Part shown: positions 1-64,000 of the stretch, in pieces | Position numbering within the stretch: position 1 is the stretch's first letter | Layout of the letters: each line of letters begins with the position of its first letter | Source of the DNA: Phocaeicola oris | GTDB taxonomy: Bacteria; Bacteroidota; Bacteroidia; Bacteroidales; Bacteroidaceae | Assembly: GCF_021295095.1 (NCBI RefSeq) | Contig: NZ_JAJLQX010000002.1 | Span: 1-64,000 of the forward strand | Length of the DNA: 64,000 nt | Direction of reading: 5' to 3' | Notes under the pieces: generated by a model | The model's database searches: none | Told to the model about the DNA's origin: nothing | The model's input: only the letters and a program-made list of their open reading frames with translations | Translations under genes and position numbers: made by a program

Positions 1-1142
1 TTAAGATGGGTATAAACACAACGGGGCAGGCAGGGTAGGGCACTAATGGTGTGTTCGGTAATATCATCCTGTGACTCAGTGTTTTCTGAAAAATTTTCAT
101 TCTTTTCAGGTTCCGAAAACAGCATAGCGGAACCTGTGGAACCTATGGAACCTACGTGTTCATTAAATTTACCATTCACATAGCCATATCCCGACCGTAT
201 TTTCTTCCTTATCTCGGCAGTTCCGCAAGTCTCGTCCGCCCGCTGTTGTACCTTTCCGATGAGTAATTCCAACTCCCCGGCAGTCATCCCCTTAAATCGG
301 GCTGCCCTTCCTATGGCTAACAGCCAAGCATTCCGCTGTCCTTTCCGGTAAGCGAACTTCGCCTCAAATTCGGAAAGGAAGGTATCGATCATGCCGTTTG
401 CCGGTGGTATGGGCCGATACTGCGCTGTGGGCGGAATGGCTCCTATCACCGGTATCTCGTCCATCTTTTCCCCTTCACTCCTCCAGTCGAAACACACCGT
501 ATCCTCTCGATAGAACGCGCTTGGGTCGTGCGACGTGAAACTGAGCCGTGTAGGGTCGCTGCACTGCTTATCGCACTCAAAGCCGAGCAGTTGCCCGATG
601 TGTCGCCGCGCAATCTTGTTCGCCACACGGAACTCGTCTATGCTGCGGGCATCTATGCGCGCCACCGCTTTCAGTCCCTCGCCCGACACGCTCACCCATC
701 CGGCTTTCACCCAAGGCAGTTCCTTCAGCTTTTCCATAAACTCGTTCGTCCGGTCGCCGCAGTGGTCAATATCGATGATGGTCATGCCGGTAAGCGTCAT
801 CATCTTCTCCATCCGGTGCGGTCCGTCGCAGAAGCCCGCCGGAACGAAAGCCGGCAGATTGTCTTTCACTTTCTTCGCCTCGGCTTCCTTCCCTTCTGCC
901 ATCAGTCGGCGATAGTTCTCCGTCGCCTGCTTGTAACGCGTTGACATAATGTCGGCCACAAACTGCCCGATGGTGGTCTTCGTGCAGTACGTGTCGCGCA
1001 TGGATCGGTAGAACGAGCAGTCTGCGCTGAACGGCATCTCCTCTGCCTTTCGCTGTTCTTCACTTCGGGAATTTACCTTCCCGTTCTTTTTCTCTTTGTC
1101 TTGCCCATCGGCAAGATTCGTTTTTTTAGTTAAGTCAAACAT
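1..1142 (-). CDS. VirE_N / BT4734-like protein, C-terminus beyond window
   Basis: The reading frame stays open from the ATG at 1142 (protein begins MFDLTKKTNLADG) to the window edge, giving about 380 residues without a stop. Residues about 60-230 fit the VirE N-terminal/BT4734-like domain, including a hydrophobic strand followed by DIDHCGD and the segment WVSVSGEGLKAVARI; these resemble a primase-like fold. The last visible residues (ALPCLPRCVYTHL) look like the junction to the DUF3987/VirE helicase-like half. In Bacteroides such genes sit beside DUF4248 and HU/amidase genes at capsule loci; their function is unknown, probably descended from a mobile-element replication protein. Family call is confident, function is not. 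Confidence 0.8.
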   Translation of the reverse strand, partial: MFDLTKKTNLADGQDKEKKNGKVNSRSEEQRKAEEMPFSADCSFYRSMRDTYCTKTTIGQFVADIMSTRYKQATENYRRLMAEGKEAEAKKVKDNLPAFVPAGFCDGPHRMEKMMTLTGMTIIDIDHCGDRTNEFMEKLKELPWVKAGWVSVSGEGLKAVARIDARSIDEFRVANKIARRHIGQLLGFECDKQCSDPTRLSFTSHDPSAFYREDTVCFDWRSEGEKMDEIPVIGAIPPTAQYRPIPPANGMIDTFLSEFEAKFAYRKGQRNAWLLAIGRAARFKGMTAGELELLIGKVQQRADETCGTAEIRKKIRSGYGYVNGKFNEHVGSIGSTGSAMLFSEPEKNENFSENTESQDDITEHTISALPCLPRCVYTHL

Positions 1143-1221
1143 AAAAAACAATTTAAAATTAAACATATAAATAATACGGGGTCGCTTATGACCCGCGTCC
1201 TCATTCATTATTCCCCCCCCC

Positions 1222-1310
1222 GAACCGATACGTATCTGTTGCCGGAATCATGCTGATGAGTTGAGCAACTCACGCTGATGAACAGTCCGGTTCACGCTGA
1301 TGAATGGCGC
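1222..1310. repeat. Dispersed 22-bp-unit repeat family, copy A
   Basis: This spacer contains degenerate copies of a short unit also found near 30.6, 42.7, 54.6 and 60.5 kb. Recognisable pieces are GATACGTATC, TGATGAGTTGAGCAACTC and two CACGCTGATGAA units. It is the most diverged of the five loci, with CACGCTGATG in place of CATACGCATG. A run of nine C residues (1213-1221) precedes it. Confidence 0.55.
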
Positions 1311-1344
1311 GATTGACACGGATGGAAATTCGGAGTCGGCGGCA

Positions 1345-1566
1345 TCACGGTTCGCCCAAATACTTATATAATATGCTCACCTGCTTGGGCGTGAACGATC
1401 GCTGCGCGGTTGAATATCCGGCTTTCAGCATTTCGGCGTGGAGTTCCTTATTATACAGAATCCATCGTCTCAGAATTTTCAGCGCGCTGTTCACGGGGCT
1501 TTCGGGATTATACCTGAGTGCCATTTCCGATTTTCGCACAGCAGCGCGAACGGTTTGTTTTTCCAT
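1345..1566 (-). CDS. DUF4248 family protein
   Basis: A 73-residue basic protein beginning MEKQTVRAAVRKSEMAL and ending SILYKYLGEP. This pattern (conserved start, RYNPESP-like centre, C-terminal FTPKQVSILYKYLGEP) is the DUF4248 family, found almost only in Bacteroidales next to VirE_N-type genes. It probably folds as a small helical, possibly nucleic-acid-binding domain, but no role is known. The 105-bp segment immediately upstream (1586-1690) carries its presumed promoter and is duplicated beyond the restriction genes at 3692. Confidence 0.8.
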   Translation of the reverse strand: MEKQTVRAAVRKSEMALRYNPESPVNSALKILRRWILYNKELHAEMLKAGYSTAQRSFTPKQVSILYKYLGEP

Positions 1567-1585
1567 GATAAAATCGCTTTATAAT

Positions 1586-1690
1586 TACCATGTAAAGATA
1601 GTGAAAATCAATGAATTAAGCAAATAAAATGGGATGGATTCAGGGGTAGTTTCGGAGGGATAAAACAGTATAAAAACGGAGTGTGGAGAG
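1586..1690. repeat. 105-bp direct repeat, left copy, flanking restriction module 1
   Basis: Identical to 3692-3796 except for two substitutions (1597 G/T and one in the ATTCAGGGG/ATTCAAGGG segment). The pair encloses the methylase and HNH genes. It covers the region directly upstream of DUF4248, including a minus-strand TATCTTTA -7-like box. Confidence 0.95.
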
Positions 1691-1893
1691 AGGGATAAAA
1701 TTACTAATAAAAACATATTCTATATTAGTATCTCAAGAATAAAGGAGTTATATTTATATTTTGAAAATAAACTAAGTCTGCTTTATGAATATAGTAAAAT
1801 AAGAGTAGCTATATATGACAAAATTACTACTGACATTGTCATATTTTTAAAATTTATTAACAATATAACATCTATTGTACACACTAAACTTTG

Positions 1894-1901
1894 TATATTT
1901 G
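1894..1901 (+). promoter_or_regulatory. Putative -7 promoter box for the methylase
   Basis: TATATTTG matches the Bacteroidetes -7 consensus TAnnTTTG and lies 117 bases before the methylase start. A TTG occurs upstream but at shorter than ideal spacing (16). A short palindrome TGACATTGTCA at 1831-1841 lies further upstream and could be an operator. The 1691-2017 interval is very AT-rich and holds no other gene that I can see. Confidence 0.45.
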
Positions 1902-2017
1902 TAATATATATATTGCTGTTTAATTAGCGTAGAGAATCATGCTTGATTGAAACAAATCATCAGACAAAAACAGTGATTTCTTCCAATAGATTTACAACAT
2001 AATCTAAACGAAACGAA

Positions 2018-2920
2018 ATGAATGGTAGTGTTCCTCATATAGTTCAATATCAAGGTTCTAAGAGAAATTTAGCACCTCAGATACTGCCGTATTTTCCTCA
2101 AAGTTTTAATCGGCTTATAGAACCTTTTGCCGGTATGGCGGCAATAACGATAGCAGTTTCAAGACTGAATAAAGCTCAGTCGTATTATTTAAACGACCTC
2201 AATACACCTCTCGTTAGCGTATTAGAGGAAGCTATTAACAACCCACAACGCCTACTTGATGACTACACAAGAGTATGGAGTGAACAGTTGACTTTTGAAG
2301 AAGGTAGTGTTGCGCATTATTATAAAGTGCGTGATGACTTTAATGGTGGTAATCAATGTGCTGCCAATATGTTGTATCTTTTAGCCCGTTGTGTAAAGGG
2401 CTCTGTCAGATATAGTGGCAATGGACAGTTTAATCAATCTCCGGACAAAAGACGTAAAGGTGTTTCTCCGGCCAACTTATCAAAGAATATCTTTCCAATT
2501 TCAAGCTACTTGAAAAATAGAACAGAGTTCTCTTCGATAGATTATCGAGAAGTTCTGGAAACGGCTCAACGTGGCGATATTGTGTATATGGATCCTCCGT
2601 ATCAAGGTGTTTGCGCTACAAGAGACAGTCGCTATTTTTCAGGCATTGATTTCAATGGTTTTGTAGAAAGCTTAGAAGACCTAAATAGAAGAGGTATTGA
2701 CTATATCATTAGTTATGATGGAAGTTGCGGGGAAAAACAGTATGGTAACGATTTGCCTGACGATTTAGGACTGAGAAAAGTGATGCTCAATGCAGGCCTT
2801 TCAAGTCAGTCTCTTTTACTTGGGAAGAAAGAAGTTACATTGGAGGCTTTATATCTGAGCGCAAATCTTCAAGATCGTGTACAACCCATTGCTCAAAATC
2901 AATTATTATTTGCACAATGA
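2018..2920 (+). CDS. D12-class DNA adenine N6-methyltransferase (restriction module 1)
   Basis: Transfers a methyl group from S-adenosylmethionine to N6 of adenine in DNA. Near the N-terminus QYQGSKRNLAPQI and EPFAGMAAITIAV form the SAM-binding motifs, and IVYMDPPYQGV near residue 190 is the catalytic DPPY motif. This order is that of the Dam/DpnM (alpha) group. The segment RYSGNGQFNQSPDKRRKG resembles the corresponding Dam region but lacks the VPFG part, so GATC specificity is not implied. The stop overlaps the next start (ATGA at 2917), indicating coupled translation with the HNH gene. The module is bracketed by a 105-bp duplication. The target site cannot be read from sequence. Confidence 0.9.
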   Translation: MNGSVPHIVQYQGSKRNLAPQILPYFPQSFNRLIEPFAGMAAITIAVSRLNKAQSYYLNDLNTPLVSVLEEAINNPQRLLDDYTRVWSEQLTFEEGSVAHYYKVRDDFNGGNQCAANMLYLLARCVKGSVRYSGNGQFNQSPDKRRKGVSPANLSKNIFPISSYLKNRTEFSSIDYREVLETAQRGDIVYMDPPYQGVCATRDSRYFSGIDFNGFVESLEDLNRRGIDYIISYDGSCGEKQYGNDLPDDLGLRKVMLNAGLSSQSLLLGKKEVTLEALYLSANLQDRVQPIAQNQLLFAQ

Positions 2921-3644
2921 AATATTCAAAGGAAATACTCGAAAAGCTTAACTCGATAACAGATAAACGCCCCGCAACAGTCATACAACATATTTTAAAG
3001 CATGGCTTTATTACCACAGAAGAACTAGAAAATAAATACGGATACAAACATGCACCAAGAGCGGCAAGAGACGTAAGAGAACGCGGAGTTAAAACCTTGT
3101 TACCTATAATGTAAAGAGTAGTGAGGGAAAAAGAATGGGTGCCTATAAATTCGGAGACCCAGTTTTTTCTGACAACAAAATATCTAAAGTTGCAGGTAGG
3201 ACAGTGCTTTCTGAAGCATTAAAGAAGGCATTAATTGATAAGCATGGTTCGGTCTGTTTTATTTATTTACAGTCAATGGAAGAAAGACTGTTGCAAGTTG
3301 ACCATCGAGTTCCTTATGAGATAGGTGGCGAACAAGATGAAAGCAATATTGATTGCTACATGCTATTGAGCCCTTCAGCGAACAGAGCAAAATCTTGGAC
3401 ATGTGAGCATTGCCCTAACTGGACAACAAAGGATGTTGAATTCTGCGAAAATTGCTTTTGGGCTCATCCCGAGAACTATACTCATATTGCCGGAAACAAC
3501 GAACGAAAGATAGTTATTACTTTTACTGACAATGAAATTGACGATTATGAACAGTTGATAAATTTAGTTGGTATAGATAATGCTGAACAAACAATAAAAG
3601 ATTTGGTAACGTCTTTCATAAATGACCATACTAATGAAGACTAA
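2917..3644 (+). pseudogene. HNH restriction endonuclease, frameshifted
   Basis: Two pieces in different frames make one protein. Piece one (2917-3114, 65 aa) is a winged-helix-like start ending RAARDVRERGVK. Piece two (start 3135, 169 aa) has the HNH signature LLQVDHRVPYEIGG, then SANRAKSW and two CxxC pairs (CEHC, CENC) that likely bind zinc. Reading -1 at the AAAA run around 3090-3094 joins them as GVKNLVTYNVKSSEGK before GAYKFGDP, with no stop, giving about 241 residues. The partner of the upstream methylase, it should cut the same site. The lesion would inactivate it unless a programmed shift or sequencing error is involved; the methylase remains intact. Confidence 0.75.
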
Positions 3645-3691
3645 TGTGCACCAGCCCTACTACATATTTATAAGAAAAATGGGTACTTTCA

Positions 3692-3796
3692 TACCATGTA
3701 AATATAGTGAAAATCAATGAATTAAGCAAATAAAATGGGATGGATTCAAGGGTAGTTTCGGAGGGATAAAACAGTATAAAAACGGAGTGTGGAGAG
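3692..3796. repeat. 105-bp direct repeat, right copy, flanking restriction module 1
   Basis: Partner of 1586-1690, 103 of 105 positions identical by hand alignment. It lies 47 bases after the HNH stop codon. The pair with 2.0 kb between them looks like a target duplication produced when the restriction module entered next to DUF4248. Confidence 0.95.
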
Positions 3797-3816
3797 GTAG
3801 GAGAACTAAATAAAAA

Positions 3817-3936
3817 ATGGTAAATAAAAACTATGTAAATATGTATAAAAGAAAGTTTGTGCCATGGCATCGTGGTTGGTATGATCCTTCTTGGTATGAT
3901 AAATTTGATATGGATACTATCTTAAAAACAAGTTGA
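3817..3936 (+). CDS. Hypothetical 39-aa aromatic-rich peptide
   Basis: ATG at 3817 opens a short frame ending TGA at 3934-3936. The peptide contains KFVPWHRGWYDPSWYDKFD, unusually rich in Trp, Tyr and Asp, which is not what random AT-rich sequence would give. No family recognised. It begins 20 bases after the right duplication copy and is followed by a further apparent coding remnant. It could be a degraded 5' end of a gene interrupted here. Confidence 0.3.
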   Translation: MVNKNYVNMYKRKFVPWHRGWYDPSWYDKFDMDTILKTS

Positions 3937-3942
3937 CAATAA

Positions 3943-4056
3943 ACTCTTATTGATTCCGGTACCGATGGTCAAACCGGAGGAAGCTCAGGTGTTACAACAA
4001 TCAAATTTGAATCTCATAAGGTAATGAGCCACCTTAGTTCAAACAGTGTTCTTTGA
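3943..4056 (+). other. Possible C-terminal coding remnant
   Basis: A frame without a start codon reads DSGTDGQTGGSSGVTTIKF and ends with TGA at 4054-4056. The Gly/Ser/Thr-rich composition resembles the low-complexity tails of some Bacteroides DNA-binding or surface proteins. There is no intact gene between 3645 and 4092; the rest of the interval is AT-rich and unremarkable. Confidence 0.25.
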
Positions 4057-4092
4057 TTCCACATCATATTTGCTTTGCCATAATCTATAAAA

Positions 4093-5487
4093 TTAAATAG
4101 TAGTCAATGAACTTAAATCAACATCAGGAATGATAACTTCCGCAAGCTTTTCTTCAACAAGAAATCCCATATAAAGCGGAATGGTAAGTACCTCACCCTC
4201 ACGCCCTACATTATATTGCCCCAGCTTAATTGCACTATTGACATGATACACATCTTTGTTTTTAAGAACCGTAATCATACTTTTTGCCTTACCTGTCCTT
4301 GCTTTAACTTCAAGGATAACGCATTCACCCTTGAACCTTACCAAGAAGTCCAATTCCAGACCGCTATCCTTATGAAAATAGTATAGTTTTTGCCCGGACT
4401 TACACAGAAAATCAGCCATCAGATTCTCAAAGATGGCACCCTTGCATCCAAGAAGATTCCCCTTCAAAATATCTGCCTGTGTACCGTAATCAAGCATCGC
4501 CATAAGCACACCTATATCAGTAGTATATACCTTGAAGCACTCTTTGATGGAATTGCCCTCTAACGGCAGTTCCGTAATTTTTGTGTTATAACATCTACGA
4601 ACGATTCCTGCATCCTCTAACCATTGGATGCTACCGATGTATTGTGAAGCCCTTCCCCCTTTTTTGACTGTGGAATACTGGAATTTCTTATTCTCCTTAG
4701 CCAATTGTTTCGGGATAGACTCAAAACATTCTCGGATATGTGGTTTGTCCGCGTCATCCGCGTATTTCACCATATCCTCTTCATATCCTGCAATAAGATT
4801 ACGCTGCGCCTTATATATAAGTTCGATGTTCTTCGTTTCAAGGAAACAATTCACTACTTCCGGCAGACCTCCTACAATGACATATCTGTACAGTAGTTCC
4901 ATCATTGCCTTGTGAATTCCCTCCGGAACGGCTTTTTCGTTCTCAAAGCAAGAGTTGACGGAATCAATGACCGCGTCACTAATCCCGTTTGCCCATAAAA
5001 ACTCCTCAAAGTCTAATGGATACATATCAATCACGGTCTCATACCCTACAGGAACAGAATCTTGCCCTTCCTCCTCGTCTTTTTTCTTTCTACTCTTGCC
5101 GTAGCCTTTCCCCCCTAAAAGAGAGCCTGTGGCAATGACATCAAAGCGACCATCTATGTAAAATGACTTCAAAGCAGTCCTCGCCTCCTTGCACTCCTGA
5201 ATTTCGTCAAGGATAATACAGGTTTTTCCACTGATGAAACGACTACCCGGAATCAAAGCCGAGAGGTTGAGAATAATGGTATCAACATCTATATTGCCAT
5301 CAAAGGCAGACTTCTTGTCCGGTTCAAGAATGAAGTTCATATAAACCACACTCTCATAATTCCCTTCTGCGAATTTCCGAACAATATACGTCTTCCCACA
5401 TTGGCGAATACCTTTTATCACAAGAGGCTTTCTGTCCTCAGACTTCATCCATTTGTTTAAATATGTTTCTATTTTTCTTTTGAGCAT
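4093..5487 (-). CDS. AAA family ATPase with DUF4143 domain
   Basis: A 464-residue protein. Residues 20-35 carry the P-loop (VIKGIRQCGKTYIVRKF), CIILDEIQECKEA is Walker B, and DVIATGSLLGG is the sensor segment of the AAA_14 family. The C-terminal DUF4143 part contains GLELDFLV followed by CVILEVKART, an E/D...EVK arrangement resembling a PD-(D/E)XK nuclease core. These ATPases are very common in gut Bacteroidales and archaea, often in several copies beside mobile or defence genes; the function is unknown. Nearest neighbours are the AbiE pair (same strand) and a restriction module. Its upstream region contains a phased array of near-identical sites (5508-5640). Confidence 0.85.
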   Translation of the reverse strand: MLKRKIETYLNKWMKSEDRKPLVIKGIRQCGKTYIVRKFAEGNYESVVYMNFILEPDKKSAFDGNIDVDTIILNLSALIPGSRFISGKTCIILDEIQECKEARTALKSFYIDGRFDVIATGSLLGGKGYGKSRKKKDEEEGQDSVPVGYETVIDMYPLDFEEFLWANGISDAVIDSVNSCFENEKAVPEGIHKAMMELLYRYVIVGGLPEVVNCFLETKNIELIYKAQRNLIAGYEEDMVKYADDADKPHIRECFESIPKQLAKENKKFQYSTVKKGGRASQYIGSIQWLEDAGIVRRCYNTKITELPLEGNSIKECFKVYTTDIGVLMAMLDYGTQADILKGNLLGCKGAIFENLMADFLCKSGQKLYYFHKDSGLELDFLVRFKGECVILEVKARTGKAKSMITVLKNKDVYHVNSAIKLGQYNVGREGEVLTIPLYMGFLVEEKLAEVIIPDVDLSSLTTI

Positions 5488-5507
5488 AGTATGAGTTTAT
5501 TCTTTCA

Positions 5508-5640
5508 AACGCAAAAATACATTTTTCCAAGCGAATAAACAAGTATAATTACACTTTTTAGAACGAATAAGCTATATATAACTACATTTTTTCAAGCGAA
5601 TATCCGTGCAAATAGCACACTTTTCCAAGCGAGTTAGCTA
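5508..5640 (-). repeat. 33-bp phased sites upstream of the AAA ATPase gene
   Basis: On the minus strand the element TTCGCTTGGAAAA-type followed by TGTA occurs around 5628, 5595, 5562 and 5530, with successive spacings of 33, 33 and 32 bases, plus a weaker half site (CGTTTGAAAG) near 5508. Each unit is followed by an AT-rich stretch resembling a -7 region. The copy nearest the gene forms the promoter. Three helical turns between sites suggests cooperative binding of a regulator on one face of the DNA. The remaining part of this intergenic region (5641-5913) shows nothing I can name. Confidence 0.6.
5512..5543 (-). promoter_or_regulatory. Bacteroidetes promoter of the AAA ATPase gene
   Basis: Reading the minus strand, CTTG (5543-5540) is followed after 20 bases by TATTTTTG (5519-5512), a full match to the -7 consensus TAnnTTTG. 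The ATPase start codon is 25 bases downstream. The -33 region lies within the repeated 33-bp sites, so a protein bound there would compete with or assist RNA polymerase. Confidence 0.6.
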
Positions 5641-5913
5641 TTTCACGGACTAAAAAACACACTGCCCAATCACAGAAACACCTCTCCCGGATGTGTCGAA
5701 TAATAACCATAACCTAAACTTGCCATATTCAATTCTATTTATAATGGTTCGATAATTCCAAGATGTTGCAAATGGTAATGTATCGAAAACAAAAGTAACT
5801 TCAAAACGCACCAGTCAGCATAAAAGTGTTTTTAATATTGATGTATAGTTCCCCTGACAGGAACCTAACATCATTCTTTTCAATTCTTATCCTCAACCTT
5901 TCGGCAGCTCACC

Positions 5914-6969
5914 TTATTGATCTTCTCGAAATTTAGCTTCTAACGACAGGATTCTTTTCTTTAGCTGCTCAAAACTCAATGGATTCTCGTTATAAATGAA
6001 GGATTCTATCATCGCTTTATAATCATCTCGGAACAGGCTTTCTGTCTCTCCTGTAGGCCAGATTTTAATGTTTTCCCGCTTGTCAGAGTCATAATCTACC
6101 GAACTGACATGATAGAATTTCTTGCGGTGTTCTATTATGCTTTTATAAAGTTCCGCATCGTTTATCGCTGTTTCAGAATAGGTATCCATAAGCCTCTCCA
6201 AGTCATATAAATGGCGGCTCATTCTTTCGCTTCTGGGTGATTTCTTCTGATATTCTTCGTTGAGCAGTAAAGCCTTTTCCAAAAAAGTCCGGATAGGTAG
6301 AACCATGGGAATTACGCATTTTGTAGCATCATCTACATCGTTGAAAGTATCATAAATCAAAGAAGTTAATGCTCGATTTTCAAAGGGTTCATCCATAGAC
6401 ATACAGCTGATTTCGATTTTGACCTTGGGCTGAACATATTCATTCTTCTCATCTAAGATGCTGGGATAGACAATGTTTAGTACCACAGGATCACGGTCTG
6501 TGTCAATGGGAATCTCAATACCGCCTTGCATGACGCTTTTAACATTCTCTACATAGAAGTCTTTAGCTCCTATGTTTATAAGCTGCTCCTTTAGCTTGGG
6601 AGAGAGTTTCTCAAAAATAACTTTTCTCGATGCTTTCCGCAAACTTTTCAACTGATTGTTGTTCTCACACTTGGCAAAGGGATACAATTTTTGCTTCTCT
6701 TCCGTTTCTGTAAACCATTTCCTGCTAAGAGAGATGTCAATATCTTCACTAAACCTTTGCAAGTCAATATTCTCCCATTTCCCTTTAGACAGGCTTGTCC
6801 CACCTTTAAAAAATAGGAACTTCGAGAATGATGTAGAGAAGAGTGCTTTAAGAGTTATCGTTACCCACCAGTCTTTCTCTATAGCCAAGTCCTCAATATT
6901 TGTTTTCTCAGCCGTTTTCTGTACGATGGCGATACGCTCATCTATTGTCTTATCTTGCCAAATGCTCAT
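5914..6969 (-). CDS. abiEii: AbiEii/AbiGii family nucleotidyltransferase toxin
   Basis: A 351-residue protein with the nucleotidyltransferase core of the type IV abortive-infection toxin AbiEii: KFLFFKGGTSLSKGK (motif I) at about residues 52-66 and RFSEDIDISLSRKW (metal-binding acidic pair) near residue 78. Family members transfer nucleotides (shown for tRNA in the related MenT/AbiEii enzymes) and stop growth during phage infection. The start overlaps the upstream antitoxin gene by 20 bases (6950-6969), as expected for a toxin-antitoxin pair. It is full length with key residues present, so it is probably functional. Confidence 0.88.
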   Translation of the reverse strand: MSIWQDKTIDERIAIVQKTAEKTNIEDLAIEKDWWVTITLKALFSTSFSKFLFFKGGTSLSKGKWENIDLQRFSEDIDISLSRKWFTETEEKQKLYPFAKCENNNQLKSLRKASRKVIFEKLSPKLKEQLINIGAKDFYVENVKSVMQGGIEIPIDTDRDPVVLNIVYPSILDEKNEYVQPKVKIEISCMSMDEPFENRALTSLIYDTFNDVDDATKCVIPMVLPIRTFLEKALLLNEEYQKKSPRSERMSRHLYDLERLMDTYSETAINDAELYKSIIEHRKKFYHVSSVDYDSDKRENIKIWPTGETESLFRDDYKAMIESFIYNENPLSFEQLKKRILSLEAKFREDQ

Positions 6970-7561
6970 ATTTCTCTATTATTGGTTTTATGTATTTACG
7001 AATCCAGACGGGTGCTGTGGCTAAATCTGTTTTAATCTGTTGTTTCTCGGTAGAGTCAGAGATAATCTTCTCTATTCTATTCGTATCAGCAGTGGTTATG
7101 TTCGACCTTCCCTTTGCTTTTAGTGCTAAAACAAGCAGTGGCATCAACCGACTATTATACGAATATGCACTGGGAGCCCTGTGCTTCAACCTTATTTTCT
7201 TGTTCCCTATAGTTATAGTCCTTGGTGATCCTGTTGTCAGATAGATGGCCTTCATGGGAACCTGCGTAGACAAGCCAAGAGCGTTCAACGCATATTCTCC
7301 TGTTGGTAGAATCTCTGCATTTTCGTGTTTAGCAATCAGGCTTACAATTTTTTCAGCTGAAGGATATACATTGCCATAGTTGGTTACTATCGGCTTATAG
7401 TATATGCCTTTTGCAAGGCGTTCGAGAACGCCAAAGTCTTTCATCATCGATAATAACTTACTAACATATTCATTATCGAACTCCGCAAAGTCGTTGACAA
7501 AGAAAACCGTCCCTGGTTCTGCCTCGTCTATCCGTTGTTTTATCTGTTCTTGAATCGTCAT
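6950..7561 (-). CDS. abiEi: AbiEi-type antitoxin / transcriptional regulator (DUF6088 family)
   Basis: A 203-residue protein: residues 1-55 form a winged-helix (VSKLLSMMKDFGVLERLAKGIYYKP), followed by the AbiEi C-terminal region (ALNALGLSTQVPMKAIYLTTG). In type IV systems the antitoxin neutralises the toxin without direct binding and represses its own promoter by binding repeats upstream. The gene directly precedes abiEii with overlapping ends. The start codon coincides with the edge of a 44-bp segment (7561-7604) that is repeated at 7670-7713, a plausible operator or promoter duplication. Confidence 0.85.
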   Translation of the reverse strand: MTIQEQIKQRIDEAEPGTVFFVNDFAEFDNEYVSKLLSMMKDFGVLERLAKGIYYKPIVTNYGNVYPSAEKIVSLIAKHENAEILPTGEYALNALGLSTQVPMKAIYLTTGSPRTITIGNKKIRLKHRAPSAYSYNSRLMPLLVLALKAKGRSNITTADTNRIEKIISDSTEKQQIKTDLATAPVWIRKYIKPIIEKYEHLAR

Positions 7562-7604
7562 ATTAACATATTTTAGTCGGCAACTTCTGCAAAGTTATGG
7601 AAAA
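7561..7604. repeat. 44-bp direct repeat, copy next to abiEi start
   Basis: Matches 7670-7713 at 43 of 44 positions (CGG versus CGA). On the minus strand it contains TAACTTTG (7597-7590), a -7 box for the AbiE operon, giving a leader of about 25 bases. Because it is the promoter-proximal segment that is doubled, it may be an autoregulatory operator, or the scar of an insertion event. Confidence 0.85.
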
Positions 7605-7669
7605 TAGTTCGTCTCTTGTAACAAAACATCCAATTTTTTTTAATGATTGGAGATAAACATGATGTCAAA

Positions 7670-7713
7670 TATTAACATATTTTAGTCGACAACTTCTGCA
7701 AAGTTATGGAAAA
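7670..7713. repeat. 44-bp direct repeat, distal copy
   Basis: Second copy of 7561-7604, 65 bases further upstream of the AbiE operon and at the 3' side of the HigB-like remnant. It also carries TAACTTTG on the minus strand (7706-7699), so two tandem -7 boxes precede abiEi. Confidence 0.85.
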
Positions 7714-7799
7714 GTAATCCGTAAGAAAAGAGGTATAAAGGCTTTATAAGACATTGCAGTAACATTTACAGACATATCCTTGACCCCATATTGTGTTAC

Positions 7800-7930
7800 C
7801 AACGATTCCATCAGGTTCAGAACGTTGATGTACTTTCGCACAATCTGTGGCTGGAAACGATATTTCTTGTCTTTGGCTTTACCTTCATAAAACAATCCCG
7901 TAAATAGTCTTGTTCAAAAGTTATTTCCAT
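7800..7930 (-). pseudogene. HigB/RelE-like toxin remnant
   Basis: From ATG at 7930 the minus strand reads MEITFEQDYLRD, then a one-base loss near 7900 shifts the frame to FYEGKAKDKKYRFQPQIVRKY. Together these match the N-terminal 30-40 residues of the Bacteroides HigB-type plasmid-maintenance toxins (usual length about 105). The C-terminal RNase part is not recognisable and no antitoxin gene follows. It is thus a truncated relic, cut off where the 44-bp repeat and AbiE operon begin. Confidence 0.6.
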
Positions 7931-8086
7931 CCTTACATTCTCTTTGTCGTAAAGATAATCAAAAATATCACTCCTCACTTCTCCTCTCGCCTCGCAATCA
8001 TTCACTTGATACCGCCTTTTACGTACTTTTGTTGCCTTTTACGGACACTGACGGACTTTCACGGAATTCATCCGCGAGAGCTTCGT

Positions 8087-8094
8087 TACCTTTG
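8087..8094 (+). promoter_or_regulatory. Putative -7 box for HU/amidase operon
   Basis: TACCTTTG fits TAnnTTTG and lies 78 bases before the HU-like start codon. I see no convincing -33 element at the usual distance. The interval 7931-8171 holds nothing else. Confidence 0.45.
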
Positions 8095-8171
8095 TATTGT
8101 TCCAAAGAAAAATAAGGCCTTGATTTTAATGGGACAAACCGTTTATTGTTTAACATCTAAATTATTCTGTT

Positions 8172-8666
8172 ATGCCAAAAAATAATGAAAAAGTTTCGTT
8201 CAAGAACCCGTTCCTTCACGGGAAAAACGTGGTGTACAAAGTCATTCCGAGAGTGAATCCGCAGAAGCCTAAAGAAGCGCCTAAGTATTATCCGAAAGCG
8301 ATAGGTACCGGATACATGACCATGGCCGATATCGTGAAACGTATTGAAAAAGAGTGTACCATCACCCGTGCCGACGCAACGGCTGTGATTGTTGCCTTGG
8401 AAGATATCATTGCCGACGCCATGTCCGCCGGACAGATTGTTCAGTTGGGCGACTTCGGTAACTTTTACCTCAGCATCAAAGGTAAAGGCGCGCTGACCGA
8501 ACAGGACTTCGTTCCCACATTGGTGAGCAAAGCCAAGGTGAACTTCCGTCCGGGAAAGACCGTAAGGGAGGCTCTGCGTAACTTGAGTTTCAGCAAGTAC
8601 GTCAAGAATCAGGAAGGACAGACCGAGAATAAGGACACGCCCGAAGAGGAAACTCCCGGAGAATAA
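8172..8666 (+). CDS. HU-like DNA-binding protein (HU-HIG type)
   Basis: A 164-residue member of the Bacteroidetes HU/IHF-like group with an extra N-terminal arm (about 40 residues, VVYKVIPRVNPQKPKEAP) and an acidic C-terminal tail. Residues 55-140 hold the HU fold: ADIVKRIEKECTITRADATA, then the GQIVQLGDFGNFYLS beta-turn and VNFRPGKTVREAL. It would bind and bend DNA as a dimer. In Bacteroides this gene with smalltalk and amidase genes marks the upstream edge of polysaccharide loci and phage-like regions; whether it regulates the capsule is unknown. Confidence 0.88.
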   Translation: MPKNNEKVSFKNPFLHGKNVVYKVIPRVNPQKPKEAPKYYPKAIGTGYMTMADIVKRIEKECTITRADATAVIVALEDIIADAMSAGQIVQLGDFGNFYLSIKGKGALTEQDFVPTLVSKAKVNFRPGKTVREALRNLSFSKYVKNQEGQTENKDTPEEETPGE

Positions 8667-8691
8667 TTCCCGAACAAAAAATTAACCGATC

Positions 8692-8784
8692 ATGAAAAAA
8701 AGTACGTGGAAATTGATTCTTAAAGTGGTGATTGCGGTAGCTACCGCCATTGCCGGAGCCCTCGGCCTCAGTGCCTGTATGTAA
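8692..8784 (+). CDS. Smalltalk protein
   Basis: A 30-residue peptide too short for standard gene callers: ATG at 8692, stop TAA at 8782-8784. It begins MKKSTWKLILKVVIAVATAI and ends GLSACM, i.e. a positively charged start, one hydrophobic helix and a Cys near the end. This is the conserved Bacteroidales smalltalk family, nearly always found between HU-like and amidase genes, as here. It is membrane-inserted or possibly a lipopeptide; role unknown. Confidence 0.85.
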   Translation: MKKSTWKLILKVVIAVATAIAGALGLSACM

Positions 8785-8793
8785 TGAATCGCT

Positions 8794-8819
8794 CGGAGCA
8801 TTTTCGCTCCGGGCTTTTG
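8794..8819 (+). terminator. Hairpin with T-run between smalltalk and amidase
   Basis: CGGAGC (8794-8799) pairs with GCTCCG (8806-8811) across a 6-base loop, followed by GGCTTTTGT. It could terminate or attenuate transcription so that the amidase is made at lower level. Confidence 0.5.
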
Positions 8820-8837
8820 TGTAATCTCTAAAAACTG

Positions 8838-9326
8838 ATGAATATGCGACCTATAAATTATATCATCCTGCACTGCTCGGGTACACGGGCTTCGCGAAAT
8901 TTCTCGGGCGACGACATCGACCGCTGCCACCGTCTCCGCGGATTCAGCAGAGCAGGCTACCACTATTATGTCCGTAAGAACGGAACCATAGAGAAGATGC
9001 GTCCCGAAGATATGCCCGGAGCTCATTGCTACGGCCATAACAAAGACAGCATAGGCGTTTGCTATGAAGGCGGACTGGACGAAAACGGACACCCCGGCGA
9101 CACCCGTACTCCGGCACAGAAACGTTCCCTCCGTGAAATAGTCCGTGCGCTAAAACAGGATTATCCGCAGGCGAAGATAGTGGGGCACCGCGACCTGAGT
9201 CCAGATCTGAACCGGAACGGCATCATAGAGCCGCACGAACGCCTCAAGGAGTGTCCCTGCTTCGACGCAACAGACGAGTACGCCGATGTGGAACTGCTTC
9301 CACAGGGGTATTCAGGAAACCTGTAA
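8838..9326 (+). CDS. N-acetylmuramoyl-L-alanine amidase (amidase_2 family)
   Basis: Cleaves the bond between N-acetylmuramic acid and L-alanine in peptidoglycan. The 162-residue protein has the zinc-binding residues of T7-lysozyme-like amidases: first His in NYIILHCSGT (residue 11), the second in the AGYHYYV segment, and the GHRDLSPD motif with downstream KECPCFDA. No signal peptide is present, so secretion would need help, as with phage lysins and related Bacteroides genes. The gene is normally the last of the HU-smalltalk-amidase module upstream of capsule loci. ATG at 8838 is chosen as the only start before the first motif with suitable spacing. Confidence 0.9.
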   Translation: MNMRPINYIILHCSGTRASRNFSGDDIDRCHRLRGFSRAGYHYYVRKNGTIEKMRPEDMPGAHCYGHNKDSIGVCYEGGLDENGHPGDTRTPAQKRSLREIVRALKQDYPQAKIVGHRDLSPDLNRNGIIEPHERLKECPCFDATDEYADVELLPQGYSGNL

Positions 9327-9338
9327 TACGCGCTCCCC

Positions 9339-9500
9339 ATGACTAAGATAAGCCAACATACGAACCGTATTGTCAGAGTGCTGTTAGCCATTCTGCTGTC
9401 CCTGCTCCTCACCTCCTCCACCTCGAATCACGCCGAGGTGGGGAAGCGTGGAGAGGCTCAGCAGTCGCCAACAGAATCTCCTGTCGGGAATCGGCAGTGA
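9339..9500 (+). CDS. Small membrane or lipoprotein-like peptide
   Basis: ATG at 9339 opens 53 codons ending TGA 9498-9500. The peptide has a basic start, a hydrophobic segment VRVLLAILLSLLLTSSTS and a hydrophilic tail ending SPVGNRQ. Comparable short peptides follow the amidase in many Bacteroides loci, where they may act as spanin or holin analogues; that is inference. The 12-base gap after the amidase suggests cotranscription. Confidence 0.55.
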   Translation: MTKISQHTNRIVRVLLAILLSLLLTSSTSNHAEVGKRGEAQQSPTESPVGNRQ

Positions 9501-9553
9501 GTATGGTTTTAGTAATTATTCTTTTGATAAGACATTTGAGAAATTAGGTATTT

Positions 9554-9853
9554 TTGAACAAACAAAGCTTGAACATTTCGGTATTTTCGGACAATTGGAT
9601 TAAAAACATTTCGGTATTTTCGGACAATTGGATAAAAAACATTTCGGTATTTTCGGATTTAAATTGTCCCCTTGCCCGCCAAGCCATTAAGTATTTGGTA
9701 AAATCCTCAGGCTACAATACCCATGCTTCGCTTGATGCTTTCTGCGAGAAATTCTCTCATATTATAGAAAGACGTTATCTTATTTATACCAAGGACCTGA
9801 AGCGGGACAAGGAAACCCTGCTACTTCCGGTATATATGACACCCTTCCTATAA
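9554..9853 (+). pseudogene. Hypothetical protein fragment with 33-bp tandem repeats
   Basis: The 99-codon frame begins with the repeated unit NISVFSDNWIK three times, then continues SSGYNTHASLDAFCEKFSH and ends LLLPVYMTPFL. The downstream half has normal, structured composition and looks like the C-terminus of a larger Bacteroides protein (possibly an ATP-binding family), while the repeat region breaks the reading frame: an alternative frame reads LGIFEQTKLEHFGIFGQLD before a stop. I interpret it as the decayed end of a gene interrupted by repeat expansion. Family not securely recognised. Confidence 0.35.
9572..9657 (+). repeat. 33-bp tandem repeat, 2.6 copies
   Basis: Units start at 9572, 9605 and 9638 (AACATTTCGGTATTTTCGGA core), almost identical. 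The unit length is a multiple of three, as in slippage-prone coding repeats. Confidence 0.85.
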
Positions 9854-10016
9854 GCCATAAGACGGCAAGTTTAATCAACCATACCGAACATATAGTTGTG
9901 AATAAGGCTATCACCATGTGTATTATCACGAAGTGACAGCGAAATAAAAATCCTTCCATCTATTATCCTCTATTAATTATTTGCATAAAATGTGTCCGTT
10001 TTTCCGAATTATTCCG

Positions 10017-10024
10017 TATTTTTG
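10017..10024 (+). promoter_or_regulatory. Putative promoter of the polysaccharide operon
   Basis: TATTTTTG is a full match to TAnnTTTG and is the best candidate in the 312-base gap 9854-10165 before the first operon gene; it leaves a leader of about 135 bases. No good -33 match and no flanking inverted repeats are visible, so the promoter does not look invertible. The gap contains no gene and no UpxY-type regulator. Confidence 0.5.
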
Positions 10025-10165
10025 CAAAATAAATTTGTCCGTACGACAGTGCCATTCTATGCACTGACGGCGGCGAAGCTGTAAGGGAAAATAAACTTTT
10101 TGAGAAGCTATTCATAGCATAATCAAAACCAAAAGAATCATGCAATTTCTGATAATGATAGAAAT

Positions 10166-11314
10166 ATGAATAAAAAAATTATTACAGTAACATCGCCATT
10201 ACTTCCTAATCTTGACGAATTTCATGAACTTCTCAAACAAATATGGGATAGTAAATGGATTACAAATAACGGTTCTTTCCACAAACAGTTAGAAAAGGAA
10301 TTGGCAACATATTTAGGTGTCCCCTACATCAGTCTGTTCACGAATGGAACACTTCCTCTCCTCACCGCCTTACAAGCATTGAGAATCACTGGTGAAGTTA
10401 TCACCACTCCATATAGTTTTGTGGCTACGACTCACAGTATTTGGTGGAATGGATGTAAACCTGTATTCGTTGATATAGATCCTTCAACCGGTTGCATGGA
10501 TCCCCATAAAATTGAGGCAGCTATCACCCCCAAGACAACAGCCATTATGCCGGTTCATGTCTATGGTAAGCCATGCGACGTGGATGCCATTCAGGAAATT
10601 GCCGATAAGTATGGTCTAAAAGTCATCTATGATGCTGCCCATGCATTTGGTGTAAAAGTAAACAACAAAATTTCAAAAACTCTTTCAAAAGGAGAAGATA
10701 ACTTTGTTTCTGTGCTCAATGCCGGCGATATGAGTACATTAAGCTTCCATGCTACTAAAGTCTACAATACCATAGAGGGGGGAGCACTCGTTATGCATGA
10801 TGAAAAGACAAAGAAGCACATTGATGACCTCAAGAACTTCGGTATTCACGATGATGTAACCGTTGTTGGTCCCGGAATCAACAGTAAGATGGATGAAATG
10901 CGATCGGCTTATGGGCTCCTCAACCTGAAACAGGTTGATAAAGCTATTGAAGCCCGTAAAAAAGTAGCCCAAGCCTATCGTGAAGGCTTGAAAGATGTTG
11001 AAGGGATCAGCGTATGGTTCGATATGGATGGTGTTCACCATAACTACAGCTACTTTCCAATATTCATTGACGCAGAAAAGTACGGCAAATCCCGTGACGA
11101 ATTGTTCTTCGAGATGAAAGAAAATAATGTTCTCGCCCGTCGATACTTCTATCCGCTTATCAGTAATTTTTCTACTTACAGAGGTTTAGAAAGCGCGGCT
11201 CCAAGCAATCTGCCTAATGCCACTAAAATGGCCAATGAGGTGCTTTGTTTGCCAATGTACCACTCTTTGACAGACGAAGAAATAGCAAGAGTACTATATT
11301 TGATTAAGAAATAA
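10166..11314 (+). CDS. DegT/DnrJ/EryC1/StrS sugar aminotransferase
   Basis: A 382-residue PLP-dependent enzyme that transfers an amino group (usually from glutamate) to a nucleotide-linked keto-sugar. The PLP lysine is K198 in SFHATKVYNTIEGGA; other family features are TNGTLPLLTALQAL (cofactor phosphate loop), VYDAAHAFG with the PLP-contacting Asp, and HDDVTVVGPGINSKMDE near the dimer interface. It most resembles VioA/FdtB-like enzymes making 4- or 3-amino-dideoxy sugars, but the substrate is not determinable. First gene of the operon; three bases separate it from the ATP-grasp gene. Confidence 0.88.
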   Translation: MNKKIITVTSPLLPNLDEFHELLKQIWDSKWITNNGSFHKQLEKELATYLGVPYISLFTNGTLPLLTALQALRITGEVITTPYSFVATTHSIWWNGCKPVFVDIDPSTGCMDPHKIEAAITPKTTAIMPVHVYGKPCDVDAIQEIADKYGLKVIYDAAHAFGVKVNNKISKTLSKGEDNFVSVLNAGDMSTLSFHATKVYNTIEGGALVMHDEKTKKHIDDLKNFGIHDDVTVVGPGINSKMDEMRSAYGLLNLKQVDKAIEARKKVAQAYREGLKDVEGISVWFDMDGVHHNYSYFPIFIDAEKYGKSRDELFFEMKENNVLARRYFYPLISNFSTYRGLESAAPSNLPNATKMANEVLCLPMYHSLTDEEIARVLYLIKK

Positions 11315-11317
11315 AAC

Positions 11318-12523
11318 ATGGCACAAAAAAAACTTATGCTCCTTGGTGGCTTACGCTATCTCTTACCCGTAATCAAGGCTGCTCACAAGCAAGGATATTA
11401 TGTCATTACAGCCGATTATCTCCCTGATAACATTGCTCATAAATATAGTGACGAATATTGTAACGTAAGCATTATAGACAAAGAAGCAGTACTTACTGAA
11501 GCCCAAAGATTGCAGATAGATGGAATAATGTCGTTCGCTTGCGATCCCGGAGTCGTTACGGCATCATACGTTCAAAATCAAATGGGCCTCCCTTCATTTG
11601 GGCCTTTCGAGTCTGTGGAGATTCTTCAGAATAAGGATCGTTTCCGTGCTTTTCTTGCTAAGCATAAGTTCAATGTACCCTGGGCTTTCAGTTTTGCAAG
11701 CAAAGAAAAAGCTTGGGAGACACGATCAAAATTCAGTTATCCGCTCATCGTAAAGCCTACCGATTCTGCAGGCAGTAAAGGTTGCACTCGTGTTGACAAA
11801 GAACAAGAATTGAAAGCTGCCATAGAGCATGCTTTTAAATATACCATCAGTGGACATATCATCATAGAAGAATTCCTTGAAAAAAAAGGTTGCTCATCAG
11901 ATACTGATAGCTACTCATACAATGGTTCATTGAAGTTCGTTAGTTTCTGTGCACAACGCTTCGATGCTAATGCGACGAATCCATACACCCCAGCCGCATA
12001 TTCTTGGCCTTCTACATTCACAAAAGAAGAAGAAAAATATCTGACTAACGAAATCCAACGTCTTATCACACTCTTGGGTATGAAAACATCTGTATTCAAT
12101 ATAGAGACCCGTGTAAGTCCAAACAATAAACCTTACATCATGGAACTCACCCCTCGTGGAGGAGGAAATCGCCTTTGCGAGATGCTTCATTATGCTACAG
12201 GTGTTGATATGATTACTGCCATCACAAGAGCAATGGTAGGTGAAGAACCTGAAGCTATTGAGCAGAAACCTTACAACGGACATTGGGCAGAAATCATTCT
12301 TCATGCCGACAATGATGGCGAGTTTATAGATCTCTGGATTGATCCTTCACTTTCTGCAGAGATTGTAGAAAAAGATCTATGGGTAAAGCCGGGAGATCAT
12401 GTTCATGGATTTGATGCCGCTAACGCTGCCATTGGTACACTTGTCCTTCGTTTTGAGAACGCAGAAGATTTGGAGAAAGCAATTACTAACCAAAGTCAGT
12501 GGCTGAAAGTTATAACTAAATGA
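11318..12523 (+). CDS. ATP-grasp ligase (carbamoyl-phosphate-synthase-like)
   Basis: A 401-residue protein. N-terminal pre-ATP-grasp domain begins MLLGGLRYLLPVIKAAHKQG; the ATP-grasp core has YPLIVKPTDSAGSKGCTRV (phosphate loop), HIIIEEFLEKKG and a metal-binding FNIETRV...YIMELTPRGGGNR. These enzymes ligate a carboxylate to an amine or other nucleophile using ATP. Directly after a sugar aminotransferase, it could attach an amino acid or other acid to the amino sugar, which would be an unusual decoration. It overlaps the next gene by four bases (ATGA at 12520). Confidence 0.85.
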   Translation: MAQKKLMLLGGLRYLLPVIKAAHKQGYYVITADYLPDNIAHKYSDEYCNVSIIDKEAVLTEAQRLQIDGIMSFACDPGVVTASYVQNQMGLPSFGPFESVEILQNKDRFRAFLAKHKFNVPWAFSFASKEKAWETRSKFSYPLIVKPTDSAGSKGCTRVDKEQELKAAIEHAFKYTISGHIIIEEFLEKKGCSSDTDSYSYNGSLKFVSFCAQRFDANATNPYTPAAYSWPSTFTKEEEKYLTNEIQRLITLLGMKTSVFNIETRVSPNNKPYIMELTPRGGGNRLCEMLHYATGVDMITAITRAMVGEEPEAIEQKPYNGHWAEIILHADNDGEFIDLWIDPSLSAEIVEKDLWVKPGDHVHGFDAANAAIGTLVLRFENAEDLEKAITNQSQWLKVITK

Positions 12524-13479
12524 AAGCAATAGGTGGTTATTTCGAACTTGAAAAAGAAGGTATAGGAGTATTCCCACATAAAAATGGCATTCTACTCAAT
12601 ACAGGACGAAATGCCTTAGAATATATCCTTCGTTCAATTCCTTCTATCAAAGGTATCTATCTTCCTTACTATACTTGCGAGGTCGTTCTTGAGCCGATTA
12701 AGAAACTCAACATTCCATTTACCTATTATCATACCAATGATTGCTTTGAAATAGCAGAAGATATTAATTTAGAGGAAGATCAATACATTATAGTCAATAA
12801 TTACTTTGGAATCAAGGATTCCTATATAGATACACTCCTTTCTAAGTTTGGAGATCACTTGATTGTCGATTGTGCTCAAGCCCTTTTTGCCCCTATTCTT
12901 CCTGAAGTAAAGATGTTTTACAGTATTCGCAAGTTTATTGGCGTCCCTGATGGGGGCGTTGCGTATGGTATTAGTAATGAACAAGAAAAATGGCTTGATA
13001 TAGACGAATCATACGATCGTCTCGAACATTTAAAAATTCGTAAAAAACAAGGAGCCGAAACAGGTTTTGGAAAATATCAGGAAAACGAAACAAAGCTGAA
13101 TAACCAACCAATACTTCAGATGTCTGCTTATACTCGATTTGCATCCCGTAATATCGACTATAATAGTATCATTACTAAGCGAAGGACTAACTATCAATAT
13201 TTGAACAATGCTTTGAAGACAAAGAACCATCTTTCACTTCCGGATATCAACTCATTTGCTTGCCCAATGGTTTATCCATTTATTGGATATATTGACAGGG
13301 ATTTACGCAAAGAATTAATTTCTAAAAAAATCTTTGTCGCTCGCTACTGGCCAAATGTAGTTCCATATCGTGATTATAATAGAGAAGTAGAAATGACCGA
13401 TCAAATAATGCCCTTACCCATTGATCAGAGATATGGAAAAAATGATATGGATATAATTATTAAAACAATAATACAATGA
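12520..13479 (+). CDS. DegT-like PLP-dependent aminotransferase homologue
   Basis: A 319-residue protein, shorter than typical DegT enzymes. The start has LNTGRNALEYILRSI (substrate/phosphate loop), then IVNNYFGI, VDCAQALFAPI, and MFYSIRKFIGVPDGGVAYG, where the Lys of SIRKFIG sits at the position of the PLP lysine. It may be an active aminotransferase-like enzyme or a degenerate partner. Overlaps by four bases with both neighbours, so it is translationally coupled with the ATP-grasp ligase and the NeuD-like acyltransferase; the three probably act on the same sugar. Confidence 0.65.
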   Translation: MKAIGGYFELEKEGIGVFPHKNGILLNTGRNALEYILRSIPSIKGIYLPYYTCEVVLEPIKKLNIPFTYYHTNDCFEIAEDINLEEDQYIIVNNYFGIKDSYIDTLLSKFGDHLIVDCAQALFAPILPEVKMFYSIRKFIGVPDGGVAYGISNEQEKWLDIDESYDRLEHLKIRKKQGAETGFGKYQENETKLNNQPILQMSAYTRFASRNIDYNSIITKRRTNYQYLNNALKTKNHLSLPDINSFACPMVYPFIGYIDRDLRKELISKKIFVARYWPNVVPYRDYNREVEMTDQIMPLPIDQRYGKNDMDIIIKTIIQ

Positions 13480-14147
13480 AGATTATTTTTATTGGTGGTA
13501 GAGGAACAGCTATTGTTATTGCTGACCAAATATATGATGCCCATAAGCGATTTGGAATGGACATTGAAGTTCTTGGTTTAGCACTTGATGATCATTCCGA
13601 AGGAGACGAGATAAGTGGATATCCTATCCTTTGCGATATTAAGGACCTGTATAATAAGTACGGCAAATACGAAGACATAAAATTTATATACCAGCTATAT
13701 AGACCTGATGTCATAAGGGAACGTACAATTATTCTTAATAACTTAAATATCCCATTAGAAAAGTTTGCTACTTTTATTCATCCGTCTGTAATGATTGCTA
13801 AATCAGCTAAGATAGGTGCGGGTAATGTTATACTTGCTAATGCAGTAGTTAACTGCAATGCTATAATCGGTAACTTCAACACTGTTAATTCCGGAACCCT
13901 CCTTGGGCACGATATTAAAATTGGTAATAATAACTATTTTGCAGGTCAAGTATGTGTAGGAAGTGGATTAACTATAGGTAACATGAACTTTATCGGGCTA
14001 AATACATCTATTCGCAATGGAATAACAATTGGGGATGGTAATATTGTTGGCATGTCATCCAATATCACTAAATCTGTTGGTGATAATAACGTATTATACG
14101 GTAATCCTGCTATCATCAAGCCACAGCTAAATCATATTATTCGATAA
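13476..14147 (+). CDS. NeuD/PglD-like sugar O- or N-acyltransferase
   Basis: A 223-residue protein with an N-terminal Rossmann-like domain (IIFIGGRGTAIVIADQIYD) and a C-terminal left-handed beta-helix of hexapeptide repeats (KIGAGNVILANAVVN, NNNYFAGQVCVGSG, GDGNIVGMSSNITK). This arrangement matches the PglD/NeuD group, acetyl-CoA-dependent transferases acting on amino sugars or sialic acids. Start overlaps the previous gene by four bases. With the aminotransferases upstream it likely acylates the new amino group. A 119-base gap follows. Confidence 0.82.
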   Translation: MKIIFIGGRGTAIVIADQIYDAHKRFGMDIEVLGLALDDHSEGDEISGYPILCDIKDLYNKYGKYEDIKFIYQLYRPDVIRERTIILNNLNIPLEKFATFIHPSVMIAKSAKIGAGNVILANAVVNCNAIIGNFNTVNSGTLLGHDIKIGNNNYFAGQVCVGSGLTIGNMNFIGLNTSIRNGITIGDGNIVGMSSNITKSVGDNNVLYGNPAIIKPQLNHIIR

Positions 14148-14266
14148 TTGTGCTCTTTTCTGAAGCGAGAATTGGTGAAGCCATTTTTAAGCAACAGAAG
14201 TTCTAATAAAAATATTATTTTAGCAAACTGATAGAAATATATAGATTTATTTTATATTTAACAATA

Positions 14267-14728
14267 ATGGAAATAGCTCAAATAGGAAACTTTTACGAAG
14301 ATTTTATTGTAGGCGAAGAGATCAAGCATTCACTTTCCAAAACTATTTTTGAAAGTGATAATAACCTGTTCTGCTTACTAACAATGAACAATCATCCTGT
14401 TCATACTAATATTGATTATGCTGCTAAAAATCAGCATGGCAGAATTTTAGTTGTGGGAACTTTAGTGTTTTCATTGGCTGTAGGCATTACTGTGCCGGAT
14501 ATCAGCGGAAAGGCCATCGCTAATTTAGGATACGAGGACATAAAACATTTAGCTCCTACATTCCTAAATGATACGCTATATGTAAGATCTAAGATATTAG
14601 ATAAAAGGGAATCTAAATCCAAACCGGATAGAGGAATCATATATGTAGAATCAATAGCTTATAATCAAAATGGAATCGACGTATTGTCATTCCGTCGACA
14701 TGTACTTATAAAAAAGAAAAATTATTGA
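14267..14728 (+). CDS. MaoC-family (R)-specific hydratase
   Basis: A 153-residue hot-dog-fold protein. The segment FCLLTMNNHPVHTNIDYAAK matches the MaoC catalytic signature in which Asp/Asn and His activate water. MaoC enzymes hydrate or dehydrate acyl-CoA thioesters; some relatives are mesaconyl-CoA hydratases. Four bases separate it from the following CitE-like gene. The MaoC-CitE pairing occurs in routes where beta-methylmalyl-CoA or similar is made or split. Within a polysaccharide operon it may prepare an unusual acyl group for the sugar (inference). Confidence 0.82.
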   Translation: MEIAQIGNFYEDFIVGEEIKHSLSKTIFESDNNLFCLLTMNNHPVHTNIDYAAKNQHGRILVVGTLVFSLAVGITVPDISGKAIANLGYEDIKHLAPTFLNDTLYVRSKILDKRESKSKPDRGIIYVESIAYNQNGIDVLSFRRHVLIKKKNY

Positions 14729-14732
14729 AAAT

Positions 14733-15620
14733 ATGAACGAACACCTTTTTCGCAGTTTGATGTTTGTCCCTGCTCACAATGAGCATTTGATGGACAAAGC
14801 GACAACTTTCAATGCCGATGTCTTATTGTTTGATATTGAAGATTCTGTACAACCTGCAGAAAACAAACAAAAAGCCAGAAATAATATCTTACGATATTTG
14901 AAAGAAGGGAAATTTGAAGGAAGATCCATTTATCCTCGTATCAATGACAGAGAAAGCGGTTATTTATTACAGGATGTTTATCAGCTGACTGTCTCAGGAA
15001 TAGAAGGATTTGTTTATCCTAAAGCAACATGTCCTGAGGACATATATTTTATTGGAAAACTTCTTGAAACAATTGAGTATGAAAAAAAATTCCCTATAGG
15101 AACTTTCAAATTAATACCTCTCATTGAAACTTCCGGAGCAGTAATGAATATCCAAGGCATTTGTAAGGCCTGCCCTAATCGTGTTGTCGCTGTTGCCTTC
15201 GGATGTGAAGATTTTGTGACAGATTTACAAGGGAAACATGATATTGAAGGAAAAAGTATAGAAGTTCCCAGAGCAATGATTGCAATGGGAGCACGTTCGT
15301 GCGGTGTCTACCCTATTGATACTGTCCATATACGAGTACATGACTTGGAAGATTTAGAAAAAAATCTGATTCTTTCAAAGAAATTAGGCTTCGAAGGCAT
15401 GTTGGTTTTGAATCCTAAAGAACTACCATTAGTCCACAAGTATTACTCACCTACTGAAGAAGAAGTTAATTGGGCAAAAGAAATGATCCGATTGTCTGAA
15501 GAAGCCTTTAAATCAGGACAAGGGGTTGCTCTTAAAGATAATAAGTTCATTGGACCACCTATGTTAAAGATGGCAAGGAATATCATAAAGAAATACGAAT
15601 TAGGAAATAAAAATGTCTGA
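14733..15620 (+). CDS. CitE/HpcH-HpaI-like CoA ester lyase
   Basis: A 295-residue TIM-barrel protein of the citrate-lyase-beta/malyl-CoA lyase group: RSLMFVPAHNEHLMDKA, LLFDIEDSVQPAEN (metal-binding Asp/Glu), FKLIPLIETSGAVMN, and VAFGCEDFVTDLQG. Such enzymes make or cleave C-C bonds in 3-hydroxyacyl-CoA thioesters with glyoxylate, acetyl-CoA or propionyl-CoA. The stop overlaps the flippase start by eight bases, placing it firmly in the operon. Together with MaoC, it probably feeds a dedicated acyl donor or a carboxylic sugar substituent. Confidence 0.82.
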   Translation: MNEHLFRSLMFVPAHNEHLMDKATTFNADVLLFDIEDSVQPAENKQKARNNILRYLKEGKFEGRSIYPRINDRESGYLLQDVYQLTVSGIEGFVYPKATCPEDIYFIGKLLETIEYEKKFPIGTFKLIPLIETSGAVMNIQGICKACPNRVVAVAFGCEDFVTDLQGKHDIEGKSIEVPRAMIAMGARSCGVYPIDTVHIRVHDLEDLEKNLILSKKLGFEGMLVLNPKELPLVHKYYSPTEEEVNWAKEMIRLSEEAFKSGQGVALKDNKFIGPPMLKMARNIIKKYELGNKNV

Positions 15621-17052
15621 TTCTCTAAAGAAGAAGACTGCAACCGGATTAATCTGGAGTTCCTTAGAGCGTTTTTCTGTTCAAGGGGTTCAATTTCTTG
15701 TCATGATTATAATGGCACGAATTCTTACTCCGTACGATTATGGCATTATAGGGATGCTGACTATATTCTTGCAAATATCGCAATCGCTTATAGACAGTGG
15801 TTTCTCGCAAGCTCTTATCAGGAAACAAAATCGGACCGAAGTAGATAATTTTACCGTTTTTTACTTCAACATAGTAGTAAGTATTGTACTCTACATCACA
15901 CTCTTTATATCAGCGCCATGGATAGCTAAATTCTATCATACTCCCATACTAATTCCGGTAATGAGAGTGATTTGTTTAGGCATAGTCATCAACTCCTTTG
16001 TTGTTGTTCAACGTGCATTATTCACCATCAAGATAGATTTTAAAACTCAAGCTAAGGCATCCCTCTTTGCCGCGATACTTTCCGGAATTGTTGGTATAGG
16101 AATGGCATACAAAGGTTATGGCGTGTGGTCGTTAGTAGCGCAACAATTAGTTAATTATGGCGGGATAGCACTTCTATTATGGTATTTCTCCAAATGGAGA
16201 CCTAAATGGGTTTATTCTTGGAAATCATTTAAAGAATTATTTTCGTTTGGATCCAAACTGATGATATCAGGACTGCTGAATACAACATATAATAATATAT
16301 ACCTTATCGTAATAGGCAGGCTATTTACAGCAACCAATCTTGGACATTACACCAGAGCACATCAATTTGCAGATTTTCCCTCATCCAATATTACTGGAAT
16401 TCTTCAACGTGTAACTTATCCCGTACTTTGCACGATCCAGAATGATGACAAAAGGTTATCAGATGTTTATAGAAAGTTACTTAAACTGTCTGCTTATATC
16501 ATATTCCCTATGATGTGCGGATTAGCAGCAGTCGCACACCCGTTTATTATACTTCTTCTCGGAGAGAAATGGGAATTTTGCAGTATCATATTACAAATAC
16601 TATGTTTTTCAATGATGTGGTATCCTATCCATGCTATCAATTTGAATTTATTGCAAGTAAAAGGACGTTCTGATCTGTTTTTAAAGTTGGAAATAATAAA
16701 AAAGATCATAGGCATTGCCATACTGTGTATAACCATTCCCATTGGTTTGATTGCCATGTGTTATGGACAAATCGTCAGCTCAATAATTGCCTTAATAATC
16801 AATACATATTATACAGGAAAATTAATTCAGGTAGGGTTTATTAAGCAAATGAAAGATATATCAGGAACTTTAGTTCTGTCATTGCTTATGTTTATAACTG
16901 TAATTATATCAATCCCATACATCAGTGATTCATTGATAAAACTTATTTTTGGAACAACATTAGGAGCGATATTTTTTATAGGTATCAGCAAAATTATGAA
17001 ATTCCAAGAGTTTAATTATATTGTTTCAATAATAAAGAAAAACAATGGATAA
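15613..17052 (+). CDS. Polysaccharide flippase (Wzx/MOP superfamily)
   Basis: A 479-residue integral membrane protein with about 12-14 hydrophobic helices, beginning KKTATGLIWSSLERFSVQGV and containing IMARILTPYDYGIIGM, typical of WzxC/Polysacc_synt_3 flippases. It would move undecaprenyl-linked repeat units across the inner membrane. It overlaps the preceding lyase gene and the following glycosyltransferase gene by eight bases each. With Wzy at 18516 this implies Wzx/Wzy-dependent assembly. Confidence 0.9.
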   Translation: MSDSLKKKTATGLIWSSLERFSVQGVQFLVMIIMARILTPYDYGIIGMLTIFLQISQSLIDSGFSQALIRKQNRTEVDNFTVFYFNIVVSIVLYITLFISAPWIAKFYHTPILIPVMRVICLGIVINSFVVVQRALFTIKIDFKTQAKASLFAAILSGIVGIGMAYKGYGVWSLVAQQLVNYGGIALLLWYFSKWRPKWVYSWKSFKELFSFGSKLMISGLLNTTYNNIYLIVIGRLFTATNLGHYTRAHQFADFPSSNITGILQRVTYPVLCTIQNDDKRLSDVYRKLLKLSAYIIFPMMCGLAAVAHPFIILLLGEKWEFCSIILQILCFSMMWYPIHAINLNLLQVKGRSDLFLKLEIIKKIIGIAILCITIPIGLIAMCYGQIVSSIIALIINTYYTGKLIQVGFIKQMKDISGTLVLSLLMFITVIISIPYISDSLIKLIFGTTLGAIFFIGISKIMKFQEFNYIVSIIKKNNG

Positions 17053-17872
17053 TAATCATCAAGACACACAACCATTAATGGTCAGCATACGTTGCACAGC
17101 TTATAACCATGAGCCCTATATCAGACAATGCTTAGAAGGATTTATCATGCAACAAACAAATTTCAGATTTGAAACCATTGTCCATGATGATGCCTCAACG
17201 GATAAAACAGCAGAGATAATAAAAGAATATGCCGAAAAGTATCCGGATATAATAAAACCCATATATGAAACAGAAAATCAGTTTTCAAAGCATGATGGAA
17301 CCATAAGACGTATTATGGATAAAGCTTGTACTGGCAAATATATAGCTATGTGTGAAGGAGATGATTATTGGACAGACCCTTTAAAACTGCAAAAGCAATT
17401 CGATTTTATGGAAAAAAATCTGAATTATAATATTTGCGTTCATAATGCCATAAAGCACAATTGCAAAACCGGAGAGAATTGCTTATTCAATAAGAACCTA
17501 TCAAATAAAACTTATACCATAAAAGATCTTATTCTGAAAAAATGGTTTACACCGACTGCAAGTTTCTTCTATCGAAACAATATTGCTATTTCTAATGAAT
17601 GGGCGAAACGAGATTGTAATGGTGATATGATTCTTTTATATACAAATTGCATGAAAGGCAACTTATATTATATGGAAGATGTTATGAGTGTATATAATTA
17701 TCTTACAGAACATAGCTTATCCATAAAAGCAGATCCTTTGAAACTGTATCAAAAGAAAATCAATTTGTACAAAATATTAAACGAAATTACACATTATAAA
17801 TATTTTTATTTAACATATTATCAAATATTAAGTTTTGAAATAAAGAAAATCATAAGAAAATATTTGAAATAA
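17045..17872 (+). CDS. Glycosyltransferase family 2
   Basis: A 275-residue inverting GT-A enzyme: MVSIRCTAYNHEPYIRQCL, ETIVHDDASTDKT (nucleotide-binding DD) and AMCEGDDYWTDPLKLQKQ (the DxD-like metal site followed by the W-containing segment seen in many capsule GT2 proteins). It transfers a sugar from a nucleotide donor to the lipid-linked repeat. Overlaps its neighbours by 8 and 1 bases. Donor unknown. Confidence 0.88.
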   Translation: MDNNHQDTQPLMVSIRCTAYNHEPYIRQCLEGFIMQQTNFRFETIVHDDASTDKTAEIIKEYAEKYPDIIKPIYETENQFSKHDGTIRRIMDKACTGKYIAMCEGDDYWTDPLKLQKQFDFMEKNLNYNICVHNAIKHNCKTGENCLFNKNLSNKTYTIKDLILKKWFTPTASFFYRNNIAISNEWAKRDCNGDMILLYTNCMKGNLYYMEDVMSVYNYLTEHSLSIKADPLKLYQKKINLYKILNEITHYKYFYLTYYQILSFEIKKIIRKYLK

Positions 17873-18483
17873 TGAACACACACCTAAAGAATATTTTAAA
17901 AAAGATATACTACTTTCCTGGCTATTTAATCAACATTCCAACCTTTTTATTTCAAAGAGTAAGATTGCCAAAATCAATTGAGTGCATTGGCAAAACTCAT
18001 ATTATAAATGAGGGAAAAATCAAATTAGGAGAGAGTATTCGAATTCGTTCAGGAGTCCTTGCAAACCCTATCGGCATTGGTACTAAAACCATTTTTCATG
18101 TTATTCAAGGTGGTGAACTAACTATTGGGAACAACGTAAGAATGAGCAATACTGGAATATGCTGTGCAAAAAAAATTACCATAGAAGATGGAGTAATGAT
18201 TGGTGGTGGTGTTTGCATTTGGGATACAGACTTTCACTCTTGTAACTATAATATAAGGTTACGAATTTCGTCAGAAAAAGAAAGACCAAGAACAAGAGAG
18301 ATTATTATTGAAAAAGGTGTTTTTATTGGCGCTGGAAGTATTATTCTAAAAGGTTCGCACATAGGAATGTTTTCAATTGTTGGAGCTGGCAGTGTTGTCT
18401 CTGGGAAAATACCACCACAAGAAGTTTGGGCAGGAAACCCTGCAAAATTTATTAGGAAATTAACAATTGAGGAATTATCATAA
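17872..18483 (+). CDS. Hexapeptide acetyltransferase (WcaF/CapG-like)
   Basis: A 203-residue left-handed beta-helix acyltransferase. Motifs: GELTIGNNVRMSNTGICCAK, GGGVCIWDTDFHSCNY with the catalytic His, then GVFIGAGSIILKGSHIG and the closing VWAGNPAKFIRKL. It O-acetylates a sugar residue of the repeat unit using acetyl-CoA. Start is one base inside the GT2 stop. Second acyltransferase of the operon after the NeuD-like one. Confidence 0.88.
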   Translation: MNTHLKNILKKIYYFPGYLINIPTFLFQRVRLPKSIECIGKTHIINEGKIKLGESIRIRSGVLANPIGIGTKTIFHVIQGGELTIGNNVRMSNTGICCAKKITIEDGVMIGGGVCIWDTDFHSCNYNIRLRISSEKERPRTREIIIEKGVFIGAGSIILKGSHIGMFSIVGAGSVVSGKIPPQEVWAGNPAKFIRKLTIEELS

Positions 18484-18515
18484 CTAAAATTGCATAGATT
18501 CTATTAATTGATAAT

Positions 18516-19724
18516 ATGATCAAGATATTAAAATACATATTATTTTTAATAATCTTATATTTATTTGTATTTCAATCAATTTTTGATAAATACATCTATG
18601 TAGGCATTGAATTTCTAATATCTATTCTGTTTTTCAAAAAATACATAAATGCTTTTTACCAAAAATTTAAAATAGAAATTATTCTTTTTAGCTTAATTAT
18701 ATTATATTCTTTGATGTTAGATCTTGTTGGTGGAAAAGTTGTTTACTTAGACCGATTTTTAGCCTGTTTCATTCAGGGACTTTTTTTCTCTTTCTTATTA
18801 ACTTGTTATATCAATAAGAATAAATATCTATATAATAATTTTGACAATTTATTACTCGCTATTTGCTTCATTGCTACAAGTATTACCATATTAGCCATTT
18901 TAGATCCTTCTTTCGATGATATTATAAAGTCATTCACACCAGAGCAAGACGAATTTTATGAAAACCACACACTTTCTAACGAGTTTAGATATCGAGGGTT
19001 TGGATTATCTGAAAACTTATCTTTTACTTATCCTTATGTATTATCAATTATTGGAGGATATGTTATCATAAAAAGATTAAATATCGTGACAATATTTTTA
19101 CTACCTATGATTTTTATAGCCATTATTTTTAATGCACGCATCGGTTTTATTCCTATAATTGGTGCATTACTCTATATTGTTGTCAAAAATATTACTAATA
19201 TAAAAAAAATCATTATTCTATGCTTCTTTGTAATTGGTATAACTGCATTAGTTCCTTTTATATCAAATAGTGATTCTGTTTTTAACAACTCTTGGGGGCT
19301 TAGCTTCTTTACTGAAATAAATGATGGCTTACAAGGCAAATCTTCTCACACCTTAGATATCTTATTAGGCGAAATGATTATTATCCCAGATGATAACATC
19401 ATTTCTTTACTATTTGGAACAGGAAAATCAATATACACAGAAGCAAGAAATAATTCTGACATCGGATATATTTTGCAACTAAATTATGGAGGCGTTTTTT
19501 TATTAACTCTAATCCTTTGCTATATGCTATATACATCAAGGAGATTTTATAAAATATTCCATTTCAAACATTGGTTTACTTTTATTTACATCATATCTAT
19601 CTTTGTATTAAACTTTAAAGGGTTTTATTTTGCTTCTACTCCCGGCTTCAGATTTATGAGCTTACTATATATTTTCTACATTGTAAATTACAAAAAACAG
19701 TTGATTAACAGTAAAATAAAATAG
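18516..19724 (+). CDS. O-antigen polymerase-like membrane protein (Wzy)
   Basis: A 402-residue, very hydrophobic protein with about 10-12 predicted helices and one large central periplasmic loop containing the region IIPDDNIISLLFGTGKSIYTE, followed by SDIGYILQLNYGGVFLL. This layout is that of Wzy polymerases, which have little sequence conservation. It should link repeat units at the periplasmic face. Base composition is among the most AT-rich in the window, as commonly seen for transferred polysaccharide genes. Confidence 0.78.
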   Translation: MIKILKYILFLIILYLFVFQSIFDKYIYVGIEFLISILFFKKYINAFYQKFKIEIILFSLIILYSLMLDLVGGKVVYLDRFLACFIQGLFFSFLLTCYINKNKYLYNNFDNLLLAICFIATSITILAILDPSFDDIIKSFTPEQDEFYENHTLSNEFRYRGFGLSENLSFTYPYVLSIIGGYVIIKRLNIVTIFLLPMIFIAIIFNARIGFIPIIGALLYIVVKNITNIKKIIILCFFVIGITALVPFISNSDSVFNNSWGLSFFTEINDGLQGKSSHTLDILLGEMIIIPDDNIISLLFGTGKSIYTEARNNSDIGYILQLNYGGVFLLTLILCYMLYTSRRFYKIFHFKHWFTFIYIISIFVLNFKGFYFASTPGFRFMSLLYIFYIVNYKKQLINSKIK

Positions 19725-19732
19725 ATTATATA

Positions 19733-20863
19733 ATGAAAATATCGTTTATAGGATTAGGAGGTGTACCTTTTTCAAAGAGAGCAACAGATGTAAGGCTAAG
19801 TTCTTTCGTGGACTTATTCCAATCCTTAGGTCATGAAGTTGAAATAATAAATCGTTTTTCAAATATAAAGAATTCAAGTGATTATCCCTATCATATTTAT
19901 GAGCCTTATAAAAAAACGATAGCATCAAACAAAATGGTATTCATCATAGTTTATTTCCTATCCTTAATCCAAGAGCCATTTGTCATTATAAAATCGAATA
20001 AGAAAAAACATATAGATATACTGTTTAACAATTCGGCACATTTCATTGATATATTGATATATTCTATCATAAGCAAAATAATAAAAGCAAAACTTATCCA
20101 CCAGTATTGTGAGTTCCGTTCAGTCTTCGAAAATAGGAATATCTATCATAACATCAATGGCCGTTTAGTTGATAGAGTATCTCCAAAACTATGGGATGGA
20201 GCAATTTGTATAAGTCACTTTTTAGAAGATAGCTGTAAAAGCATCAATCCGAAATTAAAAACGATAAAAGTATATCCAATATGTGATTTTGATTATTTCA
20301 ATTCTATTCAGCCAAAAAATATACAAAAAAAATATATTCTTTATTGTGGGTCATGCGACTATATAGAAGTAATTAACTTTATTATTAAATCATATAATAA
20401 AAGTTTATGTAAGTCTTCTTTTGATTTAATAATGGTAATCAGAGGCAATCAAAATACTATAGAACAATTAAAACAACAAAATCCTAATATTACTTTTCTG
20501 GAGAAACTTGAATATTCTGATCTTATTAGTTGGTATAAAAGTGCATCAGCACTTTTAATCCCAATGAGAGATAATATTCGTGATTTAGCAAGATACCCTA
20601 ACAAAATATGCGAATATTGTGCTTCTTCCGGCATCATTATTACTACTAATTACGGCGAAATACCTTATTTATTCAAGAATGAATATAATGCACTCATTAG
20701 TAAAGAATACTCTACTGACAGTTTTGCTGAAGAATTAAATAAATTAGAAAATAATGATGCAATAATTAAGAGTATAAAAGAAAATGCATATATAACAGGC
20801 CAAAAGTACTTTGAAACATCAGCTTATAAAGAAAGTATAAATACCTTTCTTCATGAACTTTAA
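19733..20863 (+). CDS. Glycosyltransferase family 4-like
   Basis: A 376-residue GT-B protein. The N-terminal half begins MKISFIGLGGVPFSKRATD with the glycine-rich loop; the C-terminal half contains ILYCGSCDYIEVINFII and LIPMRDNIRDLARYPNKICEYCASSG, which corresponds to the donor-binding segment of GT4 enzymes although the classical E-x7-E is altered. Nine bases after the wzy stop. AT-rich like its neighbours. Substrate unknown. Confidence 0.78.
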   Translation: MKISFIGLGGVPFSKRATDVRLSSFVDLFQSLGHEVEIINRFSNIKNSSDYPYHIYEPYKKTIASNKMVFIIVYFLSLIQEPFVIIKSNKKKHIDILFNNSAHFIDILIYSIISKIIKAKLIHQYCEFRSVFENRNIYHNINGRLVDRVSPKLWDGAICISHFLEDSCKSINPKLKTIKVYPICDFDYFNSIQPKNIQKKYILYCGSCDYIEVINFIIKSYNKSLCKSSFDLIMVIRGNQNTIEQLKQQNPNITFLEKLEYSDLISWYKSASALLIPMRDNIRDLARYPNKICEYCASSGIIITTNYGEIPYLFKNEYNALISKEYSTDSFAEELNKLENNDAIIKSIKENAYITGQKYFETSAYKESINTFLHEL

Positions 20864-20962
20864 ATACATATCCTTTCTAAGAATTATGTAAATATTATAT
20901 AAAGATATATTTGAAATGTATACTCTATAAGACCTTAAAAGGAACTAATCTATTTATATAAA

Positions 20963-22375
20963 ATGAAACTAAAATATTTCGCTATTCCGGCAATATTGTT
21001 TTCAGGAACAAGTTATTACCTACTGAATAGTAATAAAGAAAACAAGATAGCACTGCCAGAGACAGAAGTAACAGAAAGGGGCTATACAAAAAGTGATTCT
21101 CTTATAGAAAATGTTCTCGAAGCTGAGGTTGATAACTCCAGTATAATAACACAAGATAGTATTAAGCAAGAAGGAATATCACCTCAAGAAGAAATAAAAA
21201 CTGTAGCTAAGAAAACTGCCCAACCTACTACGGAAATGACAAAGCCAACAATAAAAGAAAATTCAATCCTTCTCCTAAGTAGTGATATCGACTTAAAAGG
21301 TGATACATGCAAACTTCCAAAAGGAGTCACCATAAAATCAGATAAAGGAGTTATTAAAAATGGAGTTTTAATAGGCTATGGAACAAAAATAGAAGCATCC
21401 GGAGCAATTTTTGATAAAGTTGCAATTAAAGGAACATGGAATGTGCCTGAAATAAAAACAACCTATTTTAAGGATCTGACTTATGATAATGCTTTAAAGG
21501 ATATTTTTGCTTTAACCACGCCTTCTATGAAGAATATAGTTACTATTGAATCTGGAAATTATCCTGTTTCTGTGAATACAGCTACAAGAAATTGCATTAT
21601 TGTCAATAACAATACTGATATAAAACTCGATGGTACAATCAAACTAAAACCAAATAATTTAGATAGTTATAATATTATACAAGTATCTGGAAATAATATA
21701 AATATATTTGGAACAGGTTCTATTATAGGTGATAAACATACGCATACGGGAAAGACTGGAGAATGGGGGATGGGAATTAATATAGCAAATGGAAACAATA
21801 TATCTATCTCAGGTTTAACAATAAAAGAATGTTGGGGTGATTGTATTTATATAGGAAAGAAATCACGCAATATAAAAATTCATGATTGTAAAATTGACAA
21901 TGGACGTAGACAAGGCATTTCAATTACATCAGGAAATTCAATAATTATAAGTAATTGCAATATTACGAATGTAAAAGGTACCGCACCGGAATATGCAATT
22001 GATATAGAGCCAAATAAAAACGATACTATTGACAATGTTATCCTTGACAATATAAATGTGAAGGATTGTATAGGAGGTTTATTAGCCTATGGAAAAGCTT
22101 CCAAAGCTAAAATAAGAAATATTATCATCAAAAATTGTAATACTAGTGCTCAGGAAAAATACCCTATTCTCCTTATGGAATGTGAAAAAGTAAATATTAA
22201 TAATTGCACAATCAATATAACAAATGAAAAAGATGCCATTCGTAGTGAAAATATTAATAAAATCGTGATAACCAATAATACCATCATAAAAAATAATACT
22301 CAGAAAACAGTTAATTCATACATTAATATAAAAAATTGTATTTCAAAAAATATAAATAACAATCAAATAAAATAG
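20963..22375 (+). CDS. Secreted right-handed parallel beta-helix protein
   Basis: A 470-residue protein: an N-terminal membrane anchor or signal (LKYFAIPAILFSGTSYYLL), a charged linker of about 90 residues, then pectate-lyase-like coils rich in Asn and Ile, for example GNNINIFGTGSIIGDKHTH and GNNISISGLTIKECWGDCIYIG. Such folds occur in polysaccharide lyases, hydrolases, epimerases and phage tailspikes. In an export operon it may trim, modify or anchor the polymer. Catalytic residues cannot be assigned; Asp/Cys-rich GDCIYIG is notable. Confidence 0.75.
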   Translation: MKLKYFAIPAILFSGTSYYLLNSNKENKIALPETEVTERGYTKSDSLIENVLEAEVDNSSIITQDSIKQEGISPQEEIKTVAKKTAQPTTEMTKPTIKENSILLLSSDIDLKGDTCKLPKGVTIKSDKGVIKNGVLIGYGTKIEASGAIFDKVAIKGTWNVPEIKTTYFKDLTYDNALKDIFALTTPSMKNIVTIESGNYPVSVNTATRNCIIVNNNTDIKLDGTIKLKPNNLDSYNIIQVSGNNINIFGTGSIIGDKHTHTGKTGEWGMGINIANGNNISISGLTIKECWGDCIYIGKKSRNIKIHDCKIDNGRRQGISITSGNSIIISNCNITNVKGTAPEYAIDIEPNKNDTIDNVILDNINVKDCIGGLLAYGKASKAKIRNIIIKNCNTSAQEKYPILLMECEKVNINNCTINITNEKDAIRSENINKIVITNNTIIKNNTQKTVNSYINIKNCISKNINNNQIK

Positions 22376-22432
22376 AATGAAATCATTCTCACATACCAAT
22401 AAAATACGATCTTAAAGAAATAAATAAAACTT

Positions 22433-23530
22433 ATGACAAAAATTCTTTTTATAGTAAATGGGACTCAAGCACTCTATAATCATCGTCTTGAACTAATAAA
22501 AGCATTACTTGCAAAAGAATATAAAGTTGACATCATATCTCCATGGGGGAGGGAGATTAATCCACTAATAGATTTAGGCTGTAATTTTATAAATGTGCCT
22601 ATTGAAGGACGTGGAATGAATCCTTTTGCAGATTTACTTCTACTAAATAGATATTATCAACGCATTATAAAGAGCAAACCGGATGTAATCCTCACGTTTT
22701 ATACAAAGTCAAACATATACGGTGGTATAGCTGCATCTATTTGTAATGTTCCATATATAACAAATATTACAGGCTTAGGCAGTGCTGTTGAAAAAGACGG
22801 ACTACTCCAACATATTACTGTGCCGCTTTATAAATTAGCTATGCGTAAAGCGAGTTGTATATTTTTCCAGAATGACGCAAACTATCAATTCTTTAAGAAA
22901 CGCAATATAAAACCGGAAATTGGAAGACGTATCCCCGGCTCAGGAGTAAGCCTTGAAAGATTTCCATTACAACCCTACCCTAATGATAATACAATAGAGT
23001 TTCTTTTTGTTTCACGAATTATGAGAGAAAAGGGTATGGATCAATTTTTGGATGCGGCAAAAATTATCAGAAAGAAATATCCATTTACAAGATTTCATGT
23101 AGTGGGTAATTATTATGATGACTATAGCCAGATATTTGCAGAATTGGAAAAAGAAAAAATTATTATCTACCACGGACAACAGTTAGACATTCATCCATAC
23201 ATACGTCAAACACATTGTACTATCCTGCCATCATATTATCCGGAAGGTATGTCAAATGTACTTCTTGAGAGTGCTGCAAGTGGAAGACCGCTTATTACTA
23301 CAGACAGAGCTGGATGTAAAGAAACGGTAGAAGATGATGTAACAGGTTTTATTATTAAGCAAAAAGATAGTCAGGATTTGATTGATAAAATAGAAAAATT
23401 CCTCTCTCTCACTAATGAAGAGCGAAAGACTATGGGCGTTAAAGGTAGAGAAAAGATGGAAAAGGAATTCAACCGACAAATAGTTATTAATGCTTATCTT
23501 GAAGAGATAGATAAAATTCTGAGCAAATAA
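22433..23530 (+). CDS. Glycosyltransferase family 4
   Basis: A 365-residue GT-B retaining enzyme. The N-terminal domain starts KILFIVNGTQALYNHRLELI; the C-terminal domain has FLFVSRIMREKGMDQFLDAA and the E-x7-E donor motif in YPEGMSNVLLESAASGRPLI. Similar to GT4 proteins that add N-acetylated hexosamines or galactose to lipid-linked intermediates; exact donor unknown. Likely one of three transferases making the repeat with the GT2 and GT4 genes upstream. Confidence 0.88.
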   Translation: MTKILFIVNGTQALYNHRLELIKALLAKEYKVDIISPWGREINPLIDLGCNFINVPIEGRGMNPFADLLLLNRYYQRIIKSKPDVILTFYTKSNIYGGIAASICNVPYITNITGLGSAVEKDGLLQHITVPLYKLAMRKASCIFFQNDANYQFFKKRNIKPEIGRRIPGSGVSLERFPLQPYPNDNTIEFLFVSRIMREKGMDQFLDAAKIIRKKYPFTRFHVVGNYYDDYSQIFAELEKEKIIIYHGQQLDIHPYIRQTHCTILPSYYPEGMSNVLLESAASGRPLITTDRAGCKETVEDDVTGFIIKQKDSQDLIDKIEKFLSLTNEERKTMGVKGREKMEKEFNRQIVINAYLEEIDKILSK

Positions 23531-23537
23531 ATAATCT

Positions 23538-24344
23538 ATGATAAAAAAGGTATTTTGCTTGGTTTTAATTTTATTCTCCTTTGTAACAACAAGCAAAGGA
23601 CAATATACCTGTGGAGTAACAGGGCTCCTGCACATGCCTTCGGCAGAAATGCAGAAAGATGGAACGTTTATGTTCGGTGGAAATTTTATGAATAAAGAAA
23701 ATCTTCCAAATAAAAGATGGTGGGGATATAATAGCTATAACTACTACATAAATATTACTTTTTTTAAACGATTAGAGGTCTCGTATATATGTACATTGGT
23801 AAAAGGACAAGAAAATATCTCCTATTGGCCTAAACAAACTTGGGGCAAATTTGTTAATCAAGACAGGCATTTTGCTGCTCGTTTTCAAGCTATTAAAGAA
23901 GGAGAATTCTGGGAATATATGCCAAGCATTGTTCTTGGAGTAAACGACCCAACAACAGCAACAGAAACAGGACATAATTATACAAAACTAAGTGCAAAAA
24001 GTAGTATAAATGGATTCTTTAATCGCTGGTACATAGCAGCAACTAAGCACTTTAATATACCATACGGAGAATTAGGAGTGCATTTAGCCTATCTATACAA
24101 TAGGAGAAAAGATTACCATCTCAACGGTCCTGCTATTGGTGTCAACTTCAAGCCTGATATCTGCAAAGACTTAAATGTGATTTTAGAATATGACGCTAAA
24201 ACAATCAACTTTGGAGCTATCTATTCTTTATGGCATGACCATTTAAACCTGCTTGCCGAAATGCAGGAAGGAAAATATTTTTCAGGTGGTATCACTTTCA
24301 AAGTAAATCTGCTTGGTGGAAATAAATGGAATACTTGGAAATAA
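23538..24344 (+). CDS. YjbH-like outer-membrane exopolysaccharide protein
   Basis: A 268-residue secreted protein with signal peptide (VFCLVLILFSFVTTSKGQ) and mature start YTCGVTGLLHMPSAEMQKDG, the typical beginning of YjbH-domain proteins (TPTA/MPSAEM-type). The rest alternates like beta strands ending FSGGITFKVNLLG. YjbH proteins are outer-membrane barrels needed for production of certain exopolysaccharides. As the last gene before gmd it may be the export pore or surface partner of the polymer; no Wza or Wzc homologue is in the window. Confidence 0.7.
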   Translation: MIKKVFCLVLILFSFVTTSKGQYTCGVTGLLHMPSAEMQKDGTFMFGGNFMNKENLPNKRWWGYNSYNYYINITFFKRLEVSYICTLVKGQENISYWPKQTWGKFVNQDRHFAARFQAIKEGEFWEYMPSIVLGVNDPTTATETGHNYTKLSAKSSINGFFNRWYIAATKHFNIPYGELGVHLAYLYNRRKDYHLNGPAIGVNFKPDICKDLNVILEYDAKTINFGAIYSLWHDHLNLLAEMQEGKYFSGGITFKVNLLGGNKWNTWK

Positions 24345-24363
24345 AAATATTATAAAAAGCAAA

Positions 24364-24387
24364 GAGAGAAGTTACAAACATTCTCTC
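24364..24387 (+). terminator. Weak hairpin at the end of the polysaccharide block
   Basis: GAGAGAA (24364-24370) pairs with TTCTCTC (24381-24387), loop of 10, followed by CCCCTAATATTTTTAG. It could slow or end transcription between the YjbH-like gene and gmd. Confidence 0.35.
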
Positions 24388-24475
24388 CCCCTAATATTTT
24401 TAGACATGACCTTACACTACCATCCTTTACTTATCTGAACACAATCAATAGCATCATTAACTAATATATAAGTAT

Positions 24476-25561
24476 ATGGCAAAGAAAGTAGCCCTTATCA
24501 CGGGCATTACCGGACAGGATGGCTCATTCCTGGCGGAATTTTTGATAAAAAAAGGGTATGAGGTACACGGACTGATGAGGCGATCATCATCGTTTAACAC
24601 AGGACGCATAGAGCATTTGTACTTAGACGAATGGGTGCGCGACATGAAAAAAGCACGCTTGGTGAATTTGCACTGGGCAGATATGACGGACTCTTCTTCT
24701 TTGATTCGTATTATAGGAGAAGTGAAACCAACGGAAATCTATAACTTAGCCGCGCAAAGTCATGTGAAAGTGTCGTTTGATGTGCCGGAATATACTGCAG
24801 ACACGGATGCATTGGGCGTACTGCGCTTGCTGGAGGCGGTACGTATATGCGGACTGGAAAAGTCGTGTCGAGTATACCAAGCTTCTACTTCTGAACTGTA
24901 TGGAAAGGTGCAGGAAGTGCCACAAAAGGAAACAACTCCTTTCTACCCTCGTTCTCCGTATGGAGTGGCAAAACTCTACGGATTTTGGATTATCAAAAAC
25001 TACCGTGAGAGCTATAACATGTTTGCTTGTAACGGCATTCTGTTTAATCATGAGAGCGAACGCAGAGGAGAGACTTTCGTAACACGTAAAATTACGTTGG
25101 CTGCCTGCAGAATAGCGGCAGGGTATCAGGATAAACTATATTTAGGCAACTTAAACGCTCTGCGCGACTGGGGATATGCTAAAGACTACGTGGAATGTAT
25201 GTGGCTCATTCTTCAGCAGCCGCAGCCTGATGACTTTGTCATCGCTACGGGGGAATATCATACCGTTAGGGAATTCTGTACGTTAGCATTCCATCATATA
25301 GGAATAGAATTGGAATGGAAAGGCGAAAGCGTGAATGAACAGGGCATAGACAAAGCTACCGGTCGTGTATTGGTAGAGGTGGATCCGAAATACTTCCGCC
25401 CGAGTGAGGTCGAGCAATTGTTGGGTGATCCTGCCAAAGCTAAAGAGAAATTAGGATGGAACCCGAGAAAGACAAGTTTTGAAGATTTGGTTAAACTCAT
25501 GGTAGAGCATGACAAACGATTCGTAAAGAAACTTTATTTTCGTTCTAAAGAGGAGGATTGA
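24476..25561 (+). CDS. gmd: GDP-mannose 4,6-dehydratase
   Basis: Converts GDP-D-mannose to GDP-4-keto-6-deoxy-D-mannose. The 361-residue extended short-chain dehydrogenase has [18 protein letters not shown] (NADP-binding glycine motif), the [15 protein letters not shown] segment with the catalytic Tyr-x3-Lys, and [18 protein letters not shown]. Full length. It precedes fcl, giving GDP-L-fucose, a common donor for Bacteroides capsule and glycoproteins. Codon use looks more balanced and GC higher than the operon upstream, so this pair is probably a native part of the chromosome. Confidence 0.97.
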
Positions 25562-25631
25562 CATGCTTCCTCAAACACCGAACAGCTTTTACTTAGTATG
25601 ACAGTTGCGGGTATTAAAAAATCAAGATTCT

Positions 25632-26735
25632 ATGACTTTATCAAAAAACAGTAAAATATATGTAGCAGGACACCACGGATTGGTGGGATCGGCTATTTGG
25701 AATAACCTGAAAGCAAGAGGGTACGAGAACTTAGTAGGCCGGAGCCATAAGGAGCTGGACTTGATGGATCCTATCGCAGTGAAGATGTTCTTTGATGAGG
25801 AACAACCGGATGCTGTGGTATTAGCGGCTGCTCATGTGGGCGGAATCATGGCAAACCTGAACTTTCGGGCAGACTTTATCTTTCAGAACTTGCAGATTCA
25901 GCAAAACGTGATAGGGGAAAGTTTCCGCCACCGTGTAAAGAAATTGTTATTCTTAGGCAGTACGTGTATTTATCCGCGTATGGCTGAGCAGCCTATGAAA
26001 GAAGACGCGCTGCTGACATCGGAATTAGAATATACCAACGAACCGTATGCCATAGCAAAGATAGCAGGACTGAAGATGTGCGAGAGTTTCGGCATTCAGT
26101 ACGGATGTAACTATGTGGCTGTGATGCCTACCAATCTGTATGGACCAAACGATAATTTCCATTTAGAGAACAGTCATGTACTGCCGGCGATGATTCGAAA
26201 AGTGTATTTGGCAAAGTGCCTGAACGAGCACAACTGGAATGCTGTACGAAAGGATATAGACCTGCGTCCGGTAGAGGGTGTGAACGGCAGCAACTCGAAT
26301 GAGGAAATTCTGACTAAGTTGGCGAAGTTCGGTATCACGCCCGAAGCGGTTACACTGTGGGGAACGGGCAAACCGATGCGTGAGTTCTTATGGAGTGAAG
26401 AAATGGCGGACGCGAGTGTATATGTACTTCTCAATGTTGATTTCAAAGATACTTTCAATTCCGACGCAAAAGAGATTCGGAATTGCCATATCAACGTAGG
26501 AACAGGTAAGGAACTTTCGATAAAAGAGGTAGCCGAGAAGGTTATCAAAGAAATCGGATTCAAAGGTAAGCTCTGCTGGGACACGACAAAACCGGACGGT
26601 ACGCCAAGAAAACTGACGGATGTAACAAAATTACATAACTTGGGTTGGCATCATAAAATAGAAATTGACGAAGGAATTCACAAATTATATGAATGGTATA
26701 AGTTGGGGATCTGTATTAATCATCAAACAGTGTAA
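25632..26735 (+). CDS. fcl: GDP-L-fucose synthase
   Basis: Epimerises and reduces GDP-4-keto-6-deoxymannose to GDP-L-fucose. Contains IYVAGHHGLVGSAIW (NADPH binding), LFLGSTCIYPRMAEQPM with the active-site Cys/Ser, and NEPYAIAKIAGLKMCESF with catalytic Tyr-x3-Lys. I place the start at ATG 25632 (MTLSKNSKIY), not at the upstream TTG 25605, because the Rossmann fold begins right after it. It has an insertion (residues about 195-230) seen in Bacteroides enzymes. Follows gmd by 70 bases. Confidence 0.95.
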   Translation: MTLSKNSKIYVAGHHGLVGSAIWNNLKARGYENLVGRSHKELDLMDPIAVKMFFDEEQPDAVVLAAAHVGGIMANLNFRADFIFQNLQIQQNVIGESFRHRVKKLLFLGSTCIYPRMAEQPMKEDALLTSELEYTNEPYAIAKIAGLKMCESFGIQYGCNYVAVMPTNLYGPNDNFHLENSHVLPAMIRKVYLAKCLNEHNWNAVRKDIDLRPVEGVNGSNSNEEILTKLAKFGITPEAVTLWGTGKPMREFLWSEEMADASVYVLLNVDFKDTFNSDAKEIRNCHINVGTGKELSIKEVAEKVIKEIGFKGKLCWDTTKPDGTPRKLTDVTKLHNLGWHHKIEIDEGIHKLYEWYKLGICINHQTV

Positions 26736-26791
26736 AAGTGATTTAGGATTAAATGGAAGATTATCAACTTTAATGAACTGCCTTGGTTTTT

Positions 26792-27877
26792 ATGAATAAT
26801 ACACAAGAGAAATTCTTACAAATACTACAAGCTGCTCTCTATCCGGAGAAGACGTTCCATATAAAGGTAGATGGAGCGGAAATGAAAGAACTAATGAGGA
26901 TAGCAAAAAAGCAGTCGGTGATGGGACTGTTCATCGATTATATGTTCGAACAAAACTTGATAAAAGGTGATTTGGACATATCACTCATATCGACTCTTAC
27001 GCTAACCAAACGAAAGAATTTACTTATCAACAAAGAGATAGAAGATTTCATCCGTCTGCTAAATGCGGAGCATATTCCGGCTATCTTTGTAAAGGGGCAG
27101 ATGATAGCGTCGCTCTACCCTAACCCTGCTTTACGACAGCCGGGGGATGTGGATTTCTATTGTGTTACGAAAGACAGGGAACGACTGACGGATATACTAA
27201 ATACGACAATGAATATTGAGCTGAAGCACTCGTCTACCCGTCATGAGGAATTTAATCTGAACGATGTTCAGTTTGAGATGCATTCCACACTGATAGACTT
27301 TGCTGACAAGAAGCATGTAGCCTACTGGGAAGAACTAATGACGGAAGAAATGGCAGAGACGCATTATGCGAAAGTGGAGAATACCCGCGTCCCAACCCTG
27401 TCGCCTACCGCGAACGCGGTATATCTGTTTCTGCACATCTTTGAGCATTTAGTTCTGTCGGGCATAGGTCTGCGTCAATTCTGCGACTGGGCAATGTTGT
27501 TACGTCACCGGCACGAGGAGATAGACAAAGCCTTAGTGAAAAAACATCTGAAAGCACTGGGCATGACAAAAGCGTTCAAAGCGTGCGGAAGCATTCTGGT
27601 AAAATATTTAGGCGTATCGGAGGAAGAGTTTCCATTACCTATCAATAAGATGGATCAGAGACGGGGTGAGCGTATTCTGAAGGACATCTTTCGCATGGGT
27701 AACTTCGGAAAAGAAATACGAAAAGTAAAGAAGAGAGGATTGCTCCACAGTTTGGAAACAGGATGGATAGGTGCCATGCAATCTTTCAAATTCTTTTGGT
27801 TAGCTCCCAAAGAGATTATGCTGATTTACCTAAAAAAGCTCCATTGGTTCACAAGGAAATACAAAGCGAAATGTTGA
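26792..27877 (+). CDS. Uncharacterised nucleotidyltransferase (NTP_transf_5 family)
   Basis: A 361-residue protein of the PF14907-type family: KNLLINKEIEDFIRLLNAEHI, then AIFVKGQMIASLYPNPALRQPGDVD with the D-x-D nucleotidyltransferase metal residues, and VYLFLHIFEHLVLSGIGLRQFCDW. Relatives occur at the end of capsule loci and also in clusters with PqqD-like, HPr-kinase-like and ABC genes such as lasso-peptide operons. No substrate is known. ATG 26792 is preferred to the upstream TTG. A strong terminator follows at 27891. Confidence 0.8.
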   Translation: MNNTQEKFLQILQAALYPEKTFHIKVDGAEMKELMRIAKKQSVMGLFIDYMFEQNLIKGDLDISLISTLTLTKRKNLLINKEIEDFIRLLNAEHIPAIFVKGQMIASLYPNPALRQPGDVDFYCVTKDRERLTDILNTTMNIELKHSSTRHEEFNLNDVQFEMHSTLIDFADKKHVAYWEELMTEEMAETHYAKVENTRVPTLSPTANAVYLFLHIFEHLVLSGIGLRQFCDWAMLLRHRHEEIDKALVKKHLKALGMTKAFKACGSILVKYLGVSEEEFPLPINKMDQRRGERILKDIFRMGNFGKEIRKVKKRGLLHSLETGWIGAMQSFKFFWLAPKEIMLIYLKKLHWFTRKYKAKC

Positions 27878-27890
27878 TAGAATAATAACT

Positions 27891-27916
27891 ACTCTCCTAC
27901 TTAGGAGAGTTTTTTA
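27891..27916 (+). terminator. Intrinsic terminator ending the capsule/fucose block
   Basis: ACTCTCCT (27891-27898) pairs perfectly with AGGAGAGT (27903-27910) across a 4-base loop and is followed by TTTTTTATT. Confidence 0.85.
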
Positions 27917-27995
27917 TTGCGCTTTCAACTACGTGCATACTGTCTTTTCCTCTAAACACTATCCCCAATTCCGCTCTTATCTGAAAGAAATATCG

Positions 27996-28003
27996 TAACT
28001 TTG
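27996..28003 (+). promoter_or_regulatory. -7 promoter box for nudC
   Basis: TAACTTTG matches TAnnTTTG and lies 16 bases before the ATG at 28019, implying a very short leader. It also rules out the TTG at 28001 as the start because that codon is inside the box. Confidence 0.55.
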
Positions 28004-28018
28004 CGGAAAATTAAGATT

Positions 28019-28822
28019 ATGGAAACGGAGAAAATCTATTGGTTTGTATTCTATAAAGACCGGTTACTGATGGAGCTGACGGATGGGCATTACCACGTGC
28101 CTTGTCGAAAAGAACCTCCGTTAGAGGTGCCGATAGGCTCAACCATTCAAACCATTGGCGAATGGAATGATTTGGAATGCAAGACCTATAAAGTGAGTAT
28201 GCCGGTGGATGGGGCAAAGGCTCCGGAATTTGTAATGGAGAGTCTGCGTGCCACATTCGAGATACTCTCGCTGAAAGAGTATAAATGGGCAGGTAAGGCC
28301 TCGCAGATACTGAACTGGGACGAGAATACAAAGTATTGCCCGCATTGCGGAGAACCAATGCGTCAGATTTCTCATATCGGGAAGAAATGTCCTATTTGCC
28401 GACAGGAATTCTATCCGGTCATCTCTCCTGCCATGATTGTCAGAATTACGCAGGGAAATAAAATTCTTTTAGTTCATGCACGTAACTTCAAAGCCGATTA
28501 CTACGGCTTGATAGCCGGATTCTTAGAACCGGGCGAGAGTTTGGAGGAATGCGTGTATCGTGAGGTTCGTGAAGAGACACAACTGAAAATTAAGAATCTC
28601 AAGTACTTCGGCAGTCAGTCGTGGCCCTATCCGAGTGGCATTATGGTAGGCTATACGGCAGAATATGAAAGCGGTGAACTGACATTGCAAAACGCGGAAC
28701 TGAGTAAAGGAGGCTGGTTCGAAAAAGATAATCTCCCCATGATTCCAAAGAAATTAAGTTTGGCACGTAAGCTGATTGACGATTGGTTGGGGGAAGAAAC
28801 GGAGAGGTTAGCCGACTATTAA
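28019..28822 (+). CDS. nudC: NADH pyrophosphatase-type Nudix hydrolase
   Basis: Hydrolyses NAD(H) to NMN(H) and AMP and, in other bacteria, removes NAD caps from RNA. The 267-residue protein has a zinc ribbon (YCPHCGEPM ... KCPICRQEFY), then the Nudix box: GFLEPGESLEECVYREV directly followed by REETQL, i.e. G-x5-E-x7-RE-x2-EE. The downstream SQSWPYPSGIMVGYTAEY is the NudC SQPWPFPxS motif with small changes. Stands alone between a terminator and the transporter gene. Confidence 0.93.
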   Translation: METEKIYWFVFYKDRLLMELTDGHYHVPCRKEPPLEVPIGSTIQTIGEWNDLECKTYKVSMPVDGAKAPEFVMESLRATFEILSLKEYKWAGKASQILNWDENTKYCPHCGEPMRQISHIGKKCPICRQEFYPVISPAMIVRITQGNKILLVHARNFKADYYGLIAGFLEPGESLEECVYREVREETQLKIKNLKYFGSQSWPYPSGIMVGYTAEYESGELTLQNAELSKGGWFEKDNLPMIPKKLSLARKLIDDWLGEETERLADY

Positions 28823-28870
28823 ACTTAACGCTAAAAATCTTTAAACAATTATTCATTTTATTCATCACTC

Positions 28871-30529
28871 ATGTTCTGGCTTAACAATTTATTTTTCGAG
28901 AATACGCCATTGCAAGCGATTGTGATACTTGCAATCATCATTTCCACGGGACTATACCTCGGAAAACTAAAAGTGTACGGAGTATCGTTAGGGGTAACAT
29001 TTGTCTTCTTTATGGGAATTCTCATGGGACACCTTGGATTCTCCATCGACCATCAGATGTTAATCTACGCTGAAGACTTCGGTCTGGTTATCTTCGTCTA
29101 CGAACTCGGTCTACAAGTCGGTCCGGGATTCTTCTCTTCGTTTAAAAAGGGAGGAATGAAGTTGAACATGTTAGGATTGGGATTAGTGTTTTTGGGCACG
29201 ATGTTAGCTGTTGCGCTCAGCTACACGCTAAATATTCCCATGAGTGATATGGTAGGCATTCTATGTGGAGCAACAACCAATACGCCTGCTTTAGGAGCCG
29301 CGCAACAGACGTTAGAGGAAATGAACCTGCCAAGCATCAGCGCGGCATTAAGTTGTGCTGTAACCTATCCTATGGGAGTTATAGGTGTTATTTTAGCCAT
29401 GATAACGCTGAGGAAATTGTTTGTGCGCCCTTCGGATATCACAGCCGATGAGGAAGAACAAGACGAAACCTTTGTCGCTGCCTTCCGTGTGCACAATCCG
29501 GCTATTATTGGGAAAAGTATTCGAGAGGTGGCTCAGATAAGCGGACGGCACTTTGTTATTTCCAGACTCTGGAGAGATGGCAAAGTAACTATTCCGGAAT
29601 CGGGAACGCTATTGCGGAGCGATGATAAACTGCTAATAGTCACTACACCGGAAGATGTGCCAAATTTGACAATGATGTTCGGCATGGAGGAATTGAAAGA
29701 CTGGAATAAGAAAGACATAGATTGGAACGCGATAGACAGCCAATTGATTTCCAAACACATAGTCATCAGTCGACCGGAAATTAACGGTAAGAAGTTAGGA
29801 GCACTGAAGCTGCGCAACAGTTATGATATTAATATTACCCGTGTAATGCGAAGCGGCATTCAGTTACTTGCTACTCCGGGACTGATTCTGCAATTGGGCG
29901 ATCGTCTGACTGTGGTTGGTGAGCGTCAGGCTATTGAAAACGTGGAGAGATTGTTGGGCAATAAGGTAAGAACGCTGAAAGACCCTAATTTAGCTACCGT
30001 ATTCTTTGGCATTATATTGGGATTGATTATCGGAGCTATCCCTATAGCTATTCCGGGCATCTCGCAACCTGTGAAGTTGGGATTGGCCGGAGGTCCCATC
30101 ATTGTGGGTATTTTGATTGGCAGATTTGGTCCACGTTTTCATCTGATTACTTATACCACACGCAGTGCCAACCTAATGCTTAGAGGATTAGGAATAGCCC
30201 TCTATTTAGCGTGTTTAGGGCTCGACTCCGGCGCTCATTTCTTCGATACGGTAATTCGTCCGGAAGGGGTGATTTGGATTGCCCTTGGCTTCTTAATTAC
30301 TTTCATGCCGGTAGTTATTATGGGAGCATTATCACTCCGTATGAGCAAAGTAGGATTTGGCAATACCTGTGGAATGCTTTGCGGAAGCATGGCAAATCCT
30401 ATGGCTTTGGGATACGCCAATGATACACTTCCGGGCGACAGTCCGGCGGTAAGCTATGCCACGGTTTATCCGTTATCAATGTTTGTAAGAGTCATCATCG
30501 CCCAATTATTAGTAATGGTGTTCTGCTAA
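28871..30529 (+). CDS. YidE/YbjL (AspT-type) putative transporter
   Basis: A 552-residue inner-membrane protein with two hydrophobic halves of about five helices each (AspT/YidE duplication: first half contains LGKLKVYGVSLGVTFVFFMG and LCGATTNTPALGAAQQTL; second half GLAGGPIIVGILIG and MLCGSMANPMALGYAND) around a central pair of TrkA-C domains (residues about 205-370). Homologues exchange dicarboxylates or amino acids (AspT: aspartate/alanine); substrate here unknown. Gene is monocistronic or follows nudC by 48 bases. Repeat copy B follows its stop. Confidence 0.88.
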   Translation: MFWLNNLFFENTPLQAIVILAIIISTGLYLGKLKVYGVSLGVTFVFFMGILMGHLGFSIDHQMLIYAEDFGLVIFVYELGLQVGPGFFSSFKKGGMKLNMLGLGLVFLGTMLAVALSYTLNIPMSDMVGILCGATTNTPALGAAQQTLEEMNLPSISAALSCAVTYPMGVIGVILAMITLRKLFVRPSDITADEEEQDETFVAAFRVHNPAIIGKSIREVAQISGRHFVISRLWRDGKVTIPESGTLLRSDDKLLIVTTPEDVPNLTMMFGMEELKDWNKKDIDWNAIDSQLISKHIVISRPEINGKKLGALKLRNSYDINITRVMRSGIQLLATPGLILQLGDRLTVVGERQAIENVERLLGNKVRTLKDPNLATVFFGIILGLIIGAIPIAIPGISQPVKLGLAGGPIIVGILIGRFGPRFHLITYTTRSANLMLRGLGIALYLACLGLDSGAHFFDTVIRPEGVIWIALGFLITFMPVVIMGALSLRMSKVGFGNTCGMLCGSMANPMALGYANDTLPGDSPAVSYATVYPLSMFVRVIIAQLLVMVFC

Positions 30530-30541
30530 TTGATTACAAAA

Positions 30542-30650
30542 ACTGATACGCATGAGTTGCTCAACTCATACGCATCAATCGGTTGATTCATACGTATCAC
30601 TTCCTAAAAACTTCTGATGAATTCAGAAACTCATGCGTATCAGTTTGCCG
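30542..30650. repeat. Dispersed 22-bp-unit repeat family, copy B
   Basis: Contains TGATACGCATGAGTTG and its near inverted copy CAACTCATACGCATCA separated by two bases, then TTGATTCATACGTATCA and ACTCATGCGTATCAG followed by TTTGCCG. The first pair could form a cruciform or transcript hairpin after the transporter gene. Confidence 0.8.
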
Positions 30651-30767
30651 GTATACGCGCGTCAAATCAATGCAATCATTTTTGTACTGTACTGCTCTTT
30701 GACGGAGCAAAGATACGTCTTGTCGAAAAACAAATAGCATATTCAGCTATTCTTTTAGAACAATTGC

Positions 30768-30839
30768 TTATCTTTGTCATTATAAGTAAATAACAAATAG
30801 CATGAAAACTATTAACCGAATAAAAGGAACTTTAAATGA
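30768..30839. repeat. 72-bp direct repeat, left copy, flanking restriction module 2
   Basis: Aligns with 33003-33074 with three mismatches, all in the last 12 bases. It includes the -7 box TATCTTTG (30769-30776), the start of an XRE-type regulator (ATG at 30802, MKTINRIKG) and runs into the methylase start codon (ATG 30836). Confidence 0.95.
30769..30776 (+). promoter_or_regulatory. -7 box driving restriction module 2
   Basis: TATCTTTG matches TAnnTTTG. It would start transcripts about 55-60 bases before the methylase. A truncated 15-codon frame (MKTINRIKGTLNELI, 30802-30849) lies in the leader and overlaps the methylase start, so methylase translation may be coupled to this captured upstream frame. 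The rest of the 306-base gap holds only repeat copy B. Confidence 0.55.
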
Positions 30840-31900
30840 ACTTATTTGAGGAATACTCATACTTCGATTACAAATTCCCAGAACCTCAATACCTTGGATC
30901 AAAATATACCCATAGGCAATGGATTAGTAAGTTTATCCCAGAGAAAGCAAAGGTAGCTCTTGATGCTTTTGGGGGGTCTCAGTCTATTGCTTTTCTTTTA
31001 AAGCAAATGGGCAAACAGACCATAACAAATGACTTTCTTAAGTTTGATAGCGAGATCGGCAAGGCTTTGATAGAAAATCCCTATGAACGATTAGAAGAAG
31101 ATGATTTGAATATTCTATTTTCAGAGAATCAAGATCCCAATAATTTTAATCTGATGGAAAATCTATTCACCGATTTGTTTTTTCCCCAAAAAGACGCAAC
31201 TTTCGCAGATTCTGTAAGAAGTAATATTCCGCGACTCAATAGCCAATACAAGCAAGCTCTTGCGCTTACTATTATGTGCCGTAGTATGACAAGAAAGGTA
31301 ACAATGGGACACTTTGCCCATACGCAAGCAATGAACTATGCGTCTGACCCTGCAAGAATTAAGAGAAATCGTAGTCTTATACGTTCATTGAAATCTCTTT
31401 TTATGGAATTATTACCTAAGTACAATGCCGCGGTTTTTGACAATGGTAAAGAGAATAAAAGCTATAACGAAGACATATTGGAGTTGTTGCCCACACTTCA
31501 CAATATAGATGTGGCATATTTCGACCCCCCATATTGTAATAGTCACGCAGATTATCAGTCGTTTTACCACTTGCTCGAAACATACGTGATGTACTGGAAA
31601 GACAAGAAATTTGTAAATGGCACGAAACGCTATGAGCCTAAGCGACATAGTGGTTTCGATTGTAAAGACGAGGCAAAAAAGAATCTGGAAACGATGTTTA
31701 GTCAAGCACAACATATTCCGACTTGGATAGTAAGTTATAATGACCGTAGCTATCCGGACATTGACACTATGGTGAAAATGATGAAACTATTTAAAGACGT
31801 TCGAGTGGAGCGTAAGCCCTATACCAATAGTCGCGGTGGTAAAGGAAGTGTTGCAGGTAGTAGCGAAATCCTTTTTATTTGTACAAATAAACAAGAATAA
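30836..31900 (+). CDS. D12-class DNA adenine methyltransferase (restriction module 2)
   Basis: A 354-residue m6A methylase. PEPQYLGSKYTHRQWI and VALDAFGGSQSIAFLL form the SAM site, and DVAYFDPPYCNSHADYQSFY carries the catalytic DPPY with an aromatic-rich continuation. It differs from the methylase at 2018 and from Dam in length and target domain. Its start codon lies at the right edge of the duplicated 72-bp segment, so it appears to have captured the promoter and ribosome-binding region of a disrupted regulator. Two bases separate it from the next gene, its likely endonuclease partner. Confidence 0.88.
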   Translation: MNLFEEYSYFDYKFPEPQYLGSKYTHRQWISKFIPEKAKVALDAFGGSQSIAFLLKQMGKQTITNDFLKFDSEIGKALIENPYERLEEDDLNILFSENQDPNNFNLMENLFTDLFFPQKDATFADSVRSNIPRLNSQYKQALALTIMCRSMTRKVTMGHFAHTQAMNYASDPARIKRNRSLIRSLKSLFMELLPKYNAAVFDNGKENKSYNEDILELLPTLHNIDVAYFDPPYCNSHADYQSFYHLLETYVMYWKDKKFVNGTKRYEPKRHSGFDCKDEAKKNLETMFSQAQHIPTWIVSYNDRSYPDIDTMVKMMKLFKDVRVERKPYTNSRGGKGSVAGSSEILFICTNKQE

Positions 31901-31902
31901 TT

Positions 31903-33000
31903 ATGAATAGAACATTTAATTTCTGGGACCGTCAGTTTCGTAATAATAATCAGTTCGCCTTCAATAATGATTATGAAGGTTTGATTTGGCTAAAAGTCAG
32001 AGCAATTACTCGTAAGGAACAGCTCAGGAATTTTCTTGGACGTAATTCTGACATAATGATTATTAGCAAGAAGCAAAAGGAAATAGGAATTGAGTTATAC
32101 GAGAAGCTGCTTTTTATGAATAATGGAATGCAACGTTTAGACGATTTTTTGCTTGACAGAAGTCAGGAAATGTATACTCTTATGAATGTTGATGTTGAAC
32201 GTTTGAAAAACGATCTTTATAAAGTTACGGATTATAAATGGGGTGGAGATCAAAATAATTCATTAGATAAGTTTCTTGTGAGTCACTATGTAAAGCCTAT
32301 AAGCAGTTTTGATGAACTCTTGTCAAAGTCTGCCGAGATTGGTACTAATGCATGGGATTATGTTCAAAATAGTTGGTATAACAACTGGACTTCATATCTC
32401 ATTGAAATGCTGTTTGAAAATCATCAAAGAGTTATCTCTGCAGTTGGAGAAATAAAAAGCGTCGATTTTTTTATTGATAATTATCCTGTGGATTTAAAAG
32501 TTACATTCTTCCCGAACCAATATCTTCAAGAGAAACTGAAGCCTTTATATCAGGGTAAGAGTGAAATGTCATGGCTGAAAAACAAAGCCAAAGAAAACAA
32601 TATATCTTTTGATTCTACCCAAAGCGATTCTGCAATATATTACCAAATTACAGAATCTATGAGTATGCAAGGAATTACTGATGTGTTAGCTACTTTAAAT
32701 ACAAATCGTCGTACAGTTGTCAGTGACGCGGAGAACAATCCCAATGAACTAATGACTTGGCTGTATGCTAACCAAGGAGAGATGCGTTTCGGTGCTGAAA
32801 ATCGTATATTTGTTATCATGGTCAATATGGGGAATATGGCACAGTCATGGAAGATGAAGCGTGAGTTCAGCATAATTGAACCTGAGGTTAACAGCTTTTT
32901 AGATAATTTTAATGAGCATTCACTCCAACAAATAGACTATGATTTTAAAGGTAATACATATCATAGCTTATCAGGAATTATATTCATTAAGAATCGATGA
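31903..33000 (+). CDS. Candidate type II restriction endonuclease (PD-(D/E)XK-like)
   Basis: A 365-residue protein of no family I can name. The segment SVDFFIDNYPVDLKV (residues 186-200) has the PD-(D/E)XK shape: acidic D188 or D192, hydrophobic strand, then D197-L-K199. An upstream Glu-rich helix (SYLIEMLFENHQRVISA) precedes it as in such nucleases. Position directly downstream of a methylase and inside the same duplication makes it the cognate endonuclease (inference). Recognition site unknown. Stop at 33000 is immediately followed by the right duplication copy, defining the insert boundary. Confidence 0.7.
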   Translation: MNRTFNFWDRQFRNNNQFAFNNDYEGLIWLKVRAITRKEQLRNFLGRNSDIMIISKKQKEIGIELYEKLLFMNNGMQRLDDFLLDRSQEMYTLMNVDVERLKNDLYKVTDYKWGGDQNNSLDKFLVSHYVKPISSFDELLSKSAEIGTNAWDYVQNSWYNNWTSYLIEMLFENHQRVISAVGEIKSVDFFIDNYPVDLKVTFFPNQYLQEKLKPLYQGKSEMSWLKNKAKENNISFDSTQSDSAIYYQITESMSMQGITDVLATLNTNRRTVVSDAENNPNELMTWLYANQGEMRFGAENRIFVIMVNMGNMAQSWKMKREFSIIEPEVNSFLDNFNEHSLQQIDYDFKGNTYHSLSGIIFIKNR

Positions 33001-33002
33001 GT

Positions 33003-33074
33003 TTATCTTTGTCATTATAAGTAAATAACAAATAGCATGAAAACTATTAACCGAATAAAAGGAGCTTTAGGTGA
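33003..33074. repeat. 72-bp direct repeat, right copy, flanking restriction module 2
   Basis: Partner of 30768-30839. Begins two bases after the endonuclease stop. It repeats the TATCTTTG box (33004-33011) and the start of the XRE regulator gene, here continuing into the original gene. Confidence 0.95.
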
Positions 33075-33160
33075 TGCCCGCAAAACATATCGTTGGCCGG
33101 CCGAGCAATTACCAATTGGGTAAAGACCAAACAACCGTGTTAAAAAGTGATAGCGATATA
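33037..33160 (+). pseudogene. XRE-type helix-turn-helix regulator remnant
   Basis: From ATG 33037 the frame reads MKTINRIKGALGDARKTYRW, then PAEQLPIG and a stop at 33121-33123; shifting the frame gives GKDQTTVLK. This matches the first 35-40 residues of small Bacteroides Cro/CI-type regulators (MKTINRIK...WLAEQLGK...TTVS). The rest of the HTH is lost, replaced by the DpnI-like gene. It shows that the restriction genes landed in an existing regulator gene. Confidence 0.6.
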
Positions 33161-33173
33161 TGTAAGAATAATG

Positions 33174-33938
33174 ATGGATTTACTGCTTAATACTTCATTG
33201 AGACATGGATATCATGGCGCAACTCAAATAGCCAGAGTAGAGACTGAAGACTGGGTTTATAGGAATATGTATTGTCCGATTTGTGGAGAACCAAAAATCA
33301 TTCACTATGAAGCAAATAAACCAGTTGCTGATTTCTATTGCAATAAATGCTCTTCTGATTTTGAATTAAAGAGCAAAGAAAGTAGGAGTGGAAAATTGGG
33401 GAGAATTATAAAAGATGGAGCTTATGCTACTATGATTGAAAGAATTACCTCATTGCGTAATCCTAACTTTTTCTTTATGAGTCATCATGATAATGAGGTC
33501 GTAAATTTTGTACTTGTACCTAATGCGTTTTTCAATCCTTCAATCATTATCAAACGTAAACCTTTATCAATTAATGCCAGACGTTCAGGATGGGTAGGAT
33601 GCGATATTGACATTTCGTCTATTCCTAATAATGGTAAAATATATATTATCAAAGACAAAAAGGAAATTGACCACGAAATGGTTAGAAGACAATATTTAAA
33701 ATCTAAAGAAGGCGCTGTTGAAAGTAAGGGATGGTTAATGGATGTGTTAAACTGTATAGACAAGATAGGTGAAAAAGAATTTTTATTACAAGATGTTTAC
33801 GATTTCACGCCATCTCTGCAGGCAAGACACCCCAATAATAATAACGTAGAACCCAAAATTCGACAACAATTACAAATACTCAGAGATAAAGGATTTATTG
33901 AGTTTACTTCACGAGGGCAATATACAAAATTAAAATAG
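33174..33938 (+). CDS. dpnI: DpnI-like methyl-directed restriction endonuclease
   Basis: From ATG 33174 the protein has 254 residues, the length of DpnI, and aligns without gaps over the first 27 residues to TEDWVYR. It retains the zinc cysteines (CPICG, CNKC), the catalytic triad D53, E64 and K66 (PVADFYC, SDFELKSK), IKDGAYATM, the segment INARRSGWVGCDIDIS and the C-terminal winged helix (KIRQQLQILRDKGFIEF). DpnI cuts G-m6A-TC methylated on both strands and needs no methylase. Here it lies just outside the duplication that brackets restriction module 2. It predicts that the host has no Dam-type GATC methylation. Confidence 0.95.
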   Translation: MDLLLNTSLRHGYHGATQIARVETEDWVYRNMYCPICGEPKIIHYEANKPVADFYCNKCSSDFELKSKESRSGKLGRIIKDGAYATMIERITSLRNPNFFFMSHHDNEVVNFVLVPNAFFNPSIIIKRKPLSINARRSGWVGCDIDISSIPNNGKIYIIKDKKEIDHEMVRRQYLKSKEGAVESKGWLMDVLNCIDKIGEKEFLLQDVYDFTPSLQARHPNNNNVEPKIRQQLQILRDKGFIEFTSRGQYTKLK

Positions 33939-34078
33939 TAATATAACGGATTACATTCTATATAACTAAAGAAAGGGACACAGATTCACCAACTAATATA
34001 GTCAAACCTATGCTGAACAGGTTGGTTTCAAAAAGTTAATATACCTATTCTGATCTATTTTCTAACTGATTATCTCAA

Positions 34079-35509
34079 CTAATATGTGGTATATAAAACT
34101 TGCATAGTCAGTTTATCCTTACCACCGACTAACTTAACGCCATTCATATTCAAATTGTTCTCCACAGCCACAATCGTTGCTTTAGGAGATGAAGATCGGT
34201 AGTAATACGAATAGTAGGAATTATTATTCGATTCAACTACCTCTACCGTAGATATGGGAATAAGTACTACCTTATTCCAATCCGGATTTTTAGCTGTCCA
34301 GTTCGGGTCACTCTTTTCTCCTGTTATTTTAGCATTGATACATCGTTGTACCAGTTGAGCTATATTTTTGAAATCATACGAGTTGGTGGCACTGCTATAC
34401 TGAGTGACAAAAGAGGTAAGGTTATCATACATCTTATTATCTTCAAAGAACGTGTACATCTCCGCCTTCCGTACCATCAGCAAATATTTTGGATTTCCCA
34501 ACTTATACTTTCCGGAACTGTAATCGTTATAACATTTGAAAGAAAGCACCGCGGCATTCAGTGAGTCGCGTTTATGCTCCTCATGTATATCCTGAATCGG
34601 TAATGTAGCCTCTGTTACAATTCCTGCGGGAGACTTAACGTATGTACATGAATTATCTTCCGCCAGCTGCTTCAACTTTTCCGAGTTCTTAAAATGGTTC
34701 GACTGAATAACTTCTTTCGTCGCGGAAAAATAAGTTGAGCCATATACCAAAGAATCACGTTTACCGGAACTGCTCTTGATGTAAGCCGAATAAGTCACAC
34801 CCAAATATATATTATCTATATAAAGAATACATCCGTCACCATTGGTACTATGAACATATACTCCCTTGAATACATTATTGATAAAAGTTTCAGCATTATG
34901 GAAATTTCTTTTATTTTCCAAATATTTATTATAAATGTGTTTACCTATTCCTTTATCTAATTTGACAGACTGAGACTTCACCCACGAACGTCCCTTATAT
35001 ATCGTATCGACAGCAAGGCCGGAAGCTGTCAAAGACTTCACACCGATAGGATCGGCGTCTTTATTATAATAAAAAGTAGGATTGAAACTTGTATAATATG
35101 TTTTTTTATCCTCTTCAGGAATGACCCTATTCAATGAATCAATCTGAACGCGAAGTGTCGCGGTGGAATCTCCGAAACATTTGGCATAACGGATAACCAG
35201 ATTCGTTCCAATTACTTCGTGTATCTCTTCAGGAAACTCGTAATCATCGGTACAACTGAACTGCGCAATAAAATCAGAAGAGAATTCACCATATTCCGGA
35301 TCGGTATACCGACCAAGATAAGGAGTATTCGACCGGGCAAAAACAGAATCAGCAAGCAAAGACCGCGTAATCACTGAATACGAAGAAACTCCCGATGGGA
35401 TAGAATCGTTTGCATTGATGGTAGTTTTACCAATATTCGGGGTAGAGTCGTCACAGCTATAAAAACCAACAACTGCTAATAATAAGGCGCACAAGTATTT
35501 AGCCTTCAT
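34079..35509 (-). CDS. DUF4270 domain lipoprotein
   Basis: A 476-residue lipoprotein: signal peptide with lipobox (YLCALLLAVVGFYSC, Cys about residue 19) followed by the DUF4270 start DSTPNIGKTTINANDSIPSG. The rest is beta-rich with many Tyr/Asn/Ser. It is anchored in the outer membrane; function unknown. In Bacteroides this gene regularly adjoins the glycogen synthase-like gene, as here (13-base gap), suggesting an operon. Confidence 0.85.
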   Translation of the reverse strand: MKAKYLCALLLAVVGFYSCDDSTPNIGKTTINANDSIPSGVSSYSVITRSLLADSVFARSNTPYLGRYTDPEYGEFSSDFIAQFSCTDDYEFPEEIHEVIGTNLVIRYAKCFGDSTATLRVQIDSLNRVIPEEDKKTYYTSFNPTFYYNKDADPIGVKSLTASGLAVDTIYKGRSWVKSQSVKLDKGIGKHIYNKYLENKRNFHNAETFINNVFKGVYVHSTNGDGCILYIDNIYLGVTYSAYIKSSSGKRDSLVYGSTYFSATKEVIQSNHFKNSEKLKQLAEDNSCTYVKSPAGIVTEATLPIQDIHEEHKRDSLNAAVLSFKCYNDYSSGKYKLGNPKYLLMVRKAEMYTFFEDNKMYDNLTSFVTQYSSATNSYDFKNIAQLVQRCINAKITGEKSDPNWTAKNPDWNKVVLIPISTVEVVESNNNSYYSYYYRSSSPKATIVAVENNLNMNGVKLVGGKDKLTMQVLYTTY

Positions 35510-35522
35510 TTGTTTATTCTAA

Positions 35523-36356
35523 TTATTTTTCTTTAGGTTTGGCACCGCAGACCTGCTCATAAAAATTTTCAAAAGCAGACACATACTTATCTTCCGACTG
35601 ATACTCCAGAACAGGAACACCTTTCTGTTTAGCGAATTCGATGGCACGTTGATCAACGCTCTCGCTGTTCTGAATTACTCCATCTGAATAAGAAATGGCC
35701 AATTTACACATTTCCGGATAATCAAACGGTGCTTTGATAATATCCTGTATCTCGTTTCTTTCTATTCCGCGCATAACCAGTTTATCAACCAAACGCTCGC
35801 CGAATGGTTTCGTAAAGCTGCTGCCGAACAGAGAATAGATTATCTTACAATTCTTGAATACAGGCTCATCGCTATAAACTTTCCTCAGATACATGGGTAA
35901 GAAAGCGCTCATCCAACCCTGACAATGAACGACATCGGGAGCCCAACGAAGTTTCTTCATGGTCTCCAACACGCCACGAGCATAAAATATAGCTCGCTCG
36001 TCGTTATCTTCATAATCTTCACCTTTTTCATCAACGGTCATTTTCCGTTTCTGAAAATAGTCATCGTTATCGATGAAATAAACCTGCATACGGGCAGCTT
36101 GAATAGAAGCAACTTTGATAATCAACGGATGATCGGTATCATCGATTATCAAATTCATTCCGGAAAGACGAATCACTTCATGCAACTGGTTTCTTCTTTC
36201 ATTCACAATGCCCCATTTTGGCATAAAAGTCCTTATTTCATGTCCATCATCCTGCACAGCCTGTGGAAGATTTCTTCCCATACGAGCCATTTCGGAATCG
36301 GAAACATACGGAGTAATTTCTTGAGTAACAAATAAAACTTTTTTTGCCTTCATCAT
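35523..36356 (-). CDS. Glycogen/starch synthase N-terminal-domain protein
   Basis: About 277 residues from ATG 36356 (MMKAKKVLFVTQEITPYV; the TTG further upstream is not needed). It covers only the N-terminal GT5 domain: RMGRNLPQAVQDDGHEIR, FMPKWGIVNERRNQLHEV and PDVVHCQGWMSAFLPMYL. The nucleotide-sugar-binding C-terminal half of normal synthases (about 470 residues) is absent. Bacteroides species all carry this short form next to DUF4270, so it is not a truncation artefact; its activity is unproven. Confidence 0.8.
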   Translation of the reverse strand: MMKAKKVLFVTQEITPYVSDSEMARMGRNLPQAVQDDGHEIRTFMPKWGIVNERRNQLHEVIRLSGMNLIIDDTDHPLIIKVASIQAARMQVYFIDNDDYFQKRKMTVDEKGEDYEDNDERAIFYARGVLETMKKLRWAPDVVHCQGWMSAFLPMYLRKVYSDEPVFKNCKIIYSLFGSSFTKPFGERLVDKLVMRGIERNEIQDIIKAPFDYPEMCKLAISYSDGVIQNSESVDQRAIEFAKQKGVPVLEYQSEDKYVSAFENFYEQVCGAKPKEK

Positions 36357-36377
36357 ATATTTTTCTCTTTTGTCGTA

Positions 36378-36385
36378 CAAAGATA
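36378..36385 (-). promoter_or_regulatory. -7 box for the glycogen synthase-like/DUF4270 operon
   Basis: On the minus strand TATCTTTG (36385-36378) matches TAnnTTTG, 22 bases before the ATG at 36356. No clear -33 motif. Confidence 0.6.
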
Positions 36386-36480
36386 GCTAAAATATAAGTA
36401 AGAATTGGTTTATTCTGCCAAATAATTACTAACAAAGTGTTAAGAATATGTATAAAACAACGTATTCCTTCAGAAGAACA

Positions 36481-36512
36481 TAAAAAAAGTCCGACTTTAC
36501 CTGCCGGACTTT
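36481..36512 (-). terminator. Intrinsic terminator after phosphohexomutase gene
   Basis: On the minus strand AAAGTCCG pairs with CGGACTTT (36486-36493 and 36505-36512) and is followed by a run of seven T. It lies 20 bases past the mutase stop codon. Confidence 0.8.
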
Positions 36513-36532
36513 CCTATTTTTACATGAAGTTA

Positions 36533-38275
36533 TTAAATGCCTAACGATTTGCGAACCGCTTCAATCTTCACATCAGCTGCCGAGTCAGCTGCTTCATACT
36601 CTTCTTCTTTCTTCATGGTGCCTTTTACCTCGATATAGAATTTAATCTTAGGTTCCGTACCACTCGGACGAACGGATACTTTGGTATGATCCTCAGTAAA
36701 CCACTGCAATACATTCGATGGCTCCGGCATAGCGATATCAGCCGTGTTACCATGATCATTAACTTTCAATGTCTTGTAATCCTTAGTAACTACCACCTTC
36801 GACCCTCCAATCTCCCGCGGAGGATTAGCACGGAAGTTATTCATCATTGCCTGAATCTGGTCGGCACCGCTCTTTCCCGGTTTAACAACGTTGATTGTGA
36901 ATTCCTTTGAGAATCCATATTCCATATAAATATCCATAAGAACATCGAACAACGTTTTACCATTATCTTTAGCCCAAGCACAAATCTCAGCCAACAGAGA
37001 ACAAGCAGATACAGAATCTTTATCACGAACAAAATCCTCTGCCAAGAATCCGTAACTCTCTTCACCGCCACCGATATACTGTTTCTCACCTTCAGAAATC
37101 AGAATCTCTCGAGCAATCCATTTAAAACCGGTGTAGCAGTCGCGCATCTCAATATGATACTTATCGGCAATTTGACGAACCATCTCTGTGGTTACAATGG
37201 TCTTAACAATAAATTCGTTGCCTTTCATCTTGCCCAACTTAACACGATTGGCTATTATATAATAAAGGAAGAGCAAACAGGTTTGATTGCCATTAATGAG
37301 TACCCATTCTCCTTTATTATTCTTGCAAGCCATACCTACACGGTCGGCGTCAGGATCGGAAGCCATAACAATATCGGCATCAATCTTCTTCGCTAAGTTA
37401 ATAGCTAATGTCAAAGCCTCAGCATTCTCTGGATTCGGACTAACCACTGTAGGGAAGTTACCATCTTTCACCATCTGTTCGGGAACACAATGAACGTTCT
37501 CAAATCCCCAGAGTTTTAATGACTGGGGAATCAGCATCATTCCTGTTCCGTGAAGCGGCGTATAAACGATACTCAAATCTTTTTGACGTTTGATAGCATC
37601 CGGATCAATGCAGATGGTATGTACTTTCTGAAGGTAAACATCATCAATATCCTTTCCGATAATGGTAATCAAATCTTTATTACCCTTAAATTTAACATCG
37701 TCGATCTTTACCTTATCCACCTCTGCTATGATGCCTTTATCGTGCGGAGTAAGTACTTGCGCACCATCTTCCCAATATGCCTTATAGCCATTATATTCTT
37801 TCGGATTATGACTGGCTGTAATGTTTACGCCTGCCTGACAATGCAAGTAACGGATAGCGAATGACATCTCGGGCGTAGGACGCATATCGTCAAACATATA
37901 GACTTTGATACCGTTTGCGGTGAAAACATCAGCAGCAGTCTGAGCAAACAGCAGACTGTTGTTACGACAGTCATAACCGATAGCTACACTGATTTCTTTG
38001 CGGTCTTTGAAATTCTTCAGAAGATAATTGGCAAAGCCCTGAGTAGCGGTACCAACCGTATAGATGTTCATACGGTTTGATCCGGCTCCCATGATACCAC
38101 GAAGTCCGCCGGTACCAAATTCCAAATCTTTATAGAAGGCCTCAATCAAGTTAGTCTTGTCAGGGTCTTCCAACATTTTCTTAACCTCAGCCTGATTATC
38201 AGCATCGTATGCAGGTGAAAGCCATGTCTGAGCTTTCGCTGTGCACTGTTCAATTAATTTTTCATTATTTTCCAT
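36533..38275 (-). CDS. Phosphoglucomutase/phosphomannomutase (alpha-D-phosphohexomutase)
   Basis: Interconverts hexose 1- and 6-phosphates, supplying glucose-1-P or mannose-1-P for glycogen and GDP-mannose. The 580-residue protein shows GLRGIMGAGSNRMNIYTV, the phosphoserine loop NITASHNPKEYNGYKAYW, the metal loop ASDPDADRVGMAC, sugar-binding IGGGEESYGFLAEDF and phosphate-binding VRPSGTEPKIKFYIEV. Length and order match the PgcA-type bacterial enzymes. Could provide precursor for the GDP-fucose pathway at 24.5 kb (inference). Confidence 0.93.
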   Translation of the reverse strand: MENNEKLIEQCTAKAQTWLSPAYDADNQAEVKKMLEDPDKTNLIEAFYKDLEFGTGGLRGIMGAGSNRMNIYTVGTATQGFANYLLKNFKDRKEISVAIGYDCRNNSLLFAQTAADVFTANGIKVYMFDDMRPTPEMSFAIRYLHCQAGVNITASHNPKEYNGYKAYWEDGAQVLTPHDKGIIAEVDKVKIDDVKFKGNKDLITIIGKDIDDVYLQKVHTICIDPDAIKRQKDLSIVYTPLHGTGMMLIPQSLKLWGFENVHCVPEQMVKDGNFPTVVSPNPENAEALTLAINLAKKIDADIVMASDPDADRVGMACKNNKGEWVLINGNQTCLLFLYYIIANRVKLGKMKGNEFIVKTIVTTEMVRQIADKYHIEMRDCYTGFKWIAREILISEGEKQYIGGGEESYGFLAEDFVRDKDSVSACSLLAEICAWAKDNGKTLFDVLMDIYMEYGFSKEFTINVVKPGKSGADQIQAMMNNFRANPPREIGGSKVVVTKDYKTLKVNDHGNTADIAMPEPSNVLQWFTEDHTKVSVRPSGTEPKIKFYIEVKGTMKKEEEYEAADSAADVKIEAVRKSLGI

Positions 38276-38303
38276 TTCAACTGATATTTAAAAATTTAAC
38301 TTT

Positions 38304-39956
38304 TTATTTCTTTATCTCTTTAGTCTTAAAGCGGTCGCCTGTCTCCTGAATGAGCTTACGCTGAAAATCTTCAGGATACCCCGGACGATATAGCGGAGTT
38401 GAATTTCCATCATCCGAATGCATGAATGATCCATCGGGATTGGTTTTCTTAACCACGCCGTCATTATATTTCACTATAATATATTTAGCCAAATCCATCC
38501 ATTCTTTCATCATATTCTGCGACATCATCTTAGAATAATTGGTTAGGAAAGCTTTTCCTTGCGCAGGATCTTTTTCAATCATATCCTTAGCCGTAGCCTC
38601 TATGCCCGACTGTTGACTGAAGTATGAATCTTCCAACTTATTTTGTACTGCACGCAAATCACCAATCATCAAATCGTAACGAGGGATAATCATGTCAGCC
38701 ACCCAATTGCATAACCAGAAAGCGTTATCGAAAGAGAAGGTATATGCGTTAGCATTCTTACCCGAGAAGCACTCAGGAACTTCAGTACAGCAGCAATAAA
38801 TAGGAACGTATGCTATCATATTAGCGTCATCATTTCCAAACCAAAGTACCCCTCCGACAGCATCCGGTAAATTAGCACGCATCTGCGCGACAAAAGTCCA
38901 TTCCGGTTGCTGAGTAGAGATAGGACGCTCATTGAAATACTCCTGACCGTCAACCTTAAAGCTCAGCGGAGACAGTCGATATGGTATATGGAACGGACCG
39001 GCAGCTACATCATGGGTGAAATCGAGTGGAGTTCCTTCATAATGGTCACGCATTGCATGCTGAATATCGCGTACAGAAAGTTTCTTCTCCGCATGGATAT
39101 AAAGTGGCATCGGTTCAGTGCTTTCTCCTTGGATATATGGAAGATACTGCTCACCAATAGTCTTATTGAACATATTGTAGAAACTCCATACACGGGCTTC
39201 ACAGTATCGGACACCACCAAAGTCCAATGGATTATATGCATCAGCAAAACTGAAATCTTTATTTAATCCGTCAAAATATCCTTTCTCACGAGCGAAAGAG
39301 ATAACATCGGGAGAGTACAGACAATTATCTTTATCGTCCATATTAAACTTATGAATACGACTCTGATTAGCATGAGCAGCTATACAATCGTCCGGTATGC
39401 GCACAGCAACCCATACTGCGCCCTTTGAGCCCGGTCCCTTGCCTATCATTTCCAGCATCCAAGCCTCATCAGGATCGGCAACAGAAAACGTTTCACCCTC
39501 GCTGTTATAGCCGTATTCTTTTACCAAATCGGTCATAATTTGAATGGCTTCCTTTGCGCTACGGGCACGTTGAAGAGTAATATAAATCAAACTTCCATAA
39601 TCAATAATGCCTTGCGGATCCACCAGCTCCTCACGACCACCCCAAGTAGTCTCTCCTATGGTAACTTGAAACTCATTCATGTTACCTATCACATTATAGG
39701 TTTGCGGAGCTTCTTTTATCTGCCCGCGAAATTTACCGGTTTCCCAGTCAAAAACATCTCGCATGGCATCTTTATCATGCATACCTGCGGCAAAATGGAA
39801 TAACGTACCAAAACTTCCATAAGAATCGGCAGAGTAGGAAACGATAACAGATCCGTCTGCAGAAGCTGACTTGCCAACAATAAAGTTAGTACAGGCGCTT
39901 GCCGGATAAATAGTTGCTATCATCAAAGCGGCACAAAGAATCAATTTGCTTTTCAT
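38304..39956 (-). CDS. C69 family dipeptidase
   Basis: A 550-residue exported N-terminal-nucleophile hydrolase. The signal peptide LILCAALMIATIYPASA is followed directly by CTNFIVGKSASADGS; the Cys becomes the catalytic N-terminal residue after cleavage. The following DGSVIVSYSADS and internal DEAWMLEMIGKGPGSKGAVW match PepD-type C69 (formerly U34) peptidases, which split dipeptides. Located in the periplasm or outside the cell. Bacteroides genomes encode several, probably for dietary peptide use. 29 bases precede the mutase start, so both may share a transcript. Confidence 0.9.
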   Translation of the reverse strand: MKSKLILCAALMIATIYPASACTNFIVGKSASADGSVIVSYSADSYGSFGTLFHFAAGMHDKDAMRDVFDWETGKFRGQIKEAPQTYNVIGNMNEFQVTIGETTWGGREELVDPQGIIDYGSLIYITLQRARSAKEAIQIMTDLVKEYGYNSEGETFSVADPDEAWMLEMIGKGPGSKGAVWVAVRIPDDCIAAHANQSRIHKFNMDDKDNCLYSPDVISFAREKGYFDGLNKDFSFADAYNPLDFGGVRYCEARVWSFYNMFNKTIGEQYLPYIQGESTEPMPLYIHAEKKLSVRDIQHAMRDHYEGTPLDFTHDVAAGPFHIPYRLSPLSFKVDGQEYFNERPISTQQPEWTFVAQMRANLPDAVGGVLWFGNDDANMIAYVPIYCCCTEVPECFSGKNANAYTFSFDNAFWLCNWVADMIIPRYDLMIGDLRAVQNKLEDSYFSQQSGIEATAKDMIEKDPAQGKAFLTNYSKMMSQNMMKEWMDLAKYIIVKYNDGVVKKTNPDGSFMHSDDGNSTPLYRPGYPEDFQRKLIQETGDRFKTKEIKK

Positions 39957-39984
39957 ATATTCTGTTATTTTATTTGTTTCTACA

Positions 39985-41682
39985 TTAAAAGGTATAGGTT
40001 TGCACGGTTTCGTTTCCGCAATGATCGGTTACGGAAACAACCATCTCATGCTTCATTCCTCGTTTTATTTTGTCAGGACGCTTATTCGATAGAATCGCGT
40101 TTTTAGCATTGTATCCGAAGAGGGCGAACTTTCCGTCAATTGTCACACGATAGTTTTTCACTCCTGTTCCTTTATCACTTACATGGAAACTAATCGCTCC
40201 TGCAGACCACTTGCCCCGATTACGTGGAGTAACCTTCGGACCAATGGTATCTATGGCTATCGTATATGTTCCAAGCTCACTGATATTCGTACTGACCCAA
40301 CCATCGGCATAAGTTCCTCCAACCGATTCGATTCGACCATTTTCCTTTCGGGCGATATAATACTTAGCAGTGTCCGCAACAGGCAAATGACGGACACCTA
40401 TCATCAACTTACACCTACCGTTCATGGGAACAGGCTCATCGTGCAACTGATAAGTAAAGCTGACAGCTGAAGAATCTCGGAGTACCTTGCATTTCAAGGC
40501 AATATCATCATATAACATTCCACGAGGAATCATCAACTCCATACCGGGCTCCTGAACTATATTCGATTGGTTCCAAGAAAGATAACATTCTGCCTCCGGA
40601 GTATAAGGCTCAATCTCCTGAGGGAGTCCATGAACCGTAAAGCGATACGTCGTTTTGTTTCCATAACCATCCTCCAGAATATACATAAAATTGTAATCTT
40701 TATCTTCATTGATCGTTACTATACCTCGCTCTTTTGCCTTAAGCAACGGCAACTTATTCCCCGGAAGAATATGCGAACGCATCACCCATCGGTTATGTTG
40801 TACATGTTCCTTATAATCTGTCCAAGCATTTATACCTCGATTATCCGCTCCGGTGAATTCCTCCACCGCGCTCTTGAATATCTCGGTGGTATCCATCATC
40901 AGCGTGACATATTTCACGCCGTAATTGTTCGCCGTTCCATCCATATAATCATTGGCACAGAGCCCGAACGCGATTTTCCCCCATGCCTGAATGGTATGCC
41001 CCAAATCCTTCAACGGAACAATAACATCCTGCCGACTGCCGTTTACTACTCCTTCTCCACACTGAGGATATATTTTTATACCGGTGGCACGAGGCGGAGT
41101 AGTATCTACTATATAATTTTTGAAATAAGGCATCGGATCAATCAATCTGCCATCGTCGGCATGTAATTCCATGTGGAGATGCGGTCCGAAAGAAAAGCCT
41201 TCGTTACCACTGAATGCAATAATATCGCCGGCCTTATAGTTTATCTGATTCGGCTCAAAACGTAAATCTACCTGAAAGGTCTCATGCTTGTACTGATACG
41301 CTTCGACTACCTTTTCCACTGCCGGAGCAAAGCGACTGATGTGTCCGTACACCGATGTGAAACCATTAGGATGCGTAATGTAAAGGGCTTGCCCGAAACC
41401 ACCATAACTGACAGTAGCACGGCTGACGTATCCATCGGCAACGCAATGGATGGCTTTCCCTACTACCCCTTCCGTCTTGATATCCAGTCCCCCATGCAAA
41501 TGCCCGCTGCGCAATTCACCGAAGTTGGCACTCAGCTTAAGGGAGAAATCAAAAGGCGATATATACTTTGTCCCTTCTTCCTGAGCTTTCAAAGGCACAA
41601 AGAAAAAACACAGCAGCCAGCCGGCTATTAAATATTTAAGACCCAACCTCATCCAATAATCCATTGATAAAAGTGACATCAA
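39985..41682 (-). CDS. M23 family metallopeptidase
   Basis: A 565-residue secreted zinc peptidase. After a signal sequence (LKYLIAGWLLCFFFVPLKAQ) the LytM domain occupies residues about 45-195: GHLHGGLDIKTEG (first His and Asp ligands), SVYGHISRFAP and GPHLHMELHADDGRLIDP (HxH). The long remainder is beta-sandwich-like. M23 enzymes cut peptidoglycan cross-bridges or act in envelope remodelling. Several Met codons occur near the start; the one shortly before the signal (MRLGLKYL) is as likely as 41682. Confidence 0.88.
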   Translation of the reverse strand: MMSLLSMDYWMRLGLKYLIAGWLLCFFFVPLKAQEEGTKYISPFDFSLKLSANFGELRSGHLHGGLDIKTEGVVGKAIHCVADGYVSRATVSYGGFGQALYITHPNGFTSVYGHISRFAPAVEKVVEAYQYKHETFQVDLRFEPNQINYKAGDIIAFSGNEGFSFGPHLHMELHADDGRLIDPMPYFKNYIVDTTPPRATGIKIYPQCGEGVVNGSRQDVIVPLKDLGHTIQAWGKIAFGLCANDYMDGTANNYGVKYVTLMMDTTEIFKSAVEEFTGADNRGINAWTDYKEHVQHNRWVMRSHILPGNKLPLLKAKERGIVTINEDKDYNFMYILEDGYGNKTTYRFTVHGLPQEIEPYTPEAECYLSWNQSNIVQEPGMELMIPRGMLYDDIALKCKVLRDSSAVSFTYQLHDEPVPMNGRCKLMIGVRHLPVADTAKYYIARKENGRIESVGGTYADGWVSTNISELGTYTIAIDTIGPKVTPRNRGKWSAGAISFHVSDKGTGVKNYRVTIDGKFALFGYNAKNAILSNKRPDKIKRGMKHEMVVSVTDHCGNETVQTYTF

Positions 41683-41714
41683 ATGTACAAAAACAACTGA
41701 TTCTTTTATTCTAT

Positions 41715-42332
41715 TTATTGTAATTCTTCACTCTTTATTCCTATGGCATGCAACACAGCAAAGCCCAATATCTCCCAATCAATGCTCTGTTCCTTTTTCG
41801 GAGGCTCCATCCCGAAAACTACTGCTCGGTCTTCAAGGTTATATTTTTTCAGTTCTTCATATATCCTTGCTCCGTAAGCCTGTTCATCCCCCACAATTAT
41901 CAGGTGTTTTACTTCTTCTGCATTCAATAGCAATTGCAGAGATTCCATGAAGAGTTCTTCGCGAGTAACCATATCCTGTGGACAGAACGCATTTAAGGTA
42001 AACTCCCCCAACTTGCTCTTGAAAGCCACGTTATCAAGCGATTTCTCCACATCCTGTGGAATAATATTCTCCAGCTTCCCTGATTGTCGGTCGTAAATAA
42101 GCAATGTCTGAATCGTCCTATCGCTTACCTCCTTCCCTTCCTCTGGACGAAGACCGGCGTCAAGTGACAATGCTTCAAGAAATAACGAGAAGTCGGCATT
42201 CGGCAAAGTTCTGTCAATTATCTTTGAAAAATAGGTAATCATCTCACCGGTTACTTTATCCGCGTAGGAAACATCCAAAAGAATAACGTTCTCTTCAAAT
42301 TTAACTTCCGGTCTCTCTATTTCTGGTATCAT
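41715..42332 (-). CDS. Conserved hypothetical protein (DUF6621-like)
   Basis: A 205-residue cytosolic protein with no membrane segments. It contains NVILLDVSYADKVTGEMITY near the start and LIIVGDEQAYGARIYEELKK near the end, suggesting an alpha/beta fold. Homologues are common in Bacteroides beside the M23 gene; I have only a tentative family name and no function. It has its own promoter at 42442-42473. Confidence 0.65.
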   Translation of the reverse strand: MIPEIERPEVKFEENVILLDVSYADKVTGEMITYFSKIIDRTLPNADFSLFLEALSLDAGLRPEEGKEVSDRTIQTLLIYDRQSGKLENIIPQDVEKSLDNVAFKSKLGEFTLNAFCPQDMVTREELFMESLQLLLNAEEVKHLIIVGDEQAYGARIYEELKKYNLEDRAVVFGMEPPKKEQSIDWEILGFAVLHAIGIKSEELQ

Positions 42333-42441
42333 AAGTATTCAAACATTTTTATTCTAAACGTTCCACTTGTATAGAATGTCATTAAAACAATGATAGGAAA
42401 TGACGAAAAGTCTCCCTTGCATTCTATTTTGAATTATTACG

Positions 42442-42473
42442 CAAAAATAGCAAATAAATGAAGAATTTTCAAA
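42442..42473 (-). promoter_or_regulatory. Full Bacteroidetes promoter for the DUF6621-like gene
   Basis: Minus strand: TTTG (42473-42470), 20-base spacer, TATTTTTG (42449-42442). Both elements match consensus. The transcript leader is about 100 bases. The rest of the gap 42474-42683 shows no gene. Confidence 0.75.
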
Positions 42474-42683
42474 GTTTACTACCTAAAACTGTAGAACCAA
42501 ATGATAAAAGGCAAGAATAGTTTCATTAAAATACATACGCAAAGGCTATGATGCTTTTTCACATCCTTCAAGCCTGATACGTGGAAAAATTCAATAAAAA
42601 ATAAAAGACCTTACAGTGTATTAAACGATGTTTTTATTTTGTCGTCAGGTTGTTTTAATTGGTCATAAAGAGAATTGGGGAAA

Positions 42684-42815
42684 GTGATACGTATGAGTTA
42701 ACCAACTCATACGCATGAACTGATCAACTCATACGCATGAACCGATCAACTCATACGCATGAATCAATCAACTCACGCGGATGACTTTTCATCTTCATAC
42801 GCATCGGTTCGGCAG
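42684..42815. repeat. Dispersed 22-bp-unit repeat family, copy C
   Basis: Four tandem units with CAACTCA starts at 42703, 42725, 42747 and 42769 (exact 22-bp period), core CAACTCATACGCATGA; the first is preceded by an inverted half TGATACGTATGAGTT, and the array ends near CGGTTCGGCAG. This is the best preserved array with the 4 bp between cores varying (ACTG, ACCG, ATCA). Confidence 0.9.
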
Positions 42816-42890
42816 TAGATACTCATGGTTGACAAAAAGCCTGCGTATCATCTTACAAAGAGATAGTGATACACGAAAAGACAGACTGGT

Positions 42891-45198
42891 TTATAATCGT
42901 TTAATATCGGAATCAAGAGCGTTCTTTCCTCTATATTTTGTTTTCTTGGAATTGATTCGATACGTGATATTTAGCGAGTAATTCCAAAGATGATAGTTTT
43001 CTGTTTGCGTAAAATAGAAAGCATCCAATAGCTCGGTTTCCTTGAATTTCATGCCGTGAAAAATATCTTTCGCATTTAAACTTATCATCAACTTATTTGA
43101 TAAAAATGATTTTTGAAGTCCTAAATCAATAGAATGGAAAGGTTCTAATTTTACCGCTCCCTGATTACCCCCTGTGTTATAATAAACATAAGAGGATAGC
43201 ATATAGTTATGTGGTAATTGGAAAAACTGATTGAAAACCACATAAGCCGAAGCCCTATTATGTTTTATTTCTTCACCTCTATAATTGCATTTGAAAAAAG
43301 GCTGGCTAATTCCCAATGATAAAGAGGGACTCCATATTCCCCATTTCTTTTGCAAATTTATATATGCATTAAGGTTCTGCTTTGTTGGGAAGTTCTTATA
43401 CGTACTCAGCACCATGTTATCTTTCCCGTTATTATAAAAATTCAATGCAATGTAGTCTTTCTGATAAGTGTATTCCACCGAGAATTTTATAAACTTATAA
43501 ACTGAATAGTATTGCATGGAATATAACTTTGACGGAGTAAGTTGTGGATTTCCCTGTTGATACATATACTCATTGCCATAATAGTTCGCGTTACTCATCT
43601 GTCTAAATGTGGGACGATTGATTTGTGATGAAAAGGCTAAAGTATGATTCCATGAACCACTATTGTACGCAGCCTTGAATGATGGGAAAAATGCTTATAA
43701 TGTTTGCGAAGGGTGTTGTCAGCGATAATATCATCGTATTGGTAAATGTAATCTTCATAACGTAAGCCTCCGGATAATGTTAAGTCCTTAAAGCTTTTGG
43801 TTAACTCAACAAATACAGCATACTTGTTTTCTCGTGTTTTATAATCTGTATTTACCTTGTTGGTAGAAGAGACAGACATATTGCCGTTACTGTTTGTATA
43901 CCCCCAATCAGCTCCCCACATCATTTTCGTCTGCGGAGATATTTTTAGTACCCAATCGGACTTTATGGCAAGCATATCTTGTTTTCCTTTTCCTATGCTA
44001 TGGGTGTTAATTGATGGTAGTTTCGGATGATTCTCTATGGTGTTCTGTGTATAATCATTCTCGTTATGCACATAATCAGCATTGAGAGTGGTGTTGACTC
44101 TACCAAAAGTTCCATCATAAAACGTATTGATATGTTGATAATTGACTTTATTTTTATAATGATTATCAATTAGGGCAGAATTAGCAGAAATGTTATTTAC
44201 CCTATAATCTAAGGTTCCTTTTCTCCATTCCTTATTTGTATTTTGTGTTCCATCAAAAGACAAACCTACCGAATTACTATCATTAATGTCATAGTCTGCG
44301 CTCAACTGATAATCATAGGCAGGGACTCGGGTCTCTCCCCATTGTCCTTTGTCATATTGATGTAGCTTATTTTCGATTAGTAGCTCTGTGGAAGCCGGTT
44401 GCGATAGAAGGCCGTGATTGTATTTGTATCCTAAATTGCCTGCAATACTAAGTCTCTGAAACTGATAACCTAAAACAACACTTTGCCTGCCGGATATATA
44501 GTCACTTTGCTTCAAATTTGTTTTCGACAGAAAAGAAAACCCTTCATTCTTATTTATGGTTGTTATCTTTATTACTGCCCTGCCCGAAGCATTATATTCC
44601 GGTCCAGGAGAAGTTACCAATTCTATATCTTTTATATCGGATGGAAGAAGGCGTTCTAATTCGCTGTTCAACCTCATTGGTCTTTTATTTATATATATTA
44701 TAGGACTTCCCTTTCCAAAAATTTCTATCCCGCCCGATAGTCCTTTTATCACTCCGGGCAACTGTGGTAGTAATTCATCCATAGTATTGAGTTCAGAAAG
44801 AATAGTTCCTTTCACTTGGGTAAATATCGAATTACCTATTTGCTTAAAAAGAGGTCTGGAAGCCTTTATAACCACTTCCGACAACACCTTTTGGCTATTA
44901 TCAAGAACCATTTCCCCCCAATTTTCGTTCCGGTCTACAGATGAAATGTCATGGAAAAGCGTGACATATCCCACATACGATACTCTTAATATGGCAGCAT
45001 CTGTTGCTTTGAGTATCACGAAACAACCCTTGGCATCAGTAGTAGTTCCTGTGATAAATAAGGAATCCTTTGTCTGTTCAATAACATTCGCAAACATTAT
45101 CGGCTCCCCCTTTTTATCTACGATTGTACCTTTTATTTCTTGAGCATAAACAAATGAAGATGAGAACAAAAAGATAAATATTATAAGTATTTTTTCAT
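42891..45198 (-). pseudogene. TonB-dependent outer-membrane receptor, two frameshifts
   Basis: Intact order would be signal peptide (LIIFIFLFSSSFVYAQ), carboxypeptidase-regulatory-like domain (IKGTIVDKKGEPIMFANVIE), plug (LSELNTMDELLPQLPGVIKG) and a large barrel to the end (about 765 residues). Two one-base losses in A-runs break it: near 45190-45195, where ATGAAAAAATAC should encode MKKILII but shifts out of frame, and at 43687-43691, where KHFFPSFKAAYNSG continues only after a frame change. Without them one long frame results. A GTG at 45208 could restore the start. Probably inactive, or the errors are in the sequence. Ligand unknown. Confidence 0.8.
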
Positions 45199-45208
45199 AA
45201 ATCCACAC

Positions 45209-45246
45209 ACTTTATCCTCTGGTTCGAGTACGGATCATTACATACT
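45209..45246. repeat. 38-bp direct repeat, copy 1
   Basis: Identical to 45279-45316; period 70 bp. Lies just before the broken receptor gene. It contains GGTTCGAGT, reminiscent of a tRNA T-arm, but no tRNA fold surrounds it. Confidence 0.9.
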
Positions 45247-45278
45247 CAACTGCTATTTTAATATATAAGAACATGTAA

Positions 45279-45316
45279 ACTTTATCCTCTGGTTCGAGTA
45301 CGGATCATTACATACT
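45279..45316. repeat. 38-bp direct repeat, copy 2
   Basis: Perfect second copy of 45209-45246. It lies directly after the stop side of the DUF4252 gene, so the two repeats occupy most of the intergenic region between these genes. It may be a recombination scar or a regulator target. Confidence 0.9.
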
Positions 45317-45326
45317 AAGTAAATGA

Positions 45327-45995
45327 TCAGTCTGCTAAACAGACAATCTCTCCTTTCTGGAAAGCGTCATTTATCTTTTGTTTCAAATCGTTCCAGTCAA
45401 TTTTATTAATGGAATTCAACGCATCATCGAATCCTTTTTTCATCTCATCAGAAAACTTGAATTTATTAAAATCTATTCCTTCTAATACATGACTCACAGA
45501 ATCCATTGTCTTCGGGAGGATCAATGATGTACCATCGCTAAAATCAAAAAGCTCTGATTTCCAATCATCCTTATCAGCCTGAACAGTCCGGTCACGACAG
45601 GATACAGTAATAACCACTGTCGGATTATTTTGTGCTCCGCTTATAGTCATCACATAGATAGACTTTTTCTTATCTTTAAACACAAGCGTATACGTCATTG
45701 CGCTCGAGCCACTCTTATTCTTCGTTACGGTTGTCGCGTTCTCACCATCTTTATCAAATGCCTCCTCTAACTGACGGGCATAATTCCCTTCTTTACTCAC
45801 AAAAGTAAGCGTCTTAGATGTAAAGTACACCTCCTTTTTGGCATTTCGCTTCACAACCGTATTCACGTTTACTCCTTTCTTTTCCAACTCATCGACTATT
45901 TTGTCTATACGTTGTTGTGCCATTACTTTTGTAATGCTGCCCAAACTCAACAAACCTACTGCCATAAAGGCAAGAAACAATTTATTCGCTTTCAT
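45327..45995 (-). CDS. DUF4252 domain secreted protein
   Basis: A 222-residue protein with a cleavable signal (LFLAFMAVGLLSLGSITKVMAQ) and the DUF4252 body (IDKIVDELEKKGVNVNTVVK ... KKSIYVMTISGAQNNPTVVI). Found throughout Bacteroidetes beside ECF sigma/anti-sigma genes, exactly as here; function unknown. Third gene of the sigma operon, 21 bases after the anti-sigma gene. Confidence 0.88.
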   Translation of the reverse strand: MKANKLFLAFMAVGLLSLGSITKVMAQQRIDKIVDELEKKGVNVNTVVKRNAKKEVYFTSKTLTFVSKEGNYARQLEEAFDKDGENATTVTKNKSGSSAMTYTLVFKDKKKSIYVMTISGAQNNPTVVITVSCRDRTVQADKDDWKSELFDFSDGTSLILPKTMDSVSHVLEGIDFNKFKFSDEMKKGFDDALNSINKIDWNDLKQKINDAFQKGEIVCLAD

Positions 45996-46016
45996 ATCTT
46001 AATTAATTTAATGATT

Positions 46017-46520
46017 TCATATTATGGGTAAATTATCTTTATCACCTTCCTCTGTTTTCTTCTCTAAATTCTCCATGTACTTATCCACATCAAAATTCAA
46101 TACTTTCTCTGCTTTCCGTATCTGCTCGACAGCCAATTTGTTCGTCTGTTTCAGTTCCGGTAGAATGGTCTTTATATCGGTTATCTTCTTTCCATTACGA
46201 ATGATATAGCTTCCTTCAAGATACTCATACTTCCGATTATCTACACGGTGATATATCCCAAGTCCGGCACCAAGCACCACAACTACCGACGCAGCTATAC
46301 ACAACTTCTTCCAAAGCTGAAAAGCCATACGCTGCTTCTTAGAAAGTTCCCCTTTCATTCCTCCGGCATACCACAAAAACATTGGCTGATACTTTTTCAG
46401 AGAGTGAGGAACATCTGTACCGGCAAAAAAAGCATAGAGATCTTTCTCTTCCGCATTCGTAGTCTCCCCATTCAAGAAACGTTCAATCTGTTCTTTTGCT
46501 TTTTGCTCATTCATAATCAT
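46017..46520 (-). CDS. Putative anti-sigma factor, single-pass membrane protein
   Basis: A 167-residue protein: N-terminal cytoplasmic part with EQIERFLNGETTNAEEKDLY (typical zf-HC2-independent anti-sigma start in Bacteroidetes), one membrane helix (LCIAASVVVVLGAGLGIYH), then a periplasmic tail of about 70 residues. It overlaps the sigma gene by 14 bases, indicating coupled expression. It should hold the ECF factor inactive at the membrane. Confidence 0.78.
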   Translation of the reverse strand: MIMNEQKAKEQIERFLNGETTNAEEKDLYAFFAGTDVPHSLKKYQPMFLWYAGGMKGELSKKQRMAFQLWKKLCIAASVVVVLGAGLGIYHRVDNRKYEYLEGSYIIRNGKKITDIKTILPELKQTNKLAVEQIRKAEKVLNFDVDKYMENLEKKTEEGDKDNLPII

Positions 46521-47004
46521 CTAAATTAAAATAACTCAAAATCTTCTTTCTTGCCCGAGCAAGGTTTACACGTACCGCATTCTCCGTACTCCCGATGGTA
46601 CTCGCTATCTCACTCACTTCCATCCCGTCAATATGCTTCATCCGAAGTGTCGCCTGCTGTACGTCGGGCAGTTGACTGATTAATTCCATCACCCGTTTCT
46701 CCTCTTCCTTATTGATATAAGCAACCTCAGGATTATCTTTATCGGAGAATTCCTCGTGCATATCCTCCCCAACTAATTTCAAAGCAGACCGTATTCGGTT
46801 TAATGCAATATTCTTTGCCATCACGACCGCTAATGCCTCTACAGAGCGGTATTCATCAAGTTTGTCTCGAAGACACCACAACTTCAGCATCACGTCCTGA
46901 GTCACATCTTCCCCATCATCATCATTACCCATATAACGAGTCGCTACACGCAACACATGGGAACGAATATTTCGAACTATTGTCTCGAATTCTTTCTGTT
47001 CCAT
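46507..47004 (-). CDS. ECF-type RNA polymerase sigma factor
   Basis: About 165 residues from ATG 47004 (MEQKEFETIVRNIRSHVLRV; an upstream ATG at 47022 is possible). Region 2 contains NDDGEDVTQDVMLKLWCLRD for core binding and -10 recognition; region 4 has LPDVQQATLRMKHIDGMEVSEIA with the HTH, ending ENAVRVNLARARKKIL. It probably directs its own sigma/anti-sigma/DUF4252 operon and possibly envelope genes nearby. A 26-bp near-perfect palindrome (47111-47136) lies upstream. Confidence 0.92.
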   Translation of the reverse strand: MEQKEFETIVRNIRSHVLRVATRYMGNDDDGEDVTQDVMLKLWCLRDKLDEYRSVEALAVVMAKNIALNRIRSALKLVGEDMHEEFSDKDNPEVAYINKEEEKRVMELISQLPDVQQATLRMKHIDGMEVSEIASTIGSTENAVRVNLARARKKILSYFNLDDYE

Positions 47005-47110
47005 TTCATAAAGCAGACACATGAAGATAGATGTTTATTACTCCGGAAAGTCAACTTCTATCATATTTAACTCTTATTAAGAATAACGGAAAGAGGAAAA
47101 AGATTATCCC

Positions 47111-47136
47111 GTTAATCTGTTTCGAAACAGACTAAC
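47111..47136. promoter_or_regulatory. 26-bp inverted repeat upstream of the sigma operon
   Basis: GTTAATCTGTTTC is followed by its inverse GAAACAGACTAAC with one mismatch and no loop. It lies between the outer-membrane protein gene (ends 47225) and the sigma gene. It may be an operator for the sigma operon or a terminator for the upstream gene (minus strand continues ATAATCTTTTTCC). Confidence 0.5.
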
Positions 47137-47224
47137 CATACACATACCTCTAAAACCGATGAGCTTCCACTGTCAGGACAAGGAAACCACCATGAACGAT
47201 TACACCCTTTTTGTAACAGCTTAA

Positions 47225-47824
47225 TTAGAACGACTTACCAAAGCTGATATAGGGAAGAATATATAGTTTATCAATAGAATGACTTCCGCCAAAGCCAAAA
47301 GCTGGAGATACTCCCGCACGAAATACAAAACCATGAAGTGCCTGACGACGATAACCTATATTACCAAAAAAATAGTACCCAAGGAATTGATGATGTTCTT
47401 TCACATGTTTATCCACTTCCCATTGCGTCACCCCATCTTTCGCACCCACTTTTTTATAGGTATTGTATTCTTCTTTACCAAATACATAACCAATATTAGT
47501 ACCAAAGCCTAACTCTAATTTGTGGTTCTTTCGGCCGATAAGATAGTTCATTCGGGGTATCAGAGAGATGGAATTAAACCTATCAAGATTGTTAAAGATG
47601 TCACTTGATTGAGAGAATCCCCAACCTGCGCCAATGCTGTATCCCCATCCTTTGTTTCCCTTAAAACGAGCATCGTAATGGACACCAATCAGGTTAGACG
47701 GACCGAGTATCTCAACCGAAATATTCTTTGTTGGACGATCGCTGATAGAAGTTTTGCTTTCTTGAGCTGATATCGTTGTGAAAACACCAAGTATCCATAC
47801 AATTCCCGCAATTATCTTTTTCAT
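47225..47824 (-). CDS. Hypothetical outer-membrane beta-barrel protein
   Basis: From ATG 47824 the protein has 199 residues: signal peptide KKIIAGIVWILGVFTTISAQ, then alternating strands such as GWGYSIGAGWGFSQSSDI and LELGFGTNIGYVFGKEEY and a terminal Phe (ISFGKSF), typical of small barrels. The longer upstream start is rejected because it would bury the signal sequence. No specific family recognised. Confidence 0.7.
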   Translation of the reverse strand: MKKIIAGIVWILGVFTTISAQESKTSISDRPTKNISVEILGPSNLIGVHYDARFKGNKGWGYSIGAGWGFSQSSDIFNNLDRFNSISLIPRMNYLIGRKNHKLELGFGTNIGYVFGKEEYNTYKKVGAKDGVTQWEVDKHVKEHHQFLGYYFFGNIGYRRQALHGFVFRAGVSPAFGFGGSHSIDKLYILPYISFGKSF

Positions 47825-47848
47825 ATTGAAGTTTATTTTTATGGGCTG

Positions 47849-47856
47849 CAAAGATA
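47849..47856 (-). promoter_or_regulatory. -7 box for the small barrel gene
   Basis: Minus strand TATCTTTG (47856-47849) matches TAnnTTTG, 25 bases before ATG 47824 and adjacent to the end of the degraded receptor gene. Confidence 0.6.
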
Positions 47857-47865
47857 GCATAAAAA

Positions 47866-50516
47866 TTAATAGTACCAAGTTGCCTTCAACAAAATTTCTC
47901 TCGGACGGAATGATTGACAAACGATATGCTCAGTCATCGCGGTTAGCGTATTTTGTTGATACAATTGTTTATCAAGCACATTGTTCACCTGTAATTCAAG
48001 GTCGAAAGTCTTAGGCGTGTAAACTACAGAGAAATTCATGAAATAGATAGATGACTGCTTCGGTCGATAGTTTGTATACCAAGCATTGCTCCATTTTATT
48101 TTCCATATATCCGACGGGAATACGTTCACATCACATTTATTTACCAAGCTGGAAGCATGGCTATGAGTCATCACTGGACTGCTCAACGTAGTATAACCGA
48201 ATCTTTCGCTCCCCTCAATACTCAGGTAGCGATTGGGCTGCAAGGCATAATTTCCTGTAATAGTTACAGTCTTTGTATGGTAAGGCACTACTTCATCTGA
48301 CATTAGCACCTTTTGATGGTTTTCCATATATTGAGCGGTTAACCCCACGAATGTTTTCCAAAAACCTAATGTCTTAGTCAACCGAGTACGTACCAACCAG
48401 CTCAAGACTTTATGCTTACGGTCTATCATTTCAGTTGCATGTAGCATACCGTCTTGTGTCGCCTTTGCCATCTTGTCGTGCTTACTGAGTACTACACTTC
48501 CGGTAAGCGACCAAAACCATCCGTTCAGCGGATTATTAAATTTCAGCGTATTAGCAGCCATCCAGTTACTATACGTATAGAAACCTGAACTTCTTGATGC
48601 CTAACGGTATTGCGTAAAAATATATTGTGAATAGAGTTGTTGAATGTCGGGTGTTTGATAATAGTACCGTACTATCGGCATCACAGTCCACAGCGGACTT
48701 ATTCCGTAGGTAATATTTAAACGGGGTTCTACGAATACCTTATGGAATCGGCATTTCTGCAAATATTTGTTTGCTTCTGTCAACCGATAGAGGTGATAAG
48801 AGAAAGGAACCGCAAACTCATCCGAAAACTTTTCTGCTGATATTGCAGATGTGGAGTCGCATGCAAATGCAGATCACTGAAACATACATCATTGACAAAT
48901 GAATGGGAAGTATTGAAATCTTCGTTTATTCCTGTTCCGCTGATTCCGGATACTAATTCTTCGCGCTGATAATCAATTCCGATTTGAGTACCGACATAAA
49001 AATCAAACAGCTTGAATTGCCAGTCGGTTGCATTCTTGGTATAGAAGTTTCGCTGCTTTACTGATTGTTGAAACGAAGTGTAAGCCACGCTGTCGTTAAG
49101 CAGTTCCGGAAAGATTCCCGGACTGACGGTAAGACGTTGAGGTAATTCCTCCCAAGTATAAAGCGAAGTAAGTTTGAAGATATTTTTTTCTCCCAAAGGC
49201 TGTACCCACTGAAAGCGATTGGATAGCTGTCGTCGGGTAGTGGTAAACGCCTGATTCATCGTTTCACGATTCATCAGAAAATCTTGAAGCGCCTGATCGC
49301 GCTTCCATGTTCCGGATAATCTATTCTTGATAAACTTTCTGTCTGCGTTCCGTTCGTAGGTAATTTCGCCCTGCAACTGATCTGACTCGGTATCTATCTG
49401 ATTCAATTCATTATACGTAACCGTTTGATTGGGATAAAAATATCGAGTCGTCGTTTCGTCCGTCTGTTGTCGATCGGCATTCAGATAATTAAACTGCAAA
49501 CGCAAACTGTTCTTCTTATTGAACTGCATCAGGTGATTAGTGGCTGCCAAATGTTCTTTGTTGTCCAAATAACGTTCTTCATCTATCAGGTCCATACGTA
49601 CAGCAGGCGATTGGAGCATCATCTGTGTACTCGGAATTACCCAATCGGATTCAGTAATCTGCGGAGTCAGTTCATGAGCTGTATTGATACCAACGTTGTT
49701 ACTCTTATACAGACTTAAGTTCTGATGCTTCTTACCGAACAACATCGCCATGGCACGTACATTCCATAAACCATCTTTGGTATGATTCCATCCGCCCCCT
49801 GCTTCCAATATTCCTGAAAGCGTGAATTTCACATCATCCTGCAGCACCAAGTTGATGGCTGCTTGCTCGCCGAAATTCTTACCTCGCAAAGCTGCTATCT
49901 GCTGATGGTTACGCAGTACTTGTACCTCTTTGACCACTTTCCCCGAAAGGTTATTCGTAGCCAACGCATAATTATTTCCCATCAGGTCCATTCCCTCAAT
50001 ATAAAGTTTGGATATACTCTTATCCTCAAAGCGAATACTTCCATTGTGAAGCACCTCTATGCCCGGCATTTTCCGCAGTACATCGGCTATACTTCTATCC
50101 TGTGGCATCTTGTAACCACTTACCGCATACACCAATGTATCTTCATGAACCTGCAAACGCTTTGATGTAACCTCTACCTCCTTTAATTTAAATTCAGTAG
50201 GAACCATTCGGTATACACCACCTTTGCGATAATCGGAAATGGGCACTACCATTGTTTTATAACCTAAATAAGAAAAAGATATAAATACCGGTTGCTCTTT
50301 CATTTATATCTGAAACTTGCCGTCGGCATCTGTAATCGCAAACTGACATATACTCTTATTTTCGCGCAAAAAAGAGACAGAGACGGTTTCCATAGGTACA
50401 TCCTTATCATCCACCACTCGTCCCTCGTAAATGAAAGTCTGGGCAAAGATGGTAAGATGACAGAAGATGCCAACAATCGGTAACAAGCATCGTTGGAATA
50501 GATTCATTGCTTTCAC
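47866..50516 (-). pseudogene. TonB-dependent receptor with two stops and one frameshift
   Basis: A single receptor of about 880 residues is split into four frames. Signal and first domain (FQRCLLPIVGIFCHLTIFAQ, RVVDDKDVPMETVSVSFL) end at an in-frame TAA (GKFQI then stop at 50304-50306) followed at once in the same frame by MKEQPVFISFSYLGYKTMVV. The plug (IADVLRKMPGIEVLHNGSI) and barrel continue until a one-base loss at 48830-48833, after which DEFAVPFSYHLYRLTEANKY follows in another frame; that part meets a TAG at 48601-48603 (FTQYR then ASRSSGFY). The C-terminus (QNTLTAM ... LLKATWYY) is intact. Three independent lesions make this a true pseudogene. The partner GLPGLI gene upstream is intact. 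Confidence 0.88.
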
Positions 50517-50531
50517 TTTTATTGTGTGTAG

Positions 50532-51365
50532 CTATTTATTCGGTAAAAGTTCCATTAATACGGGATGCCGTTCTTTATACTGCATTGGTCTGCCATTGGC
50601 ATCTGTGGCTTTCATGGGATCGATACCGAATTGCTGTAGATACGCCATGGGGTCTTTGGCCATCAGCGTGTACATCTCTGCCAACTTCCGTGCAGTACAA
50701 TTCTGATAGCTTCCTTGTAGCGTCTTCATTTTTCTTCCGTTTCCCTGTTTTATAGCAATACATTCGAATGAAAAGTGTGCGGTATTGTCTTTGGCGATAA
50801 GTATTAAGCCGGGCAACCCATAAAGCTTCCAAGGTCCGTCACTTACGGGAATAGCCGGTGTGAACCATACAGTCCAAATACGACCCCGAAATTCAGTTTG
50901 CGCCTTTTGGCAAGGATAGTCATGAATCAGACTATCTCCTTCAAGTATTTTCCACACCGGTCTTTCCATCGTTTCGGTGTACTTGAACTTTTTAAAGACT
51001 TTATCCGTATAAGTCAATTTGCCTTTTTCCGGATAGTTTTTATAAACAACATAATGCTGCTTAGACAAAGGATATCCGCTTTGCTGTATTGCCTGCAGAA
51101 TGTCCGACAGCGATCCGCCTCGTGCTGAGATACTATCCTTAATCTCATCTCTGCGGGTATTCCACAAACCGTAAAAAACAGAATATTCTTTCCCTATTTC
51201 CAACACTTTTTCATCCTCATAGAGCTTAGGTGATTCTTCCCATATTCTAAACTTGGCAATATATCTCAAACTTATCTCCATATCATCATGCTTTTGAGCA
51301 TAGACATTAGAGAAAGTCCCAATTCCCAACACCACAATCATTAGTAATAATAATTGTCTTTTCAT
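50532..51365 (-). CDS. GLPGLI family protein
   Basis: About 277 residues from ATG 51365 (MKRQLLLLMIVVLGIGTF, a signal peptide ending NVYAQ). It carries the family-defining sequence WKLYGLPGLILIAKDNTAHF near residue 190, preceded by WTVWFTPAIPVSDGPW. GLPGLI proteins are periplasmic or secreted, restricted to Bacteroidetes and typically encoded next to TonB receptors of the carboxypeptidase-regulatory type, as here with the receptor broken. Function unknown. The upstream interval to clpB (51366-51878) is AT-rich and shows no gene; no clear promoter could be called. Confidence 0.9.
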   Translation of the reverse strand: MKRQLLLLMIVVLGIGTFSNVYAQKHDDMEISLRYIAKFRIWEESPKLYEDEKVLEIGKEYSVFYGLWNTRRDEIKDSISARGGSLSDILQAIQQSGYPLSKQHYVVYKNYPEKGKLTYTDKVFKKFKYTETMERPVWKILEGDSLIHDYPCQKAQTEFRGRIWTVWFTPAIPVSDGPWKLYGLPGLILIAKDNTAHFSFECIAIKQGNGRKMKTLQGSYQNCTARKLAEMYTLMAKDPMAYLQQFGIDPMKATDANGRPMQYKERHPVLMELLPNK

Positions 51366-51878
51366 AAGGTAGAAGAATGAATGTTTATAACCTATTCTAC
51401 AAGCTTTTCGACTTCCGCTCCTTTTGTCAGTATATGGTCTGAATAATAATATCAACCGGTATCTATTATATTCTATTTCATTATTTATTATACCATTAAA
51501 ACACATTTAATGGCGTTTTTGCAATGAAACACAAGCTATCAATGGTAATAAGTTCTATTTTCAATACTTATGCTATAAATGTAACTATTTATTTTGATAA
51601 AGCAATACATACCATTATAACTTTAATTTACTTTAACCCATGAAAGCGAAAAGAAGAAACTAAAACAAACACACTAACATTCTAAATCATATCGGTAGTC
51701 CCTTCCTTTTCTCCGTCAAAATTACATGATTCCGGTCAAAATGTCTAACTATCAAAAGAATTCCGATTTTAACTCAAATGGGAATACACTTTGCTCACAG
51801 ATAAGCGTTATGCTGAACACAAAAAAGTTCATGCAAACAACATAATAAATAAATACAGATAACTAAAATTTTAAATAT

Positions 51879-54467
51879 ATGAATTTTGATAACTTTACAA
51901 TTAAATCTCAAGAGGCGATTCAAGAAGCGGTGAACCTTGCACAACGCAACGGTCAACAAGCTATTGAACCGGAACATCTTTTAGCCGGAGTGCTGAAAGT
52001 GAGCGAGAATGTTACCAATTTCATTTTCCAAAAATTGGGCATTAATACTCAACAAATCAGTACACAACTCACCCAAAAGATAGCGTCTTTTCCCAAAGTA
52101 TCGGGTGGAGAATCTTATTTAAGCCGAGAAAGCAACGATGTGTTGCAGAAAGCAAACCAATATGCCTCTGAAATGGGCGATCAATTTGTTTCTGTGGAAG
52201 CCATCATTCTCGCGTTGCTGACTGTTAACAGCGGTGTTTCTTCAATATTAAAAGATAACGGCATGAACGAGGCTGACCTTCGTGCGGCTATTCAGGAGTT
52301 GCGTCAGGGAAACAAGGTTACATCACAGTCGGCTGATTCCAATTATCAGGCTCTGAGCAAGTACGCTATTAACCTGAACGAACAAGCCCGTGAGGGTAAA
52401 CTTGACCCTGTCATTGGTCGTGACGAGGAAATCCGACGCATACTGCAAATATTAAGTCGTCGAACAAAGAACAATCCGATATTGTTGGGTGCTCCGGGTA
52501 CCGGCAAGACAGCCATCATAGAAGGATTGGCTCACCGTGTCATCCGTGGCGATGTGCCTGAAAACTTGAAAGATAAAGTGGTTTACTCGTTAGATATGGG
52601 TGCCTTGATTGCCGGTGCTAAATACAAAGGAGAATTTGAGGAGCGGTTGAAGTCGGTTATCAATGAGGTGAAAGCCTCGGAAGGTAACATCATACTGTTT
52701 ATTGATGAGATTCACACTTTGGTAGGCGCAGGACAGAGCGAAGGTGCCATGGATGCCGCCAATATACTAAAACCTGCTTTGGCTCGTGGTGAGATTCGCT
52801 GTATAGGCGCTACCACCTTCGACGAATATCAAAAATACTTCGAGAAAGATAAAGCACTGGAACGTAGGTTCCAGACTGTGATGGTGGATGAGCCGTCGGT
52901 TGAAGATGCTATCTCCATTCTGCGTGGTTTGAAAGAACGTTACGAGAATCATCATAAAGTGCGTATCATGGACGAAGCCATCATCGCTGCCGTTCAGTTG
53001 AGCGACCGTTACATCACAGAGCGTTTCTTACCGGATAAGGCCATCGACCTGATGGATGAAGCGGCTGCCAAGTTAAGAATGGAGCGTGATTCTGTTCCTG
53101 AAGAACTGGATGAGATCACTCGTAAATTAAAGCAGCTGGAAATTGAGCGTGAAGCCATCAAACGTGAAAAGGATGAAGCAAAGTTAGCTCTATTAAATAA
53201 GGATATTTCCGATTTACAGGAGCAGGAGACTTCGTTACGTGCGAAATGGCAAGCCGAAAAGAACTTGGTAAACAAGATTCAGGAGAATAAAAAGCAGATG
53301 GAGCAATTGAAGTATGAAGCCGACCGTGCTGAACGCGAAGGTGATTACGGCAAAGTGGCTGAAATCCGTTACGGCAAACTCCGGAACCTTGATAATGACA
53401 TCAAACAGATTCAGGAAAAGTTAAAAGCAACACAGGGCGGTAACGCGATGATCAAAGAAGAGGTTACGGCAAACGACATTGCCGAAGTCGTTTCGCGTTG
53501 GACCGGCATACCGGTAACCAAGATGATGCAAAGCGAACGCGAAAAGCTGCTTTACATGGAAGATGAGTTGCACAAACGCGTCATCGGTCAGGATGAGGCT
53601 ATCAAGGCTGTCAGCGATGCCGTACGCCGCAGTCGTGCAGGACTGCAAGACCCCAACCGTCCCATCGGTTCGTTTATCTTCTTAGGTACCACAGGTGTTG
53701 GAAAGACGGAATTAGCAAAGGCGTTAGCCGACTATCTCTTCAATGATGAAAAGATGATGACTCGAATTGATATGAGCGAGTACCAAGAGAAGTTCAGTGT
53801 CTCTCGTTTAATCGGCGCGCCTCCGGGATATGTCGGTTACGAAGAAGGCGGTCAGTTGACTGAAGCAGTTCGTCGTAAGCCGTACTCCGTAGTCTTATTC
53901 GATGAAATAGAAAAGGCTCACCCTGATGTGTTCAATATCCTGCTTCAGGTATTGGATGATGGTCGATTGACCGACAGTAAAGGTCGCACGGTAAATTTCA
54001 AGAACACCATTATCATCATGACTTCTAACTTGGGCAGTCAGTACATCCAGAGTCAGTTCGAGAAGATGAATGACCGGAACAAGGAACTGATTATCGAGGA
54101 AACCAAGCAAGAAATATTAAACATGCTGAAGAAGACGATTCGTCCGGAATTCCTGAATCGTATTGATGAAACCATCATGTTCTTGCCACTGAATCAGAAT
54201 CAGATTAAAGACATTGTCAAGTTGCAAATCAAAGGTGTACAGAAAATATTGAGTGGCAATGGTGTTACATTGCAAATATCTAACGAGGCTGTAGAGTTCC
54301 TTGCGCATGTAGGTTACGATCCGGAGTTTGGCGCCCGTCCTGTCAAGCGTGCACTGCAACGTTACTTACTGAACGACTTAGCAAAGAAAATGTTGAGTGG
54401 TGAGGTAGACAAGTCGAAGACAATTATTGTCGAAGCAAATGAGAATGGCTTAATCTTTAGGAATTAA
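51879..54467 (+). CDS. clpB: ATP-dependent disaggregase ClpB
   Basis: An 862-residue Hsp100 chaperone that rescues aggregated proteins with DnaK. N-domain ([20 protein letters not shown]), first AAA module with Walker [17 protein letters not shown] and Walker [16 protein letters not shown], coiled-coil M domain (residues about 400-530, [20 protein letters not shown]), second module with [34 protein letters not shown] and [16 protein letters not shown]. All motifs present and length normal. Stands alone and is followed by a terminator. Confidence 0.97.
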
Positions 54468-54522
54468 TGATTCCGCTATAAGATAGCATTTATTGACTCG
54501 TTAATGAAACGCATTTAAAGAG

Positions 54523-54565
54523 AATCCGCAATGCCTGTTGATTGGTATTGCGGATTTATTTTTAT
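54523..54565 (+). terminator. Intrinsic terminator of clpB
   Basis: AATCCGCAAT (54523-54532) pairs perfectly with ATTGCGGATT (54547-54556), followed by TATTTTTATA. Confidence 0.8.
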
Positions 54566-54611
54566 AAAAAGATATTCTATAACGTATGAACAAATAAAGT
54601 GACGCAATCTA

Positions 54612-54707
54612 ATTGAACAACTCATGCGGATCAGTTGAACAACTCATGCGGATCAGTTGAACAACTCATGCGGATCACTTGAGCAACTCATACGGATCAG
54701 TTTGCCG
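54612..54707. repeat. Dispersed 22-bp-unit repeat family, copy D
   Basis: Four tandem units with CAACTCAT starts at 54618, 54640, 54662 and 54684 (22-bp period), core CAACTCATGCGGATCA, ending CAGTTTGCCG like copy B. It lies between the convergent clpB and ABC transporter genes. Confidence 0.9.
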
Positions 54708-54726
54708 ATCTATGCTACACAAACAT

Positions 54727-56382
54727 TCAAACCTTCTTATACTTTTCCAATCGGATGGTATCAGAGCAATAATCGGCTATCATCTCATGATGGGTAATAA
54801 AAATCATCGTCTTATCGGGATAATGCGCTATAAGACGTTGCATAAGGAAATGTTCGGTACCTTTATCGAGAGAGGAACTAAACTCATCGAGAAGCAAGAC
54901 GCTACCCTTTCGGAGCAACCCGCGAGCGATGGCAATACGCTGAGCCTGCCCTTCACTCAGTCCGCTACCCTGCTCTCCGCAAACAGTATCAAGTCCTTCC
55001 GGAAGATCTTTAACAAAATCGGCAACAGTGGTATGGAGTACATCATAGAGTTGTTCATCGGTGGCATCGGGATCACCCAAGAGTAAGTTCTCTCGAATGG
55101 TTCCGCTAAGCAAAGAGTTGCCTTGCGGAACATAAACCATGTTAGAACGGCTCTCCGCGTCGGCAATGATACGCTCTTTTTCATTATAAAGTTCTATACT
55201 CCCTGACTGTGGTTTCAGTAACGAAAGAATCAGTCGGACAGTCGTGCTCTTACCGGCTCCCGTTTCTCCCATCACAGCGGTACGGCTTCCGGGCTTAAAA
55301 TCGTGAGTGAAATGCAAAAGCACCGGCTCTCCTTCTTCATAGCCGAAGGTAACATCTTTCATAAGGATGCCGACTTTCCCTTCCAGCCAATGCTTTTCCG
55401 TAATATCCTCTCCCTGCATTATTTCCAACTCATGCAGTCGATCAATAGAAGTAGTAGCATGCACAAACTGAGGCAGCAGTCGCGTAAGCTCCACCGTAGG
55501 ACGTTGAATCTGATTTACCAATTGCAAGAATGCACTCATGATACCAAAGGTAATAATCCCTGCCTTCAGCTGGAAGACACTCCAAATAAAAACAATGAGA
55601 TACCCTGTGATAAAGCCAAACGAGACCATCGCTCTGGAAAACAGCGAGAATTTAGTCCGGTCCATAGTCTGTCCGTAAAGCGTTTGTTGCAGGGAATCCA
55701 ATTTATCGGCCATGATTCCATTCTGTTCCATCGTCTGAATCACCGTCTTATGTTGAATGCTCTCCTGCAGCACGCTCTGCACATTGCTATCGGTCGACCG
55801 GATATCTTTAGTCAGTTTGCGCATCCGCTTAATATATATCTTGCTCAGCACCAAGAAGACAGGCATAGTAAAGACAATACACCATGCCAAAGCCGGACTA
55901 AGATGATAAAGGAACAGAAAAGCCGCTAACAGATTTATCAATGTTATAACAAGGTTCGGAAGAGAACTGCATATTGTCTCTGTCACCACGCGCACATCTT
56001 CTTCCAGACGGTTCAGAATATCTCCACTATGGAGTTGGTCTTTTCCCATCCACTTGACATTCATCAGGTGAGTAAAAAGATTGTGGCGTATACGGTTTTT
56101 CATTTTTATCTCCGTCTGATTGGTGTACCAATTGTTGGCTAAAGCCGTGCCAATAGAGGTAAACATAAAAACAACCAACAGAACAAGATATAAATAAAAA
56201 ATAAAAGCGGTATGGTCAATGTATCCGGTAGCCATATCTATCAGCTGCTTACTGAAATAAATAAACAACAATCCCGCCGCTACTCGAATCACTCCGAGCG
56301 CGCAATTGACCAGCAACCGGTGGCGAATACCATTGGTTGCCGTCCAAAGCCACTTTGCTATCCGTCCGACTGTGGTGAACAT
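54727..56382 (-). CDS. ABC exporter, membrane-ATPase fusion
   Basis: A 551-residue half-transporter: six helices (residues about 20-300, including LINLLAAFLFLYHLSPALAW), then an ATPase with Walker A VMGETGAGKSTTVRL, Q-loop MVYVPQGNSLLSG, signature GLSEGQAQRIAIARGLL, Walker B VLLLDEFSSSLD and FITHHE. No peptidase domain. Typical of peptide or lipid exporters. Last of a four-gene operon (HPr-kinase-like, S26-like, PqqD-like, ABC) with 0-2 base gaps, so it likely exports the product of those genes. Confidence 0.9.
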   Translation of the reverse strand: MFTTVGRIAKWLWTATNGIRHRLLVNCALGVIRVAAGLLFIYFSKQLIDMATGYIDHTAFIFYLYLVLLVVFMFTSIGTALANNWYTNQTEIKMKNRIRHNLFTHLMNVKWMGKDQLHSGDILNRLEEDVRVVTETICSSLPNLVITLINLLAAFLFLYHLSPALAWCIVFTMPVFLVLSKIYIKRMRKLTKDIRSTDSNVQSVLQESIQHKTVIQTMEQNGIMADKLDSLQQTLYGQTMDRTKFSLFSRAMVSFGFITGYLIVFIWSVFQLKAGIITFGIMSAFLQLVNQIQRPTVELTRLLPQFVHATTSIDRLHELEIMQGEDITEKHWLEGKVGILMKDVTFGYEEGEPVLLHFTHDFKPGSRTAVMGETGAGKSTTVRLILSLLKPQSGSIELYNEKERIIADAESRSNMVYVPQGNSLLSGTIRENLLLGDPDATDEQLYDVLHTTVADFVKDLPEGLDTVCGEQGSGLSEGQAQRIAIARGLLRKGSVLLLDEFSSSLDKGTEHFLMQRLIAHYPDKTMIFITHHEMIADYCSDTIRLEKYKKV

Positions 56383-56648
56383 TATTCTGTTAATCCAACT
56401 TCAGTCCATCGGGCAATGATGTCTTTCGCGTCTCTTTCAGCTACCGAGGCATCAATTTCATACTCTTTCTCAAGAAGAGAAGCTACATCCTGCTCAGTAA
56501 AATCTTTACCTTCCAACTGTTTCCACAGATAAGCAGCTGTAGCATTCAGCGCAACAATTTTATTAAAATTTACCTGTGCCAGACCTTCGCCTATCACAAC
56601 TTCTTTATCGCCTATCCGACGTAACACAAATCCTTTCTTAATTTTCAT
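56382..56648 (-). CDS. PqqD-family peptide-binding protein
   Basis: An 88-residue protein: MKIKKGFVLRRIGDKEVVIG, then NFNKIVALNATAAYLWKQLE and SLLEKEYEIDASVAERDAKD. This is the PqqD/RRE fold, which binds precursor peptides and presents them to modifying enzymes (as in PQQ and lasso-peptide B1 proteins). The stop overlaps the exporter start by one base. In Bacteroides such proteins are common with no obvious precursor or radical-SAM enzyme nearby. Confidence 0.82.
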   Translation of the reverse strand: MKIKKGFVLRRIGDKEVVIGEGLAQVNFNKIVALNATAAYLWKQLEGKDFTEQDVASLLEKEYEIDASVAERDAKDIIARWTEVGLTE

Positions 56649-56649
56649 A

Positions 56650-57114
56650 TCATATACGTTTATATATAGCCAAAATCCAACGTCGGACAGGTAAGAGTCG
56701 CTTCCATAGACGAGCTTTCTTCCGTTCCTCCGGAGTGTTCGGATTAATCTCTTTGTTCTTTTTTATAATTTTATTCACTCTTCCTATAATATGCTTCCGA
56801 TAGCATTGCTCCATACCGCGAATATTTCCATCCCCCATCAGCACCACTTTTGCGTCCGGCTGATTTCCTTCAATGAAAATAACGCGATGAAGCACATATT
56901 GCCCTTCCGCAATTCTTGCCAAAACGATATCCCCTATTTGATATTCAAGATACTTTTCCAGCTCCACGCTATCCTTATCGCCTGTAATGAAAGGAAGCAT
57001 ACTGTTACCTTTCACCAGAATGGTTACTTTACGTCCTTCATCTAATAGACGCTCGGTTTCACCCAACAATATGGCGTTGGGAAAAATCAGTTTATTGATT
57101 TTTATCTCATCCAT
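56650..57114 (-). CDS. S24/S26-like peptidase
   Basis: A 154-residue protein with VTILVKGNSMLPFITGDKD (catalytic Ser of the S26/LexA-type fold) and IGDIVLARIAEGQYVLHRVI, where His may serve as the base as in the ER/SipW-type signal peptidases rather than Lys. No transmembrane helix is visible near the N-terminus, unlike true signal peptidases. One base separates it from PqqD. It may cleave a leader or be a non-catalytic relative. Confidence 0.75.
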   Translation of the reverse strand: MDEIKINKLIFPNAILLGETERLLDEGRKVTILVKGNSMLPFITGDKDSVELEKYLEYQIGDIVLARIAEGQYVLHRVIFIEGNQPDAKVVLMGDGNIRGMEQCYRKHIIGRVNKIIKKNKEINPNTPEERKKARLWKRLLPVRRWILAIYKRI

Positions 57115-57115
57115 T

Positions 57116-58003
57116 TTACTCTCCGGTTAAAGCATGAAAGCTCATCTTCGCGGCAGCCTCATCAGGTAAACACTCAAGACTGAATACAGGAACGTACGTC
57201 GCCAATTCATTCAACGTCTCATTCATGCCATCAGCCATCTGTTTATCCCACTTCATTCCCGATACCGTAGGAAGCAACGTAGCGTATGCCTGAAGAGTAT
57301 CCAATGGGGTAATATTGTTCTTCGGAGCCTGCCACAGACGAACGAAACCGCCTATCTCAACAGAATCGTTCTTATAGCAAGGAGTCTTGCCACTCCATGG
57401 AGTTCCCCAGACCTTTACTTTGCCATCTTTACTGATTCCTATAGCCGGATTATCATCGTTCAGAAGTTCTGTATCATCAATATATTTAAGCCATAAGCGA
57501 CTATGCGTACTCTTTCCCGTCCCACTCTTCCCAAGGAACAGATAGCCTTTCCCTTTCCGTTTAATAACAGATGCGTGTTGAAGCAAAATATGATGTTGTG
57601 ATCCGGCAAAAGCATAAAGCATCATCATGGCATTGTTAAGCGCGTAGAATCGGAAATCTCTGTTACCTTTAATATACAACTGCCCCTCAGCATAATCTTT
57701 TGTGATAATTAAATAAGCAATCGCTTCAGACTTATTAGATAAAGTCATCTCAATCATCGTCTTATCATTGTGCCGATAAATACAGAACCTCTGTCCCTCT
57801 TCTTCAAAATCTATCAGGAACTCATCTTTCATAACTTCCGGCAAAGGAGTACCATCCGCATGTATAGTTATCTGAAATATCACATCTTCGGATGAAGAAA
57901 TAAGAAAAGGTTGATAATTACTCAGTCTGTCGCTGAGTGTTTCATTCTCAGAGGAATGCATAGCAAAATCCAAGTCTGCCACTTTATAGAAAAACGTTTT
58001 CAC
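57116..58003 (-). CDS. HPr-kinase/PEPCK-fold protein
   Basis: A 295-residue protein. The C-terminal half has the kinase P-loop KGYLFLGKSGTGKSTHSRLW, an acidic pair LLNDDNPAIGI, and WGTPWSGKTPCYKNDSVEIG, the features of HprK-like kinases used in paeninodin-type lasso clusters and other peptide systems. The N-terminal half is not recognisable. First gene of the operon. It could phosphorylate a peptide or small substrate; no HPr gene is nearby. Confidence 0.8.
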   Translation of the reverse strand: MKTFFYKVADLDFAMHSSENETLSDRLSNYQPFLISSSEDVIFQITIHADGTPLPEVMKDEFLIDFEEEGQRFCIYRHNDKTMIEMTLSNKSEAIAYLIITKDYAEGQLYIKGNRDFRFYALNNAMMMLYAFAGSQHHILLQHASVIKRKGKGYLFLGKSGTGKSTHSRLWLKYIDDTELLNDDNPAIGISKDGKVKVWGTPWSGKTPCYKNDSVEIGGFVRLWQAPKNNITPLDTLQAYATLLPTVSGMKWDKQMADGMNETLNELATYVPVFSLECLPDEAAAKMSFHALTGE

Positions 58004-58212
58004 TTTTGTAATATTGTCTTAATTTTGGGATAAAAATAATAAAAAGTTGCGATATAAAAGCAAATCCGGCGACTTAATTCAATGAGTTTCTTTCACTCGC
58101 CCGATTCAGATAGTATAAAAAAGAATTTTTCGGTAAGATAATATTCTTTTTCCTTTGAGTATTAAAAAAAAATATTCAAATTTGGACTCAATTTAAAACA
58201 AGATATCAAAAA

Positions 58213-58602
58213 ATGGAAGATAAAAGGAAAAGTCAGCAAGATTCCGACAAAGAGATTGTTTTCTCTAAAGCTATAAAAGCCGGAAAAAGAATCTACTACT
58301 TAGATGTAAAAAAGAACCGTAAGGACGAGATGTTTATTGCAATCACCGAGAGTAAAAAAATCGTTAACGGAGAAGGAGAAGACGCGCAAATAAGCTTCGA
58401 GAAGCATAAAATATTCCTATATAAAGAGGATTTTGAGAAATTCACTAACGGTCTGAACCAAACTATCCAATACATTGTTGACGCACAAGGACCCATCGTT
58501 CCGCATTATAATGAAAAGGAACAAGAGGAAATACCCGAAGATACAAAGGATAAGGACAATAATGATGAGTTAAACTTTGACAAAATAAAAATAGAGATTT
58601 AA
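58213..58602 (+). CDS. DUF3276 (PUR-alpha-like) protein
   Basis: A 129-residue acidic protein: QDSDKEIVFSKAIKAGKRIY, YLDVKKNRKDEMFIAITESK, ISFEKHKIFLYKEDFEKFTN. This is the DUF3276 family, whose fold corresponds to the PUR repeat that binds single-stranded nucleic acid. Widespread single-copy gene in Bacteroidetes. C-terminal tail acidic. Transcribed divergently from the HPr-kinase-like operon; the 209-base gap contains no clear promoter match. Confidence 0.88.
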   Translation: MEDKRKSQQDSDKEIVFSKAIKAGKRIYYLDVKKNRKDEMFIAITESKKIVNGEGEDAQISFEKHKIFLYKEDFEKFTNGLNQTIQYIVDAQGPIVPHYNEKEQEEIPEDTKDKDNNDELNFDKIKIEI

Positions 58603-58655
58603 TTTTCCGTAAGTAAACAACGTAAAAGCTAACAACAAATTTATCAGCCTTTTAT

Positions 58656-58686
58656 TTTGTATTTTTAAAAATAAATCTTATTTTTG
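58656..58686 (+). promoter_or_regulatory. Full Bacteroidetes promoter for rplY-pth-hslR
   Basis: TTTG (58656-58659), 19-base spacer, TATTTTTG (58679-58686). Both elements match consensus. The transcript leader is about 85 bases and includes a possible hairpin (TCACCGTGCA to TGCATAGTGTGA, 58701-58728). Confidence 0.85.
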
Positions 58687-58778
58687 CACCGCTTTTTAGC
58701 TCACCGTGCAGAACATGCATAGTGTGATGGCGAATTAAGCAGTAAACTTAATTTAGAGTAACACTAAAATTTAAAGAA

Positions 58779-59411
58779 ATGAAATCAATTGACATTAAAG
58801 GTATCTTTCGTAAGGATCTTGGTAAGAAGGCTACAAAAGCCTTACGTAAAGAAAACATTGTTCCTTGCGTCATTTATGGCGCTGCAAAGAACGATAAAGG
58901 TGAAACTTCTGTAACCCATTTTCAAGTTCCTGCAGGTAATCTCCGTAAGTTAATATATACTCCGGAAATCTTCGTTGTTAATCTGGAAATTGATGGCGTA
59001 GTTAAGAATGCTATTCTTCAGGAAGTTCAATTCCACCCATTGCACGAGCAGATTTTACACATTGATTTCCTTGAAATTGATGAAGCTAAACCTATCGTAA
59101 TGAATGTTCCTGTTGTTCTTCAGGGCTTGGCTCCCGGTGTTCTATCCGGAGGTAAATTGCATCATCAAATGCGCAAGCTGAAAGTTCGCGCGCTCTATAC
59201 CGCTATCCCAGAGTTCTTGACTGTGGATATTTCTAAACTAAAATTAGGCAAGTCAATTAAAGTTGGCGATTTGAAGTTTGATAACCTTGAGTTGCTCAAC
59301 CCGAAAGATGCTGTCGTATGTTCAGTTAAGACTACTCGTTCTGCAGTTGAAGATTCCAATGCTGCTACAGAAACTGACGCAACAGAAGCTGAACCGGCTA
59401 ATGCTGAGTAA
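58779..59411 (+). CDS. rplY: 50S ribosomal protein bL25 (CTC family)
   Basis: A 210-residue protein: SIDIKGIFRKDLGKKATKAL and NIVPCVIYGAAKNDKGE give the 5S-rRNA-binding N-domain, and IDFLEIDEAKPIVMNVPVVL begins the TL5/CTC C-terminal domain. C-terminus is Ala/Glu/Thr-rich. Binds 5S rRNA. Starts the rplY-pth-hslR operon from the promoter at 58656. Confidence 0.97.
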   Translation: MKSIDIKGIFRKDLGKKATKALRKENIVPCVIYGAAKNDKGETSVTHFQVPAGNLRKLIYTPEIFVVNLEIDGVVKNAILQEVQFHPLHEQILHIDFLEIDEAKPIVMNVPVVLQGLAPGVLSGGKLHHQMRKLKVRALYTAIPEFLTVDISKLKLGKSIKVGDLKFDNLELLNPKDAVVCSVKTTRSAVEDSNAATETDATEAEPANAE

Positions 59412-59432
59412 AAATAAAGATATTCCATTTAA

Positions 59433-59996
59433 ATGAAATATTTGATCGTAGGTCTGGGCAATATCGGCGATGAGTACGATGAAACCCGACATAACATAGG
59501 ATTTCACATATTGGACGCCTTTGCAAAGGCGTCCAATTGTGTTTTTGAAGACCGACGCTATGGCTTTGTAGGAAATACTTCATTCCGAGGCAGGCAATTG
59601 GTTCTTCTGAAACCATCTACTTATATGAATCTAAGTGGATTAGCCGTCCGTTACTGGATGCAAAAAGAAAAAATTCCGGTTGAAAACTTACTCGTGCTGG
59701 TTGACGATGTAGCACTCCCATTTGGAACACTCCGTTTGAAACCGAAAGGCAGTTGCGGTGGACATAATGGTCTGAGGAACATTGAAGATAATATAGGAAC
59801 ACAAAACTATGCACGTCTTCGCTTTGGTATAGGAAATGATTTCATGCATGGACGAGAAGCAGATTATGTATTAAGTAAATTCTCGGAAGAAGAGTTTGCG
59901 AAGATGGAAGAACGTGTAGAAAAAGCCTGCGATATAATTAGGAGCTTTACATTTGCCGGTATTCAAACTACGATGAATCAATTCAACAATCAGTAA
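59433..59996 (+). CDS. pth: Peptidyl-tRNA hydrolase
   Basis: Frees tRNA from prematurely released peptidyl-tRNA. The 187-residue enzyme has the start [20 protein letters not shown] with catalytic His, [19 protein letters not shown] and [20 protein letters not shown]. Complete. Position after rplY is conserved in bacteria. An exact 26-bp palindrome lies inside the coding sequence (59511-59536). Confidence 0.97.
59511..59536. repeat. Perfect 26-bp palindrome within pth
   Basis: TTGGACGCCTTTG is immediately followed by its exact inverse complement CAAAGGCGTCCAA. In mRNA this gives a strong hairpin near the 5' end of pth. Confidence 0.9.
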
Positions 59997-59997
59997 G

Positions 59998-60432
59998 ATG
60001 GAAACAGAAGCGAGAATAGATAAATGGATGTGGGCGACTCGCATATTCAAAACACGTACCATTGCAGCTGAAGCATGCAAAAAAGGACGAGTCAGCATAA
60101 ACGGGGTTCATGTTAAGGCTTCACATACCGTTAAGGAAGGTACGGTAATTCAAGTCCGTAAACCACCTATTACCTACTCTTTCAAGGTTCTGCGACCTAT
60201 AGAAAACAGAGTAGGCGCAAAACTTGTTCCGCAAATGATAGAGAATGTCACTCCGCACGACCAATACGAATTACTGGAGATGAGCAAAATCAGCGGATTT
60301 GTAAACAGAGCGAAAGGAACAGGCCGTCCTACCAAAAGAGACAGACGCAAATTAGACGAGTTTATCGCTCCGGAATATTTTCCGGAAGATGACGGCTTCG
60401 ACTTCGATTTTGATTTTGACGAAAATAAGTAA
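59998..60432 (+). CDS. hslR: S4-domain RNA-binding protein (Hsp15/RqcP-like)
   Basis: A 144-residue protein beginning RIDKWMWATRIFKTRTIAAE, with AACKKGRVSINGVHVKASHTV, the S4 fold that binds rRNA or tRNA on the 50S subunit; relatives recycle stalled subunits. A basic stretch and acidic tail (DDGFDFDFDFDENK) follow. One base separates it from the pth stop, so it is the third gene of the operon. Confidence 0.92.
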   Translation: METEARIDKWMWATRIFKTRTIAAEACKKGRVSINGVHVKASHTVKEGTVIQVRKPPITYSFKVLRPIENRVGAKLVPQMIENVTPHDQYELLEMSKISGFVNRAKGTGRPTKRDRRKLDEFIAPEYFPEDDGFDFDFDFDENK

Positions 60433-60490
60433 CAACGTCATCAACTTGTACCCCAAAGTATCTATAAAACTTATTATTAAAAGATTGAAT

Positions 60491-60532
60491 AAAGTAACGC
60501 GTATGAACCAACCGATTCATACGCGTTACTTT
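60491..60532. terminator. Bidirectional terminator hairpin (repeat copy E)
   Basis: AAAGTAACGCGTATGAA (60491-60507) pairs perfectly with its inverse (60516-60532) over an 8-base loop. It lies between the convergent hslR and peptidase genes. The stem contains the CATACGCGTTAC element related to the dispersed repeats; a further TCCTGATGAATACGGCAACTC piece follows at 60541-60561. Confidence 0.75.
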
Positions 60533-60578
60533 ATAAATACTCCTGATGAATACGGCAACTCAACCGTAACATATTTCT

Positions 60579-62816
60579 TTACCTCCCGCCTGCCGGTAAA
60601 TGTTTCAACCAATAATCAGCCATTGTCTTTCGAAGATGCATGGTAGTTCCTTCACGTTCAAAGATACCATGCGAACGCATCGGATAAGAAACCTGAGAGA
60701 AAATCTTCCCATGCTTAACTAATTCATTCACCAATATCTCACAATTCTGATAATGAACATTGTCGTCACCCGTTCCATGTATCAAAAGCAAATTACCTTT
60801 CAAACCTGACACATAAGTAATGGGCGAACCTTTCTTATATCCTTCCGGATTATTCTGCGGAGTATTCATATAACGCTCCTGATAAATAGTATCATAAAGA
60901 CGCTGATCGGCTACAAATGCTACAGCAATGCCGGTATTGAACACATCCGGATAACGGAACATGCAGTTCAGTGTCTGACTGCCACCTCCGCTCCAACCGG
61001 TAATTCCTATTCTGCTCATATCAATAAAAGAATACTTACGACCCAGCTCTTGTATTCCTCGGGCCTGATCCTCGCTGGCAAAAGTTCCAACCTCGCCATA
61101 AATACATTTTCTCCACTCACGGCCACGAGGAACATTAGCGCCTCTATTATCAATGCTGATTACAATATACCCAAGATTAGCTAAATACTGATCCCAAAGG
61201 TCACCACCACCCCAAACATCCTGAACAGTCGAACTGGCGGGCTCACCATACACTTCAATAATCACCGGGTATTTCTTGGAAGCATCAAAATTGATTGGTT
61301 TAATCATCCACGCATCCAATTCCAGATTACCGGACTTGGTCTTAACAAACTCTTTCGGATTCAATCCTAAAGACTTATATTGATTCTTTGCCTCAGCATT
61401 ATCGGTAATCCCACAAACAGTCTTATGTCCGGGAAATGAAACCATGTCGATTACCGGAGGAGTCTGTGCATTGCTGAATGTATGAACTGCCCATTTACCC
61501 GTCGGAGACATCACATACCGATGTTGTCCGGACTCGTTCAACGGGCTGACTCTTTCCACTTTGCCATTACCAAACAATTTTGCCTGATAGAGATACCGCT
61601 GTGTATAGTTATCGAGAGTTCCTATAAAGTAAACGATACCTTTTTTCATATCGACACCCACTTCATTCTCATAATCCATCTGTGCATCGGTAACCAATTT
61701 AGTTTGCTTGCCATCTCGACTTATCAAATATAAATGACGCCATCCGTCTCGTTCGCTTGTCCAAGTAAAATACTGATTATCTTTGAGCCACAACACATTA
61801 TCGTTTGTATTCACCCAAGCCTTATCCGTATCCGTAAAAATGTTCACCGGCTTAGGTTCACCTATCTTGCTCACCCATATCCTATTTGTATTCTGTGAAC
61901 GATTCATCTGCTGAATGAAAAGCTCGTTTGTCCCCGGAATGAAATCCATACGCGGAATATAATTATTACGCGGATTGCCGGGAAGATCAATCCAAGTAGT
62001 CGCGCCACCATTTACAGACACATAACCCACTTTTACAGCTGAGTTAGTTGTTCCTGCTTTCGGATAAGGAAACCGTTGGATAATAGGATAAATAGAATCT
62101 ACATTATTAATAATATCGAACCAGCCGGTTCCACTTGTATCACTCTGCCAATAAGCAATATACTGACCATCTGAGCTCCAACGGAATCCATCACGACAGC
62201 CAAACTCCTCTTCATACACCCAATCGAAAGTTCCATTGACAATGATGTCACTGCCATCCGTAGTCAGAGCGGTAACAATTCCGTCGGCTATGTTTTCTAC
62301 ATACACATTATTCTGCGATACATACGCAACTTTCGTTCCATCCGGAGAGAATTTCGCGAACATCAACGTTGATTCCGGAAACTCCTTCCCCAACTGCTGC
62401 ATTTCTCCATTTTGAGTGTCAAGTACATAGTAATCGCCCCGTGTATCATAACGCCAAACCCGCTTCGAATTCGTATAAACCAAAGCCTTAGTATTTTCTT
62501 TATTGAATACGATATTACGTACCGTCATAGGCTTTCCCGTCTTCGGGTTAACCAACATTTTAGCCGGAATCAACACCTCTTTTGAATTGTCCTTCGCCTT
62601 GTAAGCCACCACATCAAATCCACCATTCGCATTCCGCTCCCACTTCCAATAACGCTCGCCATCAACCATCCAGTTCACACTTCCTCCGCCTTCTGTCTTA
62701 ATCAGCGTCCGATTGACTGCTTCTTCCAATGTAGGAATATGCTGCGCATTCAAGCTGGATGGTAAACTCAAAAGTCCTGCCACCAGCATCATAATAAATC
62801 TTCTATTCATATTCAT
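60579..62816 (-). CDS. S9 family dipeptidyl peptidase IV-like
   Basis: A 745-residue exported serine peptidase: signal peptide (FIMMLVAGLLSLPSSLNAQ), an eight-blade beta-propeller (residues about 60-480) and an alpha/beta-hydrolase domain with nucleophile Ser in GITGWSGGGSQTLNCMF, Asp in LIHGTGDDNVHYQNCE and His in YPMRSHGIFEREG. It removes N-terminal dipeptides after proline or alanine. Normal length, complete triad. Gut Bacteroidales carry several and they cleave incretin-like peptides. Confidence 0.93.
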   Translation of the reverse strand: MNMNRRFIMMLVAGLLSLPSSLNAQHIPTLEEAVNRTLIKTEGGGSVNWMVDGERYWKWERNANGGFDVVAYKAKDNSKEVLIPAKMLVNPKTGKPMTVRNIVFNKENTKALVYTNSKRVWRYDTRGDYYVLDTQNGEMQQLGKEFPESTLMFAKFSPDGTKVAYVSQNNVYVENIADGIVTALTTDGSDIIVNGTFDWVYEEEFGCRDGFRWSSDGQYIAYWQSDTSGTGWFDIINNVDSIYPIIQRFPYPKAGTTNSAVKVGYVSVNGGATTWIDLPGNPRNNYIPRMDFIPGTNELFIQQMNRSQNTNRIWVSKIGEPKPVNIFTDTDKAWVNTNDNVLWLKDNQYFTWTSERDGWRHLYLISRDGKQTKLVTDAQMDYENEVGVDMKKGIVYFIGTLDNYTQRYLYQAKLFGNGKVERVSPLNESGQHRYVMSPTGKWAVHTFSNAQTPPVIDMVSFPGHKTVCGITDNAEAKNQYKSLGLNPKEFVKTKSGNLELDAWMIKPINFDASKKYPVIIEVYGEPASSTVQDVWGGGDLWDQYLANLGYIVISIDNRGANVPRGREWRKCIYGEVGTFASEDQARGIQELGRKYSFIDMSRIGITGWSGGGSQTLNCMFRYPDVFNTGIAVAFVADQRLYDTIYQERYMNTPQNNPEGYKKGSPITYVSGLKGNLLLIHGTGDDNVHYQNCEILVNELVKHGKIFSQVSYPMRSHGIFEREGTTMHLRKTMADYWLKHLPAGGR

Positions 62817-62959
62817 ATAATTTGAACTTCACAATTTGTTTTGTTCGTCATACCGAACTAATTTGTAAAGATACAAAATTCGATTTATCGTGCTGATATA
62901 TTCGGAAAAAAGATTCCATTTTCATCTCCTTTCCGGTAGGTAATAATAGCCGGCTCAAA

Positions 62960-63754
62960 CTATTTCACACCATAAATAATACCGATGTTTGTCATCATCC
63001 CGGGCAAGCGCATCCATTTAGGAACAGGAATCTCTTTCTCTACATTAGGTATATAGCGGATTTCCTTAAAGCCCTCCTTCTTCAATTGGTCTACAAAAGC
63101 ATCAAAATCCCCATAAAGAGACTTTTGGCTGAAAAAGTCTTGTAATGAAAAATATCCGCCTTTCTTTAATACTCTCAATGTTTCTCGAATAAGAAACTGC
63201 TTATCAGAAACATTTCTAACCTCATGATATACAAAATTACTCACCACCGCATCAAACGATTCATCAGGAAAAGAAAGTTTCGCGGCATCTCCTTTTTGAA
63301 AACTGCACCTATCTGCTACCCCCTCCAAACTTGCATTCTGATCGCACATCTCTTTATCATAATCCCATATTAACCCCCAATAATCAATGCCAACACATTG
63401 TGCGTCTGCCCATTTCTTGGCGCAACGGATAGTGAGTGCTCCTGAACCACATCCTACATCAAGAAGTTTTCCTTTTCCGTCCCAAAGCAAATGGTTTGCT
63501 ACAAATTCATGCACCTTTCCCATCTGGTTTCCCTTATCAAAGGCAAACGCTCTACGAAGAGCATAAAAGTAAAATGTAAAAAATACACTTATAAACAAAG
63601 CTATGCCAGCTAAGATTTTCCATAGCCCCCTTTCTACAGAAAAGAAAAATGCTAATACAAGAAGTAATGCACAGACAATATCAATGAGATACCAAATATA
63701 CATTACCTTAATAGGTAACCAATTACTGTAATTAAGTTTCATTTTTTGTTTCAT
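62960..63754 (-). CDS. Membrane-anchored class I SAM methyltransferase
   Basis: A 264-residue protein with two N-terminal hydrophobic helices (YLIDIVCALLLVLAFFFSV and ILAGIALFISVFFTFYFYAL), then a Rossmann methyltransferase: KLLDVGCGSGALTIRCAK (motif I), QCVGIDYWG (motif II), SFDAVVSNFVYHEVRNV (motif IV) and ETLRVLKKGGYFSLQDF. Substrate unknown, perhaps a lipid or quinone because of the membrane anchor. Confidence 0.85.
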   Translation of the reverse strand: MKQKMKLNYSNWLPIKVMYIWYLIDIVCALLLVLAFFFSVERGLWKILAGIALFISVFFTFYFYALRRAFAFDKGNQMGKVHEFVANHLLWDGKGKLLDVGCGSGALTIRCAKKWADAQCVGIDYWGLIWDYDKEMCDQNASLEGVADRCSFQKGDAAKLSFPDESFDAVVSNFVYHEVRNVSDKQFLIRETLRVLKKGGYFSLQDFFSQKSLYGDFDAFVDQLKKEGFKEIRYIPNVEKEIPVPKWMRLPGMMTNIGIIYGVK

Positions 63755-63895
63755 ATCATCCTATTTTTTTATTGATACTATAGATACATTTCGTTCTTTT
63801 CGATGAATACCTTCACTTGGCTGAAACCGGATGAAAGAAGAAAATACTTTCATATAATTATACGCATAATCGTTAACTTTATGTACAAAAATACG

Positions 63896-63926
63896 GTAGC
63901 TACAATCTAATGTCAATACCTAATAA
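63896..63926 (-). promoter_or_regulatory. Promoter for the membrane methyltransferase
   Basis: Minus strand TTG (63926-63924), 20-base spacer, TATTTTTG (63903-63896). Leader of about 135 bases. The rest of 63755-64000 holds nothing I recognise. Confidence 0.65.
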
Positions 63927-64000
63927 TTGGTAAATTAGAATTTCAACGTTTCACTTTTTTAATTAGCAAAAAGAACAATACATATTCATTCTGCGCTTAT

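Follow-up and report, generated by a model that had tools for sequence, protein, structure and literature searches.

A restriction-modification gene pair between 72-bp direct repeats that carry the start of an XRE-type gene in Phocaeicola oris, with comparable repeats at two related loci

Insertion of restriction-modification (RM) genes with a long duplication of the target DNA has been described in H. pylori (Nobusato, Uchiyama, Ohashi, Kobayashi 2000, Gene 259:99-108, as relayed in PMC3031569 and PMC1643837). RM systems can also enter operons, as reported for the PabI family, whose insertions separate same-strand genes of linked function (PMC4615327).

We analyzed a stretch of 64,000 nucleotides of the Phocaeicola oris genome, called the window below. 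A sequence-only reading had proposed that an RM gene pair in it was inserted with a duplication that captured the promoter and leader of a disrupted regulator gene. The repeat observation was confirmed, and the interpretation was partly supported. Events of this kind are already known; we found no earlier description of their recurrence in this family of gene pairs, of the close fit between repeat and open reading frames (ORFs), or of the copying of a promoter box together with a gene start. This negative literature result carries little weight, given that subscription literature lay mostly outside the search. The family, in which three insertions at unlike targets are flanked by repeats and one of them is matched by a single-copy site in a relative, offers a concrete set for testing how bare RM gene pairs travel when no transposase is present, and suggests how a newly arrived, potentially lethal restriction system could gain expression without destroying its target gene.

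The gene pair and the repeat around it

The locus has the following features, in window coordinates.

30768..30839, + strand: repeat copy 1, with the TATCTTTG -7 box at 30769-30776, a leader, and an XRE start codon at 30802
30802..30849, + strand: leader ORF of 15 codons, consisting of a truncated XRE start, MKTINRIKGTLNELI, and a stop; it overlaps the methylase start in another frame
30836..31900, + strand: M, a D12-class N6-adenine DNA methyltransferase of 354 amino acids
31903..33000, + strand: R, a putative restriction endonuclease of 365 amino acids
33003..33074, + strand: repeat copy 2, with the -7 box, leader, and XRE start, running on into the XRE relic
33037..33150 (end approximate), + strand: XRE-type regulator relic, from a profile match
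33171..33938, + strand: DpnI-family gene for a methyl-directed restriction enzyme, 255 amino acids, full length

M matched PF02086 (E value, 8.1e-15) and the PADLOC model MTase_II (1.2e-51), and its DPPY motif is invariant in an alignment of 10 relatives. R gave no match in family searches and none to a solved structure; however, residues D188, D197, L198, and K199, which form a D-x8-D-x-K pattern, are invariant across 10 aligned sequences, and R lies directly 3' of M in all eight relatives from the family sample and in one further locus from the order sample (L142). This motif and the invariant pairing with M suggest that R is a nuclease, and the two genes presumably form a two-gene type II RM cassette with the predicted enzyme activities. 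In the alignments, M and R both have the termini usual for their family, and these lie beside the repeats. A second restriction module lies at window positions 2018-3644, where a D12 methylase gene (PF02086) precedes an ORF that looks HNH-like by eye and had no Pfam match. Were either D12 methylase of the window to methylate GATC, an active DpnI would be at odds with it.

The two repeat copies are identical at 69 of 72 nucleotides, are spaced 2,235 bp apart, and differ only within the last 11 bases, as had been noticed when the methylase and endonuclease were first described as bracketed by repeats with three mismatches near one edge. The methylase ATG was likewise correctly placed at that edge: it occupies 30836-30838, within the final four bases of copy 1, which extends one base past it. 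At the other end, the R stop codon (32998-33000) is followed 2 bp later by copy 2. Hardly more than the two ORFs thus separates the copies, and no transposase, recombinase, or integrase gene lies between them. A genome search placed the 72-mer at two sites only, copies 1 and 2, and a 25-mer spanning the start codon, with up to three mismatches allowed, occurred twice in the window and never in 100 shuffles. Among the 60 other genomes of the genus, the 72-mer gave a single partial match of 33 nt (G050; E value, 5.7e-4).

Each copy has AACAAATAGCAT, 12 bases long, ending at the XRE start; these bases occur once more at 30729-30740, 63 bp upstream of their position in copy 1, and nowhere else on either strand of the window. 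Farther upstream, an inverted repeat at 30540-30646 with 30-nt arms, 90% complementary, follows the transporter gene and is possibly its terminator.

The XRE start, its promoter box, and the unit downstream

The peptide MKTINRIKG had been read as the start of an XRE-type gene behind a -7 box, and this holds: codons 1-25 of copy 2 match a profile of 29 relatives at 25 bits. XRE peptide relatives were found in 43 of 61 genomes of the genus (this one included) at E values up to 1, many of the single matches being weak, and the loci that were fetched contain full XRE genes. An automatic rule gave a gene in 28 of the 29 fetched loci (L080-L108); these genes are not all independent, as near-identical pairs of loci are among them. 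Of the 28 genes, 22 had the motif TAnnTTTG at a distance of 15 to 50 nt before the start, versus 0 of 137 control segments from further upstream. In B. thetaiotaomicron, TAnnTTTG is the -7 consensus and the commonest 5' untranslated region is 23 nt long (PMC7366714). The window repeat has a leader of 25 nt between TATCTTTG and the XRE start, which is the usual box distance, and the methylase ATG follows 34 nt downstream of that start. A -33 box was not obvious for either copy, and a search for an operator palindrome in the leader returned nothing better than shuffled sequence (183 of 1,000 shuffles).

The genes downstream of XRE genes in this genus carry restriction- or defence-like domains in 18 of the 22 cases scanned from the 29 loci, with PADLOC run on ten of the scanned genes. 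They include type I, II, and III methylases or nucleases and McrB-like, DndC-like, Druantia-like helicase, Schlafen, YhcG, and SNF2-PLD proteins; four (L082, L091, L102, and L103) had no such domain. In this genus, the small XRE-type family may generally supply the leading gene of defence operons.

At the window locus, the gene after copy 2 has both DpnI domains, catalytic and winged helix (PF06044 and PF17726), and matched PADLOC mREase_II and PDB 4esj (E value, 4.4e-79). The XRE gene before it is a relic: profile positions 1-25 are matched in one frame, positions 24-34 in the next (6 bits), and then the match ends, so that its lesions are a frame change after codon 25 and a missing C-terminal half. 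These lesions are separate from the insertion and could predate or postdate it. The claim that the insertion disrupted the regulator is thus not upheld; because copy 2 retains the box, leader, and ATG, and so regenerates the start, the insertion by itself would not necessarily have destroyed the XRE gene. The XRE frame of copy 1, for its part, stops inside the methylase gene after 15 codons.

No intact regulator of the XRE family was found in this genome. The sole other member found there (L136 2918-3109, - strand; G000:C9:12917-13108) has an in-frame TAG and stands before a type I methylase (HsdM) gene. Given that stop codon and the lesions of the relic, both XRE members of the genome look broken. 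Locus L047 of genome G381 (1459-2910, - strand) holds an intact XRE gene followed by a short Dam-like fragment, a KilA-N-like gene (both named by eye), and a DpnI fragment, which makes it another locus where an XRE gene stands at the head and DpnI has decayed.

The window M gene begins inside the repeat, and therefore no box of its own could lie between the two. Expression of M-R from the copy 1 box is the natural reading of this arrangement, and the cassette probably gained its promoter by landing at the XRE start. The part of the earlier interpretation that had the module using a resident gene's promoter and leader thus has good support at the sequence level, with the box distances in 22 of 28 XRE genes in its favour, whereas the part that had this gene disrupted by the insertion is not borne out as worded. 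The overlap of the leader ORF with the M start would allow translational coupling. Among the nine M-R relatives, five have their own TAnnTTTG within 60 nt upstream of M (G143, G089, G021, G015, and G669) and four do not (G066, G354, G340, and G241); in G354 and G340, M closely follows a co-directional gene. Counted within 60 nt and outside any repeat, a box of its own is present in none of the three repeat-flanked cassettes versus five of the seven others, numbers small enough that the difference is a hint only.

Related loci and their target sites

A sample of 349 genomes of the family, this one included, contained M in 18: this genome, eight at 68 to 70% identity, and nine weaker or partial matches that were kept outside the flank test. 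In the order sample, R was present in 3 of 393 genomes, again including this one; G669 carries M-R (L142), and G629 (R at 33% identity) has no such M. Ten M-R loci, namely the window, the eight family relatives, and L142, entered the flank test, in which 500 to 600 bp on each side were compared. G629, the viral contig L144, which lacks R, and two M-gene scars (G372 and G131) were not part of this count. In those two genomes (L137, about 4946-5183, and L138, about 4919-5156), the first ~39 codons of M adjoin the last ~46 codons of R, and we read this junction as the scar of an internal deletion in an M-R pair.

Flanking direct repeats were found at three of the ten loci: the window (69/72 identical; score, 64.5), G066 (70/80; 55), and G340 (42/47; 34.5). 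None of 200 shuffles at each of these loci reached the observed score, and 339 placements of the same spacing in real DNA from eight of these loci and the window gave a maximum of 17.5. The other seven loci had no strong flanking repeat; six scored 8.5 to 12.5, which shuffles matched in 2 of 200 (G143), 13 of 200 (G015), and 163 to 179 of 200 (the other four) cases, and L142, for which no shuffles of its own were made, scored 10.5. Chance similarity or an assembly artefact is very improbable as the source of the window repeat; the assembly is a draft of 50 contigs, but the shuffles and control placements, the restriction of the repeat to two places in the genome, and the family-typical ends of M and R beside it all speak against such an origin.

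The three flanking repeats are mutually unrelated, and because they differ from each other, they derive from the target and not from the cassette. We also considered whether the repeat is a dispersed element and rejected this, as the window 72-mer and the G066 80-mer each have two matches only in their own genomes. Within the stretches examined, none of the nine M-R relatives has an XRE gene beside the pair, and the XRE leader was accordingly rejected as an original part of the cassette. Candidate vehicles were rejected as well: no phage record contained M at an E value of 1e-30; 19 records of a plasmid collection had M matches, all below 35% identity; and among viral contigs, 47 loci matched M, the best at 54% and without R, while R had no match there. 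The viral contig L144 (2176-8196) carries an M homolog (54%) but no R; small genes that resemble one another and share an SDINYLKL-like motif are lined up after this homolog.

The repeat of G340 corresponds to the overlap of xseA and xseB, identified by Pfam as exonuclease VII subunit genes; the upstream copy retains the end of xseA, and the downstream copy retains the start of xseB. In the genus of G340, tblastn found xseB in 22 of 29 fetched relative loci, the other 7 having no match. The two genes overlap in 10 of the 22, by 16 nt in 8 of them, and do not overlap in the other 12. The nearest relative, G815, whose xseA is 67% identical to that of G340, has a single-copy overlap of 16 nt, and this is the single-copy target expected before the G340 insertion. 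In G066, a co-directional SNF2-type helicase gene has its predicted start 27 nt past the end of the second copy. The first copy in G066 also contains a TAnnTTTG and lies 217 nt before M, with another TAnnTTTG in between; because of this gap, the tight fit of repeat to cassette is not general. No match to a G066 empty site was found in the one other genome of its genus searched.

The proposal of a duplication gains from these loci. The same pattern at two of the nine related loci, with a single-copy site in a relative for one, supports a long duplication made at insertion. Another possibility is insertion without duplication, after which local duplication or gene conversion, as a separate event, placed a copy of the leader on the opposite side. 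The third copy of the 12 bases AACAAATAGCAT at 30729 hints at local copying; however, two events would be needed, and the same arrangement with other sequences at two of the nine related loci would be left unexplained, so that we regard this course as improbable.

Homologous integration of the Campbell type, or cassette exchange, deserves somewhat more weight, though we judge it unlikely. It would require M-R behind a near-identical XRE leader on a second DNA molecule and one crossover in the leader, the repeats being homology arms and the XRE leaders landing pads. The family does head many defence operons (the 18 of 22 downstream genes above), the mismatches gather toward one end of the repeat, as if two XRE genes began to diverge there, and copy 1 past the mismatch still reads by eye like XRE codons (GTLNE), which would fit two recombining XRE genes. 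Against this, the nine M-R relatives lack XRE genes within the stretches examined, the leader DNA is not conserved (among 61 genomes, the 72-mer is full length in its own only), and the G066 and G340 repeats are not XRE sequences.

At the window site itself, transporter homologs are present in all 61 genomes of the genus (this one included). The stretches examined at 29 such loci in relatives from the genus contained neither XRE nor M, R, or DpnI genes, and an FBPase gene follows the transporter at 27 of these loci. None keeps the gene order of the window. The expected empty-site genome with an intact XRE gene was thus not found, nor was an empty site with XRE-DpnI. Empty-site relatives without the XRE gene had been named as evidence against promoter capture, and the 29 loci come close to that case; the pattern is better read as the XRE/DpnI unit having itself arrived at this site, which would not contradict a duplication. 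Compared with G019, the DUF4270 and starch-synthase-like genes of window 28871-38275 are inverted; in G019, FBPase and pantoate ligase genes follow the transporter, and restriction genes stand at this place in the window. RM systems have been linked to inversions (PMC3031569).

Proposed insertion and comparison with described systems

The reading we favor, and consider reasonably probable, is insertion of the M-R cassette at the 5' end of the XRE gene with a target duplication of about 72 bp, the upstream copy becoming promoter and leader and the target being spared. Points against this reading are the rearranged window site, for which no empty counterpart was found, the seven M-R loci lacking such repeats, the XRE-like codons past the mismatch in copy 1, the -33 box that is not obvious for either copy, and the looser fit in G066. 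The XRE gene would have been a small one heading a restriction unit now represented by the DpnI-family gene, and the duplicated segment would have comprised the -7 box, the leader, and the first 12 to 13 codons. With the upstream copy acting as promoter and leader of M-R, the RNA would start a few bases past 30776 and would carry the 15-codon ORF whose overlap with the methylase start could couple translation. The downstream copy would give the XRE/DpnI unit its own box, leader, and start, so that the insertion itself would spare the target and the XRE gene would have been broken by other lesions, earlier or later. The duplication could stem from a staggered break that was filled in or from a switch of template, the direction and chemistry of the event being conjectural.

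A wider generalization is offered tentatively, as one we find rather doubtful. The M-R family may move as a bare pair, free of a transposase, duplicating 47 to 80 bp where co-directional genes begin, rebuilding the start of the target and handing its promoter or operon to the cassette. Regulators of defence operons would then be one landing place, and modules would stack under copied promoters.

The closest described systems are the RM insertions with long target duplications, which likewise have an RM complex between long direct repeats of target DNA, no transposase, and, as here at G340 alone, a relative with only one copy. Unlike the H. pylori cases, the present ones occur in another lineage and another M-R family, and the window repeat abuts both ORFs and carries a promoter box and gene start; the window cassette apparently relies on control signals that it captured. 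The G340 pair, which shares its strand with xseA and xseB and lies between the two, resembles the operon insertions of the PabI family, for which a possible target duplication, or replacement, of 4 bp is reported, versus 47 to 80 bp here (PMC4615327). In type II RM systems controlled by C proteins (PMC12255303), a small XRE/HTH gene also heads the operon and its promoter drives the restriction genes; unlike those systems, the window locus has no intact controller, with a 15-codon stub before M and a relic before DpnI. The gene behind copy 2 resembles the DpnI of PDB 4esj in its full length and its two domains, but it differs from other DpnI loci in being preceded by an XRE relic: 18 of the 19 others in the family sample have no XRE gene within the stretch examined.
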